DNA of 64,000 nt from Myxococcales bacterium (GTDB taxonomy: Bacteria > Myxococcota_A > Polyangia > Nannocystales > Nannocystaceae), in NCBI GenBank assembly GCA_014240065.1, contig JAAZXR010000015.1, positions 1-64,000 of the forward strand, written 5' to 3'. The position numbers were made by a program, and so were the translations under genes. Below, piece by piece: positions 1 to 64,000 of the stretch (positions within the stretch are counted from its first letter, which is position 1; each line of letters opens with the position of its first letter). The notes beneath the pieces are model-generated. The model made no database searches, was not told where the DNA came from, and saw only the letters and a program-made list of their open reading frames with translations.

Positions 1-57
1 GGCGACGGACGCGGCGAGGATCGTTCGAGTTGCAGCCGTGATGAGAGTAATTGTCAT
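1..57 (-). CDS. N-terminal fragment of a possible exported protein, cut by the window edge
   Basis: Only the first 19 codons are inside the window. The peptide begins MTITLITAATRTILAAS, which resembles the start of a signal peptide (one Arg, then Ile/Leu/Ala). An ATG at 55-57 reads leftward off the window. There is no obvious ribosome-binding site. A Fur-box-like palindrome (42-56) overlaps the start codon, so the start may be wrong or the gene iron-regulated. The function cannot be read from this fragment. Confidence 0.35.
   Translation of the reverse strand, partial: MTITLITAATRTILAASVA
42..56. promoter_or_regulatory. Fur-box-like palindrome
   Basis: TGAGAGTAATTGTCA matches the 7-1-7 Fur consensus TGATAATNATTATCA at 11 of 14 specified bases. 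It sits on the start codon of the truncated minus-strand gene. This is a sequence match only; no neighbouring iron gene is visible in the window. Confidence 0.3.
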
Positions 58-164
58 TGTTTTTCCGCTCTGTGATGGTCTCCGCAAGGGGAGCTCGCGC
101 TTCGAGACTTGATTTCATCGGGCGAGAGCACGACCCTCGCGCGAACATATGGATGCTCGCAAGG

Positions 165-956
165 TTACCAGAGCGACTTCAACACGCGCGTGGTCGCTTG
201 TTGGATCTGCTCGTTGCAGCGCCGCTGCAGTCGAAGGATCTCGGCTCCATTTGGCTGGTACTCGGAGTCTGAGAGGTGCCAGGTGTCGAACTCCGACGTG
301 CCCTGGAGCCTCCCGCTGGCGTCGTAGAGAACGAGCGCCACCCGCGCGCGGCACCCGGCGGTGCTGCCCCAGGTCTGTCCGTAGTACCACCCGGCGTTGT
401 GCGCGTAGTAGTAGGTCACGACCGGGACGACGACGGTCGTCACGCCGCTCAGAACATCGACGCCGTTGGCTTCCGCAGCTTGTGCCGGGAGGCGCGCGGG
501 CATCACGAGCTCTCGGTAGGGGATGTTGACGTTGTCATGCCCATCGCCAGTTTCTTGGATCGCCGCGCTCACCCACTGGGCCCGCGGCGCCTCGACGTCC
601 ACGGCGACCGGCGTGGCACCGCGCCGTCGCAGCTCGGCGCGAATGGTGGTGTCCACCAGCGAGGCGACCGTCTCCTCGTAGGCGGCAGTCTCGAAGATCG
701 ACACCTCCTTCGAGTGGGAGTATCCCCCCATCCCCTTGTCCACCACATAGCCCCCGTCGTGCAGCATGTACCCCACGGTTGAGTTTTGCTCGAACAGCTC
801 CGCTGGATCGTGCGCTTGCATCCGGTGGAGAAATTGAGTCGGCGCGAGCGCGATGCTCTCTGAGCGCAGCTGAGGCGCGACACCGCTTTCTCGATACATC
901 GTGCTCGGCGCGCAGCCGACAAGAAAGCAAATAAGGGTCGTCTCCCAGCGCTTCAC
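165..956 (-). CDS. Unknown lipoprotein, 263 aa
   Basis: The GTG start gives MKRWETTLICFLVGC, a lipoprotein signal peptide with lipobox LVGC and acylation site Cys15. The mature protein should be anchored to a membrane facing the periplasm. No family is recognised. It has short hydrophobic strands (GVTTVVVPVVTYYYAHNAG), a later small-residue segment (RVALVLYDASG) and a C-terminal 'NEQIQQATTRVLKSLW' helix. The last part resembles lipoproteins in which a sheet domain builds a complex on the periplasmic side, but that is only an impression. A TAGACT hexamer lies 6 nt before the GTG and supports this start as a leaderless one. It is followed downstream by the truncated gene at 1-57. Confidence 0.7.
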   Translation of the reverse strand: MKRWETTLICFLVGCAPSTMYRESGVAPQLRSESIALAPTQFLHRMQAHDPAELFEQNSTVGYMLHDGGYVVDKGMGGYSHSKEVSIFETAAYEETVASLVDTTIRAELRRRGATPVAVDVEAPRAQWVSAAIQETGDGHDNVNIPYRELVMPARLPAQAAEANGVDVLSGVTTVVVPVVTYYYAHNAGWYYGQTWGSTAGCRARVALVLYDASGRLQGTSEFDTWHLSDSEYQPNGAEILRLQRRCNEQIQQATTRVLKSLW

Positions 957-962
957 GAGCGT

Positions 963-968
963 AGTCTA
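963..968 (-). promoter_or_regulatory. -10-like hexamer TAGACT
   Basis: Minus-strand TAGACT ends 6 nt before the GTG at 956. The transcript would start at or next to the start codon (leaderless). Confidence 0.5.
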
Positions 969-1011
969 GGAGCGACCCTTAACGTCTGTCAACGAGGACA
1001 GTCGCGTGAGG

Positions 1012-1470
1012 TTATTGGACCTGGCCGACGAGGGGCGTGCCCATTTGCACGGCTTGCGAGGTCACCTTTGCGCAGCGCTTTCCGAACAGCGGTATGCCGA
1101 TGGAGCCGAACCCCTTGAAGGAATTCTCGGTGCGGATCTCGGTGAGGTGGGTGGCGTCGGGCATCTTCTCGAGGCTCTGGTAGAGGGCGCGATGCACCTC
1201 TCTGGTCTCGCCACCCACGAAGGGCACTGAGAAGCCGGAGGAGGCGGCCTTTCGGTCCGCGGTATCCTTCTTGAACAGTCGGGCCCAATCGATCGCGAAG
1301 ATGTAGATGCCGCAGGCCTCGTCGCTGACCTTGCCGCCGAGGGTATAATCCGCCTTGGCGAAGGGGATGTCGGCGCCGGGGATGGCGTTGTTCTTGAACT
1401 TGCAGCCGGAGGAGAACGCGATCGCGACAAAGCACGCGCAAGTTGTGATGGATTTGAGATTGATCTTCAT
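1012..1470 (-). CDS. Unknown lipoprotein, 152 aa (possibly TRL-like)
   Basis: The ATG at 1470 begins MKINLKSITTCACFVAIAFS and leads to the lipobox SSGC (Cys23). The mature part starts KFKNNAIPGADIPF and runs through 'DYTLGGKVSDEACGIYIFAIDW', a layout reminiscent of the small TRL-like lipoproteins; the assignment is tentative. An upstream in-frame extension to 2331 runs antisense through recA and is not credible. The gene is divergent from recA, across a 513-bp spacer rich in inverted repeats. A purine-rich AGGAAAG about 13 nt before the ATG could be a weak ribosome-binding site. Confidence 0.7.
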   Translation of the reverse strand: MKINLKSITTCACFVAIAFSSGCKFKNNAIPGADIPFAKADYTLGGKVSDEACGIYIFAIDWARLFKKDTADRKAASSGFSVPFVGGETREVHRALYQSLEKMPDATHLTEIRTENSFKGFGSIGIPLFGKRCAKVTSQAVQMGTPLVGQVQ

Positions 1471-1983
1471 GACGGTTGCTGTCTTTCCTAATTGATCACG
1501 GAGCGTGGCTCCGAAGTGAGCGGAGCCTACCTCAGCCGCGCTCATCGAGGCAACGGCATGTGGCTGTCTGAGTTGTGGGGACGGAGCGCTCGCGTGATTC
1601 ACGTCACAGGTACGCGAGGGGGAGTCGTTGATGGGGAGTCGCCGAAGGGGCGAGGAGGTCTGCGCAGGTGGGAAAACGTCGGTTATCCAAGGGAGCCTTG
1701 GATGATCGGGCGGTAGGAATTTGGGCACGGGATTCCAAATTCCGCCGGGCGCAGCGGGACCCGCTGGTTCGGACGGGTCGTTGGCTTGGCCAGCGCGCGA
1801 GTCGGCTAGCAGGCCGGGTGTCCTTCGTAGCAGCCGAGGGTGCGGATCTCTCGGAGGGGTGGAGGGTCGCGGGGCCCGCTTGTGACCGCCAAATCCCCCC
1901 GGGTCGCGGCGAGTCACGTTCAAATGACTCGAATTAGTGTCGCGCCGCCGCGGTTGGCACGGCGCGCGCAGTTGGGGGCGGAC
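1471..1983. other. 513-bp divergent intergenic region rich in inverted repeats
   Basis: There is no credible gene here. From left to right it holds: a perfect 7-bp dyad (GGCTCCG 1507-1513 / CGGAGCC 1521-1527) in the leader of the minus-strand lipoprotein; a 13-bp hairpin at 1680-1708; a 9+3-bp hairpin at 1711-1747; and a 6-bp hairpin at 1758-1779 (GACCCG/CGGGTC). The shorter palindrome AGCGGGaCCCGCT (1753-1765) overlaps the last. The plus strand leads into recA. No clear LexA-type operator was recognised. Confidence 0.75.
1680..1747 (+). ncRNA. Candidate structured RNA: two strong hairpins upstream of recA
   Basis: Hairpin 1 (1680-1708) pairs 13 bp around a GAG triloop; its core is ATCCAAGG/CCTTGGAT. 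The outer stem uses G1682-U1706 and U1684-G1704 wobbles, which would be mismatches on the minus strand, so plus-strand RNA is favoured. Hairpin 2 pairs GGAATTTGG (1716-1724) with CCAAATTCC (1735-1743) and continues, past a small internal loop, with CGG/CCG (1711-1713, 1745-1747). No U-tract follows, so these are not simple terminators. This could be a small RNA or the 5' leader of recA; DNA operators are the alternative. Confidence 0.35.
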
Positions 1984-3075
1984 ATGAAACGTCGAAAAGC
2001 CACGCCCGCATCTGTATCGAAAGCCACGCCCGTCAACTCGCCCTCGTTCGAGCGGGTGATGAAGACCATCATCGATCGGTTCGGGGACGGCGCCATCATG
2101 ACCCTCGGTGATGGGGGGAGCCGCGCCGCGGGTATGGAGAGCATCTCGACCGGATCGATCAATATTGACGAGGCCCTGGGGCTCGGGGGCCTCCCCCTCG
2201 GGCGAATCGTGGAGGTCTATGGGCCCGAATCGAGCGGCAAGACCACCTTGACGTTGCAGCTCATCGCGCAGGCCCAAGCGAAGGGGCACGTGTGCGCCTT
2301 CGTGGACGCCGAGCACGCGCTCGACACCCAATATGCGCAGGCCCTCGGGATCAAGCTAGAGGAGCTGCTCGTCAGCCAGCCGGATCACGGCGAGCAAGCG
2401 CTCGAAATCGTCGATGTCTTGGCGCGCACCGGTGGGGTGGGACTCATCGTGGTGGACTCCGTCGCCGCGCTCGTCCCGCGCGCAGAGCTTGAGGGTGACA
2501 TGGGGGACACCCACATGGGTCTACAGGCGCGCTTGATGAGCCAAGCCATGCGAAAGATCGCGGGGGTGACGGCGCAGACCAAGACCCAGGTGGTGTTCAT
2601 CAATCAGCTCCGTCACAAGATAGGGGTGCAGTTCGGCTCCCCTGAGACCACCACGGGTGGCAACGCGCTCAAGTATTACGCGAGCGTGCGGCTCGACATT
2701 CGACGGATTGGCAGCGTGAAGGACGGTGATGAGGTCGTTGGGAATCGCGTGCGGGTCAAGGTGGTGAAGAACAAGTGCGCGCCTCCGTTTCGCCAAGCCG
2801 AGGTGGAGATCGGCTTTGGCAAGGGCATCCGTCGTGAGGTGGAGGTCTTGGAACGCGCCATCGAGGCCGGCCACATCACCCGCGCCGGCAGTTGGTTCTC
2901 CATGGGGGAGGTGCGACTGGGGCAGGGGCGCAATTCTGCGCTGACCTGGCTGGAGACCCACCCCGAGGAGATGACCGCGCTCATCGCCGCGCTGCGTGGC
3001 GGCCCAAAGGGAGAGGCGCAAGCTTCAAAACACGCCGATCCCCCGGCGCCAACCTCGACGAAGTCGGCGGCGTAG
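1984..3075 (+). CDS. recA: RecA recombinase
   Basis: RecA forms filaments on single-stranded DNA, drives homologous strand exchange and stimulates LexA-type self-cleavage. The 363-aa product has Walker A GPESSGKT (residues 80-87), a Walker B region ending [11 protein letters not shown], the loop-L2 region beginning [14 protein letters not shown], and the C-terminal segment [16 protein letters not shown]. The ATG at 1984 is chosen because GGGGGCGG precedes it and it gives the usual RecA length; in-frame codons back to 1840 are unlikely to be used. It differs from E. coli RecA in details ([26 protein letters not shown]), as is common in deltaproteobacteria, some of which have two recA genes. 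It is convergent with the lipoprotein gene at 3111. Confidence 0.97.
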
Positions 3076-3110
3076 GACGTCGGCGACGGGCGGCGGCGTC
3101 GCGGTTGGTG

Positions 3111-4100
3111 CTAGTCCACCAGCTCGACGACGACGTTGTCGGCGATCGCGTCTGCGATGTTGAAGTCGTCGCCCAAGGGATCTGTGCCGGGCCAGGGCGC
3201 GTGGTTGTTGCGCTGCAATCCGGCAGAGACGATGAATGCGCCGCTCGCCTGATTCTCGCTGTGGGCAAGCTCGTCGGTGCGGAGGACTCGATCATCTGCG
3301 GTCGCCCCGTTGGCGGGGCGGAGGGTGTCCACGTACAAGCCGTTGCATCCCGGGAGGCACTCGGGGTAGTCGTCGCGCCCGAAGAAGACGTGGGCGTGTC
3401 CCTCCTTAATGTCACCTGGGGTCGCCTCGCCGGTGGGGTTCGTCCACGTGAAGTCCACCGCTGAGAGCTCTACGGCCACGGGGCGGCCGCGCTTGAGCTT
3501 GCTCCCCGGCCACGGTTTGGTGATCGCCATCATCGGCCGCGAGGTCGACATGAAGAGCGTCGCGTCGCGAACGAAGAACACCTGGCGTCCGGTGGCGCTC
3601 GGGTTGTCGTAACGGGTCCCGTCGCCTCGGTAGGTGCGCACCTCAATTCGGTGATTCACCAGGTTCGGATCGGGGATGTCGACCGCGCCGATGGAGAATC
3701 CGCTCTGTAGATCTCCCTCTGCGATGGCGGTGTCATTGGCCTTGCTGCGCACCGCGACATCGTCCACGTAGACCTCGATGTAGCCCTCGCCATCCGTGGC
3801 GGACTCGAAATTGTTGGAGAGGGTGAGGTCGGTGCCGCGGAAGGCAATCTCGATCTGAGCGGTGCCGTTGTCGAAGACGGAGAGCGGCTCTGGTCCCAAC
3901 ACAGTCAGCTGCGGGCCTCGGTCGTCGACGCAGGCGCCGTTCCAACACACGAACTCGTCTCGGCAATCGGCGTCTTCGGAGCACGCGAAGACATCGCTCG
4001 CCTCGTCATCGAACGCCACGTTGTAACAGGAGGCGACCGACGGGAGCAGCCCCGCGGCGAGGAGGAGAGCGAATTTACTTGAAGATGTGCGCGTGTCCAT
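3111..4100 (-). CDS. Cys-rich lipoprotein, 329 aa
   Basis: The signal peptide ends in lipobox VASC (Cys25). A short disulfide-type motif follows (CSEDADCRDEFVCWNGACVD, residues about 40-60), similar to Cys-rich modules common in myxobacterial surface proteins. The rest looks like beta-sandwich material with several Asp/Asn-rich turns and a region GHAHVFFGRDDYPECLPGCNG. The function is unknown; surface exposure is an inference. The start at 4100 has GGGGAG 9 nt upstream, and the gene lies only 2 nt after the TPR gene's stop, so the two are co-transcribed. Confidence 0.75.
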   Translation of the reverse strand: MDTRTSSSKFALLLAAGLLPSVASCYNVAFDDEASDVFACSEDADCRDEFVCWNGACVDDRGPQLTVLGPEPLSVFDNGTAQIEIAFRGTDLTLSNNFESATDGEGYIEVYVDDVAVRSKANDTAIAEGDLQSGFSIGAVDIPDPNLVNHRIEVRTYRGDGTRYDNPSATGRQVFFVRDATLFMSTSRPMMAITKPWPGSKLKRGRPVAVELSAVDFTWTNPTGEATPGDIKEGHAHVFFGRDDYPECLPGCNGLYVDTLRPANGATADDRVLRTDELAHSENQASGAFIVSAGLQRNNHAPWPGTDPLGDDFNIADAIADNVVVELVD

Positions 4101-4102
4101 GA

Positions 4103-5113
4103 CTAAAATCTCCCCATCAATGTGAGGCCCGCGTGATCGCGCCGGAGCGTGGGAGCAAACCGCAGCGCGGTGGTCGGCTCCGCGGCCGCCTCGTTTTTTT
4201 TCTTGAGGCCGATGGCCAAGAGCACCGCGCCTGTCACCGTGACCGCTCCTCCGATGGAGGCCATCACGAACTGGAGCATCTCCGCGCGCCGCCCGTCCTC
4301 GTCGAGGGTGAGCGCCGCGCTGTAGCTGACCGAGCTGGGGTTGCCCCCGTTGACTATCGAATCGACCTGGTCGCTCTTGTCTCTCGCTTGGAGCCCGAAC
4401 ACGACCGCGCCCACGGTGCCGGTGACGACGCCGATCCCAGCCAATGTCGCGCCGCTGAGGATCAGGGCGCGGCCCGGGTGGCGTGGCCCCGAATCTTCGC
4501 TGGCTTGCTGCTCGGCTTGCTGGAGTTGGAGCGCCAGCGTCTCCTCCAGTCGCGAGATCCTCGCGTTGATGTTCGCCGGGGCCGCTGGGACCCCGCGCAC
4601 GAAGGCTTGGTAGCTCGAGATCGCCGCCTCGTACTTGCCGAGCTCTTCTTGGCACTTGGCGATATTAAAGTGGAACGCCGGCGCCGGGAACAACCCTTGG
4701 GCGTCTTGAAAGTGGCGCAGCGCGTCCTCGTAGCTCGCTTCATTATAAAGCACGGTGCCGTAGGCGAAGTGGAGCTTGGCGATGACCTCCTTAATCGTTT
4801 TGTCGCCGACGGTCTCTAGTCCACGATCCATGGCTTCGCGGTATCCAGCGATCGCGGTGAGCCAGTCCTCTTCCTCCTCGGCAGCGACCGCGCGTTCGAT
4901 GGCCGCTTGGACGGCCGGGTCTTCGTAAACCTCCGCTTCGTCCTCCGCTTCGTCCTCCGCTTCGTCCTCCGCTGGTTCCGACCGGTCAACATGCTGGAGG
5001 CCGCGAGCGTCCGCAGCCGAGGGAGCGCTCATCGCGACGCACGCGACGGCGACGAGTCCGGGAGCACGAGAGAGACAAGAGCGGGCCGCGCATGGCCATC
5101 GCGAGATCGACAT
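4103..5113 (-). CDS. Exported TPR protein with two C-terminal membrane segments
   Basis: The product of 336 aa has a signal peptide (MSISRWPCAARSCLSRAPG, then a hydrophobic stretch ending APSAADA). An acidic DEAE repeat follows, then about three tetratricopeptide repeats (for example LHFAYGTVLYNEASYEDALRHF) and a coiled segment. Two hydrophobic helices near the C-terminus (ALILSGATLAGIGVVTGTVG and the MASIGGAVTVTGAVLLAIGL region) flank a polar loop. This TPR-plus-two-helix layout is common in myxobacterial envelope proteins of unknown role. The start at 5113 is preferred over ATG 5131 and 5248 because TATGCT lies 6 nt upstream. It is the first gene of an operon with the lipoprotein at 3111-4100. 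Confidence 0.75.
   Translation of the reverse strand: MSISRWPCAARSCLSRAPGLVAVACVAMSAPSAADARGLQHVDRSEPAEDEAEDEAEDEAEVYEDPAVQAAIERAVAAEEEEDWLTAIAGYREAMDRGLETVGDKTIKEVIAKLHFAYGTVLYNEASYEDALRHFQDAQGLFPAPAFHFNIAKCQEELGKYEAAISSYQAFVRGVPAAPANINARISRLEETLALQLQQAEQQASEDSGPRHPGRALILSGATLAGIGVVTGTVGAVVFGLQARDKSDQVDSIVNGGNPSSVSYSAALTLDEDGRRAEMLQFVMASIGGAVTVTGAVLLAIGLKKKNEAAAEPTTALRFAPTLRRDHAGLTLMGRF
4931..4973. repeat. 12-bp tandem repeat coding for DEAE
   Basis: Three exact copies of CTCCGCTTCGTC (from 4931, 4943 and 4955) and a partial fourth. On the minus strand they encode the acidic EDEAEDEAEDEAE stretch just after the signal peptide of the TPR protein. Copy-number change would stay in frame. Confidence 0.9.
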
Positions 5114-5119
5114 GGGCCG

Positions 5120-5125
5120 AGCATA
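5120..5125 (-). promoter_or_regulatory. -10-like hexamer TATGCT
   Basis: Ends 6 nt before the ATG at 5113 on the minus strand. It selects that ATG as the start of the TPR protein and predicts a leaderless mRNA. Confidence 0.5.
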
Positions 5126-5283
5126 CAGCATGGTTCCCGAGAGCGAAATGTGGGGGCTGTCGGCGGCGGCGCCGGGGGGGCTTGAAATCGTCGACCGGTC
5201 GCGCCAATGTGAGAGAGTCGCAGGGCTTGGTGCGGTGGTGGCCCTCATGATCGCCGCGCGCCACCACGCCGTCGGTGATCCGA

Positions 5284-5931
5284 ATGTCTGCCGTTATCGT
5301 ACCTCCATGTCCTAGATGCGGCTGGCGTCCTGACGCCGACGAATTTTGGGGCGGACAGATGTTCGCCAGCGACACGGAGGACGCGGTGGAAAAATACACC
5401 CTCGTCGTCGCGCTCGAGAGCTCGCCCGCGGAGACCCGGCGCCCGGCGCTCCGCCGCGTCGCGGAGCGGTGGCCCGGCGCGCTCCGCGAAGCGGAGCTGG
5501 TGGCACCGGACGAGATGGTGGCCCGTGGGGTCGCCGCTCAAGGCTTGGCCGCGGGCGCGGCGCGCCGGGGGGGCAGCCAAGCGCGCGAGGCGGTCGTGTT
5601 GTGGCAGGCGCTCCACCGCTTGCTGCACGACCAGCGCGCGCTGCGTCTCGAGCGAGAGGGCGCGTATGAGGACGTGACCGTGGAGCGGCTGGTCGCGCGT
5701 GACACGGCCCGGGTGCTGCGAGAGGGCGGAGCCAGCCGATGGCCGAAGGCCGGACATCTCCGCGCGCTCACGGGCGAGAAAGTGCGGCCGCGTCAAGCGT
5801 ACCTGTGGTTGGCGGCCCAGGCCGGGCTGACGCTCGCGGGGTTGCATGCCAAGCTGTTTCTTCGAGCGGGGCGATGGGATCTCCGGGCCGATGATCCTCC
5901 GTGGTCGCGGGATCCCTCGTTTTCGGGTTAG
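5284..5931 (+). CDS. Unknown protein with one CxxC, 215 aa
   Basis: The N-terminus has a CPRCGW motif (Cys9, Cys12) followed by Trp/Asp-rich residues. The remainder is Ala/Arg/Leu-rich and predicted helical, with no signal peptide or membrane segment, so it is probably cytoplasmic. Only one CxxC pair is visible, so a complete zinc ribbon would need a partner. ATG 5284 has GGTG 6 nt upstream; GTG 5275 is an in-frame alternative. It stops 11 nt before the next gene, though that gene also has its own -10-like hexamer. No family is recognised. Confidence 0.65.
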   Translation: MSAVIVPPCPRCGWRPDADEFWGGQMFASDTEDAVEKYTLVVALESSPAETRRPALRRVAERWPGALREAELVAPDEMVARGVAAQGLAAGAARRGGSQAREAVVLWQALHRLLHDQRALRLEREGAYEDVTVERLVARDTARVLREGGASRWPKAGHLRALTGEKVRPRQAYLWLAAQAGLTLAGLHAKLFLRAGRWDLRADDPPWSRDPSFSG

Positions 5932-5934
5932 CAT
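5929..5934 (+). promoter_or_regulatory. -10-like hexamer TAGCAT
   Basis: Lies 8 nt before the ATG at 5943 and overlaps the end of the previous gene (its TTAG). It implies a separate, leaderless transcript for the membrane-anchored protein. Confidence 0.5.
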
Positions 5935-5942
5935 CCGCGTCG

Positions 5943-6848
5943 ATGGACGAACTGCAACGAAATCGTTTGTTTGCTGGCGGCGCGCTGCTGCTAGTGCTGT
6001 TCGGCGGTTATTCGCTCTCATCGAGCTACGCGGGCGCGACGGAGGAGCAGGTGGTGGCGGTGATGGCGAAGCGGGTGACTCGAGCGGAGCAGCAGAGCAA
6101 GGTGCTGGCGCGCGGGAAGCGGTTTGAGAACACGCCGGAGCACTTCGCGTTCGAGCTGTCGGAGGATTTGAAGCGGTTCTCACTCCGAGAGATGACCACG
6201 CAGGAGTTAGGACGGCCCAACGCGTGGCGGCTCTTGGTGGACAAGACGGATCCCGAGCAGCTCGCGTCAGGGCGGACGTATTCCGGTGACGGCATCTCGA
6301 TCAAAGCGGCGACCACGAAGGTGAAATATCGACGTCACGGGGTCACGGTAAAATCTGTGCACGCGGTGGCGAAGCTGAAGAACACCTCCTCAACGCCGCT
6401 GGCCTATCGGGTGACGCTCGCGCCGGACACGTCGGGGAAGTGCGAAGTTCGTGGGATTCGCCGGCACAACACCATCGCGCTCATGCCGGGAGAAACCGCC
6501 GATGTAGTGGTCTGCGCCGGGCGCAGCGGCGTGGTCATCCTCGGCGCCGAAGTCATGGAGCTGACACCCATCGGCTACTACTACCTGAGCATGCTGCCGC
6601 CCACGGCGACCGGCATCGATGCGGTGCGAGGAGGGGCTCACCTCCCCCCGAGCGTGGCGACTCAATGCGACGGCGTCCCGGCGATCAAATACGCGAAGGC
6701 AATACGCCGCGGCGATATCAAGTGGCGCGACCTGGTAGATTTTTACAGCCGGCACAACTGCGCGCGGCTGCAGATGCCGGAGGGCTACGCGTGGACCGGG
6801 GACGGTCAAGAAAACTTGCCGGTCCGCGGGAAGGCGTTCGCTCGCTAG
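5943..6848 (+). CDS. Unknown membrane-anchored periplasmic protein, 301 aa
   Basis: A single N-terminal membrane helix (LFAGGALLLVLFGGYSL, about residues 8-26) is followed by a soluble domain that should face the periplasm. That domain contains a beta-sandwich-like stretch with 'AVAKLKNTSSTPLAYRVTLAPDTSGKCEVRG', typical of adhesin or CARDB-like folds, and a C-terminal Cys-containing segment. No catalytic motif is seen. The ATG at 5943 is chosen because it directly precedes the helix and has TAGCAT 8 nt upstream; an upstream GTG at 5901 would overlap the preceding gene. Confidence 0.65.
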   Translation: MDELQRNRLFAGGALLLVLFGGYSLSSSYAGATEEQVVAVMAKRVTRAEQQSKVLARGKRFENTPEHFAFELSEDLKRFSLREMTTQELGRPNAWRLLVDKTDPEQLASGRTYSGDGISIKAATTKVKYRRHGVTVKSVHAVAKLKNTSSTPLAYRVTLAPDTSGKCEVRGIRRHNTIALMPGETADVVVCAGRSGVVILGAEVMELTPIGYYYLSMLPPTATGIDAVRGGAHLPPSVATQCDGVPAIKYAKAIRRGDIKWRDLVDFYSRHNCARLQMPEGYAWTGDGQENLPVRGKAFAR

Positions 6849-6964
6849 GTTCGCGGTGAGATCCCGGGCCGGCCGGTTTCGCAAAATTCACCGTCGATCC
6901 GCGATGGGGCTCGCTCTCGCGACGAACGCGCTCGTCGCGCGAGCACCTCATCGGGTGGTTCGAG

Positions 6965-6981
6965 GGCCTGTTTTTCAGGCC
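6965..6981. repeat. Inverted repeat GGCCTG-TTTTT-CAGGCC
   Basis: A perfect 6-bp dyad with an all-T spacer lies between the 5943 gene and the HU gene. It could be a weak terminator hairpin or a protein site. No T-run follows it on either strand. Confidence 0.3.
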
Positions 6982-7072
6982 GCGTATCGGGACGCACGGG
7001 CACCGCACACATCGATCCCTCCGTCGTGGTTGAAATCGCTACGTTTTTTCGCCTAGCATTGGAGCAGTCATC

Positions 7073-7471
7073 GTGACCAAGTCAGAACTCATCGAAGAAA
7101 TCGCGCAGCGCACCGGGCTCACCAAGAGTCGCGCTGAAATGGTGGTGGGCACAGTGTTCGACTCGATGGTCGACGCGATGGCGCGCGGCGAAGGGATCGA
7201 GATTCGCGGCTTCGGGAGCTTCACCGTGCGTCAGTACAAGGCGTACGAGGGGAGAAATCCTCGCACGGGAGACGCGGTCCACGTGGCGCCGAAGAAGCTG
7301 CCCTTCTTCAAGGTCGGCAAAGAGCTCCGAGAGCGAGTCAACAGCGACGAGTCTGGTCAAGCGAAGAGCGCGGAGGAGTCGCGAGCACACTCGGTGAGCA
7401 AGCCGACGGCGGAGCGCGTCCCTCGGCTCGATCGATTGCGAGACGACTCCGTCTCCGAAGACGTGATTTGA
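7073..7471 (+). CDS. HU/IHF-family nucleoid protein with a C-terminal tail
   Basis: Residues 1-90 are a complete HU/IHF domain: MTKSELIEEIAQRTGLTKSR at the N-terminus, GFGSFTVRQYKAYEGRNPRTGD in the DNA-binding arm and PFFKVGKELRERVN at the end. It would dimerise and bend DNA. The arm has the conserved Arg-Asn-Pro that kinks the helix. At 132 aa it is about 40 residues longer than usual; the tail is hydrophilic with Ser, Glu and Arg and no known motif. The start is GTG 7073 with GGAG 8 nt upstream. It resembles IHF-beta/HimD subunits as much as HU, so no gene symbol is given. Confidence 0.9.
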   Translation: MTKSELIEEIAQRTGLTKSRAEMVVGTVFDSMVDAMARGEGIEIRGFGSFTVRQYKAYEGRNPRTGDAVHVAPKKLPFFKVGKELRERVNSDESGQAKSAEESRAHSVSKPTAERVPRLDRLRDDSVSEDVI

Positions 7472-7486
7472 TTCGAAGCATGCTCG

Positions 7487-9430
7487 CTACGTTGGCCCGG
7501 GGTTGGAGCTCGGGTCCTCGTCAGCGCGCTTAAGAACGAGGAGGACGCCGCGGGCGGTGTCGATGCGGACCTCGCTCCCCGAGTGAATCGACGTGCACCC
7601 GCTGCATCCGATGAGCGCGCTCAACCCGAGCTCACGCGCCATCAGCACTCCGTGGCTCAGCGCGCCGCCGTACTCCGTGCAGATCGCGGCCACGCGTGAC
7701 TCCGCCAACGCGACAGCCGCCGGGGCTGTCAGGGCGGGAGTCGCGATGATCTCGCCCGGCGCCGGCGGACGGCGCCAGATATCTTCGAGGTCGCGACGAA
7801 CTGTGAGGCGCCCCTCCACGCTCGGGCCGACCGGGACGCCGTGTAGCTTGGGGCGGGTGATCGGGAAGGGGGCGCCGTCGAAGATGCGATCTGGGGGGAG
7901 GAGCCGGGCGCGTCGCTCGTGGCGACGCTGCCGTGAGCGCAGCACCTCCTCGGTGAGCGAGGGGGCTGCAGGTGCCTCCGCGAGCAGCGCGATGAGCTCG
8001 TCACCGGAGAGCGAAAACACGAGCTGTGGGGGGAGCCGGAGGGCCTCGGCGGCCGCGAGCCACACGGCGCGCAGCGGGGCGAGCCCCAGCGCGAAGTAGT
8101 GATCATCGATCTCTCCAAGCAGCGTCGCCACCTCGTCTTCATCGGTGTCGCCCTCGGGAGTCGCAGGATGTCCGCCCCGCACATATTCGGCGCGAGCGAG
8201 GGCGGCGCCGATCCCTAGCTCGTCGAGAGATGGGCTCGCGAGATCCCACGTCGCGGGGAGCACGTCCAAATAGTCCCCGCGCTCGCACAAGGAGAGGGGC
8301 GACTGTTCGCTGTGGACCCGCGTGAACCCTCGGCGCGCGGGGATCAACAACTCTACGTAGTTATCGAACATCTCGAAGAAACCCTCCACAGCCTCGTGGA
8401 GGCGCTCGATGATGTCGGCCACCGCGGCCTTCGTCAGGCGCTCTACGAGGTCTTCATGACGCCGCCGGGCGCGGGGCAAGAGCACCTCGCGGAGGGTTCG
8501 CAGCCCCTCGAGAGGGCGCCCCGGCGGCTGCGGAATGTTGAGGTCGCGGGGCAGCGTTCGCGTGTACAGCCATCCCGCGATGACTCGGGGAGCCCCCGCC
8601 TGAGGGCGCCGCGCAGCGAGCGTGTGAATGAGCCAGGCGTGGGCGACCGAGAGCGGCGCGGGGTTGTGCTCGGCGTCGAGCACGAGGAGGCCGTGAAGGT
8701 GGGGGGGCGGACCCTCCTCGGGACCGGCCTCCTCCATCGCCGCCATCATCTCGGTCCACTGCGGGAAGGGGTCGACGGTGAGGGGGCGCGCTTGGACGAC
8801 CCAGAGCTGGTCGTCTGCGCCGAGGATCACCTCGATGTCCACGCCGAGCGGACCAGCGACGTGGGCGAGGACCTGCACAACGAGCGCCTGAAGGCGGACC
8901 GCGACGGGGTGGTCCCAGGCGCTGAGCGGTCCGGCAAAGGTGGGGGTGGCGCCCCACGCGAGCGCGTCGTGCGAGGGGCCGTGCACCTCGATCATCGGGG
9001 GGTGTGGCGGTCTCGCGGCGACCACCACGAGCAGGGCTCGGGAGACCTCTCGCTGAATCAAGACGTCGGCGAGGGTAGGCGCCGGGCTGAAATAGGCGAC
9101 CACCGCGCGATCATCACATCGCGCTCGGATCGCTTGGATGGCGGCCGAGATCTCCTGGACAGAGGCGCATCCACGGATGGTCTCGCTCAGGCCGGCGGCG
9201 CTCCGGGTGTCCCCGTCTTCGTGGGGGAATGCCCCTCGGACGATCACGGGCCCGCCTCGCAGCAGGGCCTCGAGCGGCGCCGCGTCGGTCTTCGATATCG
9301 TCGTGGTCAAGGTGGTCGTGAGCCACCCCTCCGGGACCGCGACGCCGGCGCGGATGAGTCGCTCCAAACGCCCAAACTTCTGAGAAATTTGCGTTCGCGT
9401 CGTGGTCGTCGTCGCGCCGAGTCTCCGCAC
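7487..9430 (-). CDS. PEP-utilising enzyme (PEP synthase / rifampin-phosphotransferase-like)
   Basis: Enzymes of this family transfer phosphate from ATP via a swinging His domain. The N-terminus has the ATP-binding part (RLIRAGVAVPEGW; VRGAFPHEDGDTRSAAGLSET near residues 65-90; GVDIEVILGADDQLWVVQARPLT near 200-220). The C-terminus has the phosphohistidine domain (YGGALSHGVLMARELGLSAL, His catalytic). At 647 aa it is shorter than PpsA or Rph, so the central region is reduced. The substrate is unknown; an antibiotic or small alcohol is possible, but this is inference. The GTG at 9430 has TACAAT 8 nt upstream. It is divergent from the gene at 9457. Confidence 0.85.
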   Translation of the reverse strand: MRRLGATTTTTRTQISQKFGRLERLIRAGVAVPEGWLTTTLTTTISKTDAAPLEALLRGGPVIVRGAFPHEDGDTRSAAGLSETIRGCASVQEISAAIQAIRARCDDRAVVAYFSPAPTLADVLIQREVSRALLVVVAARPPHPPMIEVHGPSHDALAWGATPTFAGPLSAWDHPVAVRLQALVVQVLAHVAGPLGVDIEVILGADDQLWVVQARPLTVDPFPQWTEMMAAMEEAGPEEGPPPHLHGLLVLDAEHNPAPLSVAHAWLIHTLAARRPQAGAPRVIAGWLYTRTLPRDLNIPQPPGRPLEGLRTLREVLLPRARRRHEDLVERLTKAAVADIIERLHEAVEGFFEMFDNYVELLIPARRGFTRVHSEQSPLSLCERGDYLDVLPATWDLASPSLDELGIGAALARAEYVRGGHPATPEGDTDEDEVATLLGEIDDHYFALGLAPLRAVWLAAAEALRLPPQLVFSLSGDELIALLAEAPAAPSLTEEVLRSRQRRHERRARLLPPDRIFDGAPFPITRPKLHGVPVGPSVEGRLTVRRDLEDIWRRPPAPGEIIATPALTAPAAVALAESRVAAICTEYGGALSHGVLMARELGLSALIGCSGCTSIHSGSEVRIDTARGVLLVLKRADEDPSSNPGPT

Positions 9431-9438
9431 CGCGGATC

Positions 9439-9444
9439 ATTGTA
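9439..9444 (-). promoter_or_regulatory. -10-like hexamer TACAAT
   Basis: Minus-strand TACAAT sits 8 nt before GTG 9430. It overlaps by 2 bp the plus-strand TAGACT that serves the divergent gene at 9457. Confidence 0.55.
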
Positions 9445-9448
9445 GACT
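9443..9448 (+). promoter_or_regulatory. -10-like hexamer TAGACT
   Basis: Sits 8 nt before GTG 9457. RNA polymerase could not occupy this and the opposite TACAAT (9439-9444) together. Confidence 0.5.
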
Positions 9449-9456
9449 CTCGGAGC

Positions 9457-9933
9457 GTGGAACACCGGCTTTTCCCAGCGCCCCCCGTGGAGTCGTGGCT
9501 CGCGGCACTGTTGGCTCCGCCTGGCGCGCGAGCCGAGGTGAGGGTGCACTTTGGGGTGGAGGCAGGGGGCGCGTTGCGTCCGGCGCTCGCGGGGTGGGCT
9601 GCGCTCGATCCCGCTGTCGATGCCTCCCTGACAGGGCTGGTGGTCGTCGACTCCTTCGACCGTCCGGCGGCCGCGAGCCTCGACCTGGGGCGGGTGCTCG
9701 GCGACGAGGCCCTGGTGGTCGAGCTCGTGCCGCTCCCTCAGCCGCTCTGGCGCAGCATCGTGGGGGTGGGAGAGAGCGGCGCGCTGCCAAGAACGATCGG
9801 ATCCCGCGGGGTCGAGTGGCGCTCGCTCGGGCTCGAGAGCGTCGAGCATTGGCGTTGTCGGTCGCCGCAAGATCTCGCCGTAACCGTCGGGACGTTCGTC
9901 GGCGTTGGTGGTCGCCGTCGGCGCGCGCCCTAG
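9457..9933 (+). CDS. Unknown protein, 158 aa
   Basis: An Ala/Val-rich cytoplasmic protein with no signal peptide. It starts MEHRLFPAPPVESWLAALLAP and has the conserved-looking segment DSFDRPAAASLDLGRVLG. No domain is recognised. The GTG start is supported by the TAGACT hexamer 8 nt upstream. Its TAG stop shares the CTAG at 9930-9933 with the stop codon of glpK on the other strand. Confidence 0.65.
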   Translation: MEHRLFPAPPVESWLAALLAPPGARAEVRVHFGVEAGGALRPALAGWAALDPAVDASLTGLVVVDSFDRPAAASLDLGRVLGDEALVVELVPLPQPLWRSIVGVGESGALPRTIGSRGVEWRSLGLESVEHWRCRSPQDLAVTVGTFVGVGGRRRRAP

Positions 9934-11462
9934 GCCTTGCGCACGGCTTCGTTCCAGCGCGCTCGCAGCGCTTCGATCTCACCGCTGGCACCGGATGGTT
10001 CAAACGAGCGATCCTTGACCCACGCGTTTGTCAGCGCGGTCTGGTCCTCCCACAAGCCGCAGCCGAGGCCGGCCAAGAACACCGCGCCGAGGGCGGTGGT
10101 CTCGAGCATGCGAGGTCGGTCGAGCGCCGCGTGGAGTACGTCGGCTTGGATTTGCATGAGCAGGTTGTTGGCGGCGGCGCCGCCGTCGACCCGGAGGCGC
10201 TGGAGTCGGAGCGCGTTGGAATCGTCACTTGAGGTCGTCGCAGCGAGGTCGGCGATCATGGCTTGCACCAGGTCCCCGACTTGCAACGCGATCCCCTCAA
10301 GGGCCGCGCGCGCGATGTGGGCGCGCGACGAGCCGCGCGTGAGCCCGGAGAGCATGCCGCGGGCGTCGGGGCGCCAGTGGGGCGCGCCGAGTCCCGCGTG
10401 CGCCGGGACGAGCACGACGCCGCCGCTGTCGGCCACGCTGCTCGCCATGGCCTCGATCTCCGGCGCCGTCGCGAAGAACTTGAGCTCGTCACGAAGCCAC
10501 TGGACCACCGCGCCCGCCATGAACGCGCTGCCTTCGAGGCAATAGGTCGTCACGTCGCCAAGCTGCCAGCCCACCGTGGTCAACAGACCATGCTTCGACG
10601 CGACCGGCGCCTCGCCGGTGTTCATCATGATGAACGCGCCGGTACCGTAGGTGCACTTCGCCTCCCCGCGGGCGAAGCAGGCCTGGCCAAACAGCGCGGC
10701 TTGCTGATCTCCGGCGATGCCGTGGATCGGGACGCCGTCGGGCAGCCCAGGGACAGCTCGCGTCTCCCCAAAGCGGTGTGTGCAGGGGTGCACGGAGGGG
10801 AGCAGCGAATCCGGTACCCGCAACAGGTCGCATAGTTCAAGATCCCACGCGCGCTCCGAGCCCGCGCGCCCCTCGAGCGGCCACAGCATGGTGCGCGAGG
10901 CGTTGGACGGCTCGGTGGCGTGGCTCGCTCCGTTGGTGAGTCGCCACAACATGTAGGTGTCGATGGTGCCGGCGGCGAGCTCGCCGCGCGCGGCGGCGTC
11001 ACGGGCCCCCTCCACGTTGTCGAGCGTCCACGCGAGCTTGGTCGCCGAAAAATATGGGTCGAGCACGAGCCCCGTGCGCTCGCGAATGAGGGGCTCGTGG
11101 CCTCGCGCCTTGAGCTCATCGCATCGCTTCGCCGTACGTCGGTCCTGCCAGACCAGCGCCTTGTGGATGGGAGCGCCGGTCTCTCGCGACCAAATCAGGC
11201 TGGTCTCGCGCTGGTTGGTGATCCCGATGGCGGCGATTTCGTGTGGTTCCCCCGAGCTCTCCATCACCGCGCGGACCTCTCGAATGCCCTTGAGCACCGA
11301 GGTCCAAAGCTCCTCTGGATCGTGCTCCACGAGCCCGGGCGAAGGAAAGTGCTGCGGGAAGTCGTGGGTGGAGCGCGCGCGGACTTGGAGGTCGGAGTCG
11401 ACGAGGAGGCAGGTGCTTCCAGTGGTCCCTTGATCGATGGCGAGGATTAACGGGGTGCTCAT
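9930..11462 (-). CDS. glpK: Glycerol kinase
   Basis: GlpK phosphorylates glycerol to sn-glycerol 3-phosphate with ATP. The 510-aa protein, of normal length, has the FGGY-type N-terminus LILAIDQGTTGSTCLLVD, the segment GITNQRETSLIWSRETG with the family-conserved Arg-Glu, and the C-terminal nucleotide motif LRVDGGAAANNLLMQ. The ATG at 11462 overlaps the lipase stop by 4 nt (ATGA), so the genes are translationally coupled. An ORF start at 11522 is inside the lipase and not used. The glycerol probably comes from that lipase. No glpF or glpD is visible here. Confidence 0.97.
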   Translation of the reverse strand: MSTPLILAIDQGTTGSTCLLVDSDLQVRARSTHDFPQHFPSPGLVEHDPEELWTSVLKGIREVRAVMESSGEPHEIAAIGITNQRETSLIWSRETGAPIHKALVWQDRRTAKRCDELKARGHEPLIRERTGLVLDPYFSATKLAWTLDNVEGARDAAARGELAAGTIDTYMLWRLTNGASHATEPSNASRTMLWPLEGRAGSERAWDLELCDLLRVPDSLLPSVHPCTHRFGETRAVPGLPDGVPIHGIAGDQQAALFGQACFARGEAKCTYGTGAFIMMNTGEAPVASKHGLLTTVGWQLGDVTTYCLEGSAFMAGAVVQWLRDELKFFATAPEIEAMASSVADSGGVVLVPAHAGLGAPHWRPDARGMLSGLTRGSSRAHIARAALEGIALQVGDLVQAMIADLAATTSSDDSNALRLQRLRVDGGAAANNLLMQIQADVLHAALDRPRMLETTALGAVFLAGLGCGLWEDQTALTNAWVKDRSFEPSGASGEIEALRARWNEAVRKA

Positions 11463-12301
11463 GATGCTGTCTTTGTCGGTGGGTAGTGGGTCTCGAGGAA
11501 CGCGCAGATGCTGGTGGCGCACGCCTCCGCGTCGACATCCCAGGCGATCTGATGAAACGACCGCGATAGTACCTTCGTGGTCGTGGACGAATTCGTCAAC
11601 CGCGAGGCGGCGTACTGAACGTTGCTCACCGGGGCGCTGTGGTCATGTTGGCCGTGGATGAGCATCGTCGGGCACCGGACCTGCGGGAGCAGGGGTCGCA
11701 CGCACGCCTGCAGGCGCAGCAGCTCGAGGAGGCTCGAGCGCGGGAACGCGTCGAAGCCGGGATATTGCGCCGCGACGCTGCGAATGCTGCAGTCGGTGCG
11801 CGCCGGCTTCGCGATTCTCGCCGTCAGTCGGTCAAGCCCGGGGATCCTGGCGAGGTGGCCCAGGGCCCGAATGCCCCACCGTTGATAGGGCTTGAGCACG
11901 AGCGGGGTGCCCATGCACACGAGGGCGCTGACCTGCTGCGGAGCGGAGGCCGCGAGGCGCAGCGCGAGGAGCGAGCCCATGGAGAACCCGATCACGGCGA
12001 CGGGTCGGTCGCCCGACAACGCTCGCAGGTGCCTCTCGCTGCTCGCCGCCCAGTCTCCCCACGCGCTCGTTCGAAGCGCCTCGTAGGATTCGTGACCACC
12101 GAGCAGCGGTCCCGAGCAGCGGTATCCGGCACGAGCGAGCCGCGCGCCGATGGGACGCACCTCCCAGGGGGTCCCGGTGAGCCCGTGGAGGATCAGCACC
12201 GGGCGCCCGGTTACAGGTCCCAGATCGAAGGGGGCGGCGTCTCCGCTGGGATCGGGCGACGGGGTCGTGTCTTCGTCGAGGTCGGGGAGGTGGGGCACCA
12301 C
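11459..12301 (-). CDS. Alpha/beta-hydrolase, carboxylesterase/monoacylglycerol-lipase-like
   Basis: The 280-aa protein has the alpha/beta-hydrolase oxyanion region LILHGLTGTPWEVRP (about residues 36-50), nucleophile elbow GFSMGS (Ser107), Asp220 in HGQHDHSAP and His250 in SFHQIAWD. This layout matches Est30-type carboxylesterases and monoacylglycerol lipases. A lid-like insertion lies between residues 130 and 190. There is no signal peptide, so it should be cytoplasmic. It is the first gene of an operon with glpK, overlapping it by 4 nt, so release of glycerol from monoacylglycerols is a reasonable inference. The start is GTG 12301; a poor TACCGT lies 9 nt before it. Confidence 0.85.
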   Translation of the reverse strand: MVPHLPDLDEDTTPSPDPSGDAAPFDLGPVTGRPVLILHGLTGTPWEVRPIGARLARAGYRCSGPLLGGHESYEALRTSAWGDWAASSERHLRALSGDRPVAVIGFSMGSLLALRLAASAPQQVSALVCMGTPLVLKPYQRWGIRALGHLARIPGLDRLTARIAKPARTDCSIRSVAAQYPGFDAFPRSSLLELLRLQACVRPLLPQVRCPTMLIHGQHDHSAPVSNVQYAASRLTNSSTTTKVLSRSFHQIAWDVDAEACATSICAFLETHYPPTKTAS

Positions 12302-12362
12302 GGTTGGTCAACGGTAGCAGTGTTCACGGTGGCCATGGCTCCCTATTGCGGACTGACGATGC

Positions 12363-12368
12363 TAGTCT
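12363..12368 (+). promoter_or_regulatory. -10-like hexamer TAGTCT
   Basis: Sits 7 nt before GTG 12376, consistent with a leaderless mRNA for the response regulator. Confidence 0.45.
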
Positions 12369-12375
12369 CACCTGA

Positions 12376-13800
12376 GTGAGCGAGGTCGCGTCGATAGCGG
12401 AGGGTCCGGAGTTCGCGGGCGGGACGGTGCTCGTCGTAGACGACGAGGCGCCAGTGCGACACATGCTGCGGATCGTGTTGGAGCGCGAGGGGTACGAGGT
12501 GCGAGAGGCGGAAGACGGCGATACGGCGCTCGGGCTGGTCGCGGAGCATCCGCCCGACGTCCTGCTCACCGACGTGCGGATGGCGGGGATGACCGGGCTC
12601 GACTTGGTGCAGGTGCTGGCGCGTGACTTCCCCGAAATCACCCTCGTGGTCATGAGCGCCTTCGGCTCTGTGGAGTTGGCGATGGAGGCGCTCAATCGCG
12701 GCGCGTACGACTATATCTCCAAGCCGTTTAAGCAAGATGAGGTCGTGATGACGGTCCGAAAGGCCCAGGAGCGCGAGCGCTTGCGTCGTGAGAACTTGGC
12801 GCTCCGAGCTCGCATTGAAGAGCTCGACAGCGGCCGGAGCGACCTCGGTGACTTGCTGGTACACAGCGCCCAAATGCGTGAGGTGGCGAGGCTCGTACGC
12901 AAGGTGGCGCGGTACAAATCGACGGCGCTGGTGCTCGGCGAGAGCGGTGTTGGGAAAGAACTCGCGAGTCGCGCGATCCACGATCTGAGCCCGCGCGCCC
13001 AAGGCCCATTCGTGGCTGTCAATTGCGGCGCGATACCGGACACGCTGATCGAGTCCGAGCTCTTTGGTCACGTCAAGGGCGCCTTCACGGACGCCACGAG
13101 TGATCGGCGTGGGCTGTTTGAGGAGGCGATCGGTGGGACGTTGTTGCTCGACGAGGTGGGCGAGCTCCCGTCTGCCGTGCAGGTGAAGCTGCTGCGTGCC
13201 CTTCAAGAAGAAGAGGTTCGGCGGGTCGGCGACACCGCGCCTCGCTCTGTGGATGTTCGGGTGATCGCGGCGACCTCGCGGGCGCTCGAGGACATGGTCG
13301 CCGAGGGGTCCTTTCGCCAAGACCTGTACTTCCGGCTCAACGTCTTTCAGGTCACGATCCCGCCGCTGCGCGCGCGGAAGGAGGACATCGCCCCGCTCGT
13401 GGAGCACTTCCTTCGACGTGTGAACACACGGCTCGGCACCCAGATCGAGGGGGTCACGGCGGACGCGTTGGCGGCCTTGATCTCCTATGGATGGCCGGGC
13501 AATGTTCGCGAGCTTGAAAATGCCATCGAGCACGCCTCCGTGCTCGCGGAAGACCAGCGCATCGCGTTTGACGACCTCCCTGAGCGCGTGCGCCGTCGCG
13601 AGCAAGGGAGCGGCGAGGTCGTCGTGGTGCCGCTCGGTGCGGGTGATTTGTCCGTCAAGCGAGCCGGGAGAGCGCTCGAACGGGAGCTGATGTTGAGAGC
13701 GCTCGAGCAGACCGACGGGAACCGGACCCAGGCCGCGAAGCTGCTCGACCTGTCGCATCGGGCGCTGCTGTACAAGATCAAAGAATTCGGGCTGACGTAG
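12376..13800 (+). CDS. NtrC-family sigma54-dependent response regulator
   Basis: This 474-aa activator of sigma54-RNA polymerase has three parts. The receiver domain (17-130) has the acidic pair Asp22-Asp23, phospho-acceptor Asp66 and Lys117. The AAA+ domain (160-405) has Walker A GESGVGKE (188-195), GAFTDA (235-240) where most relatives have GAFTGA, and Walker B ending LLLDE (260). The C-terminus has a Fis-type helix-turn-helix ([25 protein letters not shown]). No kinase gene is adjacent, so it is an orphan. The start is GTG 12376. It is divergent from the lipase-glpK operon and could regulate it, but nothing shows that. Confidence 0.93.
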
Positions 13801-13912
13801 GCATCCGATTGGGCGCTTTTTGGGCGGCAACGGACTGACGACCACCGCTATCAGCTGTTCGGTTCCGTTGAGGTAACTGCGCGCATGTTGAGTGATGTTG
13901 GCGTCTGTCGGC

Positions 13913-13994
13913 CTGTTGAAGCCGATCTTGGGGCAGATTCCCGCGAATTTTTGGGGTGGCCGCGCGGGCATGGGATGCTGTTGAAGACGATCTT
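13913..13994. repeat. Imperfect direct repeat CTGTTGAAG(C/A)CGATCTT
   Basis: Copies at 13913-13929 and 13978-13994 differ at one base and are 65 bp apart start to start. They do not encode a recognisable protein. Confidence 0.75.
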
Positions 13995-14114
13995 CCCCGC
14001 AGAGAAATATCACGCAAGGCCCCACGGCCGGCATCGTCCAGATTCCCCCATGACTCTCGCTACTTGGCTCAAAAATCGCTCGAATATCACGCATTGTGCG
14101 CAAGTACGAGAACG

Positions 14115-14168
14115 TCAAATACCTATCAAATGCATATCAAATGTACTCAATTAGGCGTCTTTTAGGCG
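14115..14168. promoter_or_regulatory. 11-bp-phased direct repeats (TCAAAT x3, TTAGGCG x2)
   Basis: TCAAAT starts at 14115, 14126 and 14137, exactly 11 bp apart. A degenerate TCAATT follows at 14147. TTAGGCG starts at 14151 and 14162, again 11 bp apart. The block ends 10 bp before the -35 of the predicted promoter, so it looks like a multimeric regulator site on one face of the DNA helix. Confidence 0.6.
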
Positions 14169-14178
14169 CCACACCCCG

Positions 14179-14207
14179 TTGACTACCCCCCTCGACAAGC
14201 AGACAAT
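14179..14207 (+). promoter_or_regulatory. Sigma70-like promoter of the pil operon
   Basis: -35 TTGACT (14179-14184), a 17-bp spacer and -10 GACAAT (14202-14207). Transcription would begin near 14214, 26 nt before the HTH gene. It is the best -35/-10 pair I found in the window. Confidence 0.55.
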
Positions 14208-14239
14208 CTAGATGCACCGGTTTTTAGCCACGCGAGCGC

Positions 14240-14623
14240 ATGACTGCGACCCATCCCATAGAGTTGGGGGATTCAGAGATCTCCCTGGACGACGTCGATT
14301 CGGCCGCGTCCCCGTCGAGCGAGGACCCGGATCCAAGCGATTCCGCGGTGGAGACGTCGAAGGGCGATGGGAAACGCACTCGTCGGCAGGCGGCGCCCTC
14401 CAAGCCGCGTGCAGGCGAGCAGCCCAACAATGTCCGAAAGCTCCGGCAAGAGGCCATGATGAGCAAGGCGGAGCTGGCCCGACGGGCCCGGATCTCCCCG
14501 CTGACCGTGGACCGGGTGGAGGCGGGTTGTCCGTGCCGCATGGACACGAAACGCAAAATTCTGGAGGCCCTTGGCCTCTCGCCGTCGGCGCGGACCAAGG
14601 TCTGGCCCGACATGGACGACTGA
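14240..14623 (+). CDS. XRE/Cro-type helix-turn-helix regulator, leads the pil operon
   Basis: The 127-aa protein has an unstructured acidic N-terminus (residues 1-45), a basic linker (KRTRRQAAPSKPR) and a C-terminal HTH domain (about 62-115: VRKLRQEAMMSKAELARR, ISPLTVDRVEAG). Its two cysteines (CPC) just after the recognition helix are unusual. It lies 69 bp upstream of pilM on the same strand and is a good candidate for local control of pilus genes, possibly through the 11-bp repeats upstream. That link is inference. The predicted ATG has only a weak GCGAG ribosome-binding site. Confidence 0.85.
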   Translation: MTATHPIELGDSEISLDDVDSAASPSSEDPDPSDSAVETSKGDGKRTRRQAAPSKPRAGEQPNNVRKLRQEAMMSKAELARRARISPLTVDRVEAGCPCRMDTKRKILEALGLSPSARTKVWPDMDD

Positions 14624-14692
14624 GCCGGGCACGCCGGCTCAACGCGGATTCTCTCGGCGCCCCGACGGCGTACGGAGCGAAGGAGGTGCGTC

Positions 14693-15745
14693 ATGGCTAA
14701 GCAATGCATCGGAATTGATATTGGGCACCACGCGATCAAACTTGTCCAACTCAAGGTGAGTCGCCGTGGCGAACACACCCTCCAGAACTTTGGCATCGAG
14801 CCCCTGCCCCAGCAGGCAATTGTGGACGGCTCCATCATGAATCACGGCGCGGTCACCGACGCGCTGCGAGAGCTGAAGTCGAGGATTCATCTCAAGGGCG
14901 CAGACGTCGCGCTGGCGGTGTCGGGTCGCGGCGTCACCATCAAGAAGCTCAAGATCCCGTTTATGGAAGAGGGCTTGGACGAGCAGATGGATTGGGAGGT
15001 GCAACAAAATATCCCCTTCGCTCGTGACGAGGTGCTCGTGGATCACACGGTGCTCGTCGAGCAGACCCCCGATGGTCAAATGGAGGTGCTGCTCGTGGCC
15101 GCCAAGCGTGACATGGTGGCCGAGTATATCCACGTGGTCCGTGACGCTGGCTTCAACGCGTCGGTCGTGGAGCCGGCCGCGTTCGCCATTCAAAACGCGG
15201 TCGACCAAGCGGTCGGCTTCGCGCCGGGCGAGATCGTGGGGCTCGTCAATGTGGGGGCCATTCACTCGAGCATCTCCGTGGTGCTCGAGGGGGCGCCGGT
15301 CTTCACCCGCGACATCACAAAGGGCGGCAACACCTACACCGACGCGATCATGCAGAAGCTCGGTGTGAGCTTTGACGCGGGCGAGGCGTACAAGGTCGGA
15401 GGATCCGCGCCCGGCACGTCGGACGTCGTACCTCACGAGGTGCCGGTGGTCATCTCCGAGATTTCGCAGGAGATCGCGCTGGAGTTCCAGCGCTCCATCG
15501 ACTTTTTCATCAACGATAGCGTAGAGGGGCGGCTCTCTCGCATCTTCCTGACGGGAGGGACGGCGCTCGTCTCACAGCTCGCGCAGGCGGTTCAGGAACG
15601 AGCGAGGATTCCCGTGCACATCTTGAATCCATTTGAACGCACCACCATCGATGAACGGCGATGGGACATGCAATACCTGCAAGAGAACGCCCCCGTCGCC
15701 TCCGCGGCGTTTGGCTTGGCGCTTAGAAAAGTGGGGGACTGTTGA
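14693..15745 (+). CDS. pilM: Type IV pilus assembly protein PilM
   Basis: PilM is the cytoplasmic, actin-like ATP-binding protein that binds the N-terminal tail of PilN and links the inner-membrane alignment complex to the pilus motors. The 350-aa product starts MAKQCIGIDIGHHAIKLVQL, a classic FtsA/PilM N-terminus, has GLVNVGAIHSSISVV as the phosphate-2 type motif, and FLTGGTALVSQLAQAVQ near the C-terminus. It has the strongest ribosome-binding site in the operon (AAGGAGGTG, 8-10 nt before the ATG). It is followed within 1 nt by pilN. Confidence 0.97.
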   Translation: MAKQCIGIDIGHHAIKLVQLKVSRRGEHTLQNFGIEPLPQQAIVDGSIMNHGAVTDALRELKSRIHLKGADVALAVSGRGVTIKKLKIPFMEEGLDEQMDWEVQQNIPFARDEVLVDHTVLVEQTPDGQMEVLLVAAKRDMVAEYIHVVRDAGFNASVVEPAAFAIQNAVDQAVGFAPGEIVGLVNVGAIHSSISVVLEGAPVFTRDITKGGNTYTDAIMQKLGVSFDAGEAYKVGGSAPGTSDVVPHEVPVVISEISQEIALEFQRSIDFFINDSVEGRLSRIFLTGGTALVSQLAQAVQERARIPVHILNPFERTTIDERRWDMQYLQENAPVASAAFGLALRKVGDC

Positions 15746-15746
15746 G

Positions 15747-16436
15747 ATGATGATCAAAGTAAACCTCTCTCCTAACCGCAAGCGGCGAAAGGCCGGACCC
15801 TCAGGGAAGAAGAAGGTCGAGACGCAAGTGACGGCCGGGTCAGCGCTGCTCGGCGTCTACTTTGTGGGCTGGTTGATGGTCGGTGGCGGTCTGTGGTGGA
15901 CCCTCTACCAAAAGCAGGCCGACACCGAGGCGAAGCGGCAGGAGGCCGCTCGCATGAAAAAAGAGATCAAAAAGATCAAAGAGCAGATCGATGAAGAATA
16001 TCTTCAGGCGGTCAAGGCTCGCTACGAGCAGCTCAAGGTCGCGATCGCGAAGCTGGAGGCCCAGAAGCGGACCCCAATGTTCGTGATGGACGAGCTCATG
16101 AACGTGCTCACCCAAGGCAAGCTCCCTGACATCGACGAGGAGCAGCAACGGAAGGTGACCACCGCAGATCCGGACGCCGAACTCAATCCTATGTGGGACG
16201 CGTCCAGCGTGTGGGTAACCGAGATGAACGAGAGTGGCAACGTGGTCGAAATGGAGGGTGGCGCGCGAGATGCCTCGGACTTGAGCGAGTTCCTAAAGCG
16301 CCTGCGGGCCTCCTCACGCTTCGCAGGGGTCTCTCACCCGAAGTACAAGCTCGTCGAAGAAAAAGGGACCAGCACCAAAAAGGTCCGCCGCTTCATCGCC
16401 TTTAACCTCACCTTGCGCGTGACCCACTGGGATTAG
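15747..16436 (+). CDS. pilN: Type IV pilus assembly protein PilN
   Basis: PilN is an inner-membrane protein that pairs with PilO and docks PilM through its cytoplasmic tail. The 229-aa product starts MMIKVNLSPNRKRRK (the canonical PilM-binding 'INLSPNR' type motif). A single membrane helix (LLGVYFVGWLMVGGGLWW) follows at about residues 31-50, then a coiled coil and a ferredoxin-like periplasmic domain. Start ATG 15747 lies 2 nt after the pilM stop; a second ATG follows at 15750. A longer ORF back to 15633 lies within pilM and is ignored. Confidence 0.95.
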   Translation: MMIKVNLSPNRKRRKAGPSGKKKVETQVTAGSALLGVYFVGWLMVGGGLWWTLYQKQADTEAKRQEAARMKKEIKKIKEQIDEEYLQAVKARYEQLKVAIAKLEAQKRTPMFVMDELMNVLTQGKLPDIDEEQQRKVTTADPDAELNPMWDASSVWVTEMNESGNVVEMEGGARDASDLSEFLKRLRASSRFAGVSHPKYKLVEEKGTSTKKVRRFIAFNLTLRVTHWD

Positions 16437-16446
16437 GAGTCGAACG

Positions 16447-17085
16447 ATGGCCAATCAATTAGATGATCTCGCGACGCGACCGAAATGGCAGCTAGCCCTC
16501 GTTTGGGTGACAGCCTCTGCGCTCCTTGTAGGTGGCTGGTACTACCTCTACTTTGAAGAGGCGTTGAAGGACAACGCCGCCGCAGCGGCCGACGTGCAGA
16601 AGCAGTCAAAGGACCTCGCGCGCATGAAGGAGCGCCTCGCGAACTTCGAGCAGGAGATGGCGGAAGCCAAAGCGATGGAGCAGGAACTCGAGGAGAAGAA
16701 GCGAAAGCTCCCCCTGAGTTCCGCGACCATTGATCACCTCATGCGCAAGTTTCAGCAGCAGGGGCGCCTCGTGGGCGTCTCCATCGAGAACTGGACGCCA
16801 AGCCAAGAGCAGAAGCTCGATTTCTACGCGAAGATGCCGGTGGATGTCGTCGCCCGGGGGACCTGGCTGCAGTTTGGCGAGTTCTTTCGACGGATCTCCG
16901 ATATGGAGCAGATCGTCAATATTGAGGGAGTCAAGTTTAACCTCGGCAAGTCAAAAGAGAGCGCGGACCTTGAGCTCGATGTCGATTTCATGGCGAGCAC
17001 ATTCCGTTTTCTCGATGAGTCCGAACGGTCGAAGTCTGTCGGTTCGGACGGCAAGAGCTCACGAAAGAAGGGAGCATCGAAATGA
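16447..17085 (+). CDS. pilO: Type IV pilus assembly protein PilO
   Basis: PilO is the inner-membrane partner of PilN. The 212-aa protein has a membrane helix near residues 14-34 (WQLALVWVTASALLVGGWYY), a long coiled coil (about 40-90, KDNAAAAADVQKQSKDLARM and following) and a periplasmic ferredoxin-like domain. Start is ATG 16447 with GGAGT upstream. It overlaps pilP by 4 nt, so translation is coupled. Confidence 0.95.
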   Translation: MANQLDDLATRPKWQLALVWVTASALLVGGWYYLYFEEALKDNAAAAADVQKQSKDLARMKERLANFEQEMAEAKAMEQELEEKKRKLPLSSATIDHLMRKFQQQGRLVGVSIENWTPSQEQKLDFYAKMPVDVVARGTWLQFGEFFRRISDMEQIVNIEGVKFNLGKSKESADLELDVDFMASTFRFLDESERSKSVGSDGKSSRKKGASK

Positions 17086-17672
17086 ATCGACGAAATGTAA
17101 CCCTCAAAATACTTGTGCCGGTGGCCCTCGCGGTGGTCACCCCCATCACGGCGTGCGCGGATGACCCACCAGCGACGGTGGCGAAGAAGGCAAAAGCTGC
17201 GGCGGGGAAGGACCGCTCAGAGTCCGCCAAAAACCGACGCGGTCAGGCCGAGGAACCGGTGCTGGCCGAGGCGCGTGTGAAATCGGATCCGCTGACGCGC
17301 GAGAATTTCGGCCCGGAGATGCGCGACCCGTTTAGGAGTTTCCTCATTGACGAGACCATTCAGGCAGCTGAGGAGGCCCCCGTCATCGCCGAGCGGCAAC
17401 GTGAAGTTCACATGCGGACCTACAACTTCGAGGACCTCTCCCTCATCGGCATCATTCGATCCAAACGCGGCGTCGAGCCGCGGGCGTTGTTTGTCGCCAC
17501 GGATGGGATCAGCGGGACGATCAAACAGGGTCAGTACTTCAGCAGAGCGGAAGTCCTCTTATCGAGTGTCAACACGGGCTACGTGGAAATTGAAATTGTC
17601 GACGAGAATCTAGCAAAAGGGCTGAACCTTACAAACGGGGAAACCCGCGCAATTTATCTCAAGAGAGAGTAA
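17082..17672 (+). CDS. pilP: Type IV pilus assembly lipoprotein PilP
   Basis: PilP is a lipoprotein that bridges the PilN/PilO complex to the PilQ secretin. The signal peptide ends in lipobox ITAC (Cys25). A basic, disordered linker (residues 30-70) precedes the PilP beta domain (about 85-196; LSLIGIIRSKRGVEPRALFV, then GYVEIEIVDENL). The 4-nt overlap with pilO and the single-base overlap with pilQ (TAATG) show tight coupling. Confidence 0.95.
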   Translation: MNRRNVTLKILVPVALAVVTPITACADDPPATVAKKAKAAAGKDRSESAKNRRGQAEEPVLAEARVKSDPLTRENFGPEMRDPFRSFLIDETIQAAEEAPVIAERQREVHMRTYNFEDLSLIGIIRSKRGVEPRALFVATDGISGTIKQGQYFSRAEVLLSSVNTGYVEIEIVDENLAKGLNLTNGETRAIYLKRE

Positions 17673-20600
17673 TGGAGTTCTTCAACATGAACACGCGATC
17701 GCGAAATCAACTTTGGACCCCCCTCAAGGCATTGGCGCTGCCAATCGCTCTGGTCGCAGCCTTCCGCCCCTACGGGAGCGCGGATGCTGCGAATGAGCTG
17801 CGAGTAGCGGCGAACAAATTACCGGCCGGCAAGCTGCTCGCCCCCGGCAGTGTGAATCGGGTCGACGGGCTGTCCGTAGAGGAGGCAGAGGACGGGACCA
17901 CGACACTGCTGCTTCGAGGGACGTCGAAGGCGACGTTTAATGTGTACCGTCTTGAGGGGCCAGATCGGCTCGTCGTCGATATCTCTTCGGCCGCCCGCGG
18001 CAAGGTCGTCCCGTTTATCTCCGCTGATACGTGGGCCGTCGGTCGCGTGAACATCGGGCCTGTCTCCGAAGGAGGTGGCGAGGTGCTGCGCGTCACCGTC
18101 GATCTGAAGCGCGAGTCCAGCTACCTGGTCGTACCAGCCGGCAACGATCTCAACATCACGGTGAGCCCGAGCGAGGTGCCGCCGGAGGCATATTTCTCGC
18201 GGAAGTCGGCCTCTGAGCGGCGGAGCGAGATCCGGCGCATGCAGGCGGACGCCGCGACGGTCAAACACGAGGCAGACAAGCGGCTGAGCGCCGCGCTCGC
18301 AGCCGCTGAGACGGCCCAAGAGCGGGCTCGTGAGGCGGAACATCGGGTTGAATTGGCGGTCTCCGAGTTGAAGACCGCGAAGGGCGAGGGGCGCCGGCGT
18401 GGGCGTGAGCAGCGGCGAATCAAAGAGCGGGAGCGCGAGCTGAACGCGGCCAGGTCCGCGGCCAACAAGGCGCAGAAGCGCGCCGACGGCGCGATCGCGA
18501 AGGCCGAAGGGATTCGGCGCGAGGCGGAGCGTGAGGCTCGCGCGTTGCGCATGGCCGCGCAACAAGACGCGGCCGCGATTCGTGCGCAGGCGAAGGAGTA
18601 CCGCGACGCAGCGGCGAGTCTCAGGAACGAGGCGAGGGTGACGAAGGCGGCGGCCAACAAGTCGGAGGCGGAGGCGCTTCGGCGGATACGCGAAGCGGAG
18701 GCACGAGCGGCGGAGGCGTCGGCTTTCCGGGCAGACGCCAAGGCGGCCCAGCTGGAGGCCGCGTCTTCCCAAGAGGCTGCGAGGATCGCCCGTGGGGAGG
18801 CAGAGCGCCTGCGTGACGCGGCGGCGAAGGCGAAGACCGACGCAGCGAAGAAAGAGGCGAACGCGACGGCGGCGCAAGCGGAGGCGAGGGCGCTGCGCGC
18901 GGAAGCGGAGGCCATTCGCGCGACGGCCGAGCGTATGCGCTCGGAGGGCCTCGCGGCGAAGTCTGCGGGAGAGCGACTGCAGCGAGAGGCGGAGGTGCTA
19001 AAGGACGCCAACTCGAAGGAGGCGGCGCGATTGCGCTCCGAGATGGAATCACAAAAAGCGGCAGCGTTGGCAGCCCGGGCAGAGGCGGAGAGCCTTCGCG
19101 CGACGGCGTTGGCTGCGAGGGCGGAAGCGGAGGAGCTCCGGGCTACGGCCAAGGACGCCGCTGAGCGCGCGCGCGCAGATCGACAGGACGCCGCGAGTCA
19201 GCGCAAGGCGAGCATCGAGTACGCGTTGAAACAGCGTGAGAGCGCGAAGGTGCTCCTCCTCGCGGCGAAAACAGCTGCCCGGTCCACCCAAAATGATCGT
19301 GACGAAGCCAAGGTTCGGAATGAAGAGGCATCACGAGTGCTCGCGGACGCGAGGGCTCGGGCGAAGCATGCATCGAAGGCACAAAAGTCGGAGTACGAGC
19401 GGCTCGTGAGGCACGCGGAGTCGGCGAAGCGCACAGCCGCGAGTCGCGTGGCGGTCGCCGAGAAAAAAATTCGAGAGATCGACACGAACGGGGGCGTGCT
19501 TCGGGATGCGCTCGACGAGCAGCGGTCCGAGAAAAATACGCTGATTGAGGATCTTGAGCGCCGAGCGCGAGAATACGAGACCCTGACTTCGCAGGTAGAG
19601 CAGGCCCGCGCGGCGCTTCGAAATACCGAGTCAGCGTCTGGCAGAAAAAAGGTCGCGTCTCGCAAGGCCGCCAAGAAAATAGACAGCGAACTCGAGGCGC
19701 GCACCGCGAAGCTGCGCGCTGTAGAAGCCCGCCTCGAGGCCGTGGAGTCGACCCTGGCGAAGAAAACGGGCAAGCTTGATAAGCTGTCGGCTTCGCTCGA
19801 TGCGGCGGAGCAGAAGCTGGCGGCATCGATCACGCGCGGTGCTCAAGTCACCACAGTGGAGGAGGAATGGCGTAGCGGAGTCGCCGAGGCGGCCGCGTCG
19901 AAGGTCAAGGACGTCCGCTTTGAGGACGGACCGAACGAGTCGAGGGTCATCATCGAAGTCGAGGGGCCAATGATCTACGCGGGGAGCAACCTCACGCCGA
20001 CGATGAAGCTGCTCGCGCTTGAGGGGGCGGACATCGGTCAGCAGCTCGAACGTAGTCTCGACGCCTCTGGCTTCGGCGGTCCTGTTCGCACGGTGACCAG
20101 CTTCAAGGAGCGCGACACTGTGAAGGTGATCGTCGCCATGCAAGAGGACGCGTCACCGCGTCTCGAAGAGCAGCCCGGGCGGCTCGTTCTTCGCTTCCCG
20201 CGCTCGCAGCCTCGCAAGTCGGAGCCAGCGTCGAACCGCGTGGTCTCCGTGGCGTCGCAGCAGGTCGCGGGCTTCGCGACAGCGCCGGCAGCGCTGGCGA
20301 CGCGAAGCGCGAAACGATCGCGTTCGAAGTGGCGCGGTGAGCGGATCGATCTTGAGATTCAAGACGCGCCGATTAAGGACATCCTCTTGTTGTTCAGCGA
20401 TATCGGCCGCGTGAATATCATCGCCGGCGACGGCGTTGACGGACAGGTCACAATGCGGCTGAACTCTGTCCCGTGGGACCAAGCCCTCGATATTATCCTT
20501 CGGTCGCTGAAGCTGGGGATGGTGCAAGAGGGCAATATCATCCGTGTCGCGACGCTGTCCGAGCTTGAGGCGGAACGCGCCGCTGCGATCGAGAAGGCGA

Positions 20601-21634
20601 ACGCGCAGGTGCGTCTCAAGCCCCTGGAGACCCGGTTGATCCCGCTGTCCTACGCGGCGGTCAGCGATATGGCCGGGAAGGTTGGCACCGTGCTGAGCTC
20701 ACGCGGCTCGGTGACTCCCGACGAGCGGACGAACACGCTCATCGTGATGGATGTGGTGGAGAATATCGCCATCGCGGAGCAGCTGGTCAACAAGCTCGAC
20801 AGCCAAACACCGCAGGTGACGATCGAGGCGCGCATCGTCGAGGCCCGTACAAACTGGCTCCGTGAGCTAGGGATCCAGTGGGGCTTTGACTTCACCGCGA
20901 CTCCCGGTACTGGCAACCCGACGGGGCTGTGGTTCCCGAACTCTCTTGGGGTCGCGGGTGGCAGCGGCGCAGTAGGAGGTCAGCAGATCACCTCTGGGTT
21001 CCTGCTTCCTTCCGCGCAAGCGACGCCGAATTATGTCGTCGACTTGCCTGCGGCAGCCGGTACGGGCGCCGGTGGTGCGGTCGGGTTCTCCTTCGGGAGC
21101 GTCGACGGCAACCTGAACACGAACTTGAGGCTGTCAGCGGCGGAGGACGTCGGTGAGGTCCGCATCATCTCCGCTCCAAAAATCTCGACCCTCGACAACA
21201 CCCAGGCGACCATTGAACAAGGTGTTCAGATTCCGATCTCGCAGGTGTCTGCGCAGGGCGTGAACACACGGTACGTGAACGCGACGCTCGGACTCTCGGT
21301 GACCCCCCACGTGACCAACGAGGGGTCGGTGATGTTGGAGGTGCAGGTTCAAAAGAACGAGGCCGACTTCGTCAACACCGGCGCCCGGGGTGATCCGACG
21401 ATCTTGACCAAGAGCGCGACCTCACAGATGCTGGTGCAGGACGGCGACACAGCGGTCATCGGTGGTATCTTCACCCGCAACCAATCGGTGAACCGCAAGA
21501 AAGTGCCGTGGATCTCGGAGGTGCCGATCCTCGGGTGGTTCTTCAAGAACAAGCGAGAGGCGGACACTCGTACGGAGGTGTTGATCTTCCTGACGCCGAA
21601 GATCATCAACCGCAGCACCAGCATCGGCGGGTAG
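17672..21634 (+). CDS. pilQ: PilQ secretin with a giant coiled-coil insertion, 1320 aa
   Basis: PilQ forms the outer-membrane pore through which the pilus emerges. Domains in order: a signal peptide (1-39); AMIN domain 1 (about 62-165); an Ala/Arg/Glu-rich coiled coil (about 178-728); AMIN domain 2 (about 745-845); a short linker; N0/STN domain (about 890-960, DAPIKDILLLFSDIGRVNI); secretin N1 (about 985-1045); the secretin barrel (about 1060-1312, VPWISEVPILGWFFKN and TEVLIFLTPKII at the end). Typical PilQ proteins are roughly 650-900 residues, so the coil alone explains the extra length. There are no frameshifts or stops. The ATG at 17672 overlaps the pilP stop; ATG 17687 is an alternative. 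A strong terminator follows. Confidence 0.96.
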   Translation: MEFFNMNTRSRNQLWTPLKALALPIALVAAFRPYGSADAANELRVAANKLPAGKLLAPGSVNRVDGLSVEEAEDGTTTLLLRGTSKATFNVYRLEGPDRLVVDISSAARGKVVPFISADTWAVGRVNIGPVSEGGGEVLRVTVDLKRESSYLVVPAGNDLNITVSPSEVPPEAYFSRKSASERRSEIRRMQADAATVKHEADKRLSAALAAAETAQERAREAEHRVELAVSELKTAKGEGRRRGREQRRIKERERELNAARSAANKAQKRADGAIAKAEGIRREAEREARALRMAAQQDAAAIRAQAKEYRDAAASLRNEARVTKAAANKSEAEALRRIREAEARAAEASAFRADAKAAQLEAASSQEAARIARGEAERLRDAAAKAKTDAAKKEANATAAQAEARALRAEAEAIRATAERMRSEGLAAKSAGERLQREAEVLKDANSKEAARLRSEMESQKAAALAARAEAESLRATALAARAEAEELRATAKDAAERARADRQDAASQRKASIEYALKQRESAKVLLLAAKTAARSTQNDRDEAKVRNEEASRVLADARARAKHASKAQKSEYERLVRHAESAKRTAASRVAVAEKKIREIDTNGGVLRDALDEQRSEKNTLIEDLERRAREYETLTSQVEQARAALRNTESASGRKKVASRKAAKKIDSELEARTAKLRAVEARLEAVESTLAKKTGKLDKLSASLDAAEQKLAASITRGAQVTTVEEEWRSGVAEAAASKVKDVRFEDGPNESRVIIEVEGPMIYAGSNLTPTMKLLALEGADIGQQLERSLDASGFGGPVRTVTSFKERDTVKVIVAMQEDASPRLEEQPGRLVLRFPRSQPRKSEPASNRVVSVASQQVAGFATAPAALATRSAKRSRSKWRGERIDLEIQDAPIKDILLLFSDIGRVNIIAGDGVDGQVTMRLNSVPWDQALDIILRSLKLGMVQEGNIIRVATLSELEAERAAAIEKANAQVRLKPLETRLIPLSYAAVSDMAGKVGTVLSSRGSVTPDERTNTLIVMDVVENIAIAEQLVNKLDSQTPQVTIEARIVEARTNWLRELGIQWGFDFTATPGTGNPTGLWFPNSLGVAGGSGAVGGQQITSGFLLPSAQATPNYVVDLPAAAGTGAGGAVGFSFGSVDGNLNTNLRLSAAEDVGEVRIISAPKISTLDNTQATIEQGVQIPISQVSAQGVNTRYVNATLGLSVTPHVTNEGSVMLEVQVQKNEADFVNTGARGDPTILTKSATSQMLVQDGDTAVIGGIFTRNQSVNRKKVPWISEVPILGWFFKNKREADTRTEVLIFLTPKIINRSTSIGG
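18203..19855 (+). other. Coiled-coil insert of PilQ (protein region)
   Basis: Residues about 178-728 of PilQ are almost entirely A, R, E, K, L, D and S, with very few Pro or Gly until residue 600. Heptad-like spacing of Ala/Leu and repeated AEAE/LRAT blocks mark a long helix. The tandem 14-residue pair ALAARAEAESLRAT / ALAARAEAEELRAT lies at 465-492. Confidence 0.8.
19064..19147 (+). repeat. Tandem 42-bp repeat within the PilQ coil
   Basis: Two adjacent 42-bp units (19064-19105, 19106-19147) encode 14-residue repeats differing at one residue. The nucleotides differ at several wobble positions, so this is old duplication or selection at protein level, not a recent expansion. Confidence 0.7.
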
Positions 21635-21656
21635 TCCCGCTGAGCATCCGAACGCA

Positions 21657-21690
21657 GGGGCGCCGTTCCTAAGGCGCCCCTTCGTTTTTT
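21657..21690 (+). terminator. Rho-independent terminator after pilQ
   Basis: Perfect 8-bp stem GGGGCGCC (21657-21664) / GGCGCCCC (21673-21680), an 8-nt loop, then TTCGTTTTTT. It ends the pil operon and means aroK needs its own promoter, which the TATGCT at 21716 could supply. Confidence 0.93.
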
Positions 21691-21715
21691 GTGGTGGCGG
21701 GAGCGCGGGTGGCGG

Positions 21716-21721
21716 TATGCT
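21716..21721 (+). promoter_or_regulatory. -10-like hexamer TATGCT
   Basis: Lies 8 nt before the TTG at 21730 and just after the pilQ terminator. It would give a transcript starting at that TTG. Confidence 0.45.
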
Positions 21722-21729
21722 CGCTATCG

Positions 21730-22254
21730 TTGAAGAGCCGACGACCATGCTTCTTGGTGGGGATGATGGGATCTGGAAAGTCCACCGTCGGCGCGGAGCT
21801 TGCGCGCCGGTGGGGTGTGGTGTTCGTCGACCTCGACCTCCGCGTGGCGCGGATCAGCGGGCTGACCGTCGCCGCGCTCTTCGCACGGAGCGAGGTGGAA
21901 TTTCGCGCGCATGAGGCCGGCGCGTTGCGGTCTCTGGTCGCGGAGCCGGGCTTCGAGGGAGGCGGCGCGGTCGTGGCGACCGGCGGGGGCGTCGTGCTCG
22001 ACGCCTCCAATCGAGCGCTCATGTCGCGGCTGGGCCGCACCTGCTACCTCGATGCGGACGTGGAGACGCTCGTCGCGCGGCTCTCACACCCGGCGGAGCT
22101 CGCGCGAAGACCTCTTTTGGCGGGAGGAGACCTGCGCGGTGAGCTTGTTCGGATCAAGGAGCGACGCGAGCAGTATTATCGAGGCGCAGATATTATCGTG
22201 GACGCAGCCTCGCCGGTGCCTGAGGTCGTCGAGAAGATCGTGGACGCGCTTTGA
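21730..22254 (+). CDS. aroK: Shikimate kinase
   Basis: AroK phosphorylates shikimate at O3, the fifth step of the chorismate pathway. Walker A is GMMGSGKST close to the N-terminus, followed by VFVDLDLRV (shikimate-binding Asp region) and VVATGGGVVLD. The 174-aa length fits the family. The start is uncertain: TTG 21730 gives the usual N-terminus (KSRRPCFLVG) and has TATGCT 8 nt upstream; GTG 21709 has a GGGAG ribosome-binding site and adds 7 residues; GTG 21691 abuts the terminator and is unlikely. It is followed by aroB after 9 nt. Confidence 0.93.
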   Translation: MKSRRPCFLVGMMGSGKSTVGAELARRWGVVFVDLDLRVARISGLTVAALFARSEVEFRAHEAGALRSLVAEPGFEGGGAVVATGGGVVLDASNRALMSRLGRTCYLDADVETLVARLSHPAELARRPLLAGGDLRGELVRIKERREQYYRGADIIVDAASPVPEVVEKIVDAL

Positions 22255-22263
22255 GAGGACAAG

Positions 22264-23430
22264 ATGGCAGAGACTTCAGGAGAGACAGGGAAACAGCGAG
22301 TGAAGAAGCGGGCGATCGCGGTGTCCGTGAACGTCCCCGCGGAGGCCATGAGTTATCCGGTGCTGATCGGACAAGGCCTCCTGGAACGCCTCGGGCCCGA
22401 GGTTAAGCGGAGCTCACACGGCGTGCGGAAGGTCGCGCTCGTGTCTGACGAGAACGTGATGCCCCTGTACGGTGCGCAGGCCATCACCTCATTGGAAGCC
22501 CAGTCCATCGAGGTCTCTGTCTTTACGGTTCCCGCCGGCGAATCGTCCAAGACACCAGAGCGGGCGGTGGAGCTCGTGGCGTCGTTTGTCGAGTCGGGCC
22601 TAGGACGTCACGACGTCGTGGTCGCCTTGGGCGGCGGCGTCGTCGGAGACCTCGCGGGCTTCGCCGCGGCGACTTTCATGCGCGGGATCGCGTTCGTGCA
22701 ATGTCCGACGACATTGCTCGCTCAAGTAGACGCGTCGGTCGGAGGGAAGGTCGCGGTAGATCTCCCCGGGGGGAAGAACCTCATGGGGGCATTCCACTTC
22801 CCCACCGCGGTCATCGTGGACCCGGAGGTGCTCACGACGCTCGCGACACGTGAACTGTCGTGTGGCATGGCCGAGATGCTCAAGCACGGCGCCCTGTTTT
22901 CGAGGGAGCACTTCGAGGCCGTGCAAGCCTCCGCGTCGGGTATTCTCGATGACGCGGAGCAGATTTCCTCGTCGCTCGTGGGCGCGTCGGTTGCGTTGAA
23001 AGCCGCCTGCGTTAGCCGCGACCCCCACGAACTCGGTGAGGCGGGCAAGGGCCGGGTTGTGCTCAACCTTGGTCACACGGTGGGCCACGCGCTCGAGCTG
23101 CTCTCCGGGTACGAGATCGCGCACGGCGAAGCCGTCGGGCTCGGTCTGCGCGGCGCGGCGCGGCTCTCCGAGCGGCGGGGCTTGTGCGAGCAGGGGTTCG
23201 AAACCATGATGACCACGGCGCTCGATACCCTCCGCCTGCCGATCGATCTCGACAATTGGCTCGAGCGCTACGACGATCGAGCGATGATCCGTGCGATTCA
23301 CGCCGACAAGAAGCGCTCCAAGGATGCGGTGAGTTACGTGGCTTTGGAAGGGCTTGGCCGGCCCAGTGTTCTCGCGCTGAAGCCGGCGGAGATTGTCGGA
23401 ATATTGCGTGAGGGGCCGTCAGGCTGCTAG
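22264..23430 (+). CDS. aroB: 3-dehydroquinate synthase
   Basis: AroB turns DAHP into 3-dehydroquinate using NAD and a divalent metal. The 388-aa protein has the NAD-binding segment VVALGGGVVGDLAGFAAATFMRG (about residues 120-142), PTTLLAQVDASVGGKVAVDL, the metal ligand region in GMAEMLKHGALF and the His motifs LGHTVGHALE and IAHGEAVGLG. A polar N-terminal extension of about 20 residues precedes the family core. The start is ATG 22264 with AGAGGACAAG upstream. It is probably co-transcribed with aroK. Confidence 0.97.
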   Translation: MAETSGETGKQRVKKRAIAVSVNVPAEAMSYPVLIGQGLLERLGPEVKRSSHGVRKVALVSDENVMPLYGAQAITSLEAQSIEVSVFTVPAGESSKTPERAVELVASFVESGLGRHDVVVALGGGVVGDLAGFAAATFMRGIAFVQCPTTLLAQVDASVGGKVAVDLPGGKNLMGAFHFPTAVIVDPEVLTTLATRELSCGMAEMLKHGALFSREHFEAVQASASGILDDAEQISSSLVGASVALKAACVSRDPHELGEAGKGRVVLNLGHTVGHALELLSGYEIAHGEAVGLGLRGAARLSERRGLCEQGFETMMTTALDTLRLPIDLDNWLERYDDRAMIRAIHADKKRSKDAVSYVALEGLGRPSVLALKPAEIVGILREGPSGC

Positions 23431-23449
23431 CGTTCCGTGAAGGCCTACG

Positions 23450-24253
23450 ATGAATACTTTTTCATGTTCCCGCACCCTCCTCGCAGCAGTCGTTACGTGC
23501 GCGCTATTTGCGCCAGTTGGGTGCGTCGCAGATGAGGGCCAGAGCAGCTTGATCGTGTTGGGGGTGGTTCCCTTCGAGGAAGGCGGGGAGTGTGTGGCTC
23601 CGAACAACTCCTCGGTGTGGCTCGCCAAAGGGGTGCTCGACGTGAGCTTCGCGGGCACCGGGATGACCCAGCCGGCCGTCATCCAAAATCAGCTGAACTC
23701 ATCGAACAACTTGCAGAACTCGAACATTCAAAACGCCGAGGTTCGCTTGAGCGAGCAGCTGATGGAGATTGTCTTCGCGACAGAGGGCGGCGGCTCGCTC
23801 GGCGCGGTGGAGTTCACCCAGCCGATGGCCGCCACGTCGATCGCACCTGGCGCCAGCCAAGGATTCTTCTTCGACGTGCCATCCTCCATCGTCGACGAGA
23901 TCCGTGACCGCGTGGTCGCGCAGTTTGGCAGCGAGGTGACGGTGCCCATGCTCATGAAGGCCCGGGTTCGTGGGCTACGCTCTGGGACAGGCACCGGTCG
24001 TGACGTCGAGTCGCGCGAGTTCACGTTCCCCTTCGATGTTTGTTTCGGCTGCCTGCGCACCTGCGTGCCTACGACGGCGTCCGTGGACGACGGGATGGGC
24101 GGCACAGTCGACTCGGATCTTTGTAGCTTCGAGAACTGTCTGAACAACCCGGCGCTCTCGGGGGGTTCATGCGGCAACGCCTACGGGGTGCCGGTGTACC
24201 CGGCGTGCTGCACGGGCGCGGCGGAGGATTTCCCCGCGGCGTCCTGCCTGTAG
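23450..24253 (+). CDS. Unknown lipoprotein with Cys-rich C-terminus, 267 aa
   Basis: The signal peptide ends in lipobox PVGC (Cys25). The mature part has a region rich in Asn and Gln (NQLNSSNNLQNSNIQNAEVR), a beta-rich middle, and a C-terminal Cys cluster (CFGCLRTCVP; CSFENCLNNPALSGGSCGNAYG; PACCTGAAEDFPAASCL) suggesting several disulfides. No family is recognised. The start at 23450 has GAAGG 6 nt upstream. It lies between the shikimate genes aroB and aroQ on the same strand, but nothing suggests a metabolic role. Confidence 0.8.
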   Translation: MNTFSCSRTLLAAVVTCALFAPVGCVADEGQSSLIVLGVVPFEEGGECVAPNNSSVWLAKGVLDVSFAGTGMTQPAVIQNQLNSSNNLQNSNIQNAEVRLSEQLMEIVFATEGGGSLGAVEFTQPMAATSIAPGASQGFFFDVPSSIVDEIRDRVVAQFGSEVTVPMLMKARVRGLRSGTGTGRDVESREFTFPFDVCFGCLRTCVPTTASVDDGMGGTVDSDLCSFENCLNNPALSGGSCGNAYGVPVYPACCTGAAEDFPAASCL

Positions 24254-24370
24254 CGTTTTCGGGTGCGAGCGTCGTGCGAGCGGCCGTCGAGGATCGCGGA
24301 TCGCGTGAAACGCGCGGTGCGGTTGCGGCTTGACCCGGAACCACCGGGTCTGCGAACCTTCGACCGCGCC

Positions 24371-24727
24371 ATGAAGGACATTTTACAAAAGATCGTGAAC
24401 GAAACCCCGGGGGCCCGCGCCGCAATCTTGATGGGTTTCGATGGCATCGCGGTGGATCAATACGTGGACCCCGAGGTGGAGGATCCCGATATTGAGTCGA
24501 TGGCGATGGAGTTCTCGTTCCGTTTCATCGAGCTTCGGACGGCCGCGGAGAGCCTCGGTATGGGCGCCCTCAGCGATATCGCTGTGAAGGCAGAGTTCGG
24601 CACATTCCTCGTGCGGGTGCTCACCGAGGAGTATTTCTCGGCCACGCTGCTCGGTGAAACCGGCCATTTCGGCAAGGGTCGGTGGCTCCTCCGGTCGACC
24701 GCTCCTCAGCTCGCTGGAGAGCTCTAA
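24371..24727 (+). CDS. Roadblock/LC7-domain protein
   Basis: The 118-aa protein, MKDILQKIVNETPGARAAIL then MGFDGIAVDQYV, is a small alpha/beta domain of the roadblock/LC7 (MglB) superfamily. Such proteins act as GTPase-activating or scaffold partners of small Ras-like GTPases in gliding and polarity of myxobacteria. No GTPase gene is next to it in this window. GTG 24263 with TAGCGT 6 nt upstream opens a 36-residue N-terminal extension; I prefer ATG 24371 because the extension looks non-conserved, but this is open. It precedes aroQ by 16 nt. Confidence 0.85.
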   Translation: MKDILQKIVNETPGARAAILMGFDGIAVDQYVDPEVEDPDIESMAMEFSFRFIELRTAAESLGMGALSDIAVKAEFGTFLVRVLTEEYFSATLLGETGHFGKGRWLLRSTAPQLAGEL

Positions 24728-24743
24728 CCGCCGCGGGTCGACC

Positions 24744-25214
24744 ATGGCCGCATCGTCCCATCGCGTGCTGGTGTTGCACGGCCCCAACCTTGACCGGCTG
24801 GGTCTTCGTGAGCCGGCTGTGTACGGCACGATGACGCTCGATGCCTTAAATGAGCGAATAGAGGCCTATGGCGCGGCCCGTGGGCTCGCCGTGGAGTGTT
24901 TTCAGACGAATTCCCAAGGCGCCTTGATCGACGCGATCCATCGCGCAGCCGGGTTCGACGGGCTGGTTGTGAACCCTGCGGGATATACGCACACGAGCGT
25001 GGCGTTGCACGACGCCTTGCTATCAGTGCCGACTCCAAGTATCGAGGTGCACCTAAGCAATCTTTATGCGAGAGAGTCCTTCCGGCACACCTCGGTCACA
25101 GCGGCCGCTTGCAGCGGCGTTATCATGGGCCTCGGCCCCGCGAGCTACGAACTCGCCCTCGAGTACCTCCTCTCTAACTTCACAACGAACGACGCCGAAC
25201 CTGACCATGTCTGA
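24744..25214 (+). CDS. aroQ: Type II 3-dehydroquinate dehydratase
   Basis: AroQ dehydrates 3-dehydroquinate to 3-dehydroshikimate. The 156-aa protein has the type II motifs LVLHGPNLDRLGLREPAVYG (active-site Tyr), CFQTNSQGALIDAIHRA and VNPAGYTHTSVALHDAL, and the His region EVHLSNLYARESFRHTS. The last 8 nt overlap accB, a neighbourhood (aroQ-accB-accC) known in many proteobacteria. The start is ATG 24744. Confidence 0.97.
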   Translation: MAASSHRVLVLHGPNLDRLGLREPAVYGTMTLDALNERIEAYGAARGLAVECFQTNSQGALIDAIHRAAGFDGLVVNPAGYTHTSVALHDALLSVPTPSIEVHLSNLYARESFRHTSVTAAACSGVIMGLGPASYELALEYLLSNFTTNDAEPDHV

Positions 25215-25695
25215 TTCAAAGCTCCCCGATGTCACCTATGTGCGCGAGCTCGCCAGGGTATTCAAGCAGTACGGACTCGACGAAGTCGAGATCGAAACCG
25301 GAGATCAACGGGTGCTGCTGCGACGAGCGGGGACAGCGGCCGCGGCTACAGTCGTGACTGCGGTCGCGCCACAGGCCGCCGCACCAGCCGCCGCGCCAGT
25401 CGCGGCCGAGACACCGCCCGCCGCCGCACCCAAGGTTGAGCAGATCTCCGAGGAGGGGGAATTCATCACCTCACCGTTCGTGGGAACTTTCTACGCGCGA
25501 CCAAAGCCGGAAGATCCGTCCTTCGTCAAGGTGGGCGACACCGTCGCCGCGGGCGCGACGGTGTGTATCGTCGAAGCCATGAAGCTGTTCAACGAGATTC
25601 AGACGGAAGAGGCTGTGGAGATCCTTGAGGCCCTCGTGGAGGACGGCAAAATGGTCGAGTTCGGGGCAAAACTCTTCAGGATTAGACGAGCGTGA
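25207..25695 (+). CDS. accB: Biotin carboxyl carrier protein of acetyl-CoA carboxylase
   Basis: AccB carries biotin between the biotin carboxylase and carboxyltransferase subunits in the first step of fatty acid synthesis. The 162-aa protein has an N-terminal helical part (YVRELARVFKQYGLDEVEIE), an Ala/Pro linker (about 42-76) and the biotinyl domain with EAMKLFN, biotin on Lys126. It overlaps aroQ by 8 nt and accC by 4 nt, a translationally coupled pair. Confidence 0.97.
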   Translation: MSDSKLPDVTYVRELARVFKQYGLDEVEIETGDQRVLLRRAGTAAAATVVTAVAPQAAAPAAAPVAAETPPAAAPKVEQISEEGEFITSPFVGTFYARPKPEDPSFVKVGDTVAAGATVCIVEAMKLFNEIQTEEAVEILEALVEDGKMVEFGAKLFRIRRA

Positions 25696-27068
25696 CAGCA
25701 CAGATTTCCAAGGTGCTCATCGCGAACCGCGGTGAGATCGCACTCCGCGTTATTCGGGCTTGTCGAGAGATGGGGCTCAAGACCGTGGCCGTCTACTCGG
25801 AGGCCGACGAGCACGCTTTGCACGTGCGTTTCGCCGATGAGGCGATTTGCATTGGACCGGCGTCTGCGCAGCTCAGCTACCTCAACATCCCCAACATCAT
25901 CGCCGCCGCGGAGATCAGCGGCGCGGACGCCGTACATCCCGGCTACGGGTTCTTGTCGGAGCGGGCCGAGTTTGCAGAGGTGGTTGAGAAGTGCGGGATG
26001 ATCTTTATCGGGCCCACGCCAGAGCATATGCGAATGATGGGCGACAAGGTGCGCGCGCGCGAGACCATGATCGAGGCCGGCGTGCCAGTGCTCCCTGGGA
26101 CAGGGGTCCTGACCTCGGGCGAGGAGGCCGTCAAGGCGGCTGAAGACATCGGGCTCCCCGTGATATTGAAGGCGTCCGCGGGGGGCGGTGGTCGCGGCAT
26201 GAAGATCGTGCGGGAGCTCGACAGAATCGCCGCGACGCTGGCGACCGCCCAGGCAGAAGCGCTCGCGGCGTTCGGATGCGGCGACATGTATATCGAGCGC
26301 TACGTCGAGCGCCCGCGACACGTGGAGGTGCAGGTGGTCGCGGACAACCACGGCAACGTGATCGACCTGCTCGAGCGCGAGTGCTCGATTCAACGCCGGC
26401 ACCAAAAGCTGGTAGAGGAGGCGCCCTGCGCGAATCTCTCCGAGGAAGTTCGGGAAGCGATGCTCGCCGCGGCTGTGAAGGCGGCCAAGGCCATCGACTA
26501 CCGCTCCGTAGGCACGGTCGAGTTTTTGCTCGACGGTGACAAGTTCTACTTCATGGAGATGAACACGCGGGTGCAGGTGGAGCACTGCGTCACCGAGATG
26601 ATCACGGGCGTGGACATTGTCCAAGAGCAGATCCGGCTCGCGGAGGGGGAGGCCATCGGGCACCTCAACCGTCGCCATCGGGCACGCGGGCACGCGATTG
26701 AGGTCCGCATTAACGCAGAGGATCCGGTGACCTTCGCGCCACACCCGGGCGTCATCTCTGCCCTGCATTTTCCGGGCGGGACCGGCGTGCGGGTGGATTC
26801 ACATATCTACCAGGGCTACACCGTGTCCCCCCACTACGACTCGATGTTGGCCAAGCTCATTGTCCACGCACCGGACCGGGAGCGCGCGCTTCGCCGGCTC
26901 CGCCGGGCGCTCGGAGAGTCTGTGGTCGAGGGTATCTCCACGAATATTCCGCTCCACCGCTGGCTCCTCAAACAAGACGCATTTCAATCCGGAGAATACG
27001 ACACTCACTTTTTAGAACTCAATCTCGACGGCGCCGCGATATTGTCGGAGGCGCACGCTCAGGTGTAA
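25692..27068 (+). CDS. accC: Biotin carboxylase subunit of acetyl-CoA carboxylase
   Basis: AccC carboxylates AccB-bound biotin with ATP and bicarbonate. The 458-aa protein starts KVLIANRGEIALRVIRACRE, has the ATP-grasp glycine-rich loop KASAGGGGRGMKIV, ERECSIQRRHQKLVEEAPC and the catalytic FYFMEMNTRVQVEHCVTEM segment. The C-terminal extension past residue 440 is short. The GTG start overlaps accB by 4 nt. Confidence 0.97.
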   Translation: MTAQISKVLIANRGEIALRVIRACREMGLKTVAVYSEADEHALHVRFADEAICIGPASAQLSYLNIPNIIAAAEISGADAVHPGYGFLSERAEFAEVVEKCGMIFIGPTPEHMRMMGDKVRARETMIEAGVPVLPGTGVLTSGEEAVKAAEDIGLPVILKASAGGGGRGMKIVRELDRIAATLATAQAEALAAFGCGDMYIERYVERPRHVEVQVVADNHGNVIDLLERECSIQRRHQKLVEEAPCANLSEEVREAMLAAAVKAAKAIDYRSVGTVEFLLDGDKFYFMEMNTRVQVEHCVTEMITGVDIVQEQIRLAEGEAIGHLNRRHRARGHAIEVRINAEDPVTFAPHPGVISALHFPGGTGVRVDSHIYQGYTVSPHYDSMLAKLIVHAPDRERALRRLRRALGESVVEGISTNIPLHRWLLKQDAFQSGEYDTHFLELNLDGAAILSEAHAQV

Positions 27069-27077
27069 CAAGACGAC

Positions 27078-29798
27078 GTGGCATTTCGAAGAGATAAAGT
27101 GATCGCCGCAGCAGAGCGCTACTCTGCGAAGGGGCAGCATTCGAAGGCGGCGAAGGGCTACCAGACGATCGTTGATCATGATCCAAAGGACACGCGCACC
27201 TGGCTGCTGCTCGCGGATTGTCTCGTCCGGGCGGGGGACACCAAGCAGGCCATTGAAAAGTACACGCAGGTGGCGAAATTCTTCGGCCAAGCCAAGGACT
27301 TCCAGAAGGCGCTGGCGGTGTATCGCCAGGTCCTGAACATCGACGACACACGTCTGGATATTCAGATCCGTTGCGCGGAGCTCTTGCGAGAGATGGGGCG
27401 GACGGCGGACTCCATCGCGATGTACGAGCGGACGGCGCAGGGCTATATGCACAACGGCAAGAGCACCGACGCGTTCGCCTTGTATCGGCTCGTGGTGCAG
27501 CTTGAGCCCACGCAGATCACCAAGCGCCTGCGACTCGCCGAGCTCCTCTCGCGTGACGGCATCGTCGACGAAGCGATCAAGACCTTCCAAGAGTGCGCAG
27601 ACTTTTTGTACGCCGAGTCGCGATTCGACGAGTACGTCCGCGTCTCGGAGCGCCTGCTGTATCACGACGCTGATCGGCCCGACGAGATTCGCCGGCTCGC
27701 GCACGCCTACCTCGGCACGAAGCAGCCGCGCAAGGCGCTGTTAAAGCTCAACTTGTTGCTTCAGTCTCACACGGACGACCCGGAGGGGCTCGAGCTGCTG
27801 GCGGAGACCATGTTCGCGATGGGCAAGGTGGAGAAGGCGTGCTCGGTCATCGCGGAGCTCGCTCGCAAGCTGTCGTCGTCTTCATCGGCATCGGAAGACG
27901 TGGAGACCGCCATGAGGGTGATCGAGCGCGGGCTCCAATGGAGTCCCGGGGACACCGATCTCTCGGCGGCCAAGCGCAGGATCTCCGCCATCCACGGGGT
28001 CGGAGCGTCTCCCAAGTCGACGTCGCAAAGCGGAGTCGGTGGGCTCTCGTTTGACGACGAGGACTTCGACGACGGTGAGGACGATCTGTTGACGGGCGAT
28101 CTCTCCTCGCCAGCCCTCGACGAGTCGTCGGTAGACGCCGTCGAGGAGATCGAGGAGTTCGACGAACTCGAGGAGATTGAGGAGTTCGAGGAGATTGAGG
28201 AACTCGACAGCGTCGAGGTGGTCGACGACGTCGAGGTGTTCGATGAGCCCGACGCCTACCAGGACTCTGATCAGATTTCTCTCGTGGATGGAGTCAAATC
28301 GGAGACGGAGCCGGACGACGCCTCCGCTTCGCAGGGGAGCGCGGAGGTCGCCGGCGACGCCAAGCTCTTTAGGGATCCGGGGCTCCACGAGATTCGCGTG
28401 CTCTTGAAATTCGGCCTCTGGAAACAGGCGAGTCACGTCGCCGAGTCGTGGGTCCGCGCGAACGGTGATTCGCCGAGCGCTCGCGGGCTCGGAGGGATCG
28501 CGCAGATCAATCTTGATGACAAGGCGCTCGGCGGCGAGGCGGTGCTCAACGCGGCGCGCGCGCTACGAGACAGCGACCCGCCGGTGGCAAAGTTCTTTGT
28601 GGAGACGCTCGTGGCTGCCGATGTGATGGCGGCGGAGGCGGTCGCGATGCTGGAGTCACGCGACGACGCGCCCCAGGACACGGAGCAGGACGTGGCCGCC
28701 AGCGCGACGGAGCTGTCGCTCGGTGAGATGGAGGAGCTCACCGCGTCCCAGATTGAGATGGAGGTCGAGGGCGAGCGTGACGAATCATCCGGCTTATTCG
28801 AGATCGAGGATCTCGACGACGAGCGCGCGGTGTCTGAGGTTGACGCGGGCGAGCGCTTGGCGGAGGTCGTCGACGACGACGACGAGGACTTCGCGCTGCC
28901 CTCCGACGACGACATGGGGGCTTCGCTGACGGCCGGAACCCTCAACCACGATCCCTTTGAAGACAGCCTCACCGACCAAATCGACGAGATCTCTGTCGTG
29001 GATGATGACGACCTGTCCGCAGGAGCGCCCGTCGGTGACGCAGCTGATGAGGACACGCCCGAGGTGGCAGCGGAGTCGGTCGAGCCAGAGGTCGAGGAGC
29101 CCGTCGAGTGGCCGGACATCTCCGATGAACTCGAGGAGCTCGATTTTTATATGGCGCAGGAGCTCGAGGACGACGCGCGCGTCACCTACTTGGAGATCGT
29201 GCGGCAGCACCCGGGACATCCGGGGCTCGTGCCGTTTTCGCACCTGATGGATGATGAAGAATCAGAGGCGACCGAGGGGGAGGCGTCGCTCATCAACGTG
29301 GACGAAGAGGCCCCGGCCTTCAGCTTTGATGATGATGAGGATGACGGCGACTATCTCGCGGCGATCTTTGACGCGGACGCCCCCGAGAAAAAATCGGACA
29401 AGGGCGCCGCGAAAAAGGCGCCCAAGGCGCGCGCGGAGGTCAGCGATGCGGCCGCCACCGATCACTACGATCTCGGGGTCGCCTACCACGGCATGGGTCT
29501 AGGGAACGACGCCATCGCCGCGTTTGATCGCGCGGCGGAGGATCCTGAGTGGAAGTGTCGGGCGGCGATCATGGTCGCCAACATCCTGTCGTCACAAGGA
29601 GACGCCGACGGCGCCGTGGCTCGACTCCTCGCGGGATTGGATCTGGCGCGCAATGATGATGAGAGGTCAGAGTCGCAGTTCGAGATCGCGTTGCTGCTCA
29701 AGGGTCAAGGAGACGCCGCCGGGGCCATCGAAGTGATGGAGCGGGTGGACTCAGGCTTCAGAGACCGCGACCAACGCCTCGCGGACTGGCGCGGCTAG
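27078..29798 (+). CDS. Large acidic TPR protein, 906 aa
   Basis: The N-terminal 250 residues hold tetratricopeptide repeats (for example DTRTWLLLADCLVRAGDTKQ, ADSIAMYERTAQGYMHNGKS), followed by a very acidic region (about 320-450; runs such as DELEEIEEFEEIEEL), a second mixed helical part, another acidic stretch (about 560-760) and a last TPR-like domain at the C-terminus (AAATDHYDLGVAYHGMGLGN). No signal peptide or membrane segment is seen, so it is probably a cytoplasmic scaffold. The GTG start is 9 nt after the accC stop. The acidic blocks resemble low-complexity linkers in scaffold proteins. The function is unknown. Confidence 0.85.
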   Translation: MAFRRDKVIAAAERYSAKGQHSKAAKGYQTIVDHDPKDTRTWLLLADCLVRAGDTKQAIEKYTQVAKFFGQAKDFQKALAVYRQVLNIDDTRLDIQIRCAELLREMGRTADSIAMYERTAQGYMHNGKSTDAFALYRLVVQLEPTQITKRLRLAELLSRDGIVDEAIKTFQECADFLYAESRFDEYVRVSERLLYHDADRPDEIRRLAHAYLGTKQPRKALLKLNLLLQSHTDDPEGLELLAETMFAMGKVEKACSVIAELARKLSSSSSASEDVETAMRVIERGLQWSPGDTDLSAAKRRISAIHGVGASPKSTSQSGVGGLSFDDEDFDDGEDDLLTGDLSSPALDESSVDAVEEIEEFDELEEIEEFEEIEELDSVEVVDDVEVFDEPDAYQDSDQISLVDGVKSETEPDDASASQGSAEVAGDAKLFRDPGLHEIRVLLKFGLWKQASHVAESWVRANGDSPSARGLGGIAQINLDDKALGGEAVLNAARALRDSDPPVAKFFVETLVAADVMAAEAVAMLESRDDAPQDTEQDVAASATELSLGEMEELTASQIEMEVEGERDESSGLFEIEDLDDERAVSEVDAGERLAEVVDDDDEDFALPSDDDMGASLTAGTLNHDPFEDSLTDQIDEISVVDDDDLSAGAPVGDAADEDTPEVAAESVEPEVEEPVEWPDISDELEELDFYMAQELEDDARVTYLEIVRQHPGHPGLVPFSHLMDDEESEATEGEASLINVDEEAPAFSFDDDEDDGDYLAAIFDADAPEKKSDKGAAKKAPKARAEVSDAAATDHYDLGVAYHGMGLGNDAIAAFDRAAEDPEWKCRAAIMVANILSSQGDADGAVARLLAGLDLARNDDERSESQFEIALLLKGQGDAAGAIEVMERVDSGFRDRDQRLADWRG

Positions 29799-29828
29799 CG
29801 GCGGACGGAGTGCGTCACACGTGAGCGG

Positions 29829-31865
29829 CTATTTGCGGGCGAGCGACAACAGCTTGGCGGAGAAGACTTCGACTCGATCACAGCGCTCGAGGGCCGCTGA
29901 TTCGAACAGCGCCTCGACGCTCGGGAGCCGGAAGATCGCCGCCTGAGGGCTGCTGGTGAGGACCCTGAGGGCCTCGCACATCCCGCCCGGGAGGCTCATC
30001 AGCTGGGCGTAGATCGCGTTCGTGCGCTCACGCTGGCCGGACACCGAGAGCCAGCTCAGCAGGGGGCTCCACGCGCGCGACGCACCGTCGAGTCCCGCGC
30101 GGTACAGCACGAGCTCGCCCTGCTCGATACTCCCGAGGTGAAACAGCAAATCACCGGCCTCGACATTGCTCTCATGGACGATCTTTTTCAGCGGCCACGA
30201 GTGAGGCGCGGTCGTCGGTGCGCGGAGCATCGTGGCGTGATTGGATGGGATCCTCGTCTGTTCGGCCGCCGCCACCGCGGTGGAGATGCCCATGAGCTCC
30301 GGGTCGATGATCGCCAGGCTCCTCCCCGCGAGCTCATAGCGGCCGAGGCTCCTGCGGTAGCGCGCGCGCTCGAGCTGCATCAGGGCGAACGGAGGGCGCG
30401 CTTCCAAAGCGAGGTCAACCAGCGAGGTGTGAGAGGCGATAGAGGGCGCTTGCCTCACGCGCTCGCCATCGAAGATGAACCAGTAGAGCGGGCCTGACTC
30501 GATGGCCCAGCGGGCATCCCAGCGCCCCTCAAGGCTGAACGAGTCCGAGAGCAGGCGCTGCCCCGCGGCGTTCCATGACACCACGGCGGGGACCAGGGTT
30601 TCGTCGGAGAAATCGTCGACCGACCGGATCACGAGATCGGGTCGAACGCCGTGGCGCCGCTGGAGGTGCTGGAGCTGCGCGCGGACGGAAGGATGGACCA
30701 AGAACACCACGTCACGCGGAGCGGCCAACCCTCTCTCAACCAACCGCAGCAGCGAGGTGGTGGGGCGTTGAAGTCGGGCGCCATCGGTCCACGCGGCGCC
30801 AAGGTTCGCCCACAAGAGCAGCCCGACCGCCGCGACGCTCGCGAACGTCTGCGCGAGGGGCACGTTCCTGGTGAAGGTTCCCGCCAGCCATATCCACCCG
30901 CCCGCGCACACCGAGAGCAGGCACGCAGCCGGCAAGCCACCCGCGATCGGTTCGCCTCGGCATGTGACGATGATCGAGGCGGTGGTGATCACGATCATGG
31001 TGAGACCACCTCGCCACCGGAGGGGGGCGATGAGGACCAAGAGCAGCGCCCAGGCCGGCAGGTAGAGGCGCGGGAGGAATCCGGGAGGGGCGTGGCGCAG
31101 GCTCTCGACGTGAATCTGGGCGGGCGCCGGCGCGTCGAATAGCGGCGACATCCACCGCGGCTCAAGCCAGGAAGTCGCGACGACGACCAGGCTCGCGAAG
31201 CCCCCAAGTAACAGGACGGTCTTCCAAGGGATCGGGCTCACGCTGCGCCGCTTGCCCTTGAATCTCCGCGTCACGGCGGCGGCGATCAGCAGACCCCCCA
31301 TGATGATGCCCGCGTGGACGTCGATGAGGGCGAGCCACATCGCAGCCGCGATTGTATGGACGAAGGCCCTGCCGGTGACCTTGCCGTGTCGAACCAGCGC
31401 TTGGATGATCGCGAAGACCCCGAGCATCGTGATGATGCTGAACAGAAGATTTGCGAGCGTGGTGACCGGGGGGCTGTCGTTCGATGTGACGATGGCCCAC
31501 GCAGATTCGGAGGCGAGCAGCGCGGCGATGACCGAGGCCAGCGCACGAGAGGGCCCACGAAATAAAGAGAGTCCACCCCGGCAGACGATCACGCTCAGGC
31601 AGATCACGGCAGCAAAGATCCATAGATCGAAGCGGGCATCGAGCGCCGCGATAGGCGTGCGCTCGACAAAATCGTGCAGCGCCGTATGGAGTACGCCGGG
31701 GCTGTCGTAACCCACGCCGCCCGCGCAATGGTCGTCTACCCACCGGTCGGGGGTGACTCCGAACGTCCAGCGCAGCGAGATCGCGGCGACCAGCGCGCTC
31801 TGCGTGATAAGCGCACCTCGGATGGGTGCTCGGGGTGTGGGCACAGCGCCGCTTCGCGAGGGCAT
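29829..31865 (-). CDS. Polytopic membrane protein, 678 aa, unknown function
   Basis: The N-terminal 400 residues contain about ten hydrophobic helices (for example IFAAVICLSVIVCRG, TLANLLFSIITMLGVFAIIQ, VLLLGGFASLVVVATSW), followed by a soluble C-terminal half with no recognised fold. The first part, containing short Asp- and His-rich loops (DDHCAGGVGYDSP), resembles membrane glycosyltransferases of the DUF2723/O-antigen type but the match is loose. The ATG at 31865 has TAGGAT 8 nt upstream. The gene runs opposite to tig and shares its promoter region. Confidence 0.75.
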   Translation of the reverse strand: MPSRSGAVPTPRAPIRGALITQSALVAAISLRWTFGVTPDRWVDDHCAGGVGYDSPGVLHTALHDFVERTPIAALDARFDLWIFAAVICLSVIVCRGGLSLFRGPSRALASVIAALLASESAWAIVTSNDSPPVTTLANLLFSIITMLGVFAIIQALVRHGKVTGRAFVHTIAAAMWLALIDVHAGIIMGGLLIAAAVTRRFKGKRRSVSPIPWKTVLLLGGFASLVVVATSWLEPRWMSPLFDAPAPAQIHVESLRHAPPGFLPRLYLPAWALLLVLIAPLRWRGGLTMIVITTASIIVTCRGEPIAGGLPAACLLSVCAGGWIWLAGTFTRNVPLAQTFASVAAVGLLLWANLGAAWTDGARLQRPTTSLLRLVERGLAAPRDVVFLVHPSVRAQLQHLQRRHGVRPDLVIRSVDDFSDETLVPAVVSWNAAGQRLLSDSFSLEGRWDARWAIESGPLYWFIFDGERVRQAPSIASHTSLVDLALEARPPFALMQLERARYRRSLGRYELAGRSLAIIDPELMGISTAVAAAEQTRIPSNHATMLRAPTTAPHSWPLKKIVHESNVEAGDLLFHLGSIEQGELVLYRAGLDGASRAWSPLLSWLSVSGQRERTNAIYAQLMSLPGGMCEALRVLTSSPQAAIFRLPSVEALFESAALERCDRVEVFSAKLLSLARK

Positions 31866-31873
31866 GTACCGAA

Positions 31874-31879
31874 ATCCTA
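31874..31879 (-). promoter_or_regulatory. -10-like hexamer TAGGAT
   Basis: On the minus strand 8 nt before ATG 31865, consistent with a leaderless transcript. Confidence 0.5.
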
Positions 31880-31900
31880 GCAGGACGTGCCTTCATCTAG

Positions 31901-31929
31901 TTGGCATCGAATTGGTGCTCTGCTAAGAG
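31901..31929 (+). promoter_or_regulatory. Possible tig promoter
   Basis: TTGGCA (31901-31906), 17-bp spacer, TAAGAG (31924-31929). The -35 is good, the -10 poor. Transcription would begin about 13 nt before ATG 31949. Confidence 0.3.
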
Positions 31930-31948
31930 ACGCCTCCGGGACCAAACC

Positions 31949-33289
31949 ATGGAAAGTCAGCTCGAAAAGATCAGTGCAGTCGAGTGCCGCGTGCGCGTCA
32001 CCATCCCTTGGAATCAGCTTGAAGGGCGCTTTCACGGCAAGTTCAAGGAACTCAAAGGCCGCGTGCGCCTGCCAGGATTTCGTCCAGGGAAGGTGCCATT
32101 GCCGATGCTTGAGCGCCTGTACGGCTCCTCGGTTCGACAAGAACTTGCGCGAGATCTTGTGCAGGAGACCTTCGAGACGGCGGTGGGCCAACACGACACC
32201 ACCCCGCTCACCAAGCCGGTGATGGAGTCGGGCAATATCGAGCGCGAGCGAGACTTCACCTACACCGCGCGGTTTGAGGTGGCGCCGTCCATCGAGCCGA
32301 CCGACTACACCGGGCTCGAGGTGCGCCGTCGACCCAGCGTAACGGACGAGTCAAAGGTTCAAGCGCGCCTCGATAAGAAGCAGGCGGAGCTCACGGAGGT
32401 GCAGCCGATTCCAGAGGATTCCCCGCGCAAGAATACCCAAGACGGGGACATCTGGACTGTGGACATCGTCGGGAAGCTCGGCGCCCAAGACATCAACATC
32501 AAGGAAGCTCGGGTCGAGCTCGGATCGACAAATGAGGTCATCCCCGGCTTCGGGGCGCAGTTTGCTGAGGTCGCATTGTCGGAGGTCGGCAGCACCAAGA
32601 CGATGAACTTCATGCCGCCCCAAGAGGGGTTAAAGCCAGAGTTCCTGGGACAAGAGGCCGCTCTTGAGGTCGCGCTGCGCGAGGTTCGCGAGAAGGTCGT
32701 GCCAGAACTCGACGACGAGTTCGCCAAGGACACCGGCGAAGCGGAGAGCATGAAAGAGCTCCGCGCGAAGTATGGCGAAGAAGTCAGCGAGGAGGACGAA
32801 GCGGAGGCGGAGCGTGAGGCGCGCCTGCGATTGGTCAAGGACATCCTCGGGCGCAACGACTTCGATCCGGCGCCGTCAATGATCGACCGAGAGGTGGCTG
32901 CCCAGGTCGACATGTATCGACGGCAGCTCGCGCAGCAAGGGCTCGATTTTGACGCCATCGGCACCACACCGGTCGCGATGGCGGATCAGATGCGGCCGCA
33001 GGCGAGCTTCAACGTGAAGGCATTTTTGCTGCTCGACGCGATCGGCAAGAAGGAGGACATCGACGTGTCCGACGACGAGCTGTCCGAGGAGATCAAGGAG
33101 CTCGCCACGGAGCGAAATCAAAACCCCGAGCGGCTGCGGGCGCAGATGGAGAAATCGCAGGAGATCATCCTCATCCGCGCGCAGATGCGTGAAGAGCGGA
33201 TCCTCGACTTCCTGATGGGCAAGTCCACGGTCACGGAGGCTCCAGATCCCGAGGCTGAGGCCGAGGCCGGGCCCGAGAGCACCGAATAG
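31949..33289 (+). CDS. tig: Trigger factor
   Basis: Trigger factor is the ribosome-bound chaperone and peptidyl-prolyl isomerase. The N-terminal ribosome-binding domain has the signature stretch GFRPGKVPLPMLERLYG (around residues 42-60); a degenerate FKBP-type domain follows at about 150-240; the C-terminal helical arms fill the rest. It is 446 aa long with an acidic tail of PEAEAEAGPE. It lies 300 bp upstream of clpP-clpX, the conserved tig-clpP-clpX order of bacteria. Confidence 0.96.
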   Translation: MESQLEKISAVECRVRVTIPWNQLEGRFHGKFKELKGRVRLPGFRPGKVPLPMLERLYGSSVRQELARDLVQETFETAVGQHDTTPLTKPVMESGNIERERDFTYTARFEVAPSIEPTDYTGLEVRRRPSVTDESKVQARLDKKQAELTEVQPIPEDSPRKNTQDGDIWTVDIVGKLGAQDINIKEARVELGSTNEVIPGFGAQFAEVALSEVGSTKTMNFMPPQEGLKPEFLGQEAALEVALREVREKVVPELDDEFAKDTGEAESMKELRAKYGEEVSEEDEAEAEREARLRLVKDILGRNDFDPAPSMIDREVAAQVDMYRRQLAQQGLDFDAIGTTPVAMADQMRPQASFNVKAFLLLDAIGKKEDIDVSDDELSEEIKELATERNQNPERLRAQMEKSQEIILIRAQMREERILDFLMGKSTVTEAPDPEAEAEAGPESTE

Positions 33290-33589
33290 GGCGCGATTTG
33301 TGGGGGCGGCGCTGCGCGCGATCCCTGCGTCGACGGTGCTGGCCCTCAACGGGAACGAGCCCCGCCTACGGGCCTAGAACCGGACCTGACATTCGCAGGC
33401 TGGCCCAGTCCCGCGCAGGAATTGCACACGATTTGCGCGCTCCACGACGCCCCCGTCCGCGCCGTCCCGAAAGGGCCCTGTAGGCCGCGTTACAGTAGGT
33501 TCGCGCCGCCGCCAGAGAATCACAGGTGGCTCATTTCCTCCCCTTGCGCGCTCGCGCTCGGCCGGTCAACATAAGGGTTCAGTTCCACC
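33290..33589. other. 300-bp tig-clpP intergenic region
   Basis: There is no gene. A TACAGT hexamer at 33491-33496 could be a -10 for clpP, but it lacks a good -35. No terminator after tig and no sigma32-type promoter could be recognised. Confidence 0.5.
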
Positions 33590-34249
33590 ATGGTGTACGA
33601 GAAACATACCAACAGCGAGCGCGCCCCTGTCCCCGACGTTTCATCGGCGAGCATCCCCTTCGTGGTCGAGCAAACCCACCGGGGAGAGCGATCGTGGGAT
33701 ATCTACAGCCGACTGCTCAAGGACCGCATCGTGTTCTTGGGCACGCCGGTCAATGACCACGTCGCCAGCCTTATCATCGCGCAGCTTTTGTTCCTCGAGT
33801 CCGAGGACCCAGACAAAGACATTCGCATGTACATCAACTCGCCGGGTGGGGTCGTGACCGCCGGGCTCGCGATTTACGACACCATGCAGTACGTGAAGTG
33901 CGACGTCGCGACCTACTGCATGGGCCAGGCCGCTTCGATGGGGGCGTTCCTGCTCGCCGGGGGTAAGAAGGGGAAGCGCTTCGCCCTCCCCAACGCGCGG
34001 ATAATGATTCATCAACCCCTCGGCGGCGCGCAGGGACAGGCCACCGACATCGAGATTCAGGCCAATGAGATTCTGCGGCTCAAGGAGCGGCTCAACAAGA
34101 TCCTCGGAGAGAACTGCAGCCGTGACGTCAAGGAGATCTTGGCGGACACAGAGCGCGACAACTTTATGGACGCTGGGAGAGCGAAAGAGTACGGGTTGAT
34201 CGACGAAGTGCTCACGCGGCCAGAAGACAAGGGAAAAGATAGCGAGTGA
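33590..34249 (+). CDS. clpP: ATP-dependent Clp protease proteolytic subunit
   Basis: ClpP is the tetradecameric serine protease of the ClpXP system. The 219-aa protein has catalytic triad Ser116 (GQAASMGAF), His141 (MIHQPLGG) and Asp190 (DTERDNFM); their spacing is the same as in E. coli. The N-terminal propeptide-like segment of about 20 residues precedes [22 protein letters not shown]. The start is ATG 33590 with AAGGG about 13 nt upstream. It lies 3 nt before clpX. Confidence 0.98.
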
Positions 34250-34252
34250 GCC

Positions 34253-35506
34253 ATGACCTCGAAGCGTGAGTCCAACACCACCAACTTGAGCTGCTCTTTT
34301 TGTGGAAAGAGCCAAAAAGAGGTGAAGAAGCTCATCGCCGGGCCATCGGTCTATATCTGCGACGAGTGCATCGCCCTGTGCAATGACATCCTCGCAGAGG
34401 AAGTACAAAAAGAAGAGCACCCCGAGTCCAGCGGAAAGGTGCCGACGCCCCAAGAGATCCGCGTCACCCTCGACGAATACGTGGTCGGTCAAGAGCACGC
34501 GAAGAAGATCATCGCGGTCGCTGTCTACAACCACTACAAGCGCATTAACGCCGTCAGCACCAAAGACGACGTCGAGCTCTCCAAGAGCAACATCTTGTTA
34601 ATCGGGCCGACAGGATCGGGGAAGACGCTGCTCGCGCAGACGCTGGCGCGAATCCTCGACGTTCCGTTCGCCATCGCGGACGCGACGAGTTTGACGGAGG
34701 CGGGCTACGTGGGAGAGGACGTCGAGAACATCATCGTCAGTCTGCTGCAAAACGCCGATCACGACGTGGAGCGAGCGCAGCGAGGCATCATCTACATTGA
34801 TGAGATCGACAAGATCGCTCGCAAGGGCGACAACCCGTCGATCACCCGGGACGTCTCTGGTGAGGGCGTACAGCAGGCGCTCTTGAAGATTCTTGAGGGC
34901 ACCGTGGCGTCGGTCCCACCGAAGGGAGGGCGCAAGCACCCGCAGCAAGACTTCTTGCAGGTGGACACCACCAACATCCTCTTCGTCTGTGGCGGCGCCT
35001 TCGCCGGTATCGAGGAGATCATCGAGACCCGCACGACGTCGAAGACGATGGGGTTCGGCTCCTCCGTCCAGAAGCAGAAGGAGCTCCGCCACTGGGATCT
35101 CATCCAGCAGATCGAGAGCACCGACCTTACGAAGTTCGGCTTGATCCCGGAGTTTATCGGCCGGCTGCCGGTCGTGGCGCCGCTCCGTGAGCTTGAGGAG
35201 GACGCGCTCGTCGCGATCCTGACGGAGCCCAAGAACGCGCTCGTGAAGCAGTATCACCGGCTGCTTCAAATGGACGATGTCACGCTCACGTTCACCGAAG
35301 AGGCGCTGCGTGCGGTCGCTCGTCGGGCCAAAAATCAGCGATCTGGTGCGCGCGGCCTTCGTTCGATCCTCGAAAAGGCGATGCTCGATGTCATGTACGA
35401 CATCCCAAGCCAGGACAACGTCGCCGAAGTTCACGTTGACGAGGAGTGCGTGACCTCCGGGAAGCGTCCTGTGCTGGTGTACGCCGATCAAAAAGAAGCG
35501 GGCTAG
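34253..35506 (+). CDS. clpX: ATP-dependent Clp protease ATPase subunit ClpX
   Basis: ClpX unfolds substrates and feeds them into ClpP. The 417-aa protein has the N-terminal zinc finger (Cys14, Cys17, Cys36, Cys39), Walker A GPTGSGKT, Walker [11 protein letters not shown] and the ClpP-binding/pore loop regions typical of ClpX ([11 protein letters not shown]). It follows clpP after 3 nt and is in the same operon. Confidence 0.98.
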
Positions 35507-35600
35507 GGCGCGCGGCGACGAGCATTCGGTCTGGTGTCGAGCCGGCTTCGCGGACGCCTTTGGTCGTCAAGCTGCTCGCGAGACAGGCTTCGAAGGCGCT

Positions 35601-38600
35601 TCAGCGCGCCTTGGCGACACGCTGTCGCTCCTGCTCCCTCGCCTCTTCGAGCCCCTTCGTCGACAACACCCACATCCGGTGCGTGCCGACGACGTCCTCG
35701 TCTTTTCTGGCGTGTATTTCGATGAGGTTGTTACCCGGCGTCAACGGGATGGTGGCGGCAAAGTCGAGCTTCGTGGTGCTCGCGTCAGGCGCGGCCTGAA
35801 AGAAGACCTTCTCTCGCCGGGCGAAGATGTCTCGCGAGGGATTGACGACGGTGATGAAGAGGTCCTTGACCCCATTCTCGCCGAGCGCGCTCCCGCTGAT
35901 CGCGATGTGGTCTTGCTCCGTCTGCGAGACCCGCCCGACGACCTCAATTTGTGGTGGAGAGATGGCGAAGTGGAGCGTGTGGGGCGTCGAGCGGCGCGCG
36001 CGGCCGTCTTGAACGGTCAGCCCCTCGGCGGCGATGAACGCCGGGCGATCTTTGAGCTGTACCCGGAGCCACCCCTCGGCTCGCCCCGTCACGGACAACG
36101 TAGACGCTGGTGGAACCGACGCGACCTTGATGGCGTCGCCGAGTGGACTCGCAATTAAATCTGCGCCTTCGGGGAGCGTCACCGCGCCGCGGACGCGCTC
36201 AAAAGTGACGGAGTCGGGATGCACCACGAGCTCAAATTTCTCGGCGAGATATTCGCCAATTTCATTGTCGGTGACCGTGAGAGAGAGCTTCGCCAAGTTG
36301 TCGGCGGGGCGGTTTCGAATTTCGAAGTCCAAGTGGGCGGGAGCCGAGCGATCGGTCTCTAGCTTCTTGAGGTGCTCTCGACCTTCGTGGATGAACACGG
36401 CATCACCGGAGAAGCTGCGCAGGTGGACCCATGTGTCGAGGGAGGCGCCGTCACCGTCATTTTTGACGGTCGCACGCAGCTGCACGCGCTCGCCGAGCTG
36501 AAGCGCGCCATCACCGTTGCCGACGATCTCATCTCCGAAGGTGGGGTCGTCAATGATCTGGTAGCCGTAAGAGAAGGAGGGGCGGGGCAGGCCGATGGAC
36601 TCGACATCGAGCGAAGGAGGAGCGCCGGTGAGCGCGACGGAGCCCTTGCTCGTCAGGATGTCGAGGTCGACGCGATCCGCGCGGGTGATCTCACTGGCGC
36701 GGACGTTAACCTCCACGGTGGTCGAGCGCGACTCACCGGGACCTAGGCGCCCCACAAAGAACTCCCGCTCATCGAAAGCGGCGTTGTCGCTGTCGCTCAT
36801 CGCGCGCACCTGGTGGGCGGTCGTATCTCCAAGATTCGTCACGGTGAGCTTTAGTTTCCCTGACTCCCCCGCGCGCAAAACCCCACCGTCCGCCTTCAGG
36901 ATGACGCTGGCGCTGAGCTTGTCGCTGGTCGCGGCGAGGTCGTTTGTCGCAGCCCGGGTCCAATCGATCCCTTTTTTCTTGAGGCTCGTCACGATGTTTG
37001 AGAGCTCCTTGTCGCGCTGCTCGGTGACGAAAGACGAGAGGGTCGGGAGGGCCGTCGCGCGGCGAGGCCCGTCCATCTGCAGCACGAGGTCGCGCGCGAT
37101 CCGGATCTCGCCATCTCTCAAGAGCTCCTTGGCGCGCCCGAGATCGACACCTTCGAGGTTCTCCTTGGGGAGCGCAGGCTCCATGTCCTTTTCAGCGAGC
37201 GAACCTCGCTGGAGAAAGTACAACGACGGGAGCTCGATGGTGTCGCGTTGAGCGGCGCCATTTTTAAGATGTTTGGCCAAGGACTCTTCGCGAACGAGGT
37301 CGATCCACTTGCGACCATAGTAGCGCGAGAAATCCTTGCCGATGTACACCGGGATCGTCTCGATGTCGGGGCTGACCCCGACGGACTGAATGGAGACATC
37401 GCCTGGGATGAGGTACTGCGCGATCGTCAGCTTCAGCGCCAGCTCCTTCTCGCTCAATCGGCGGTCGTGGAGGACCTGCACCGAGCCCTTACCGAAGCTC
37501 CGCCTGCCCACGATGACGGCGCGGTCCAAGTTCCGCAGCGCGCCCGCCACGATCTCAGTGGCGGACGCCGAGGACTCGTCGATGAGCACGACGATGGGGA
37601 CCGGCTCAAACTTGTATCGTCCGTCCGCGCGGTTCTCTTCGCGGCTCGCGGAGGCGCCGACGGTCGCGACGATGGTGCCTTGGTCGACGAAGCTGTTGAC
37701 CACATCGACCGCGGCTTGGAGGAGCCCGCCGGGGTTCTCCCTCATGTCGAGGACGATGCCTTTCACCCCCTCTGTCTCGAAGCGGTTGAGTTGTTTACGA
37801 AGCTCGCTCGCGGTGGTTTGGGAGAAATTCCGGGGGATTTGGACGAGCCCGACCTTCGCCGGCGAACCGTCTGGGCCGACCGCGGGGAGGATGTCGCCCG
37901 TGACGCTCTCGAGCTTGATGACGTCGCGGGTGATGTCGTACTTCGCGGGGCGACGGAGCCCGTCGCGTGTGACGTAGATGGAGACGGTGGTGCCAGGCGC
38001 ACCGCGAAGGCGCGCGACCGCCTCATTCACAGTCATTGTGACCGCGGACTCGTCGTTGATTTGGACGATGCGGTCTCCCGCTTGCAGCCCGGCGCGCTTC
38101 GCCGGGTTTCCGTCGAGGACGCGGATCACGGTGATCATCCCGTCGCGCGTGCTGATCTCGATTCCGAGGCCTCCGAAGCTCCCCTTCGTCGACGTCTTCA
38201 TATTCTCAAAGTCATCGGGCCGCAGGAGGTTGGTGTGTGGGTCGAGGGTCTCGAGGACCGCCTCCACCGCCGCGTACTCCGCGTCTTCCCGGGTCTCCTC
38301 CGTGAGCGTCGTGTGCTCGCCGATGTAGCGGAAGACCTCGCGGACGTGCGGGCCGACCGCCCACAGCGCACCAACCGTGAGATCGAAGACCTGCTCCGAG
38401 ACGCCTACACGCACCTTCACCGCGCGCCCCTCATTCATGGGTAAAATGAGCACCTCGGGGATGGTCTCCTCCAGCGCCTCCAACGCCGCGAGGGCCATCC
38501 GGTTAGGTTCCACTCGCTCCGGGTCCACGTAGTACTTGCTGACGTTCCACAACGCCCAGTCGAGGACGCGCAAATCGACCGATTCAGGCTGGGGGATCCG

Positions 38601-38747
38601 CCGCAGTCGGTCCCGCGGATCTTGAAGATCAGCCTGGGCGGTTGGATTGCCGATGGCTGTCAGGCCGAGCGCAGCGAGGAGAGAGATCGTGACGATCGCC
38701 GGGGTCGTCCAGGATTTTCGCGCTCTGGTGGGGCTCAAGCTAGCCAC
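35601..38747 (-). CDS. Giant S41-family C-terminal processing protease
   Basis: The 1048-aa exported serine protease has an N-terminal signal or anchor helix (AIVTISLLAALGLTAIGN), a PDZ domain (about 188-270, GGLGIEISTRDGMITVIRVL) and the S41 domain with SSASATE (Ser395) and GKGSVQ (Lys420); the 25-residue Ser-Lys spacing matches Prc/Tsp. More than half the protein lies C-terminal to the catalytic domain: CARDB-like beta sandwiches (about 640-720 and 760-840) and an SH3-like stretch. Ordinary CtpA proteins are about 400-550 aa. The start is GTG 38747 with TACACT 6 nt upstream, preferred over TTG 38783. Confidence 0.88.
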   Translation of the reverse strand: MASLSPTRARKSWTTPAIVTISLLAALGLTAIGNPTAQADLQDPRDRLRRIPQPESVDLRVLDWALWNVSKYYVDPERVEPNRMALAALEALEETIPEVLILPMNEGRAVKVRVGVSEQVFDLTVGALWAVGPHVREVFRYIGEHTTLTEETREDAEYAAVEAVLETLDPHTNLLRPDDFENMKTSTKGSFGGLGIEISTRDGMITVIRVLDGNPAKRAGLQAGDRIVQINDESAVTMTVNEAVARLRGAPGTTVSIYVTRDGLRRPAKYDITRDVIKLESVTGDILPAVGPDGSPAKVGLVQIPRNFSQTTASELRKQLNRFETEGVKGIVLDMRENPGGLLQAAVDVVNSFVDQGTIVATVGASASREENRADGRYKFEPVPIVVLIDESSASATEIVAGALRNLDRAVIVGRRSFGKGSVQVLHDRRLSEKELALKLTIAQYLIPGDVSIQSVGVSPDIETIPVYIGKDFSRYYGRKWIDLVREESLAKHLKNGAAQRDTIELPSLYFLQRGSLAEKDMEPALPKENLEGVDLGRAKELLRDGEIRIARDLVLQMDGPRRATALPTLSSFVTEQRDKELSNIVTSLKKKGIDWTRAATNDLAATSDKLSASVILKADGGVLRAGESGKLKLTVTNLGDTTAHQVRAMSDSDNAAFDEREFFVGRLGPGESRSTTVEVNVRASEITRADRVDLDILTSKGSVALTGAPPSLDVESIGLPRPSFSYGYQIIDDPTFGDEIVGNGDGALQLGERVQLRATVKNDGDGASLDTWVHLRSFSGDAVFIHEGREHLKKLETDRSAPAHLDFEIRNRPADNLAKLSLTVTDNEIGEYLAEKFELVVHPDSVTFERVRGAVTLPEGADLIASPLGDAIKVASVPPASTLSVTGRAEGWLRVQLKDRPAFIAAEGLTVQDGRARRSTPHTLHFAISPPQIEVVGRVSQTEQDHIAISGSALGENGVKDLFITVVNPSRDIFARREKVFFQAAPDASTTKLDFAATIPLTPGNNLIEIHARKDEDVVGTHRMWVLSTKGLEEAREQERQRVAKAR

Positions 38748-38753
38748 ACCTAG

Positions 38754-38759
38754 AGTGTA
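38754..38759 (-). promoter_or_regulatory. -10-like hexamer TACACT
   Basis: Minus strand, 6 nt before GTG 38747. A TTGGCC lies 18 bp upstream, so this is the best of the leaderless promoters in -35 terms. It decides the start of the S41 protease. Confidence 0.55.
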
Positions 38760-38871
38760 GCTTCGACTGGGCCTACGGGCCAATGAGTCGCCATATTTGC
38801 GCCGTACCCGAGATTGTTTCGTTTTGCTTCCGGGAACCTCTCGGGGTTGTTAGATCGCGGCCATGGTGACG

Positions 38872-38877
38872 TACACT
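38872..38877 (+). promoter_or_regulatory. -10-like hexamer TACACT
   Basis: 8 nt before ATG 38886 of the sigma factor gene, with a TTGTTA 19 bp upstream. It is part of the longer shared word TACACTTTC. Confidence 0.5.
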
Positions 38878-38885
38878 TTCGTACG

Positions 38886-40145
38886 ATGAGCAAGGCCAAG
38901 CAGCGCGGGGGAGGGGCGCCTCGGACGGCGAAGCAGCGCGCGGGCGTGACCGAGCGGCGTGACTCCCGCAACGTGGTGTTGGAGGCCGACGTCGTCGACG
39001 CTCCCTCCGAGGCCGACCACCTCGGCGACGAGGAGCGCGCTCGGGAGGACTCATCGATCATCGAGGTCGAGCTGGTCGACGCTGAGATCGTAGAGGCGGG
39101 GGCGGACGCGACGCCCGACGAGAGCGGCGCGGCGCTCGCCACACCCGGACCCGAGCCCGCGCGAGACGACGAGGTCGATCCGCTCGCAGACGTGGGCCCT
39201 GTGTCGGACGACGATCTCGACGCCATCGCACGCGAGGTGCTATCCGGCCGTTCGGCACCCGCCGGCACCGCTGCGCTGGCGGTGCGAGATCCGATGGGCG
39301 CGTACATGGCGGAGGTGCGCCGCTATCCCCTCTTGTCGCGCGAACAAGAGCACGAGCTCGCCAAGCGGTGGGTGGAGACCGGTGACCGCGAAGCCGGGCG
39401 GCGTCTCGTCACGTCCAACCTGCGCCTCGTCGTCAAGCTGGCCAACGAGTATCGCCGTGGCTATCAGAACCTCCTCGACCTCGTCCAAGAGGGGAACGTG
39501 GGGCTGCTTAAGGCGGTCGACCGATTCGACCCGTATCGGGGGATCAAGTTGTCGACCTACGCGGCCTGGTGGATTCGCGCCTATATCCTCAAGTACATCC
39601 TCGCCAATTGGCGGCTGGTAAAATTGGGGACGACGCAAAACCAGCGCAAGCTGTTTTACAACCTCAACAAGCAGCGGCGGGCGCTCGAGGCGGCAGGGGT
39701 CGAGCCGACCTCAGAGAACTTGGCGGACGCGCTCGATGTGTCCACCCAAGAGGTGGTGGAGATGCAAAAGCGACTCGCGGCCCCGGACGCGTCGCTGCAC
39801 GCGCCCATCGGGGACGGCGACGCCGGCGGGCGGACGAAGCTCGACCTGCTCGCGAACACCGACGACGAGTTCGATCCGGAGTCCACCGTGGAAGCCGCGC
39901 AGTTCAAGCAGCTGCTCTCGGAGAAACTGCGGCGCTTTGGCGCGGACCTCAAGGGGCGAGAGGCGGAGCTGTTTTCGGAGCGGTTGATGGCGGAGGCGCC
40001 GGTCACGCTCCAGAGCCTGGGCGAGCGATGGGGCGTGAGCCGTGAGCGGGCTCGACAGGTCGAGAAGCGGATGCTGCTTCGGCTGCGCGCATTTCTCCAC
40101 GACGAATTGGGCGACGCCGTCCAGATCGCGCTGGGGAACGAATGA
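38886..40145 (+). CDS. RpoH-like (sigma32 family) sigma factor with acidic N-terminal extension
   Basis: This is an alternative sigma factor of the group 3/heat-shock type. Region 2 has [41 protein letters not shown] and [12 protein letters not shown]; region 4 has [18 protein letters not shown]. The RpoH box [10 protein letters not shown] is clear. Sequence before residue 137 is acidic and disordered ([20 protein letters not shown] and on), which ordinary RpoH lacks; it is 419 aa long. The ATG at 38886 is picked by the TACACT hexamer and by the polar N-terminus. Target genes are not known, but the position next to the S41 protease and clpPX suggests a stress role (inference). Confidence 0.92.
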
Positions 40146-40193
40146 GCGCTGGAGCGGTCATGGGGGCGGTATGGGGCGTGGAAGGGGCGGTCG

Positions 40194-41105
40194 ATGGGTG
40201 AGCATGGCGGCGGGGTGTTGGTCCTGGTGGGCACACCGATCGGTAATCGCGGAGACCTGTCCCCGCGTGCACGGGAGGCCATCGTCGCCGCGGATTTGTT
40301 GCTCTGTGAAGACACCCGGAGCCCCGCGCGATTGCTCGGTGACGCGCAGGCGCTCCCGCGTCGGATGAGCTGTTTTGTGGGCAATGAGCACGGACGCGTG
40401 GCCGCGCTGCTCGAGCGGTTGGGGGCTGGGGAGACCGTGGTGTTCGTGAGCGAGGCGGGGATGCCGGTCTGGAGCGACCCAGGGGCCGAGCTGGTGCGGG
40501 CTGCGGCCAACGCCGGCTTCAAAGTTGAGGTGATCCCAGGACCGTCGGCGGCGACGACGGCCCTGACCATGAGCGGATTCAGCGCCCCGTGGGCCCAGTT
40601 CGTAGGCTTCATCGACCGCAGCGGGGCGGGGCGGGCGGCCTCGTTGCAGCGTGTGGTCGAGGCGGCGGGCCCCTCAATTCTATTTGAGGCGGGCAACCGC
40701 GTGGCCTCGTTACTTCGGGATCTCGCGCGGGCGGCCCCCGACGCGCCCACCCGCGAGGTCATGGTCGGTCGAGAGTTCACCAAGCTTCATGAGGAGGTGC
40801 ATCGCGGGACCGCCGAGGGGCTCGCGTCCGCGCTCGCGGAGGGCCTGCGCGGGGAGGTGACCGTCGTCGTCGCCGCTGCCCCCGATTCGCTCCGGGAGGC
40901 CTCCAAAACCGACCTACAAAGCGGCGCTCGCGAGGTGTTCGAGCTCATGATGGATTCATCCCTCAAGCCTAAGGCGCGGGCGAAGGCCGTCGCGAAGCGC
41001 ACGGGGCTCTCGATCCGCGACATCTACGCTCGCATGGCGGAGGCGTCACAGCGCACGAAAACTGCGTCCGCTGCGGAGTTAAACGATGACGCGGACGACG
41101 GCTAG
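40194..41105 (+). CDS. rsmI: 16S rRNA C1402 2'-O-methyltransferase
   Basis: RsmI uses S-adenosylmethionine to methylate the ribose of C1402 in 16S rRNA. The 303-aa protein has the tetrapyrrole-methylase fold signatures LVGTPIGNRGDLSPRA (residues 11-26), ADLLLCEDTRSPARLL, GETVVFVSEAGMPVWSDPG and VIPGPSAATTALTMSGF. GGAAGGGGCGG precedes the ATG. Its TAG stop shares the CTAG 41102-41105 with the convergent OMP gene. Confidence 0.96.
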   Translation: MGEHGGGVLVLVGTPIGNRGDLSPRAREAIVAADLLLCEDTRSPARLLGDAQALPRRMSCFVGNEHGRVAALLERLGAGETVVFVSEAGMPVWSDPGAELVRAAANAGFKVEVIPGPSAATTALTMSGFSAPWAQFVGFIDRSGAGRAASLQRVVEAAGPSILFEAGNRVASLLRDLARAAPDAPTREVMVGREFTKLHEEVHRGTAEGLASALAEGLRGEVTVVVAAAPDSLREASKTDLQSGAREVFELMMDSSLKPKARAKAVAKRTGLSIRDIYARMAEASQRTKTASAAELNDDADDG

Positions 41106-42574
41106 AACGTCAGCAAGAAGTTTGTGAAGCCAACCACGTTGAAGACGTTGGAGATCGCGTAGCGCCGCCCGACGTTATCCACGACGTCGCGTCGCACCGG
41201 GTTCACCCCGACTTCATCACCCTCGACGATCTGGGGGTCCCCAAAGGCCTCAGGGTCTCCACGATTGGCGTTGGTCAAGAAGTGCTGCGTGTCCGTTTTG
41301 ACGTCCGCGCCGAAGTTGAGCCGCGCGTATTTCCCGAGGTGGAAGTTCATCGCAGCGCGGAGTCCGAAGCGGGCGAAATCATCGACGTCGGTGATGCCCT
41401 CGAACTTCCTGCAGTCGCCGCTGTTCGGCGCCGCGTTGGCCGCGTCGTAGAAGCCGACGGGATCTGTCGGGTTGCTACCCGCGTACGCGAGCGCTTCTTG
41501 CACGTTGCACTCGCCTGCCCCAGGGGCGTAGGTGCCCACGAGCGCCGGACTGTCCGCCAGCAATTCCCACACCTCGCTGTAGGCGCGACCCCCGTAATTA
41601 AGATCGGCGGTCCCCATCAAGGTGATCGAGAACTTTTGCTGCTTGGCTTTGTTCTCCCACGGGATGAACTCCGCGCCCACGTAGAGGCCGGTCGTGCTCT
41701 GAGGATTCGTCACGTCCATGTCGGCGAACTTTTGGAAGGTCGTGTTCGACGCTCTGAATGCGTAACGCCAATGCGCACCAAAGAACGGCTCCAGGAATCG
41801 ATAGCGTCGGCTCAGCGCGGTCCACACGCCGAGCTCGTGCGTGCCCCGCCCGACCGAGGTGTTGCTCTTGGGCTCATCGATCGCGATGTTGCGGCTGAAT
41901 TCCATCGGGCGCCCAATGGCGAAGCGACCTTCCAGTCCAAGGATCCAGGTGGGCAGGTGCGGTTGCTTGTCTTGGTCGAGGATCCCGTACTTGATCCCCA
42001 CGTGGAGCTGGTCAATTCCCTTTCGAGTTGGCCCGTTAAAAATCCGCTTCGTGTCCTCCGAAGTAAATTCGGTGTAGGCGCTGGATGGATTTCGCGCGTC
42101 AAACCCGTTGCGCGGGATGATGCCGTCCCGGATCGTGGAGCTGTTGGTCTTGTCCACGCAGTTGATGTCGGAGGTCGTCAGCGATCCCGTGGGGGTGATG
42201 TCGCTGGGATAGACGCAGTCGCCGCTCTCCTTGTCGAACGCGTAGGCACGATTATCGGCGACGACAACTGGAAGCTCCACGTACAGCGACAGGTTGCGAT
42301 AGATGCCGATCTCCATCGCGACGTTCACGGTCTGCCGCTGCTGGTAGTACATCAGATCGCGACCCAGTCGATTGCCTCCGTCTTGGGTGAACTCGCGAAG
42401 AATCGCCGCCTTCTTGTAGTCGAAGGCGTAGCTCGCTCCGAAGTGGAAGTCGAAGGGGTTGTCTTCCTCTGCCGCGGTCGCGATTCGCGTGGCCTCCCCG
42501 GCATACGCGCTCCCACTCCACAGAGCTCCGAGGGAGAGGGCGAACACGGGCGTGAGGGCGCGAAATATACGCAT
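41102..42574 (-). CDS. Predicted outer-membrane beta-barrel protein, 490 aa
   Basis: The signal peptide MRIFRALTPVFALSLGALW ends in SGSAYAG. The mature protein is rich in alternating polar/hydrophobic strands with many aromatic residues (for example FHFGASYAFDYKKAAILREF; GIYRNLSLYVELPVVV; RYAFRASNTTFQKFADMDV), and the last residue is Phe, as in barrel proteins recognised by BamA. No substrate is predicted. ATG 42574 has AGGA 7 nt upstream and is preferred over ATG 42592. It shares its stop CTAG with rsmI. Confidence 0.8.
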   Translation of the reverse strand: MRIFRALTPVFALSLGALWSGSAYAGEATRIATAAEEDNPFDFHFGASYAFDYKKAAILREFTQDGGNRLGRDLMYYQQRQTVNVAMEIGIYRNLSLYVELPVVVADNRAYAFDKESGDCVYPSDITPTGSLTTSDINCVDKTNSSTIRDGIIPRNGFDARNPSSAYTEFTSEDTKRIFNGPTRKGIDQLHVGIKYGILDQDKQPHLPTWILGLEGRFAIGRPMEFSRNIAIDEPKSNTSVGRGTHELGVWTALSRRYRFLEPFFGAHWRYAFRASNTTFQKFADMDVTNPQSTTGLYVGAEFIPWENKAKQQKFSITLMGTADLNYGGRAYSEVWELLADSPALVGTYAPGAGECNVQEALAYAGSNPTDPVGFYDAANAAPNSGDCRKFEGITDVDDFARFGLRAAMNFHLGKYARLNFGADVKTDTQHFLTNANRGDPEAFGDPQIVEGDEVGVNPVRRDVVDNVGRRYAISNVFNVVGFTNFLLTF

Positions 42575-42852
42575 GGGAGTCCTACAGGCCATGAAACGCT
42601 ACCAGCGCGCGTGGTACACCGTCAACAACGCCCCCAAGATGTTCGAGGCAATTCAATCGGTGGGGTAGAAGCCGACGAGCGGTGGACTCGAAGCCCCGCC
42701 CGGCGTTCGAAGGTGGCGCCCTGCGAGGGGGCCATATTGCGCGTCCGCTGACGCCTGCCGCGCACATCGGCGGCAAGATGTCGCTTGAGGCGGACTTCCG
42801 TGGTCTGCGGGTTTCCCGTCTAGCGATTGTTCGGGTGCAGGCGTGGCTCGCC

Positions 42853-44349
42853 CTAGGCTTCCGATTCGGCCTCAGAGGGCGGGGGCTCCGTCGCTGGAGC
42901 CGGCGCGGCGTCGCGGAGTCCGAGCTCTTTCATCTTCGACTGAAGGCTTCGTCGCGAGATGCCGAGGAGGCGAGCTGATCGCGTCACGTTGGTGTCAGTT
43001 TGGCTCAGGGCTTCACGGATGAGGGCCTCCTCGACGAGTCGAGAGCCAGCCTTCACCGCCTCCTTTAGATCGAGCCCGAGGCTGGAGAGCGGCAGGCGGA
43101 TGTGCCGCACACCACCCCCCGCCGAGCGCTCGTCCATCGTTGAGTCGTCGCCCTCGAGCTCGTGAAAGTTGTCCGGGAGATCATCCCGGGCGATCACGTC
43201 TTGGGAGGCGAACAGCACCATTCGCTCCACCAGGTTCTCAAGCTCGCGGATATTGCCGGGCCATGCGTAGCCACGCAGCGCGGCCAGGGCGTCGTCGGAG
43301 AAACCTGAGATCTCCTTCCCGAGTCGCTCGTTGCACCGCTCGACAAAATGCTGGACGAGCGGGGCGATGTCTTCGGGCCGGTTGCGCAGCGCTGGCAGCT
43401 CCACCGGCACCACGTTGAGCCGGTAAAAGAGGTCTTCGCGGAAACGCTTCGCCTCAATTTCCGCCTTCAAGTCTCGGTTGGTAGCGGCGATTAATCGCAC
43501 GTCAACCGTGCGAGTCTTCACGCCTCCCACGCGCTCAAAGGCTGATTCTTGGACCGCGCGAAGGAGCTTCACCTGGATCTCAAGCGGCACCTCACTGATC
43601 TCGTCGAGGAACAACGTGCCGGAGTCGGCCAGCTCAAATCGCCCGGGTCGGTTGGCCACCGCGCCAGTGAAGGCGCCGCGTTCATGCCCGAAGAGCTCAG
43701 ACTCGACGAGGCCCGCAGGGATCGCCGCGCAGTTGACGGAGATAAAGGGGCGGTCGCTGCGAGGAGATCCGAGGTGGAGGGCGCGCGCGACGAGCTCTTT
43801 ACCCGTGCCGCTCTCGCCGACGATCATGACTGTGGAGGGGCTCGCCGCCACTGTGCGAACGGTCTCGCGGACGCTTCGCATGGCCTCTGATTCCCCGACC
43901 ATGCCCACCGCCTTGCAGGGGTCGCCCGCGTCCTCTCGGCTGCGTCGAAGGCTGGGTCCACGGCGCGCACGGGTCGCGGCGGCCTTCGCGACGACTTGAT
44001 GAATCTGCTCCCGATCGAAGGGCTTCTCGAGGAAGTCAAAGGCCCCCGATTTCACCGCCTCCACGGCGGTGTCGAGGGAGCCGTGCGCGGTGAGGATGAT
44101 GACGGGAAGGTTGGGTTCCTCGCGGCTGAGCGCGCGCAAGAGCTCCATGCCGTTCATATTCGGCATGCGGAGATCACTGATCACGACATCGAAGGTGTCC
44201 GCAGGCGCGGAGCGGACGCGAGTGAGGGCCGCCTCTCCGTCGTTTTCGACGTGCACAGCGAAGCCTTGTTGGATCAGCAACGCGCTGAGGACCTTCCGCA
44301 GGTTTGGCTCGTCGTCCACGAGCAGGACTCGGTACTTTGACTCGTTCAC
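42853..44349 (-). CDS. NtrC-family sigma54-dependent response regulator
   Basis: The 498-aa regulator has a receiver domain (Asp12-Asp13, phospho-acceptor Asp59, Lys109), an AAA+ domain with GESGTGKE (178-185) and a full GAFTGA loop (225-230), and a Fis-type C-terminal helix-turn-helix (DTNVTRSARLLGISRRSLQSKMKELGL). A Pro/Ala/Glu tail of about 20 residues follows. The start overlaps the kinase stop by 4 nt. It is therefore the cognate regulator of the upstream kinase at 44346-46496, driving sigma54 promoters that are not visible here. Confidence 0.96.
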   Translation of the reverse strand: MNESKYRVLLVDDEPNLRKVLSALLIQQGFAVHVENDGEAALTRVRSAPADTFDVVISDLRMPNMNGMELLRALSREEPNLPVIILTAHGSLDTAVEAVKSGAFDFLEKPFDREQIHQVVAKAAATRARRGPSLRRSREDAGDPCKAVGMVGESEAMRSVRETVRTVAASPSTVMIVGESGTGKELVARALHLGSPRSDRPFISVNCAAIPAGLVESELFGHERGAFTGAVANRPGRFELADSGTLFLDEISEVPLEIQVKLLRAVQESAFERVGGVKTRTVDVRLIAATNRDLKAEIEAKRFREDLFYRLNVVPVELPALRNRPEDIAPLVQHFVERCNERLGKEISGFSDDALAALRGYAWPGNIRELENLVERMVLFASQDVIARDDLPDNFHELEGDDSTMDERSAGGGVRHIRLPLSSLGLDLKEAVKAGSRLVEEALIREALSQTDTNVTRSARLLGISRRSLQSKMKELGLRDAAPAPATEPPPSEAESEA

Positions 44350-46496
44350 AGGGACTTAGGCTCCAGGGGAGTGTCAAGGCTGGACTCGGCCGCGTCAACG
44401 TCAACCGGCAGAATAACGGTGAAAGACGCGCCGCCCTCTGCGTTATTCCCGACTTCGAAGACGCCGAGGTGATTCTCCACAATTCTCTGGCTGATCGGGA
44501 GCCCGAGTCCCGTGCCCCCACTTTTTGTGGTGTGGAAGGGGACGAAGAGGTTGGTGATCGTCTGATTCGACAGTCCGGGCCCGTTGTCGCGGACCGAAAT
44601 GGCGATGGCGTCGCCGCTCGGGAGCCCCCGCGGGCGCAGACGGGCGCTGAGCACGACGCTGGGGGGATTTTCGGGCTCTCCGGGGACCAGAAAGATCGCG
44701 TCGAGCGCGTTCAGGACCAGGTTGTGGAAGACTTGTTGCAGCGCGTCGGCGTCCCCTTGCACCAAGGGGAGCTCCTCCTCGAATTCCGCCCGCACCACGT
44801 CTTCGTGCTCTGGCGGGACGAGGCGGACGGTGGCGGCGAGGACCAGGGTGATGTCGACGGGATCGAGCTCGCCTTTGTAGGGCCTCGAATAGGTTAAAAA
44901 TTGGGTGACGACGCGGTTGAGGCGATCGACCTCTTCGACGATGACGCCGAGGAATTCGGCCGTCGTCGGGTTCATATTCTTCATGTCGGGTTGGACGATC
45001 TGGACCGCGCCCTTAATCGCCCCGAGTGGGTTCCGGATTTCGTGGGCCAAGCCGGCGGCCATCTCACCGAGCGCGGCGAGGCGGTCTCGCTCCTTGCGCT
45101 TCTCGTACACGGCGGAATTTTGCAGCGTGATGGCCGCTTGGATCGCGAGGGACTGGAAGAGATCGACCTCCTCTCGCGCGAACGGCTCGAGCAGCCGCTC
45201 ATCATCGACGAACAGGGCGCCGAGCACCTCGGGTTCCTCGTGGCGCTGATCCAGTCGCCCGAGGATGGGCACGGCCAAGCTCGCGCCAAGCTCACCCATG
45301 GTCTCGATGGCCTGGGCCAGCTCCGCGTTGGTCTCCCGGTCGGAGCGCTCCTTGTCCCGCTGCAGCACGTCTCGCAGGAGGGCGCCCCGTCGCCGCATGA
45401 GCTCGAGCAGCGGTCGCCGCGTCGCGAAGTCCAGCCGCCGGACGGGGGTGTCCTCGATCTCCCCGCGAAGCGAGAGGTAGGCGCCGCGAGGGTCGAGCAA
45501 GAACAGGCTCGCGTGGGTGACGCGGTTGGAGTCGCGCAGGGCGTCGACCACAGCCTGCACCATCTCGTTGGGATCGATCACGTTGAGGAGCTGGGCGCGC
45601 AGGGTGATCACCACCGATCTCAGCGCCGAGCGGTCACGAAATAACAGCGTCTCGATCCGTGACTCCACCGCCGTCCGCACCGGCTCGAGCAGCACGATCA
45701 CGGCGTAGGAGGCCACCGTCACGTTGAAGAACAGCAGCGAGCGACTCGCGCCGGGCTGAAGCGGAATCCAGATCAGCAGCAGCGCAAACACGGAGGTGGC
45801 GCCGATCACGAGCAGGCCGAGCGTGGCGATGCGGGCGATGACCTCCGGTAGCTCGAGCAGGCGGTCTCGCTGGATCGTCTGCGCGACGAAGTACAAATAG
45901 ACCGCCGTGATGATGGGTCCCACGGCGGGGATGAGCGGGCTGCCGAGTGTGAGCGCGATGAGGCTCGCGAAGAACAGATAGCGGAGGCGAGGGGCGAGGG
46001 TGGTCCCTTCGGCGGCGGCGGCGGCGCGCCACATTTGCCGCCCCACCAAGAGCAGCCCCACGATGACGTACAGGTTCAGACCCCACGAGACGTAGCGCCA
46101 GATTTCGGGGTCGATTTCACTGAGACCAAGCGGCGCGATCTGGAAGATGACGAGCAAACCCGCCGTTTGGGCGAGCAGCAGCGCGAGCAGCAGGCTCGTG
46201 CGAAGTCGCCCCGTCCGGTTCGTGCCCGGCTCCACGGGGATCAGGGAGCTAAAGCAGCGGTCCGCCGACCAGGGGAGCACCAGACTGACGGTCTGGGCGA
46301 TCCAGGAGAAGAACTCGTTGCCGCCACCGAAGGCGGCGAAGAAACTCGCCAGGTGATAGAGGCCGAGGTTGAAGCAAAAGACCCCGTAGAGCACAAAATC
46401 GTCGCGTTTGCGGTCGCGGAGGACGACCGAGGAACCAATGGCGAAGGCCACGGTCGCCGCGAGCAAGGATGGCAGGGTGGCGGTGAGGCTCTCCAC
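44346..46496 (-). CDS. Membrane histidine kinase with PrsK-like sensor and GAF domain
   Basis: The 716-aa kinase has about eight transmembrane helices in the first 275 residues (LLAATVAFAIGSSVVLR; SLLLALLLAQTAGLLVIFQI and so on), a layout like PrsK/GAF sensor kinases of the exosortase systems. A GAF domain (about 305-462), the HisKA H-box GLAHEIRNPL (His485) and an HATPase domain (about 560-705, NLVLNALDA and GGTGLGLPISQRIVE) follow. It is the cognate kinase of the NtrC-like regulator downstream (4-nt overlap). No exosortase or PEP-CTERM gene is visible in the window. Start is GTG 46496 with TACACT 8 nt upstream. Confidence 0.92.
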   Translation of the reverse strand: MESLTATLPSLLAATVAFAIGSSVVLRDRKRDDFVLYGVFCFNLGLYHLASFFAAFGGGNEFFSWIAQTVSLVLPWSADRCFSSLIPVEPGTNRTGRLRTSLLLALLLAQTAGLLVIFQIAPLGLSEIDPEIWRYVSWGLNLYVIVGLLLVGRQMWRAAAAAEGTTLAPRLRYLFFASLIALTLGSPLIPAVGPIITAVYLYFVAQTIQRDRLLELPEVIARIATLGLLVIGATSVFALLLIWIPLQPGASRSLLFFNVTVASYAVIVLLEPVRTAVESRIETLLFRDRSALRSVVITLRAQLLNVIDPNEMVQAVVDALRDSNRVTHASLFLLDPRGAYLSLRGEIEDTPVRRLDFATRRPLLELMRRRGALLRDVLQRDKERSDRETNAELAQAIETMGELGASLAVPILGRLDQRHEEPEVLGALFVDDERLLEPFAREEVDLFQSLAIQAAITLQNSAVYEKRKERDRLAALGEMAAGLAHEIRNPLGAIKGAVQIVQPDMKNMNPTTAEFLGVIVEEVDRLNRVVTQFLTYSRPYKGELDPVDITLVLAATVRLVPPEHEDVVRAEFEEELPLVQGDADALQQVFHNLVLNALDAIFLVPGEPENPPSVVLSARLRPRGLPSGDAIAISVRDNGPGLSNQTITNLFVPFHTTKSGGTGLGLPISQRIVENHLGVFEVGNNAEGGASFTVILPVDVDAAESSLDTPLEPKSL

Positions 46497-46504
46497 TCCC
46501 AGAC

Positions 46505-46510
46505 AGTGTA
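46505..46510 (-). promoter_or_regulatory. -10-like hexamer TACACT
   Basis: Minus strand, 8 nt before GTG 46496 (kinase). Confidence 0.5.
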
Positions 46511-46543
46511 CCGCTGACTCTGGATGCGCCGAGCGCGAAAAGG

Positions 46544-46549
46544 TATACT
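46544..46549 (+). promoter_or_regulatory. -10-like hexamer TATACT
   Basis: 6 nt before ATG 46556, the closest match to TATAAT (5 of 6) among the leaderless-type sites. The minus-strand hexamer for the kinase lies 33 bp to the left. Confidence 0.55.
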
Positions 46550-46555
46550 TTCCGC

Positions 46556-46828
46556 ATGGCAGGTCCTCAAAAGATCGACAACGAGCCTCGCGCCCAGTCC
46601 CTGGCGCGCGCCATCGCCTCCGACATTCAACTGTACAACAAGGCGAAGATCGAGGAGGGCCTCATGAACGACACGTTTTTTGACCTCCTGTCCGAGGAGA
46701 TCGCGGAGGGACGCGACCTCTTTCGTTCGCGCGTGACCCCCGAGATCTTCCGCCGCAACTTCTTTGATCGGGCCATCGTCGATCGGGTGATCAAGCCCGG
46801 GGCGTCGATGGAGACCAAGATCTGGTAG
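46556..46828 (+). CDS. Small conserved-looking helical protein, 90 aa
   Basis: Charged, probably all-helical cytoplasmic protein (SLARAIASDIQLYNKAKIEE; FFDLLSEEIAEGRDLFRSRV; FDRAIVDRVIKPGASM). The pattern resembles small deltaproteobacterial proteins of unknown function. The ATG is supported by the TATACT box. It is followed 17 nt later by the pseudouridine synthase gene, so the two are probably co-transcribed. Confidence 0.75.
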   Translation: MAGPQKIDNEPRAQSLARAIASDIQLYNKAKIEEGLMNDTFFDLLSEEIAEGRDLFRSRVTPEIFRRNFFDRAIVDRVIKPGASMETKIW

Positions 46829-46845
46829 ACGGCGGGTCTGGGGGG

Positions 46846-47829
46846 ATGCCGGGCGCACGGCTGACATTCGACCTCGCGCCGGTGGAGGGGCAGAAACCTC
46901 AGCGTCTGGACCAGGCGCTCGTGGGGGCCGCCGTGGAGGCCGGCGTCGAATTGAATCGTGCGCAGCTTGGGAGGGCCTTCGGCCACGGCCAAGTCACCGA
47001 TCAGTCAGGCGCGCCGCTCAAGGCTTCGGCGAAGGTGAAGGGGCCGCTGCGTGTCTTCGTGCAGCCGGTGGCGCCGGAGCCCTTGCGCGCCGTCGCCCAG
47101 GCGTTGCCGTTGTCGGTGCTGTACGAAGATGAGCACCTCCTCGTGGTCGACAAGGCGGCGGGGATGCCGGTACATCCAGGCCCTGGCCACCCGGACGGCA
47201 CGCTGGTGAACGCGGTGCTGCACCACTTCGGCGTCGAGGCTGAGGAGCTTCCGACCTTGGACGGTAACGACGTCGCGCGGCCGGGAATTGTCCATCGCCT
47301 TGATAAGGACACCTCTGGCGCCATGGTCGTGGCGCGCACGGAGCCCGCTCAGACCGCGCTCGCGCTGTCGTTCCGGGCGCACTCGCTGGAGCGCTCCTAC
47401 CTCGGGATCGTGATGGGGACGCTCCCATTCGACGCGCGGGCGGTGGTGAGCGGCCACGCGCGAGACCCCAACGACCGGCGGCGCTTCGCCCCCGTCGCGC
47501 GCGGGGAGGGGGTGCGCGAGGCGAAGACGCATCTTCGAGTGGAGCGACGCTTGCGGGGGGCGACCCTCGTTCGCTTCACGCTGCACACGGGGCGCACGCA
47601 CCAAATTCGGATGCACGCGCGGGCGCTGGGCCACCCGATCCTCGGTGATGAGCTCTATGGCTATCGCCCCCGGAACGATGAGATCGCGGGCGTGATCCGG
47701 AACATCGGCCGGCAGGCGTTGCACGCTCAGATGCTAGGCTTCGCCCATCCGGTGACCGGCGAGGCGCTCCGCTTCGAGGCTCCGTTGCCGGAGAGTTTCA
47801 CCGAGGCCTTCGACACCCTGGCGCTGTGA
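46846..47829 (+). CDS. RluD-family 23S rRNA pseudouridine synthase
   Basis: The 327-aa enzyme isomerises uridine in RNA. It has an S4-like N-terminal domain of unusual sequence, then the catalytic core with RPGIVHRLDKDTSGAMVVA (Asp is the nucleophile), LERSYLGIV and the C-terminal HTGRTHQIRMHARALGHPILGD. Which site it modifies cannot be read from sequence, so the symbol is left empty. The likely start is ATG 46846, preceded by GGGGGG. Confidence 0.92.
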   Translation: MPGARLTFDLAPVEGQKPQRLDQALVGAAVEAGVELNRAQLGRAFGHGQVTDQSGAPLKASAKVKGPLRVFVQPVAPEPLRAVAQALPLSVLYEDEHLLVVDKAAGMPVHPGPGHPDGTLVNAVLHHFGVEAEELPTLDGNDVARPGIVHRLDKDTSGAMVVARTEPAQTALALSFRAHSLERSYLGIVMGTLPFDARAVVSGHARDPNDRRRFAPVARGEGVREAKTHLRVERRLRGATLVRFTLHTGRTHQIRMHARALGHPILGDELYGYRPRNDEIAGVIRNIGRQALHAQMLGFAHPVTGEALRFEAPLPESFTEAFDTLAL

Positions 47830-47880
47830 GCCGAGGCGCGAAATCCCAGAGACGAGGGCGCCCAGGGGAGCGGAGCCTGC

Positions 47881-47886
47881 TAGGAT
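47881..47886 (+). promoter_or_regulatory. -10-like hexamer TAGGAT
   Basis: 6 nt before ATG 47893. The intervening GGAGGC could equally be a Shine-Dalgarno if transcription begins further upstream. Confidence 0.4.
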
Positions 47887-47892
47887 GGAGGC

Positions 47893-48675
47893 ATGCGCGC
47901 CCGCGCCCGCCAGTTCTCCTCCGCTGTGTGCCACGGTTTCTCGGATCGGCGGGGCGGGGTCAGCCAGGGGCGCTACGGGTCTTTGAACCTCGGCGCGAAG
48001 TGGGGTGATGATCCCGCGCACGTGCGAGAGAATCTCCGGCGGCTCGGAGGCGAGGCGAGCTTCGATCCATCGTCGCTGCGCACCGCGCGACAAGTGCACG
48101 GCGTCGCGGTCGTCGACGCCAGCGCCGTCGACGACACGACGGAGGCCGACGCGGTCGTCGCGACGCGCGCCTCGGGGCTCGTGGCCGGCGTCCGCACCGC
48201 AGACTGCGTGCCCCTCCTCTTGGTCGACGAGGTAGCAGGAATCTGCGCGGCCGCGCACTCCGGATGGCGAGGCACCGCGGCGGATATCGCAGGGGAGACG
48301 GTGAAGGTGCTCATCTCCCGAGGGGCATCGGCGCCGCGTCTGTTCGCCGCGATCGGCCCGTGCATCAGCGCCGAAGCGTTCGAGGTGGGACCCGACGTCG
48401 CGGAGCAGTTTCCCAGCGAGTTCGTGTGGCCGACGAACGCGACCCGACCTCGGCCTCACGTGGATCTGCGGGCGTGCGTGCGGCGCCAGCTCGTGGCCGC
48501 CGGGCTCTCGTCGGATCACATCGAAGACGTGGGCGGGTGCACCTGCCTCCAGCCAGACGAGTATTTTTCGTACCGACGCGACGGCGCCGGCATCGGCCAG
48601 CACCTCTCGTTTATCGGGTTCGCGCTGCCGTCCTCGTCAAAGGTCACGACCGCTCGCGAAGACACCTCACCCTAG
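47893..48675 (+). CDS. YfiH/PgeF/LACC1-family protein
   Basis: The 260-aa protein has the metal/catalytic motifs of the family: RTARQVHGVAVV, GVRTADCVPLLLVD, AAHSGWRGTAADI and IGPCISAEAFEVG. Relatives act as purine nucleoside phosphorylase/adenosine deaminase and in peptidoglycan editing (PgeF); which activity dominates here is unknown. Start ATG 47893. Its TAG stop shares the CTAG 48672-48675 with the convergent small membrane protein. Confidence 0.9.
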   Translation: MRARARQFSSAVCHGFSDRRGGVSQGRYGSLNLGAKWGDDPAHVRENLRRLGGEASFDPSSLRTARQVHGVAVVDASAVDDTTEADAVVATRASGLVAGVRTADCVPLLLVDEVAGICAAAHSGWRGTAADIAGETVKVLISRGASAPRLFAAIGPCISAEAFEVGPDVAEQFPSEFVWPTNATRPRPHVDLRACVRRQLVAAGLSSDHIEDVGGCTCLQPDEYFSYRRDGAGIGQHLSFIGFALPSSSKVTTAREDTSP

Positions 48676-48935
48676 GGGGTCGCTTCGGCCGGAGCCGCTT
48701 CGGCGGGGGCCGCCGCAGGGGCCGTTCCACCGCCGAGCTTCTCTTGATATTGCTCTTCGAGGCCGCCGTGCTGCTTGGGACCCACGATGCCGTAGACCGA
48801 GCCCGCGATGATCACCAGGAAAATCGTACCGAAGGTGGCGAGGGCAAGCATGCCGACGATCCCTTCACCGGATGTGAGCGGCTTGGTCGTCGCTTCGAGT
48901 TCCCACTTGTTCAAACTGGTATTGGCCGAATCCAT
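48672..48935 (-). CDS. Small one-helix membrane protein with Ala-rich tail
   Basis: The 87-aa protein has one membrane helix (GMLALATFGTIFLVIIAGSVYGIV), a polar N-terminus (MDSANTSLNKWELEATTKPLTS) and a low-complexity Ala/Pro/Glu tail. No family is recognised; it may be a small subunit of an unknown complex. ATG 48935 has a ribosome-binding site (GGGGAG) upstream; TAGCGT at 48977-48982 could be its promoter, giving a normal leader of about 40 nt. Confidence 0.7.
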   Translation of the reverse strand: MDSANTSLNKWELEATTKPLTSGEGIVGMLALATFGTIFLVIIAGSVYGIVGPKQHGGLEEQYQEKLGGGTAPAAAPAEAAPAEATP

Positions 48936-49158
48936 GCTCACGTGCCTTGTCTCCCCTCGGAACGTACTTCCCAAGGTGGGCGGACGCTACCACGGAGACA
49001 CGCGCAGGAACAATCTGCGCTAACCCCGCGAACGCGCCCCGTGGTGCCGGGAATTGTGGACCGATCGCAGCGACCAAGAAATCCTGGCGGCTGCCGCCCA
49101 AGGGTATGTGAGCGGCGCAGGCGCACCCTTCTTAGGGGCCCGTATACCGCGGTGGTGC

Positions 49159-50820
49159 TCAGCCCTCGGAGGCGCCGGCGTGCGCGAGCCCGATGCCGTA
49201 GGCCGGGAGGATCTCACCGTTGAGGGTCTGGATCTCCAAGAGTCCGCGAACGTAGTCGAGCCGCGCATTGAGCGCATCTTGGCGCGCGCGGTTGAGTTCG
49301 TCGATGCGAGAGAGGACGTCGTAGTTCGTGGCCGTCCCAGCGCTGAATCGTGCGCGCTCCGCTTCGAGGTTGCTTTGGGATAGCTCGACTGACAGGTCGG
49401 AAACCTCGATGCGCTTGAGCGCGCTGCGCATGCTCCGGGCCGCTTGGATCACCTGAGACGCCAGCGCCTGCTGCGTCTTTTGGAGGTTGAGTTCGGCGAG
49501 GGCGATCTGGGCGCGCGCGCGCTGATGGTTGGCCTTCGCTGTGCGGTTTCGAATGTCCCACTGCAGGTCGAGCTGCCCGCGAATGGTGAAGTCTGCGAAC
49601 AGACCGTCGGCGCCGATGTCTTCGTTGACGAAGTTTCCGAACGCCTCTGACCACGATCCTTGCGCGGCCGGGGTGCCGGTCTCGGGGACCGCCGCTGTGT
49701 CCACGCTGCGGCCTCGCGCGTTGAACGAACCGCTGAAGTCGAGTTGCGGCAGCCGTTGATTCGCCGCCTCGAGTTCGTCGATGCGGTTGCTCGCCAACGC
49801 GAGCTCGAGCTGGCGGGCCTGGGGATTGTTCGCCAGGGCGCGCTCGATCTCCTCGTCCACGTCGATGGCGCGGGGTTCGAAATAGTCGGGGGCCGTGGTG
49901 GGGTTGATGCCCAGGGTCGATCCCCCAGACAACGATTCGCCCATGAGCGTGCGCAAGCTGATCGAGGCCGTCAGCAGCGTGTCTTCGGCGATGATCACCT
50001 CGTTCTCCCGTACGGCCAAGGACTGCTCGATAGCCTTGGCTTCCACGGCGGACAGGCGGCCCGCAGCCACCTGGGCGCGCGTCAACTCGAGCTGCTGCTC
50101 CGCGAGTTCGACGGCCTTGTGGCGATTCTCGAGGTCGCGGATGGCGTAGAGCACGTCCCAATAGGCGCGGACGACGTCGCGGACGGCCTGTTGGGCGATG
50201 AGATGTTCGTTGGCGCGGGCCTGGCTCGCCGAGAGGCGGGCGCGGTTGATGTTGGCGCGGTTGACCTTGAGTCCGAGCCCGCGCAGCAGGGGGTGACTGA
50301 TCGTGAGGGTCGGCGCGACCACATACTCGGCCAGCTCGACGGTCCCCGACGAGGCAGCGGCGGCGCCGAAGAAATTCCGCGGCTGCGCTGTGAGGGTGCG
50401 GTTAAAATCGAACTGCAGCGCGATGTTGCCGCCGGTCTCCAGCGCCCGCGAGAGCCCGACGTAGGCGCCGAGGTTTTCGCTTCCGGTGGAGAAGACGAAG
50501 GCAGAGCCTCGGGGGGTGGTCTTGCCGAGCGATCCGCTGACGCCAGCGGTCATGATGAGATCGTAGGCGCCGAGTCCTGCGAGCACTTGGGTCTCGGAGA
50601 TCTCCACATCGACCACGCGCGAGCGCAGGTCGATGTTCGTGTCGATGGCGGTGGAGAGCGCCTCGCTGAGCATGAGCGGCTCCATCGCGAACGGCTCGCG
50701 AAACGACCCGCGGAATCCGGCGGGAGACTCCGCGCTGTTTGTGGGTGCGTCGACCCCATCCGCACCGGGCGCCGAGAGACTCAGCGAGAGCGCGAGGGGC
50801 AGTTGGATGAGGCGCAGCAT
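49159..50820 (-). CDS. TolC-family outer-membrane efflux protein
   Basis: The 553-aa protein has the duplicated TolC repeat: MLSEALSTAIDTNIDLRSRV then RARLSASQARANEHLIAQQA and VDEEIERALANNPQARQLELAL. It should form a trimeric outer-membrane channel with a long periplasmic helical tunnel. A signal peptide precedes it. No resistance-nodulation pump or membrane fusion protein lies next to it, so its partner is elsewhere. The upstream gene on the same strand ends behind a terminator-like hairpin. Start ATG 50820. Confidence 0.9.
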   Translation of the reverse strand: MLRLIQLPLALSLSLSAPGADGVDAPTNSAESPAGFRGSFREPFAMEPLMLSEALSTAIDTNIDLRSRVVDVEISETQVLAGLGAYDLIMTAGVSGSLGKTTPRGSAFVFSTGSENLGAYVGLSRALETGGNIALQFDFNRTLTAQPRNFFGAAAASSGTVELAEYVVAPTLTISHPLLRGLGLKVNRANINRARLSASQARANEHLIAQQAVRDVVRAYWDVLYAIRDLENRHKAVELAEQQLELTRAQVAAGRLSAVEAKAIEQSLAVRENEVIIAEDTLLTASISLRTLMGESLSGGSTLGINPTTAPDYFEPRAIDVDEEIERALANNPQARQLELALASNRIDELEAANQRLPQLDFSGSFNARGRSVDTAAVPETGTPAAQGSWSEAFGNFVNEDIGADGLFADFTIRGQLDLQWDIRNRTAKANHQRARAQIALAELNLQKTQQALASQVIQAARSMRSALKRIEVSDLSVELSQSNLEAERARFSAGTATNYDVLSRIDELNRARQDALNARLDYVRGLLEIQTLNGEILPAYGIGLAHAGASEG

Positions 50821-50913
50821 GGAGCGTAGCGAGGACTTTCGTTCGTAGACCGCTCTCGGTCAAGCCTCCGGAGGGTAGTGCATTCGCGACGATTGGCCGT
50901 ACCGACTGCGGCG

Positions 50914-50945
50914 AAAAAATGTTCCCGCGACGTCGCGAAGTCGCG
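50914..50945 (-). terminator. Terminator-like hairpin downstream of the HExxH lipoprotein gene
   Basis: On the minus strand, CGCGAC (50940-50945) can pair with GTCGCG (50926-50931) around an 8-nt loop, or the 12-bp palindrome CGCGACGTCGCG (50926-50937) can form. Six T residues (50919-50914) follow after 6 nt. This separates tolC from the metalloprotease-like gene. Confidence 0.6.
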
Positions 50946-51011
50946 CGATTCGCGGCCTGCGGAGGCGGGGTGGCGCCGCGGGGCGCGTTCATCCCCCGGA
51001 GACTCCTCGCG

Positions 51012-52724
51012 TCAGGGGAGCACCCGAACCCCGGTCGGCGGTTCGAGCCATCCTTCGCTCAAGACGACGCCCGACGGGGACCAGGTCATGCGTCCGAATC
51101 GGCGGTGATTTTGATGCCCGGTGTAGGCGAAGACCAGCAGACCCGAGGCGCTGTCAATCGGCGACACCTCCCCGAGGAGATCGAGCTCACCGCGGCGTCG
51201 CTCGACGGCGGACCACAGCGCGGTCTTGAGCGCGCTCGCTTGCGCGGGACCTTCAGCCCGTAGATTCCAGTCGTATGCGAGGAATTCGGCGCCGCCGCGG
51301 CGCCGCGTCCACACCTGAACAGAATCACCGCCCCAGCTTTGGGCCGCGCGTTTCGCCGCGCGCTCGTTGGCGCCGCCGTTCATGAGCACGATGCGCAGGC
51401 CCAGCTCGCCCACTTGGTCGCGAGGGTCCACGCGCCACCCCTTGGTCGCGAAGGGGTGCTCCGCCGACTTCCACAGCTGAGGCGCAGGGTAGCGGACACC
51501 TTTGATGAGCTTGGCGGGATGCAGCACCTCGGCCGTGGTCGCGGGCATCCGCTCAAACAGTCGATCGATCCCGCTCCACTTCCAGCCCTTCGACTCCAGC
51601 ACCTTGTACATGGAGAAGCTGCCGAAGGTGTAGGGCGGGACCATCGTGTAGTAGGCAAAGTTGGGCAGGGTGTCGAGCTTTCGCATGCTCTCCGCGACGC
51701 TCGGGCTCAACGCCTGGGTCAGCAAGCGCTCGAGCAGCCCGGGATTTTGGACCGCCGCGCGCGTCTGGCCAGCGATGTCGATGGTCATGTCTCGCAGCGA
51801 GGACCAGAACATCGCGCGGTCGGTGCTCGCCGTCGGGCCCTCTGTGCATGGTGACGGCATGACGTCTCCGAGCATGGGGAGGCCGGCGGCGGTGAGGAGC
51901 ATCCACGCGTTCCCGACGAGGGAGGCCTCCCCCTCCACGACGAACCGCGCCGCGAGCCCCGCGTCGAGCGTGTCGAACGCGCCCTTGGTGTACGCGTCGA
52001 GGGCCTGCGAGTGCTGGTCTTGCAGGGCGTGTTGCAGCTCGTGGGCCATGGTGGCGCGCAGCATGATGTCCGGCATCGCCTTCACGATGTAGAACGTGTT
52101 CTCGCGCGGATCGTAATAGGCAGCGGCCTGCTCCAAGGTGGCCCGCTCGATCATCGCGATCAAGTCTTCATCGAAGTTGATCAGGCCAACGGCCTTGAGG
52201 AGCCGCTGCTCCCTGCGACCCTTGGGTGACTTTTGCTCGCGCGACAGCTCGCCTTGAATGAACGACCGAAAGTCATCCATGGATTGAAACTCCACCGCGA
52301 CATCTTCGCGGAAGGGGCGACCTCGGAGGCAACTCACCTGGTCTTGAATCTCCTTGGCCATCGCGCGCTGCGCCGCCGTCGCCGGACCGGAGCGCAGCGT
52401 CTCGGTCGCCGGTGTGCCAGCGCTTGTGATCGACGCAGCGGCGGAGCCCCGCGGGGCATCCTGTCCCGCCGGTGGGCGGTCGAGAGCGTTCATCGCGACC
52501 GCGGGCGTCAGCGCGTCGGACGCTGTCGCGGTGGCGCTCGGCGGCGGCTCAGCCTCGGGGCGGGCGGGCTCGGGGGCCTCGGGTTCGACGAGGCGGGTCT
52601 GAGGGAGTCGCCCCATGACCACCGGGGGCGCCGTCTCGAGCGGGAGCGCGTCGGGGTCGGCGCGCTGCGTGGCGTCGCATCCGAAGGCGACCACCCAGAG
52701 CAGGCTGAGTCGCCGGAGGTTCAC
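51012..52724 (-). CDS. HExxH zinc-metalloprotease-like lipoprotein, 570 aa
   Basis: The signal peptide ends in lipobox AFGC (Cys16). A Pro/Ala/Glu-rich linker (17-115) precedes a helical domain with the zinc motif HELQH (228-232, in MAHELQHALQDQH) and a glutamate-rich FVVEGEASLVG (Glu264/Glu266) that could supply the third ligand, i.e. a gluzincin-like active site. The C-terminal half has no known domain. The start overlaps the preceding gene's stop by 4 nt, so it is the last gene of the TonB-receptor operon. The substrate is unknown. Confidence 0.8.
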   Translation of the reverse strand: MNLRRLSLLWVVAFGCDATQRADPDALPLETAPPVVMGRLPQTRLVEPEAPEPARPEAEPPPSATATASDALTPAVAMNALDRPPAGQDAPRGSAAASITSAGTPATETLRSGPATAAQRAMAKEIQDQVSCLRGRPFREDVAVEFQSMDDFRSFIQGELSREQKSPKGRREQRLLKAVGLINFDEDLIAMIERATLEQAAAYYDPRENTFYIVKAMPDIMLRATMAHELQHALQDQHSQALDAYTKGAFDTLDAGLAARFVVEGEASLVGNAWMLLTAAGLPMLGDVMPSPCTEGPTASTDRAMFWSSLRDMTIDIAGQTRAAVQNPGLLERLLTQALSPSVAESMRKLDTLPNFAYYTMVPPYTFGSFSMYKVLESKGWKWSGIDRLFERMPATTAEVLHPAKLIKGVRYPAPQLWKSAEHPFATKGWRVDPRDQVGELGLRIVLMNGGANERAAKRAAQSWGGDSVQVWTRRRGGAEFLAYDWNLRAEGPAQASALKTALWSAVERRRGELDLLGEVSPIDSASGLLVFAYTGHQNHRRFGRMTWSPSGVVLSEGWLEPPTGVRVLP

Positions 52725-53857
52725 GGGAGGGGTTGCGCCTCCACGCTCCAGGTCCTCCAGTCCACGCCGTTGCGGCCGTCGCGGAGCACGAAGACGAACT
52801 CGATGGTGTCCGCCTCCGGCGTCTCCGATTCGTCTTGGCTCCCCGCGGTGAGCGCGAAGTCATTGAAGCTGACGGCGTCATTGCTCGAGCTGCTTTGGAG
52901 CTTGCCCCAGGTGCGGTACCAAGCGCCCCGGAAGGCCTCGGACTCCTCGCGGATCTCCCCGTTGCCGCTCTGGACGGTGAAGACCTGCAGCTCGGAGTTG
53001 GGGCTCAGCGCGTTGAATCGCAGCACCCCTCCGTAGTCCGCTGCGAAGGTCCCACCGTCTGGGATGTCGACCATCGGTCCGGTTGTTTCGCCGCCCTCTT
53101 CGTCCACTGGTTGCACGCCGACGCTTGAGATCCGGGGGTGTCGATCAAAGTCGGGGATGTCCTCGAGATCGGTGATCGCAAATTCTTCTGGGAGCACAAT
53201 CCCGAAGTCTTGGGCCAACGCGAACAACCGCTCAAGTGGACCCACGGTGATCCGCTGCAGCAAGATCACGCAATCATCGGGGACCTCGATGCTCCCCGAC
53301 AACAGGACCTCTGCGCAGGTCTGCGTGGAGGTCCCGCCGGGCGGGCCGGCGATCATCGTGAGCTCGACGCCACCTCCTGAGAGGATGTTGAAGTCGAACG
53401 GGATGGTGAGGGAGGGGGCGCCTACGGAGTCGAGCTGGCACAGCCCTTGGGGCTCGGGGATCTCTGAGAAGTCGACGTCGAAGCCTGAGCCCGGCTCCTC
53501 GCAGGTCGGGATGAGGGCGACGGTGGTCGGGAACTCGGCCGAGATGCAGCCGTACAGGCTCTGCGTCGGACTCAGCGGGCACGCGAACCACAGCGGCGCG
53601 AGGTCGTCGGGATCGACGACCCCTTGCGGCCCCGCGATCAGCGGCGTGACGGTCACGGTCTCAAACGGCAAGGCCTGGGCTCGAGGTGCGGCGTCGGGAT
53701 CTTCGTCTGGAACGAGGGGCTCTGTGACCTCGACGCGGGCGGCGAGCGGTCGCACCGTGGTGAGCAGCGCCTCGTCTGGCAGCGAGTCCCCGCAGCCGAC
53801 GACCATGACGAGCGCCGTTGTTCTCACGAGGGAGGAGATGAGGTGCGACCTGGACAT
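52721..53857 (-). CDS. Unknown lipoprotein co-transcribed with the TonB receptor, 378 aa
   Basis: The lipobox is VVGC (Cys22). The mature domain is acidic with several disulfide-capable Cys (WFACPLSPTQSLYGCISAEF; VALIPTCEEPGSG). No family is recognised. It lies 2 nt after the TonB-dependent receptor and 4 nt overlapping the metalloprotease-like gene, so it may be a surface or periplasmic partner of that receptor; this is inference from synteny. Confidence 0.75.
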   Translation of the reverse strand: MSRSHLISSLVRTTALVMVVGCGDSLPDEALLTTVRPLAARVEVTEPLVPDEDPDAAPRAQALPFETVTVTPLIAGPQGVVDPDDLAPLWFACPLSPTQSLYGCISAEFPTTVALIPTCEEPGSGFDVDFSEIPEPQGLCQLDSVGAPSLTIPFDFNILSGGGVELTMIAGPPGGTSTQTCAEVLLSGSIEVPDDCVILLQRITVGPLERLFALAQDFGIVLPEEFAITDLEDIPDFDRHPRISSVGVQPVDEEGGETTGPMVDIPDGGTFAADYGGVLRFNALSPNSELQVFTVQSGNGEIREESEAFRGAWYRTWGKLQSSSSNDAVSFNDFALTAGSQDESETPEADTIEFVFVLRDGRNGVDWRTWSVEAQPLP

Positions 53858-53859
53858 TC

Positions 53860-56652
53860 TTAGAACTCGATCCGCGTGCCGATGGAGGGGATGATGGGGA
53901 GGCCAGTGATGGGCGCGAAGCTCTGACAGTTGAACGCGTAGTTTCGAAACTCCACGTTGCGTCGATTGTACGCGTTTTGAATGTCAAGGTAGAGTGAGAT
54001 CTCCGCGCGCTTGCTGTACCAGCGCTTGTCCACGCGCAGGTCGAGTTGGTGGAAGGTCTTGATGCGGTCAGAGTTGCGCGCGCCCTCGATGCAGCGGTAA
54101 CCGCCCGATTCAGCGTCGAACACTCCGTTGACGATGGGCGTGGTCGGGTTGCCCGAGACCAGCCGGAACCGCGCGCCAAGCTGCCAGTTTCGAGGGAATT
54201 TATAGCTGCCGATGAGCGTGAGGATATGTGTCTGGTCGAAATCGACGACGCTGAATTCCCCCCCCGGCGCGTCGCGGAGCTCCCCCCGAGAGAGGGTGTA
54301 TGACAGCCAGGCGTAGAAGTTCCGGGTCAGCGATTTCCTCAGCAAGACCTCGGCACCGTAGGTGCGCCCGATCCCGGCGTTCGAGAGCACCCGTGGACCG
54401 AGCTGGCCGCCCTGTGGCAGCACCAACGCTTGGGTCGCCACGATCGAGTCCCAAATTTGCTTGTAGAACCCGGTGACCTCGAGGTTCCAGTCGCCCTCGA
54501 AGCCCTGGGCCACGCCCACGCTCGCTTGCATCGAGGTCTCTGGCAGCAGATCAGGGTTCCCGAAGGTCTCGTTCGTCTCTTGGGGGGTGGGCGCCTGGCT
54601 ATACAAGCCGACGCCGCCCTTGAGCGTGGTCCGATCCGCGAGGTTCCAGATGAAGCGCATGCGCGGATCTACGGTGGCTTTGTTGATCGGCGCGCTGTAG
54701 TAGGTGAAGCGCACCCCGGGGAAGAGGGTGAAGCGGTCCGAGGCCTGGATGGTGACCGTGCTGTACAGCGCGGGCGTGAAGCGCCAGCCCTTGGCGGTGG
54801 TGAACAAGGAGCCGGTGTCGCTCACGCCGCCGGTGCTCTCTCCGGGGACGGTCACGTCGATATTAAACTGGGTGGCGATGCTCTCGGTGCCGACTCGCAC
54901 CTTCAGACGTCGGCTGAAGCGCCTGGCGATCTCTGCGCGCGTGCTGATCGTGTTGAAGGTGAGATTGAACTTGAAGGCGTCGATGGCCGCGACGTCAAAC
55001 TTTGAGTGCAGATAGGAGGGGGTGAGCAAGAACTCCCACGGGCCGCTGCGTTTCTCATAGGAGAGGTCCGCGCGGTGGAAGTAGATCGCCTGCTCAAATC
55101 GATCCCTGGAGTCCGCCTCCTCGTCGTTCGCGCCCGCGAACAGCAGCACTGTGCGGTCGTCGGATCCAAACGCGCGGGCCGTGAAGTCGCCGCCAGTCAC
55201 CGGATAATCGAGCAGCGCTTGATAGTCCCAGTAGCGCGGCGCGAGCGTAAAATTAACGCCCGCGTCGTCGGGTATCGCGAGCGGCAAGATCGCGTCGATA
55301 TAGCTCCGACGGCCCGAGAGGATGAACGAGCCTTTCTTGATAGGACCCTCCAGCAGGACGCCGGTGTCGAAGATGTCGCTGTCGACGTAGCCGTGGAATC
55401 CGTCTCGGCGACCCTTGCGCGGGACGACGTTCACCACGCCACCGAGCGCGTCCCCGTAGCGACTGTCAAAGTTGCCCGGGATGAAATCGATCTGCTTGAG
55501 GATGTCGGAATTGAAGACCGAGGTGATCCCGCCGAAGTGAAACAGCAGCGGGATCTCGTGGTAGGCCAGGAAGGTCGCCGAGTCCTCCGGTGCCGAGCCG
55601 CGAATGACGAGGAAGGCGGAACCGAACGGCGCGCGCGCGATGCCCGGGAAGTTCTGGATCGCCTTGAGCGCGTCGCCTTGGGTGCCGGGGATGGTGTTGA
55701 TCTCCTCCACCGAGATGGTGCGTCGCGTGACCTCGGGCTCGTCGTCACGGGAGTCTTCAACCACCGTGCGGTACGGGTTCGTGCTCAGCGGGCGCATGAA
55801 GTACTTGCCCTCCATAAGCTCCCCTTCCACGAGCCGCGCGATGTACTCCAGGCGTTCGTATCCGACGGCGACGAAGACGAGCCGGATCGAGCCATCCGGG
55901 ACCCCCGCGAGCTCGAAGCTGCCATCGTCGCCGGTGGTGGTGCTGACCTCCCACGCGAACGCCTCGTCGTCTTGGATCGGGGCGCCGCGCACCTTGCCAG
56001 GTTTCGCGTCCTCGCGCGCAGGGATCGCGAGGACGGTCGCGCCTTTGATCGGCGTGCGCTGCCCTGCGCGGACGACCTCGCCTTGAATTCGGACCGGGCC
56101 TGACTCCGGAGGTCGTTCTTGGTCATCATTGTCGGCGACCTCCTCACCCGCGTCGGCGTCGGGCGCAGCGTCGCCTGGAGGGAGCGCAGCGTCGGGGCGC
56201 GCGGGCTCGGGCGGGGCGGGCGCGACGATGTCGAGCCCGATGGCGATCACGACCTCCACGGGCTGCCCCTTGTAGGTCGCGGGGGTGTAGCGCAGCGACG
56301 CGACCGCTTCGAGCGCGCGCTCGTCGAGCTCGGGATGGACGGGTTGCGCGATCTCAAGCTCTTTCGGTGTCCCGTCGACGCCGACCACGAAGCGAACGAC
56401 GACCTTCCCTTCTGGCGGTGGATCCAACTCAAGCAAGGCCTCCGGATACTCGAGGCTGGCTTCATTTTGCAGCACGGGCTGCACGAGGTCTTCGGGCGTC
56501 CCCGGCTGTTCGAGCGTGGATCGATCCGAAACCACCGTCTCACCGTTTACGCCCGCGTCGCTCGCGGACACCACCGAGGGGGCGCTCATGGCCGCGAGCA
56601 CCGCCGCGAAGCGGAGCGTGCGGCGAAGGGGCTGGGGCGGTACGTGCATCAT
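53860..56652 (-). CDS. TonB-dependent receptor with an N-terminal TonB-type domain, 930 aa
   Basis: The signal peptide (about 1-30) is followed by a TonB C-terminal-like domain (about 65-145, SLEYPEALLELDPPPEGKV and DERALEAVASLRYTPATYKG), a linker, a carboxypeptidase-regulatory-type sandwich (about 188-290), the plug (about 300-430; VRTVVEDSRD region to GGVVNVVPR) and the beta-barrel (about 440-930) ending in Phe. The receptor thus carries its own copy of the energy-transducer domain. The ligand is unknown. Start: ATG 56652, two Met in tandem. Upstream tonB, exbD and exbB are in the same orientation. Confidence 0.92.
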   Translation of the reverse strand: MMHVPPQPLRRTLRFAAVLAAMSAPSVVSASDAGVNGETVVSDRSTLEQPGTPEDLVQPVLQNEASLEYPEALLELDPPPEGKVVVRFVVGVDGTPKELEIAQPVHPELDERALEAVASLRYTPATYKGQPVEVVIAIGLDIVAPAPPEPARPDAALPPGDAAPDADAGEEVADNDDQERPPESGPVRIQGEVVRAGQRTPIKGATVLAIPAREDAKPGKVRGAPIQDDEAFAWEVSTTTGDDGSFELAGVPDGSIRLVFVAVGYERLEYIARLVEGELMEGKYFMRPLSTNPYRTVVEDSRDDEPEVTRRTISVEEINTIPGTQGDALKAIQNFPGIARAPFGSAFLVIRGSAPEDSATFLAYHEIPLLFHFGGITSVFNSDILKQIDFIPGNFDSRYGDALGGVVNVVPRKGRRDGFHGYVDSDIFDTGVLLEGPIKKGSFILSGRRSYIDAILPLAIPDDAGVNFTLAPRYWDYQALLDYPVTGGDFTARAFGSDDRTVLLFAGANDEEADSRDRFEQAIYFHRADLSYEKRSGPWEFLLTPSYLHSKFDVAAIDAFKFNLTFNTISTRAEIARRFSRRLKVRVGTESIATQFNIDVTVPGESTGGVSDTGSLFTTAKGWRFTPALYSTVTIQASDRFTLFPGVRFTYYSAPINKATVDPRMRFIWNLADRTTLKGGVGLYSQAPTPQETNETFGNPDLLPETSMQASVGVAQGFEGDWNLEVTGFYKQIWDSIVATQALVLPQGGQLGPRVLSNAGIGRTYGAEVLLRKSLTRNFYAWLSYTLSRGELRDAPGGEFSVVDFDQTHILTLIGSYKFPRNWQLGARFRLVSGNPTTPIVNGVFDAESGGYRCIEGARNSDRIKTFHQLDLRVDKRWYSKRAEISLYLDIQNAYNRRNVEFRNYAFNCQSFAPITGLPIIPSIGTRIEF

Positions 56653-56715
56653 CGAGGAGGCGGAGCAGCGAGCGAGAGGAAGGAGACGGCGTGACCGATC
56701 AGCGCTTTCGTTGGA

Positions 56716-57594
<879 letters not shown>

Positions 57595-57603
57595 CGGAGG
57601 TGT

Positions 57604-58047
57604 TCAGCCCTTCGGCGCGTTCGTGTCGGGCGACGGTTTCTCCGTCGCGATCGCGTACTTTTTGACCCCGTTGGCGCGCAGGAGGTCGATGAGGTGGACC
57701 ATGCTCCCAACCTTCGCACCTTCGTCGCACTGCACGATGCCTTGCAGATCCGGGTTGTCTTTCGCCTTCGAACGGATGGATTTCTCGATCGCGGCGTCGT
57801 CGGTCATGACGACGCCGTCCACGACGTATCGACCGTCCGTATGACAGACCAGCAGGATGCTCTTGGGGAGGTCCTCGACGGCTTGGCCGGTGGCGGCGTC
57901 GGGCTTGTCGACCTCCATCCCTTCGACTTGCTGGATGGTGGTCGTGGTGACCATAAAGATGACCAAGAGCACCAAGATGATGTCGACGAGCGGTGTGACG
58001 TTAATGCCGTTGATGCCTTCGCCGTCGTCGAGTTCGCCCATCGCCAT
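57604..58047 (-). CDS. exbD: ExbD-type biopolymer transporter
   Basis: The 147-aa protein has a single membrane helix (NVTPLVDIILVLLVIFMVTT, about residues 15-35) with the conserved Asp in 'PLVDI' and a periplasmic domain. It forms the proton channel with ExbB. Its ATG overlaps the exbB TAA (TAATG), one nucleotide. The start of the following tonB is 9 nt away. Confidence 0.95.
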   Translation of the reverse strand: MAMGELDDGEGINGINVTPLVDIILVLLVIFMVTTTTIQQVEGMEVDKPDAATGQAVEDLPKSILLVCHTDGRYVVDGVVMTDDAAIEKSIRSKAKDNPDLQGIVQCDEGAKVGSMVHLIDLLRANGVKKYAIATEKPSPDTNAPKG

Positions 58048-58718
58048 TAGGACGCCTCCTTGGGCCGCGACGTCGCCGCGAGCGCGTCGTTGTCGGTGAG
58101 CGTGGCGAGCATGACGTTGACGAGCCCCTCCGCTTCACTCATGAAGCGCTTCACCTTGCGCTGCAGCGCGTTGTAGGCGATGACCGCGGGGATCGCGACG
58201 AGGAGGCCGATCGCGGTGGCGACGAGGGCCTCCGAGATTCCCGTCATGATCTCCGCAGCCTCGCCCCCGGAGGTGACCCCTCGGGCACCGAGCAGGTTGA
58301 AGACCCGCAGGATCTCGATGACCGTCCCGAACAGGCCGATGAAGGGGGCGTTGGATCCCACCGTGCCGAGGAACGCCAAGAACCGGCTCAACCGAACCTG
58401 CGCGTCCGGGCGCGTCGCGTCGACGAGCGCGCGCGCCGAGCTGGTGGAGCGGGCCCCGCCATCGAGGATCGCCGCGACCATCCGCGCGCCGGGACTCTCG
58501 GCGTCTTTCAGCGTGACGCGCGCGGCCTCAAGATCCCGGTCTTCGAGCGCGGAGAGCAGGGGCTGGGCGAGGGCCTTGTCCTTGCCAGCGATGCTCTTGA
58601 AGTAGATCATCCGTTCTACGATGACGGCGACGCTCGCGACGCTCAAAAGGACGAGGACCCATAAGACCCAGTTGGCGCCGAGCAACGCGAATTGGAGGAA
58701 GTTTTCGGTGAGGTTCAT
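58047..58718 (-). CDS. exbB: ExbB/TolQ/MotA-family proton channel
   Basis: The 223-aa protein has three membrane helices: WVLWVLVLLSVASVAVIVERMIY (about 18-40), APFIGLFGTVIEILRVFNL and ALVATAIGLLVAIPAVIAYNAL. The signature region GTVIEILRVF and GISEALVATAIGL is clear. ATG 58718 starts MNLTENFLQFALLGANW; a longer ORF to 58865 runs through non-conserved sequence and is rejected. It is the first gene of the Exb/Ton operon. Confidence 0.95.
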   Translation of the reverse strand: MNLTENFLQFALLGANWVLWVLVLLSVASVAVIVERMIYFKSIAGKDKALAQPLLSALEDRDLEAARVTLKDAESPGARMVAAILDGGARSTSSARALVDATRPDAQVRLSRFLAFLGTVGSNAPFIGLFGTVIEILRVFNLLGARGVTSGGEAAEIMTGISEALVATAIGLLVAIPAVIAYNALQRKVKRFMSEAEGLVNVMLATLTDNDALAATSRPKEAS

Positions 58719-59058
58719 GATGTCGGGAGAGGCTGGTGTTGGGGAGGTGAACAATCGCGCCAAAGGACGCGCCGCCGGCCGCGCGGTTTTTGGCAGGTCG
58801 CTCGCAAGGTAGCTGAAACATTGTTGCTCGGCCACATTTAGCGGCGTCGAGGACGCGCACAACAATCGCCTCGGTCCTGCCGGGGTCGATGCCCCATTGG
58901 ACGATGTTCTCGCCGCTGATGTTCGCCGCTGTCTCGCTAGGGCTGCGCGAAGTCCGGTAACCGCGCGCAGTGTCCCCCGTTGCGGGCTCGGGCCACGACG
59001 GCGCGGCGCCCGTGCGAGCGCGATCTCCCCGGGTCGTCGCCACGGCCCGGTCTGGGGG
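58719..59058. other. 340-bp region upstream of exbB
   Basis: No gene is supported. A weak minus-strand pair TTGTGC-16-TAAATG near 58830-58860 could be the Exb/Ton promoter. ORFs across it on both strands look like shadows. Confidence 0.45.
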
Positions 59059-60057
59059 TCACCGAGGTGCGTTCATCGCGACTGGCGCGGGGTCGTCGAC
59101 GGCGGAGGTTCGCGCTTGCGGCTTGGATTGGGCGCCGCGGGGGAGCTCGTTCGGATTGGGCTCCGTCGGTCGCCGAGGTGTCGGCAGGCTGCGATCCGGC
59201 CGCTTGCGGCTCGGATCTGCGGGGCCGTATCGGTCATAGATATGCTGCAAATAGACCTTCGCCTGCGCGCCGTAGCTGTGTTCCGGGTGTCGCATCTGAA
59301 GCTCCGCGAAGGTGTCGCGCGCGAGCTCAACCTCCTCGACCCGCAGGTAGGTGACGCCGAGCAAAAACATGACGTTCGCGTCGAAGCCGAGCCCTGGGTA
59401 GCGGCGGCTGGCGGCTTCGAGTCGCCCGATGGCCGACTCTGCGAGGTTCCGGTTCAAGTAGTACTCCGCGACGTACAGCTCGTGCTCGAGCAGTCGACGC
59501 TGGATATTGTCGCGCAGGGCCTTCGCCTCTTTGACGCGCGGGGAGGTCGGGTAGCGGTCGAAGAAGATCTGCAAGGCAGCGAGCGCCTCTTCGAGCACAG
59601 ACTGATCGCGTTGGTAGTGCTTGGGGAGCAGAATATTTGTGGTCTCTGGCGCCGCCATATAGGCAGACGCGGCCACCATGTAGGCGATCCAACCGTTCTT
59701 CACGTGCTCGTGCGTGGGGTGCAGCCGGGCGAATTGGCGGAACGAGTCTTGCGCCGACAGATACTCTCGATTGCCGAACCGGCTGCGCGCGATGACCAAC
59801 TCGGCCTCCACGGCGTAGCGTGAGAAAGGGAACCGCACCCTGACGAACTCGGCGTAGCGGATGGCCTCTTCAAAATCATCGTCGCGAAATTCTGTCTTCG
59901 CGAGCTCGTAGTTGTCCTTCGCCGTGGAGGCGTAGTTCAACGAGAGCGAGGGGCCGTCGCTGCAACCGGCGAGCGACATCCACGCGCACAACAGCGCGAC
60001 GCTCACGCCCTGCGCGGACGCGAGGGGAGACAGTGAACGGCTGAGCCTGAGGAGCAT
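59059..60057 (-). CDS. bamD: BamD-like outer-membrane assembly lipoprotein
   Basis: BamD is the essential lipoprotein of the BAM complex that inserts beta-barrels. The 332-aa protein has a lipobox LAGC (Cys32), a TPR superhelix (DNYELAKTEFRDDDFEEAIRYAEFVRVRFPFS; SAQDSFRQFARLHPTHEH; ALRDNIQRRLLEHELYVAEYYL) and a Pro/Arg-rich tail after 275, longer than in E. coli. ATG 60057 is chosen because it starts the signal peptide and has TAGCGT 8 nt upstream. The gene lies 340 bp upstream of exbB and is the likely first gene of the block. Confidence 0.88.
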   Translation of the reverse strand: MLLRLSRSLSPLASAQGVSVALLCAWMSLAGCSDGPSLSLNYASTAKDNYELAKTEFRDDDFEEAIRYAEFVRVRFPFSRYAVEAELVIARSRFGNREYLSAQDSFRQFARLHPTHEHVKNGWIAYMVAASAYMAAPETTNILLPKHYQRDQSVLEEALAALQIFFDRYPTSPRVKEAKALRDNIQRRLLEHELYVAEYYLNRNLAESAIGRLEAASRRYPGLGFDANVMFLLGVTYLRVEEVELARDTFAELQMRHPEHSYGAQAKVYLQHIYDRYGPADPSRKRPDRSLPTPRRPTEPNPNELPRGAQSKPQARTSAVDDPAPVAMNAPR

Positions 60058-60065
60058 GCGCGCCG

Positions 60066-60071
60066 ACGCTA
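60066..60071 (-). promoter_or_regulatory. -10-like hexamer TAGCGT
   Basis: Minus strand, 8 nt before ATG 60057 (bamD). Confidence 0.5.
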
Positions 60072-60404
60072 GGCCGCCCGCTCGCAGGCTGTCAATGCGC
60101 GGCCAACCGGGCGCCGGGGAGGGCGGTCCCACGACAACCGGAGCGCTCGGGTGAGGTGGTCTTCCCGGAGGTCAGTCGCGCGAGGCTGGGCCGGGTGGTG
60201 GTGGTGGTCCCCACGGTGACCATCGAGGGCCTCGCGAGGACACGCGTGTTATGCGCAGCCTCCGAGCCGGGCGGTCGACAGGAATTGTTTAGCGTCGCGC
60301 ATTCGTTTGCTCGAGGCCCGGATGATTCCGCAGGTGGCTCCACGACATCAATCCCACCGGCCGGAACTGCGATGCGGGCTCACTCGGATCTCCGAAAAAT
60401 TCTG

Positions 60405-60421
60405 GTTGGCTGCGAGCCAAC
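60405..60421. repeat. Perfect inverted repeat GTTGGCT-gcg-AGCCAAC
   Basis: A 17-bp dyad in a long intergenic region, of the size bound by dimeric helix-turn-helix regulators. No regulator gene is adjacent. Confidence 0.55.
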
Positions 60422-60598
60422 GTTGTTGCACACGCTGTTCGGCGCGATCTCGCATTGGCGGCGGCGAGCGGCCCGATTGAAGCCCTGTGGGCTCCTCGCG
60501 TCGCGCGTTTGCAGAGGGGAAAGAAATTGTGCCGACCGCGGCTTCGCCCTGCGTGGATAGATTCCGCGTCGATTTCGACCTGGAGAGGCTTTGTGGCC

Positions 60599-60604
60599 TA
60601 CACT
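60599..60604 (+). promoter_or_regulatory. -10-like TACACT upstream of the hybrid kinase
   Basis: Starts 34 nt before ATG 60633, so the mRNA would have a normal 20-odd-nt leader containing TAGGA. The extended word TACACTTTC is shared with the sigma-factor promoter at 38872 (TACACTTTC) and the one at 46544 (TATACTTTC). Confidence 0.45.
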
Positions 60605-60632
60605 TTCCTTCGCCCCGCGGCCTTCGTAGGAC

Positions 60633-62774
60633 ATGTCTTCGATACTGGATGACGATTCGTTACCTGATGAGGGGGGTCAACCCTCCGGCGCGCCGCGGGC
60701 GAGCGCTGGAGCGGCCGCGATTTGCCGTGTGGGCTCGGGCGGGGTGGCCGACGCGATCGATGCGAAGCTTGCGACCGCGCTGGAGAGCTCCGACGCGGCG
60801 TGGATCGACGCCATGTCGGAGTCCGATTGGCGGACCCGCGCGCCGGCGAATGAGCGGCGCGCGCCGATCGGAGACAGCGGGGCCTTCGTCTTTGACCTCA
60901 CGAATGACCGCCTGCATCTCACCCAGGAACTCTCCACGCTGATCGGGGCGCCTGCTGGTGCGCTGTCTCGAATCGCATTTTTGGCGCTGCTGGAGCCTGA
61001 GAGCCGGGTTCGCGCCGCGGAGGCCTTCGAGGCGGCCAGCGTGGATCTGGTCATCCCGCGCATGGAGCTGGGGCTTCATCGACACACAGCGTCGAGCTCG
61101 CGAGTTGTCCTCAAGGCCGACCACTTCGTGGGTGTGGATGGCGCGCCTCAATTGCTCGGCACGCTGACCCTTTGTGAAGTCGCGAGGTTGTCCGGTGTGA
61201 GCTCGCCTGCTTCGGCCTCCGACTCGGCGTGGAGCATGCACGAGATCGATCGGCTCGCGGGGGTTGGCTGCTGGCGGTGGGAGCCGAAGCGCGACGCCCT
61301 GGAGTGGTCCGAGGTGCTGTGCGAGATCGCGGGGGTCGAACCGGCGACATGCGCCACCCCCACGCTTCACCTCTCGCTGATTCATGTGGAGGATCGGGAG
61401 CGAGTGGAGGAGGAGACTCTGCGGGTCTTGCGAGGGGGGAGCCCCGAGCCCATCGACTATCGAATTGTCCGTCCCATCGACGGTGAAACTCGCCGCGTGC
61501 GAGTGACCTCGCGCGTCTTTCGTGATGAGGAGGGGCGCGTCAACACCTGGCTCGGGACCGCGCGAGATGTCACCTCCGAGCGTGACATTGAGCAGCGCCT
61601 GCATCACTCGCAGAAGATGGAGGCGATCGGGCGGCTCGCTGGCGGCGTCGCCCACGATTTTAACAACTATCTGGCCGTGATGTTGGGGAACGCGGAGCTG
61701 CTCGCGCGTGAGATGTCAGATCGTGACCCTCGCCGTCGCTACGTGGAGGAGATCACGCGAGCGGGGAATCGCTCTCGAATTCTCGTGCGACAGCTGCTCG
61801 CGTTTAGCCGCCGACAGACCACAGAGCCTCGCCTCATCGACGTCAACGACGTCTTGTCGAGCGTGCACCGGATGCTCGAGTTGATGCTCGGCGAGCAGGT
61901 AGGGCTTGAGACGGTGCTCCACGACGATCTCTACCCCGTCGTCATCGATCCGTCGCAGTTTGAGCAGGTGATCGTGAACCTCGTCGTCAACGCGCGCGAC
62001 GCCATTCAAGACCAAGGGATGGTCCTCATCGAGACCGTCAACGAGCGCATTCTGGAGCCGGAGTGCAACGAGCTTTGCGAGATCCCTCGTGGCGAGTATA
62101 TCAAGATCGTGGTCGCAGATGACGGCGCTGGAATCTCGAAAGAGGTGATGGAGAACATCTTTGAGCCGTTCTTCACGACCAAGCAAGAAGGCTATGGGAC
62201 CGGGCTGGGGCTCTCCACCGCGTACGGGATCATCCAGCGTTACGGAGGCTACGTGCGGGTTCGCTCGGAGTTCGGAACGGGCACCTGCTTCGAGGTGCTG
62301 TTCCCACGCGCGAGTGAGGAAGAGGACGCGCTCGTGCGCCGAGTCTTTGGCGATTCCGATCGGCTCCCCGTGCCCCGCGAGGGGACGGTGCTGTTTACGG
62401 AGGACGAATCGCAGGTGCGCGCGCTCACCCGCTTGCAGCTTGAGCGCGGCGGATATCGGGTGTTGTCGGCGGGCAGCGCCGATGAGGCGCTCCGCATCGC
62501 CAGAGACTATGACGGCCCCATCGACGCGCTCGTGACCGACATCGTGATGCCCGGGATCAACGGTATCGAGCTGGCGTCGCGGCTCTCGGCGGAGATCCCG
62601 TCGCTGCGGGTCTTGTTTGTGTCAGGCTACGCGGAGGTCGAGATCCCTAAAGAGGGCATCATGAGTACAGCCCGCCTGTTGCCCAAACCGTTCACGATGA
62701 AAGAGCTCTTGACGACCCTTGAGGAGATCATGGAAGAGGGCGTGAGGCCACGGGCTAATTTTCCGACTCGCTGA
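60633..62774 (+). CDS. Hybrid histidine kinase with two PAS-like domains
   Basis: The 713-aa cytoplasmic kinase has an N-terminal acidic tail, PAS-like domain 1 (about 80-185), PAS/PAC domain 2 (about 205-313, VGCWRWEPKRDALEWSEVLC), HisKA with VAHDFNNYLAV (His341), HATPase (NLVVNARDAI; GTGLGLSTAYGIIQRYGG) and a C-terminal receiver with phospho-acceptor Asp636 and Lys685. The HDFNN motif and the attached receiver are the form seen in many orphan kinases. The start ATG 60633 has TAGGA 5 nt upstream. No cognate regulator is next to it. Confidence 0.92.
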   Translation: MSSILDDDSLPDEGGQPSGAPRASAGAAAICRVGSGGVADAIDAKLATALESSDAAWIDAMSESDWRTRAPANERRAPIGDSGAFVFDLTNDRLHLTQELSTLIGAPAGALSRIAFLALLEPESRVRAAEAFEAASVDLVIPRMELGLHRHTASSSRVVLKADHFVGVDGAPQLLGTLTLCEVARLSGVSSPASASDSAWSMHEIDRLAGVGCWRWEPKRDALEWSEVLCEIAGVEPATCATPTLHLSLIHVEDRERVEEETLRVLRGGSPEPIDYRIVRPIDGETRRVRVTSRVFRDEEGRVNTWLGTARDVTSERDIEQRLHHSQKMEAIGRLAGGVAHDFNNYLAVMLGNAELLAREMSDRDPRRRYVEEITRAGNRSRILVRQLLAFSRRQTTEPRLIDVNDVLSSVHRMLELMLGEQVGLETVLHDDLYPVVIDPSQFEQVIVNLVVNARDAIQDQGMVLIETVNERILEPECNELCEIPRGEYIKIVVADDGAGISKEVMENIFEPFFTTKQEGYGTGLGLSTAYGIIQRYGGYVRVRSEFGTGTCFEVLFPRASEEEDALVRRVFGDSDRLPVPREGTVLFTEDESQVRALTRLQLERGGYRVLSAGSADEALRIARDYDGPIDALVTDIVMPGINGIELASRLSAEIPSLRVLFVSGYAEVEIPKEGIMSTARLLPKPFTMKELLTTLEEIMEEGVRPRANFPTR

Positions 62775-62775
62775 T

Positions 62776-62805
62776 GCCCGCCGCCGGATGGTGTTCGGCG
62801 CGGGC
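62776..62805. terminator. Convergent hairpin between kinase and cytochrome genes
   Basis: GCCCGC (62776-62781) pairs with GCGGGC (62800-62805) and, past one bulged C, GCCG (62783-62786) with CGGC (62796-62799), loop of 9. There are no T-tracts. It may stop transcription from either side weakly; it overlaps the first base of the cytochrome stop codon. Confidence 0.4.
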
Positions 62806-63125
62806 TACAGCCACTTGCCGAGCTTTGTGTGCGCGTCCTTGGTGAGCGCGAAGGTCTTCAAGCTCGTGTGGCACGTCTTGCAGTTGACGTCCCCGCCGGC
62901 GGCCTTTGCTTTTTTGACGACGCCCTTCATCAACTTCTTCGCCGCGCTCCGTCCACCCTCTGTACACGCGGCCTTAACCTTGTCGAACTTGAAGGACTTC
63001 GCCGCGCACGGTGTGACGGCCGGGGGCTCCTCCGTCGCGCGTGCGGGGAGCGGGGAGGCCAGGCCTGCGAAGGCCGCGACGGAGAGGACAACGAGGAGCG
63101 AGCGTGATTGCAAAGGGTGAGTCAT
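62805..63125 (-). CDS. Small monoheme cytochrome-c-like protein
   Basis: The 106-aa protein has a cleavable signal peptide (LLVVLSVAAFAGLASPLPARATEE) and one heme-binding CKTCH near the end, with Lys-rich helices around it (AAKKLMKGVVKKAKAAGGDV; KTFALTKDAHTKLGKWL). Two more Cys (TPCAAKSF, AACTEGG) could form a disulfide. The distal heme ligand is unclear; His in 'KDAHTKLG' is possible. It should be periplasmic and basic. An ORF extended to 63920 is antisense to the kinase and rejected. Confidence 0.8.
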   Translation of the reverse strand: MTHPLQSRSLLVVLSVAAFAGLASPLPARATEEPPAVTPCAAKSFKFDKVKAACTEGGRSAAKKLMKGVVKKAKAAGGDVNCKTCHTSLKTFALTKDAHTKLGKWL

Positions 63126-63335
63126 CGGGATTCTTGCGCTGCTGCTACGACGGGCACCGCGCGCGTCGCATTCAGGCACGCGGAGCATAACCCTGAATCC
63201 ACGCGCGATTCGCGCGTTCGTTGTTCTGCCGCGGTTGAACCCGAGATAGCCCGCATTTGGGCGGCGAGGCAGCCGCGCAAAAACACCTCCAGCGGAGTTT
63301 GGCTGAGTCGCGGGCAGGACGCCACCCTCTCGCGA

Positions 63336-63341
63336 TAGACT
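63336..63341 (+). promoter_or_regulatory. -10-like hexamer TAGACT
   Basis: 7 nt before ATG 63349 of the Ser/Thr kinase; leaderless geometry. Confidence 0.5.
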
Positions 63342-63348
63342 CCACGAG

Positions 63349-63690
63349 ATGTCCGCACAAGGCGAAAGGGAGTTCCCCGAACTGCCGCGCTTTGAAATTC
63401 GGAGGAAGCTCGGCGCCGGCGGGATGGGCGAGGTGTACGAGGCGTTCGACAAGGAGCAAAACGCCGTCGTCGCGCTCAAGGTCCTCCGCAAGCTCAGCCC
63501 GCGAGCGCTCGGACGCCTCAAGTCAGAATTTCGCAGCGTGGTGAACGTGCGAGACCGGAACTTGGTGCGTCTGAGGGAGCTCGGGTTGCAGGACGGAGAG
63601 TGGTTCATCACGATGGAGTTCGTGGACGGCGTGGATTTCCTTGAGTGGGTGCGGCCCCGTGGCTCGGGGACTCCAGGGGGCGAGGGGTAG
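63349..63690 (+). CDS. Ser/Thr protein kinase, N-terminal part (frame broken at its end)
   Basis: Residues 1-113 give the N-lobe of a Hanks-type kinase: glycine loop [14 protein letters not shown], catalytic Lys in VALKVLRKL, alpha-C region [11 protein letters not shown] and [15 protein letters not shown]. The frame ends in a TAG at 63688-63690 after the Gly/Pro-rich [12 protein letters not shown], before any catalytic loop. The C-lobe continues in another frame from 63699. The ATG has TAGACT 7 nt upstream. Read together the two parts are one kinase of the kind found in many copies in myxobacteria. Confidence 0.8.
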
Positions 63691-63698
63691 CGGCGCGC

Positions 63699-64000
63699 AT
63701 GGGCAGGGATGACGCTCAGGTGGGGGGGTGGGACGGCGATTCGATCGGCGAGACCCGACCAGACATTGCCACGGGCGGAGCGGCGCGGCGTCCGAATCGG
63801 TCTCCCAGCGTTCGCGTCAGGGTGAGAGACGACCGCGTCCTCGATCTGCGGCGGTTGCGGGCCGGGATCAGGCAGCTCATCCGCGCGGTGAACGTGCTCC
63901 ACCAACGCGGTCTCTTGCACCTCGACATCAAGCCCTCGAACATCATCGTTGGCCCCGGCGGTCGGGTGGTGTTGTTGGATTTTGGGCTCGTCCGCTCGTT
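63699..64000 (+). CDS. Ser/Thr protein kinase C-lobe, separate frame, runs off the window
   Basis: An ATG at 63699 opens an uninterrupted frame to the window end. It encodes the catalytic loop [11 protein letters not shown] (Arg of HRD replaced by Leu) and DFGLV, matching the kinase C-lobe. It is shifted relative to the N-lobe frame so that one base is missing (or two extra) between the parts. A short G-run (63676-63680) and GGGG (63684-63687) lie at the junction. Possible readings: single-base sequencing/assembly error, an inactivating deletion, or real frameshifting. The middle linker (about 63700-63830) is not conserved. Confidence 0.75.

Follow-up and report, generated by a model that had tools for sequence, protein, structure and literature searches.

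The window, by which we mean the whole 64,000-nucleotide stretch of DNA that was analysed, belongs to a 4.7 Mb genome in 235 contigs and carries a pilMNOPQ gene order in which pilQ comes last. On the forward strand, pilM (14693..15745; PF11104, 2.5e-65) is followed by pilN (15741..16436; PF05137, 2.9e-08), pilO (16447..17085; PF04350, 6e-25) and pilP (17082..17672), all four being of ordinary length in a length comparison. The identity of pilP was taken from its operon position and a PF04351 match (1.1e-4) slightly under the Pfam cut-off (22.6 vs 25.6 bits). After pilQ come a shikimate kinase gene, identified with Pfam, and an ORF that is aroB-like by eye, and retraction ATPases were found in the same genome. 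A small ORF near the operon (24263-24727, forward strand) resembles by eye a Roadblock/LC7 (MglB-like) protein; a Pfam search with its codons 24296-24724 gave no match.

A single ORF (17672..21634, forward strand) encodes the 1320 aa PilQ. Its product scores 405.6 bits against the NCBIfam PilQ model TIGR02515 (cut-off 284.35), which covers aa 889-1313, and M. xanthus PilQ (3jc8) matches aa 742-1316 with E=1.4e-148. Its closest counterparts are the PilQs of Enhygromyxa, Plesiocystis and an uncultured Nannocystaceae genome, from which we take the DNA to come from a member of Nannocystaceae. Judged by these matches, the protein is a bona fide PilQ, the secretin of the type IVa pilus. A first, sequence-only reading of this DNA had remarked that 1320 aa is long for a PilQ, and PilQs with solved structures indeed have 571-901 aa.

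The N-terminus is a probable signal peptide (aa 1 to ~39; 17672..17788), recognised by eye from its basic start, ALALPIALVAAF core and GSADA cleavage-like motif. The first wall-binding-type domain, AMIN1 (aa ~59-170; 17846..18181), has a weak AMIN-like Pfam match that is under the Pfam cut-off by sequence, and was assigned from the beta domain predicted by AF2. Foldseek matches of the window PilQ model are the AMIN domain of AmiC, M. xanthus PilQ and the B2 domain of N. meningitidis PilQ. A profile seeded with AMIN1 finds a homologue of it in every one of the 85 coil-bearing relatives described below, and the mean identity of AMIN1 within the family is 62%. Binding of AMIN1 to peptidoglycan is assumed from its predicted fold. 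After a coiled-coil insert (aa ~180-723; 18209..19840) comes AMIN2 (aa ~740-845; 19889..20206), which AF2 also predicts as a beta domain and which Pfam detects as AMIN at 4.6e-14 (best stretch 747-834). The remainder, aa 890-1320 (20339..21631), is covered by Pfam and TIGR02515 and contains N0 (STN, 914-959), N1 (Secretin_N, 987-1048) and the secretin barrel (Secretin, 1157-1312) in the expected order, with AMIN N-terminal of N0 by Pfam and AMIN fold. The sequence-only reading had proposed an AMIN1-coil-AMIN2 order and a periplasmic insert; the domain order bears this out and, together with the probable signal peptide, points to a periplasmic location of the coil.

The coiled-coil insert and its predicted structure

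The insert had originally been placed at 18203-19855 and called a coiled coil. The boundaries were accurate to within a few codons of the helices predicted by AF2 (nt 18209-19840), and several lines of evidence agree on its character. Alanine (27%), arginine (14%), glutamate (13%), lysine (8%) and leucine (7%) dominate its composition, and aa 178-730 contain no proline at all. Autocorrelation of residue classes peaks at lags 7, 14, 21, 28 and 35 (0.29, 0.30, 0.26, 0.25 and 0.27, against 0.19 expected), with z = 6.5 at lag 7. In a COILS-type calculation, for which the MTK matrix was entered by hand, 91% of the insert scores above 0.5, compared with 45% for composition-matched shuffles and 69% for the highest shuffle. 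The heptads of this calculation place mostly Ala and Leu at positions a and d, while e and g are rich in Arg and Glu.

The AF2 model of aa 39-863, built from eight family sequences (residue numbers are those of the fragment plus 38), consists of an AMIN-like beta domain, six helices and a second AMIN-like beta domain. The helices lie at aa 180-235, 240-343, 350-443, 449-565, 572-658 and 664-723, each 56-117 residues long with short loops between them. The first predicted break is a Gly-rich GEGRRRG stretch at aa ~236-240 (18377..18391), with glycines at 238, 240 and 244. Two further breaks, at aa ~566-572 (19367..19387) and at aa ~659-664 within SASGRKK (19646..19663), have counterparts in the Plesiocystis model at corresponding distances from AMIN2. 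In the shorter PilQ of Plesiocystis, the last three helices before AMIN2 are predicted with pLDDT of ~90. Because pTM is low (0.27 for the window fragment and 0.39 for Plesiocystis), these models fix neither how the helices pack nor which way the arm points. Foldseek searches with the helical part returned weak matches (E above 0.001) to antiparallel bundles, namely F-BAR domains and the hairpins of MacA/EmrA. It had been calculated that 550 residues would form a straight helix of about 80 nm, and this arithmetic is right; the insert cannot be one straight rod across the periplasm, and the coil is likely to fold back on itself.

Some other candidate explanations of the insert were rejected. 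An assembly or fusion artefact was dismissed, since cultured isolates share the design. Expansion of a DNA tandem repeat was discarded, the coil containing just two short two-copy arrays, as was a frameshift or overlapping gene, the other five frames across the coil containing stops and prolines. For a conserved stalk next to AMIN2, suggested by the Plesiocystis model, the helix breaks do recur at similar distances from AMIN2, but identity in this part is no higher than elsewhere in the coil, and we keep the stalk as a prediction. Two long antisense ORFs lie above the coil (17819-18877, 352 aa, and 18121-19152, 343 aa, both on the reverse strand); they are apparently by-products of GC-rich codon use.

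Distribution and evolution in the Myxococcota

The secretin core was used to search Myxococcota at class and phylum level, and retrieval of the loci then yielded 146 PilQs, most of them N-terminally complete; the complete ones come from 53 families. As long proteins were favoured in sampling, the frequencies are not estimates. Few relatives of the design had come to mind from the sequence of the window, an impression that the survey overturned, the design being common in this phylum: AMIN1-coil-AMIN2-N0-N1-secretin proteins were found as 85 complete PilQs in 27 genome families, Enhygromyxa, Plesiocystis and Paraliomyxa among them, counting complete proteins only and a coil of at least 150 residues. 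Coil length in these 85 ranges from 153 to 1987 residues (median 610). Every one of the 85 has an AMIN on both sides of the coil, at a median gap of 12 residues for AMIN1 and 25 for AMIN2, and in all of them the coil lies between AMIN1 and AMIN2 and not between a wall-binding domain and the barrel. In most coil-less relatives a short linker joins the same two AMINs, and from this comparison the coil looks like a linker that has grown, in the window PilQ into an alanine-rich coil of some 540 residues.

On the secretin tree (a quick search with SH-aLRT support only, rooted on the most distant Myxococcota PilQs), parsimony requires seven changes, which we read as one gain and about six losses. 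The gain is placed above the coil-less branch f31; one of the losses affects a large clade, and the other five are in smaller places. The coil is absent from the outgroup PilQ lineages, several of which have a third AMIN together with spacers that are acidic and disordered-looking. The PilQs of families f39, f30, f50 and f51 (L197, L199 and L204-L207) mostly have three AMINs with long spacers between them, which in those read are acidic and disordered-looking, an alternative spacer at the same positions. Within the coil-bearing clade, families f22 (L081, L082) and f4 (L085) have coil-less PilQs of 528-561 aa with no AMIN profile match, and these would need another route to polar localisation. 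Eleven members of the window's family, from three genera and with genomes of 6.6-13.2 Mb (G003, G009, G012, G115, G119, G122, G125, G130, G137, G140 and G143), gave no PilQ match at E <= 1e-60, which suggests that the type IVa pilus has been lost in them.

The coil evolves quickly in both sequence and length. Between close pairs, it changes its amino acids (dN) some 2-30 times as fast as the secretin, with coil dN/dS below 1 in all pairs except the most diverged. Coil length shifts by 60-200 residues between close relatives. Total length differs by 67 residues between two proteins with 99% identical secretins (G036/G107), by 134 at 98% identity (G080/G110) and by 210 at 95% identity (G209/G240). 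Mean coil identity within the family is 33-38% and even along the length save for the first ~30 residues, beyond which the family identity profile contains no conserved patch in the coil that points to a partner. Other features are retained. Of 56,746 coil residues, 46 are proline, where base composition alone predicts ~5489, a depletion of about 120-fold; heptad lags stand out in the mean of 84 coils, and the lag-7 z exceeds 3 in 51 of the 84. Indels in multiples of seven were considered and set aside (6 of 20 well-flanked cases against about 3 expected, few in number and biased by alignment). Together, dN/dS below 1, the exclusion of proline and the kept heptads point to selection on helix character. 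Selection thus keeps a long, helical, heptad-patterned coil and not its sequence or exact length, and coil length seems to be tolerated, not measured.

Possible roles of the coil

The reading that we prefer, and to which we give a little less than an even chance, is that the PilQ insert is a folded-back, length-tolerant arm that holds a second wall-binding domain off the ring, as an anchor with a wide footprint. In each of the 12-15 ring subunits, AMIN2 would sit next to the ring, at the base of a helical arm, and AMIN1 would form the tip of that arm. Doubled back into antiparallel segments, the arm would run through or along the wall layer. Each subunit would then make a near and a far wall contact, which would tether the ring to peptidoglycan at two radii, enlarge the area of anchorage and spread the force of retraction. 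It would also let PilQ monomers capture polar wall from farther off before they assemble. For the AMIN domains of M. xanthus PilQ, binding to septal and polar wall has been proposed; polar recruitment needs them, multimers may need them too, and one AMIN is enough (PMC10653833). Related lineages have coil-less PilQs in which two, one or no AMINs are present, so that pilus function as such probably does not depend on the arm. That the coil holds the secretin to the wall, one of the original suggestions, is plausible and the best supported of its possible functions, and it is a role that we still infer.

Instead, neighbouring subunits could pack their coils together on the periplasmic vestibule, as a cage, sleeve or bundle that would stiffen or guide the pilus; a cage or bundle was also among the original suggestions. 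A ring of the size known for homologues would bring 12-15 identical coils close together (PMC10653833), and heptads with Ala and Leu at a and d suit packing of helix against helix. However, a fixed sleeve should limit length, and coil lengths vary 13-fold across the phylum, with differences of 60-200 residues between close relatives; the coil sequence is not conserved either, and we regard this arrangement as unlikely.

We place lower again, as improbable, the idea that lineage-specific partners, for instance proteins of polarity or pilus assembly, dock on the coil. Long coiled coils often serve as scaffolds, and the presence of this one is lineage-specific, but the uniform 33-38% identity, with no conserved patch other than the first ~30 residues, speaks against a docking platform.

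Next in order, and more improbable still, the coil might be a nearly functionless expansion of the linker in which any soluble helical sequence is tolerated. Rapid evolution with large indels, the losses (one large clade among them) and the sister lineages with acidic, disordered-looking linkers at the same site all fit this reading. Against it stand dN/dS below 1 in nearly all close pairs, the ~120-fold depletion of proline with heptads kept, and the persistence of the coil across the majority of families sampled in a deep clade.

An enlarged periplasmic gap had also been offered as an explanation. In the sampled loci, PilM, PilN and PilP do not vary in length with the coil, and for PilO the correlation is weak (medians of 207 residues without a coil vs 212 with ordinary coils). 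The longest PilQs, 2097-2787 aa, were found in family f34 (L129-L136), together with PilNs of about 300-390 aa, whose extra length in those read is an acidic, disordered-looking C-terminal tail. As PilM/N/O/P keep stable lengths with or without a coil, the inner-membrane alignment complex would have the same reach in both, which argues against a deeper periplasm. Coiled-coil connectors from outer membrane to wall do exist elsewhere (SlpA, PMC9388160), but a coil that bridges an unusually deep periplasm, like the extra domains of Thermus/Deinococcus secretins or the coils of OmpM/SlpA, is very unlikely here, given that PilM/N/O/P are not lengthened with the coil, that the added length of f34 PilN is a disordered-looking tail, that coils reach about 2000 residues (up to 295 nm for the longest, if straight), and that the coil lies between two AMINs and not between AMIN2 and the ring.

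If arms of the kind we favour do anchor the pilus machine, the Myxococcota hold a natural length series from 0 to ~2000 residues, and a handle on how a hard-pulling pilus is fastened to a thin wall and how AMINs find the pole. Coil-bearing species are in culture (Plesiocystis pacifica, Enhygromyxa salina and Paraliomyxa miuraensis), which makes the question testable. It is possible, though we hold this more tentatively than the arm itself, that much of the Myxococcota builds pilus machines with long, radial helical arms that carry distal wall anchors and spread load, their length free over an order of magnitude. Load-spreading anchorage by arms is not known from any studied pilus machine.

Comparison with known systems

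A search of the open full-text literature found no description of an AMIN-coil-AMIN PilQ. A survey of myxobacterial type IV pili that includes Enhygromyxa and Plesiocystis, and reports tsaP in all myxobacteria examined, does not contain the word coil (PMC6060248), and a study of M. xanthus PilQ gives the number of AMINs in ten species with coils unmentioned (PMC10653833). Our own LysM search for TsaP gave unspecific matches.

The textbook pilus machine of the phylum is that of M. xanthus, whose PilQ (901 aa; 3jc8/3jc9) shares with the window protein the secretin family, polar wall-binding AMINs and the N0/N1/secretin core. It differs in having three AMINs on flexible linkers (PMC10653833) and no coil. 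None of the sampled PilQs branching outside the coil-bearing clade has a coil, and M. xanthus probably belongs to these coil-less lineages. The pilus machines of most coil-bearing bacteria probably grip the wall differently from that of Myxococcus. Among the Myxococcota, the PilQs of f39, f41, f50, f51 and f30 also have extended spacers between AMINs; unlike the window coil, these are acidic and disordered-looking, and most of the proteins have three AMINs.

Further afield, the PilQs of P. aeruginosa and Neisseria have two AMINs (PMC10653833). Those of P. aeruginosa (6ve2), V. cholerae (6w6m) and Neisseria (4av2) have the N0/N1/secretin core in common with the window protein, but are 571-761 aa long compared with its 1320 aa. 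To our knowledge, no long coil is known in any of the three. Deinococcus SlpA and Thermotogota OmpM resemble the window protein in having a long periplasmic coil, in a protein that links outer membrane to wall. Their coil crosses the periplasm from the wall-binding domain to the barrel, whereas the coil of the window PilQ lies between two wall-binding domains and has a length that is not tied to the reach of PilM/N/O/P.
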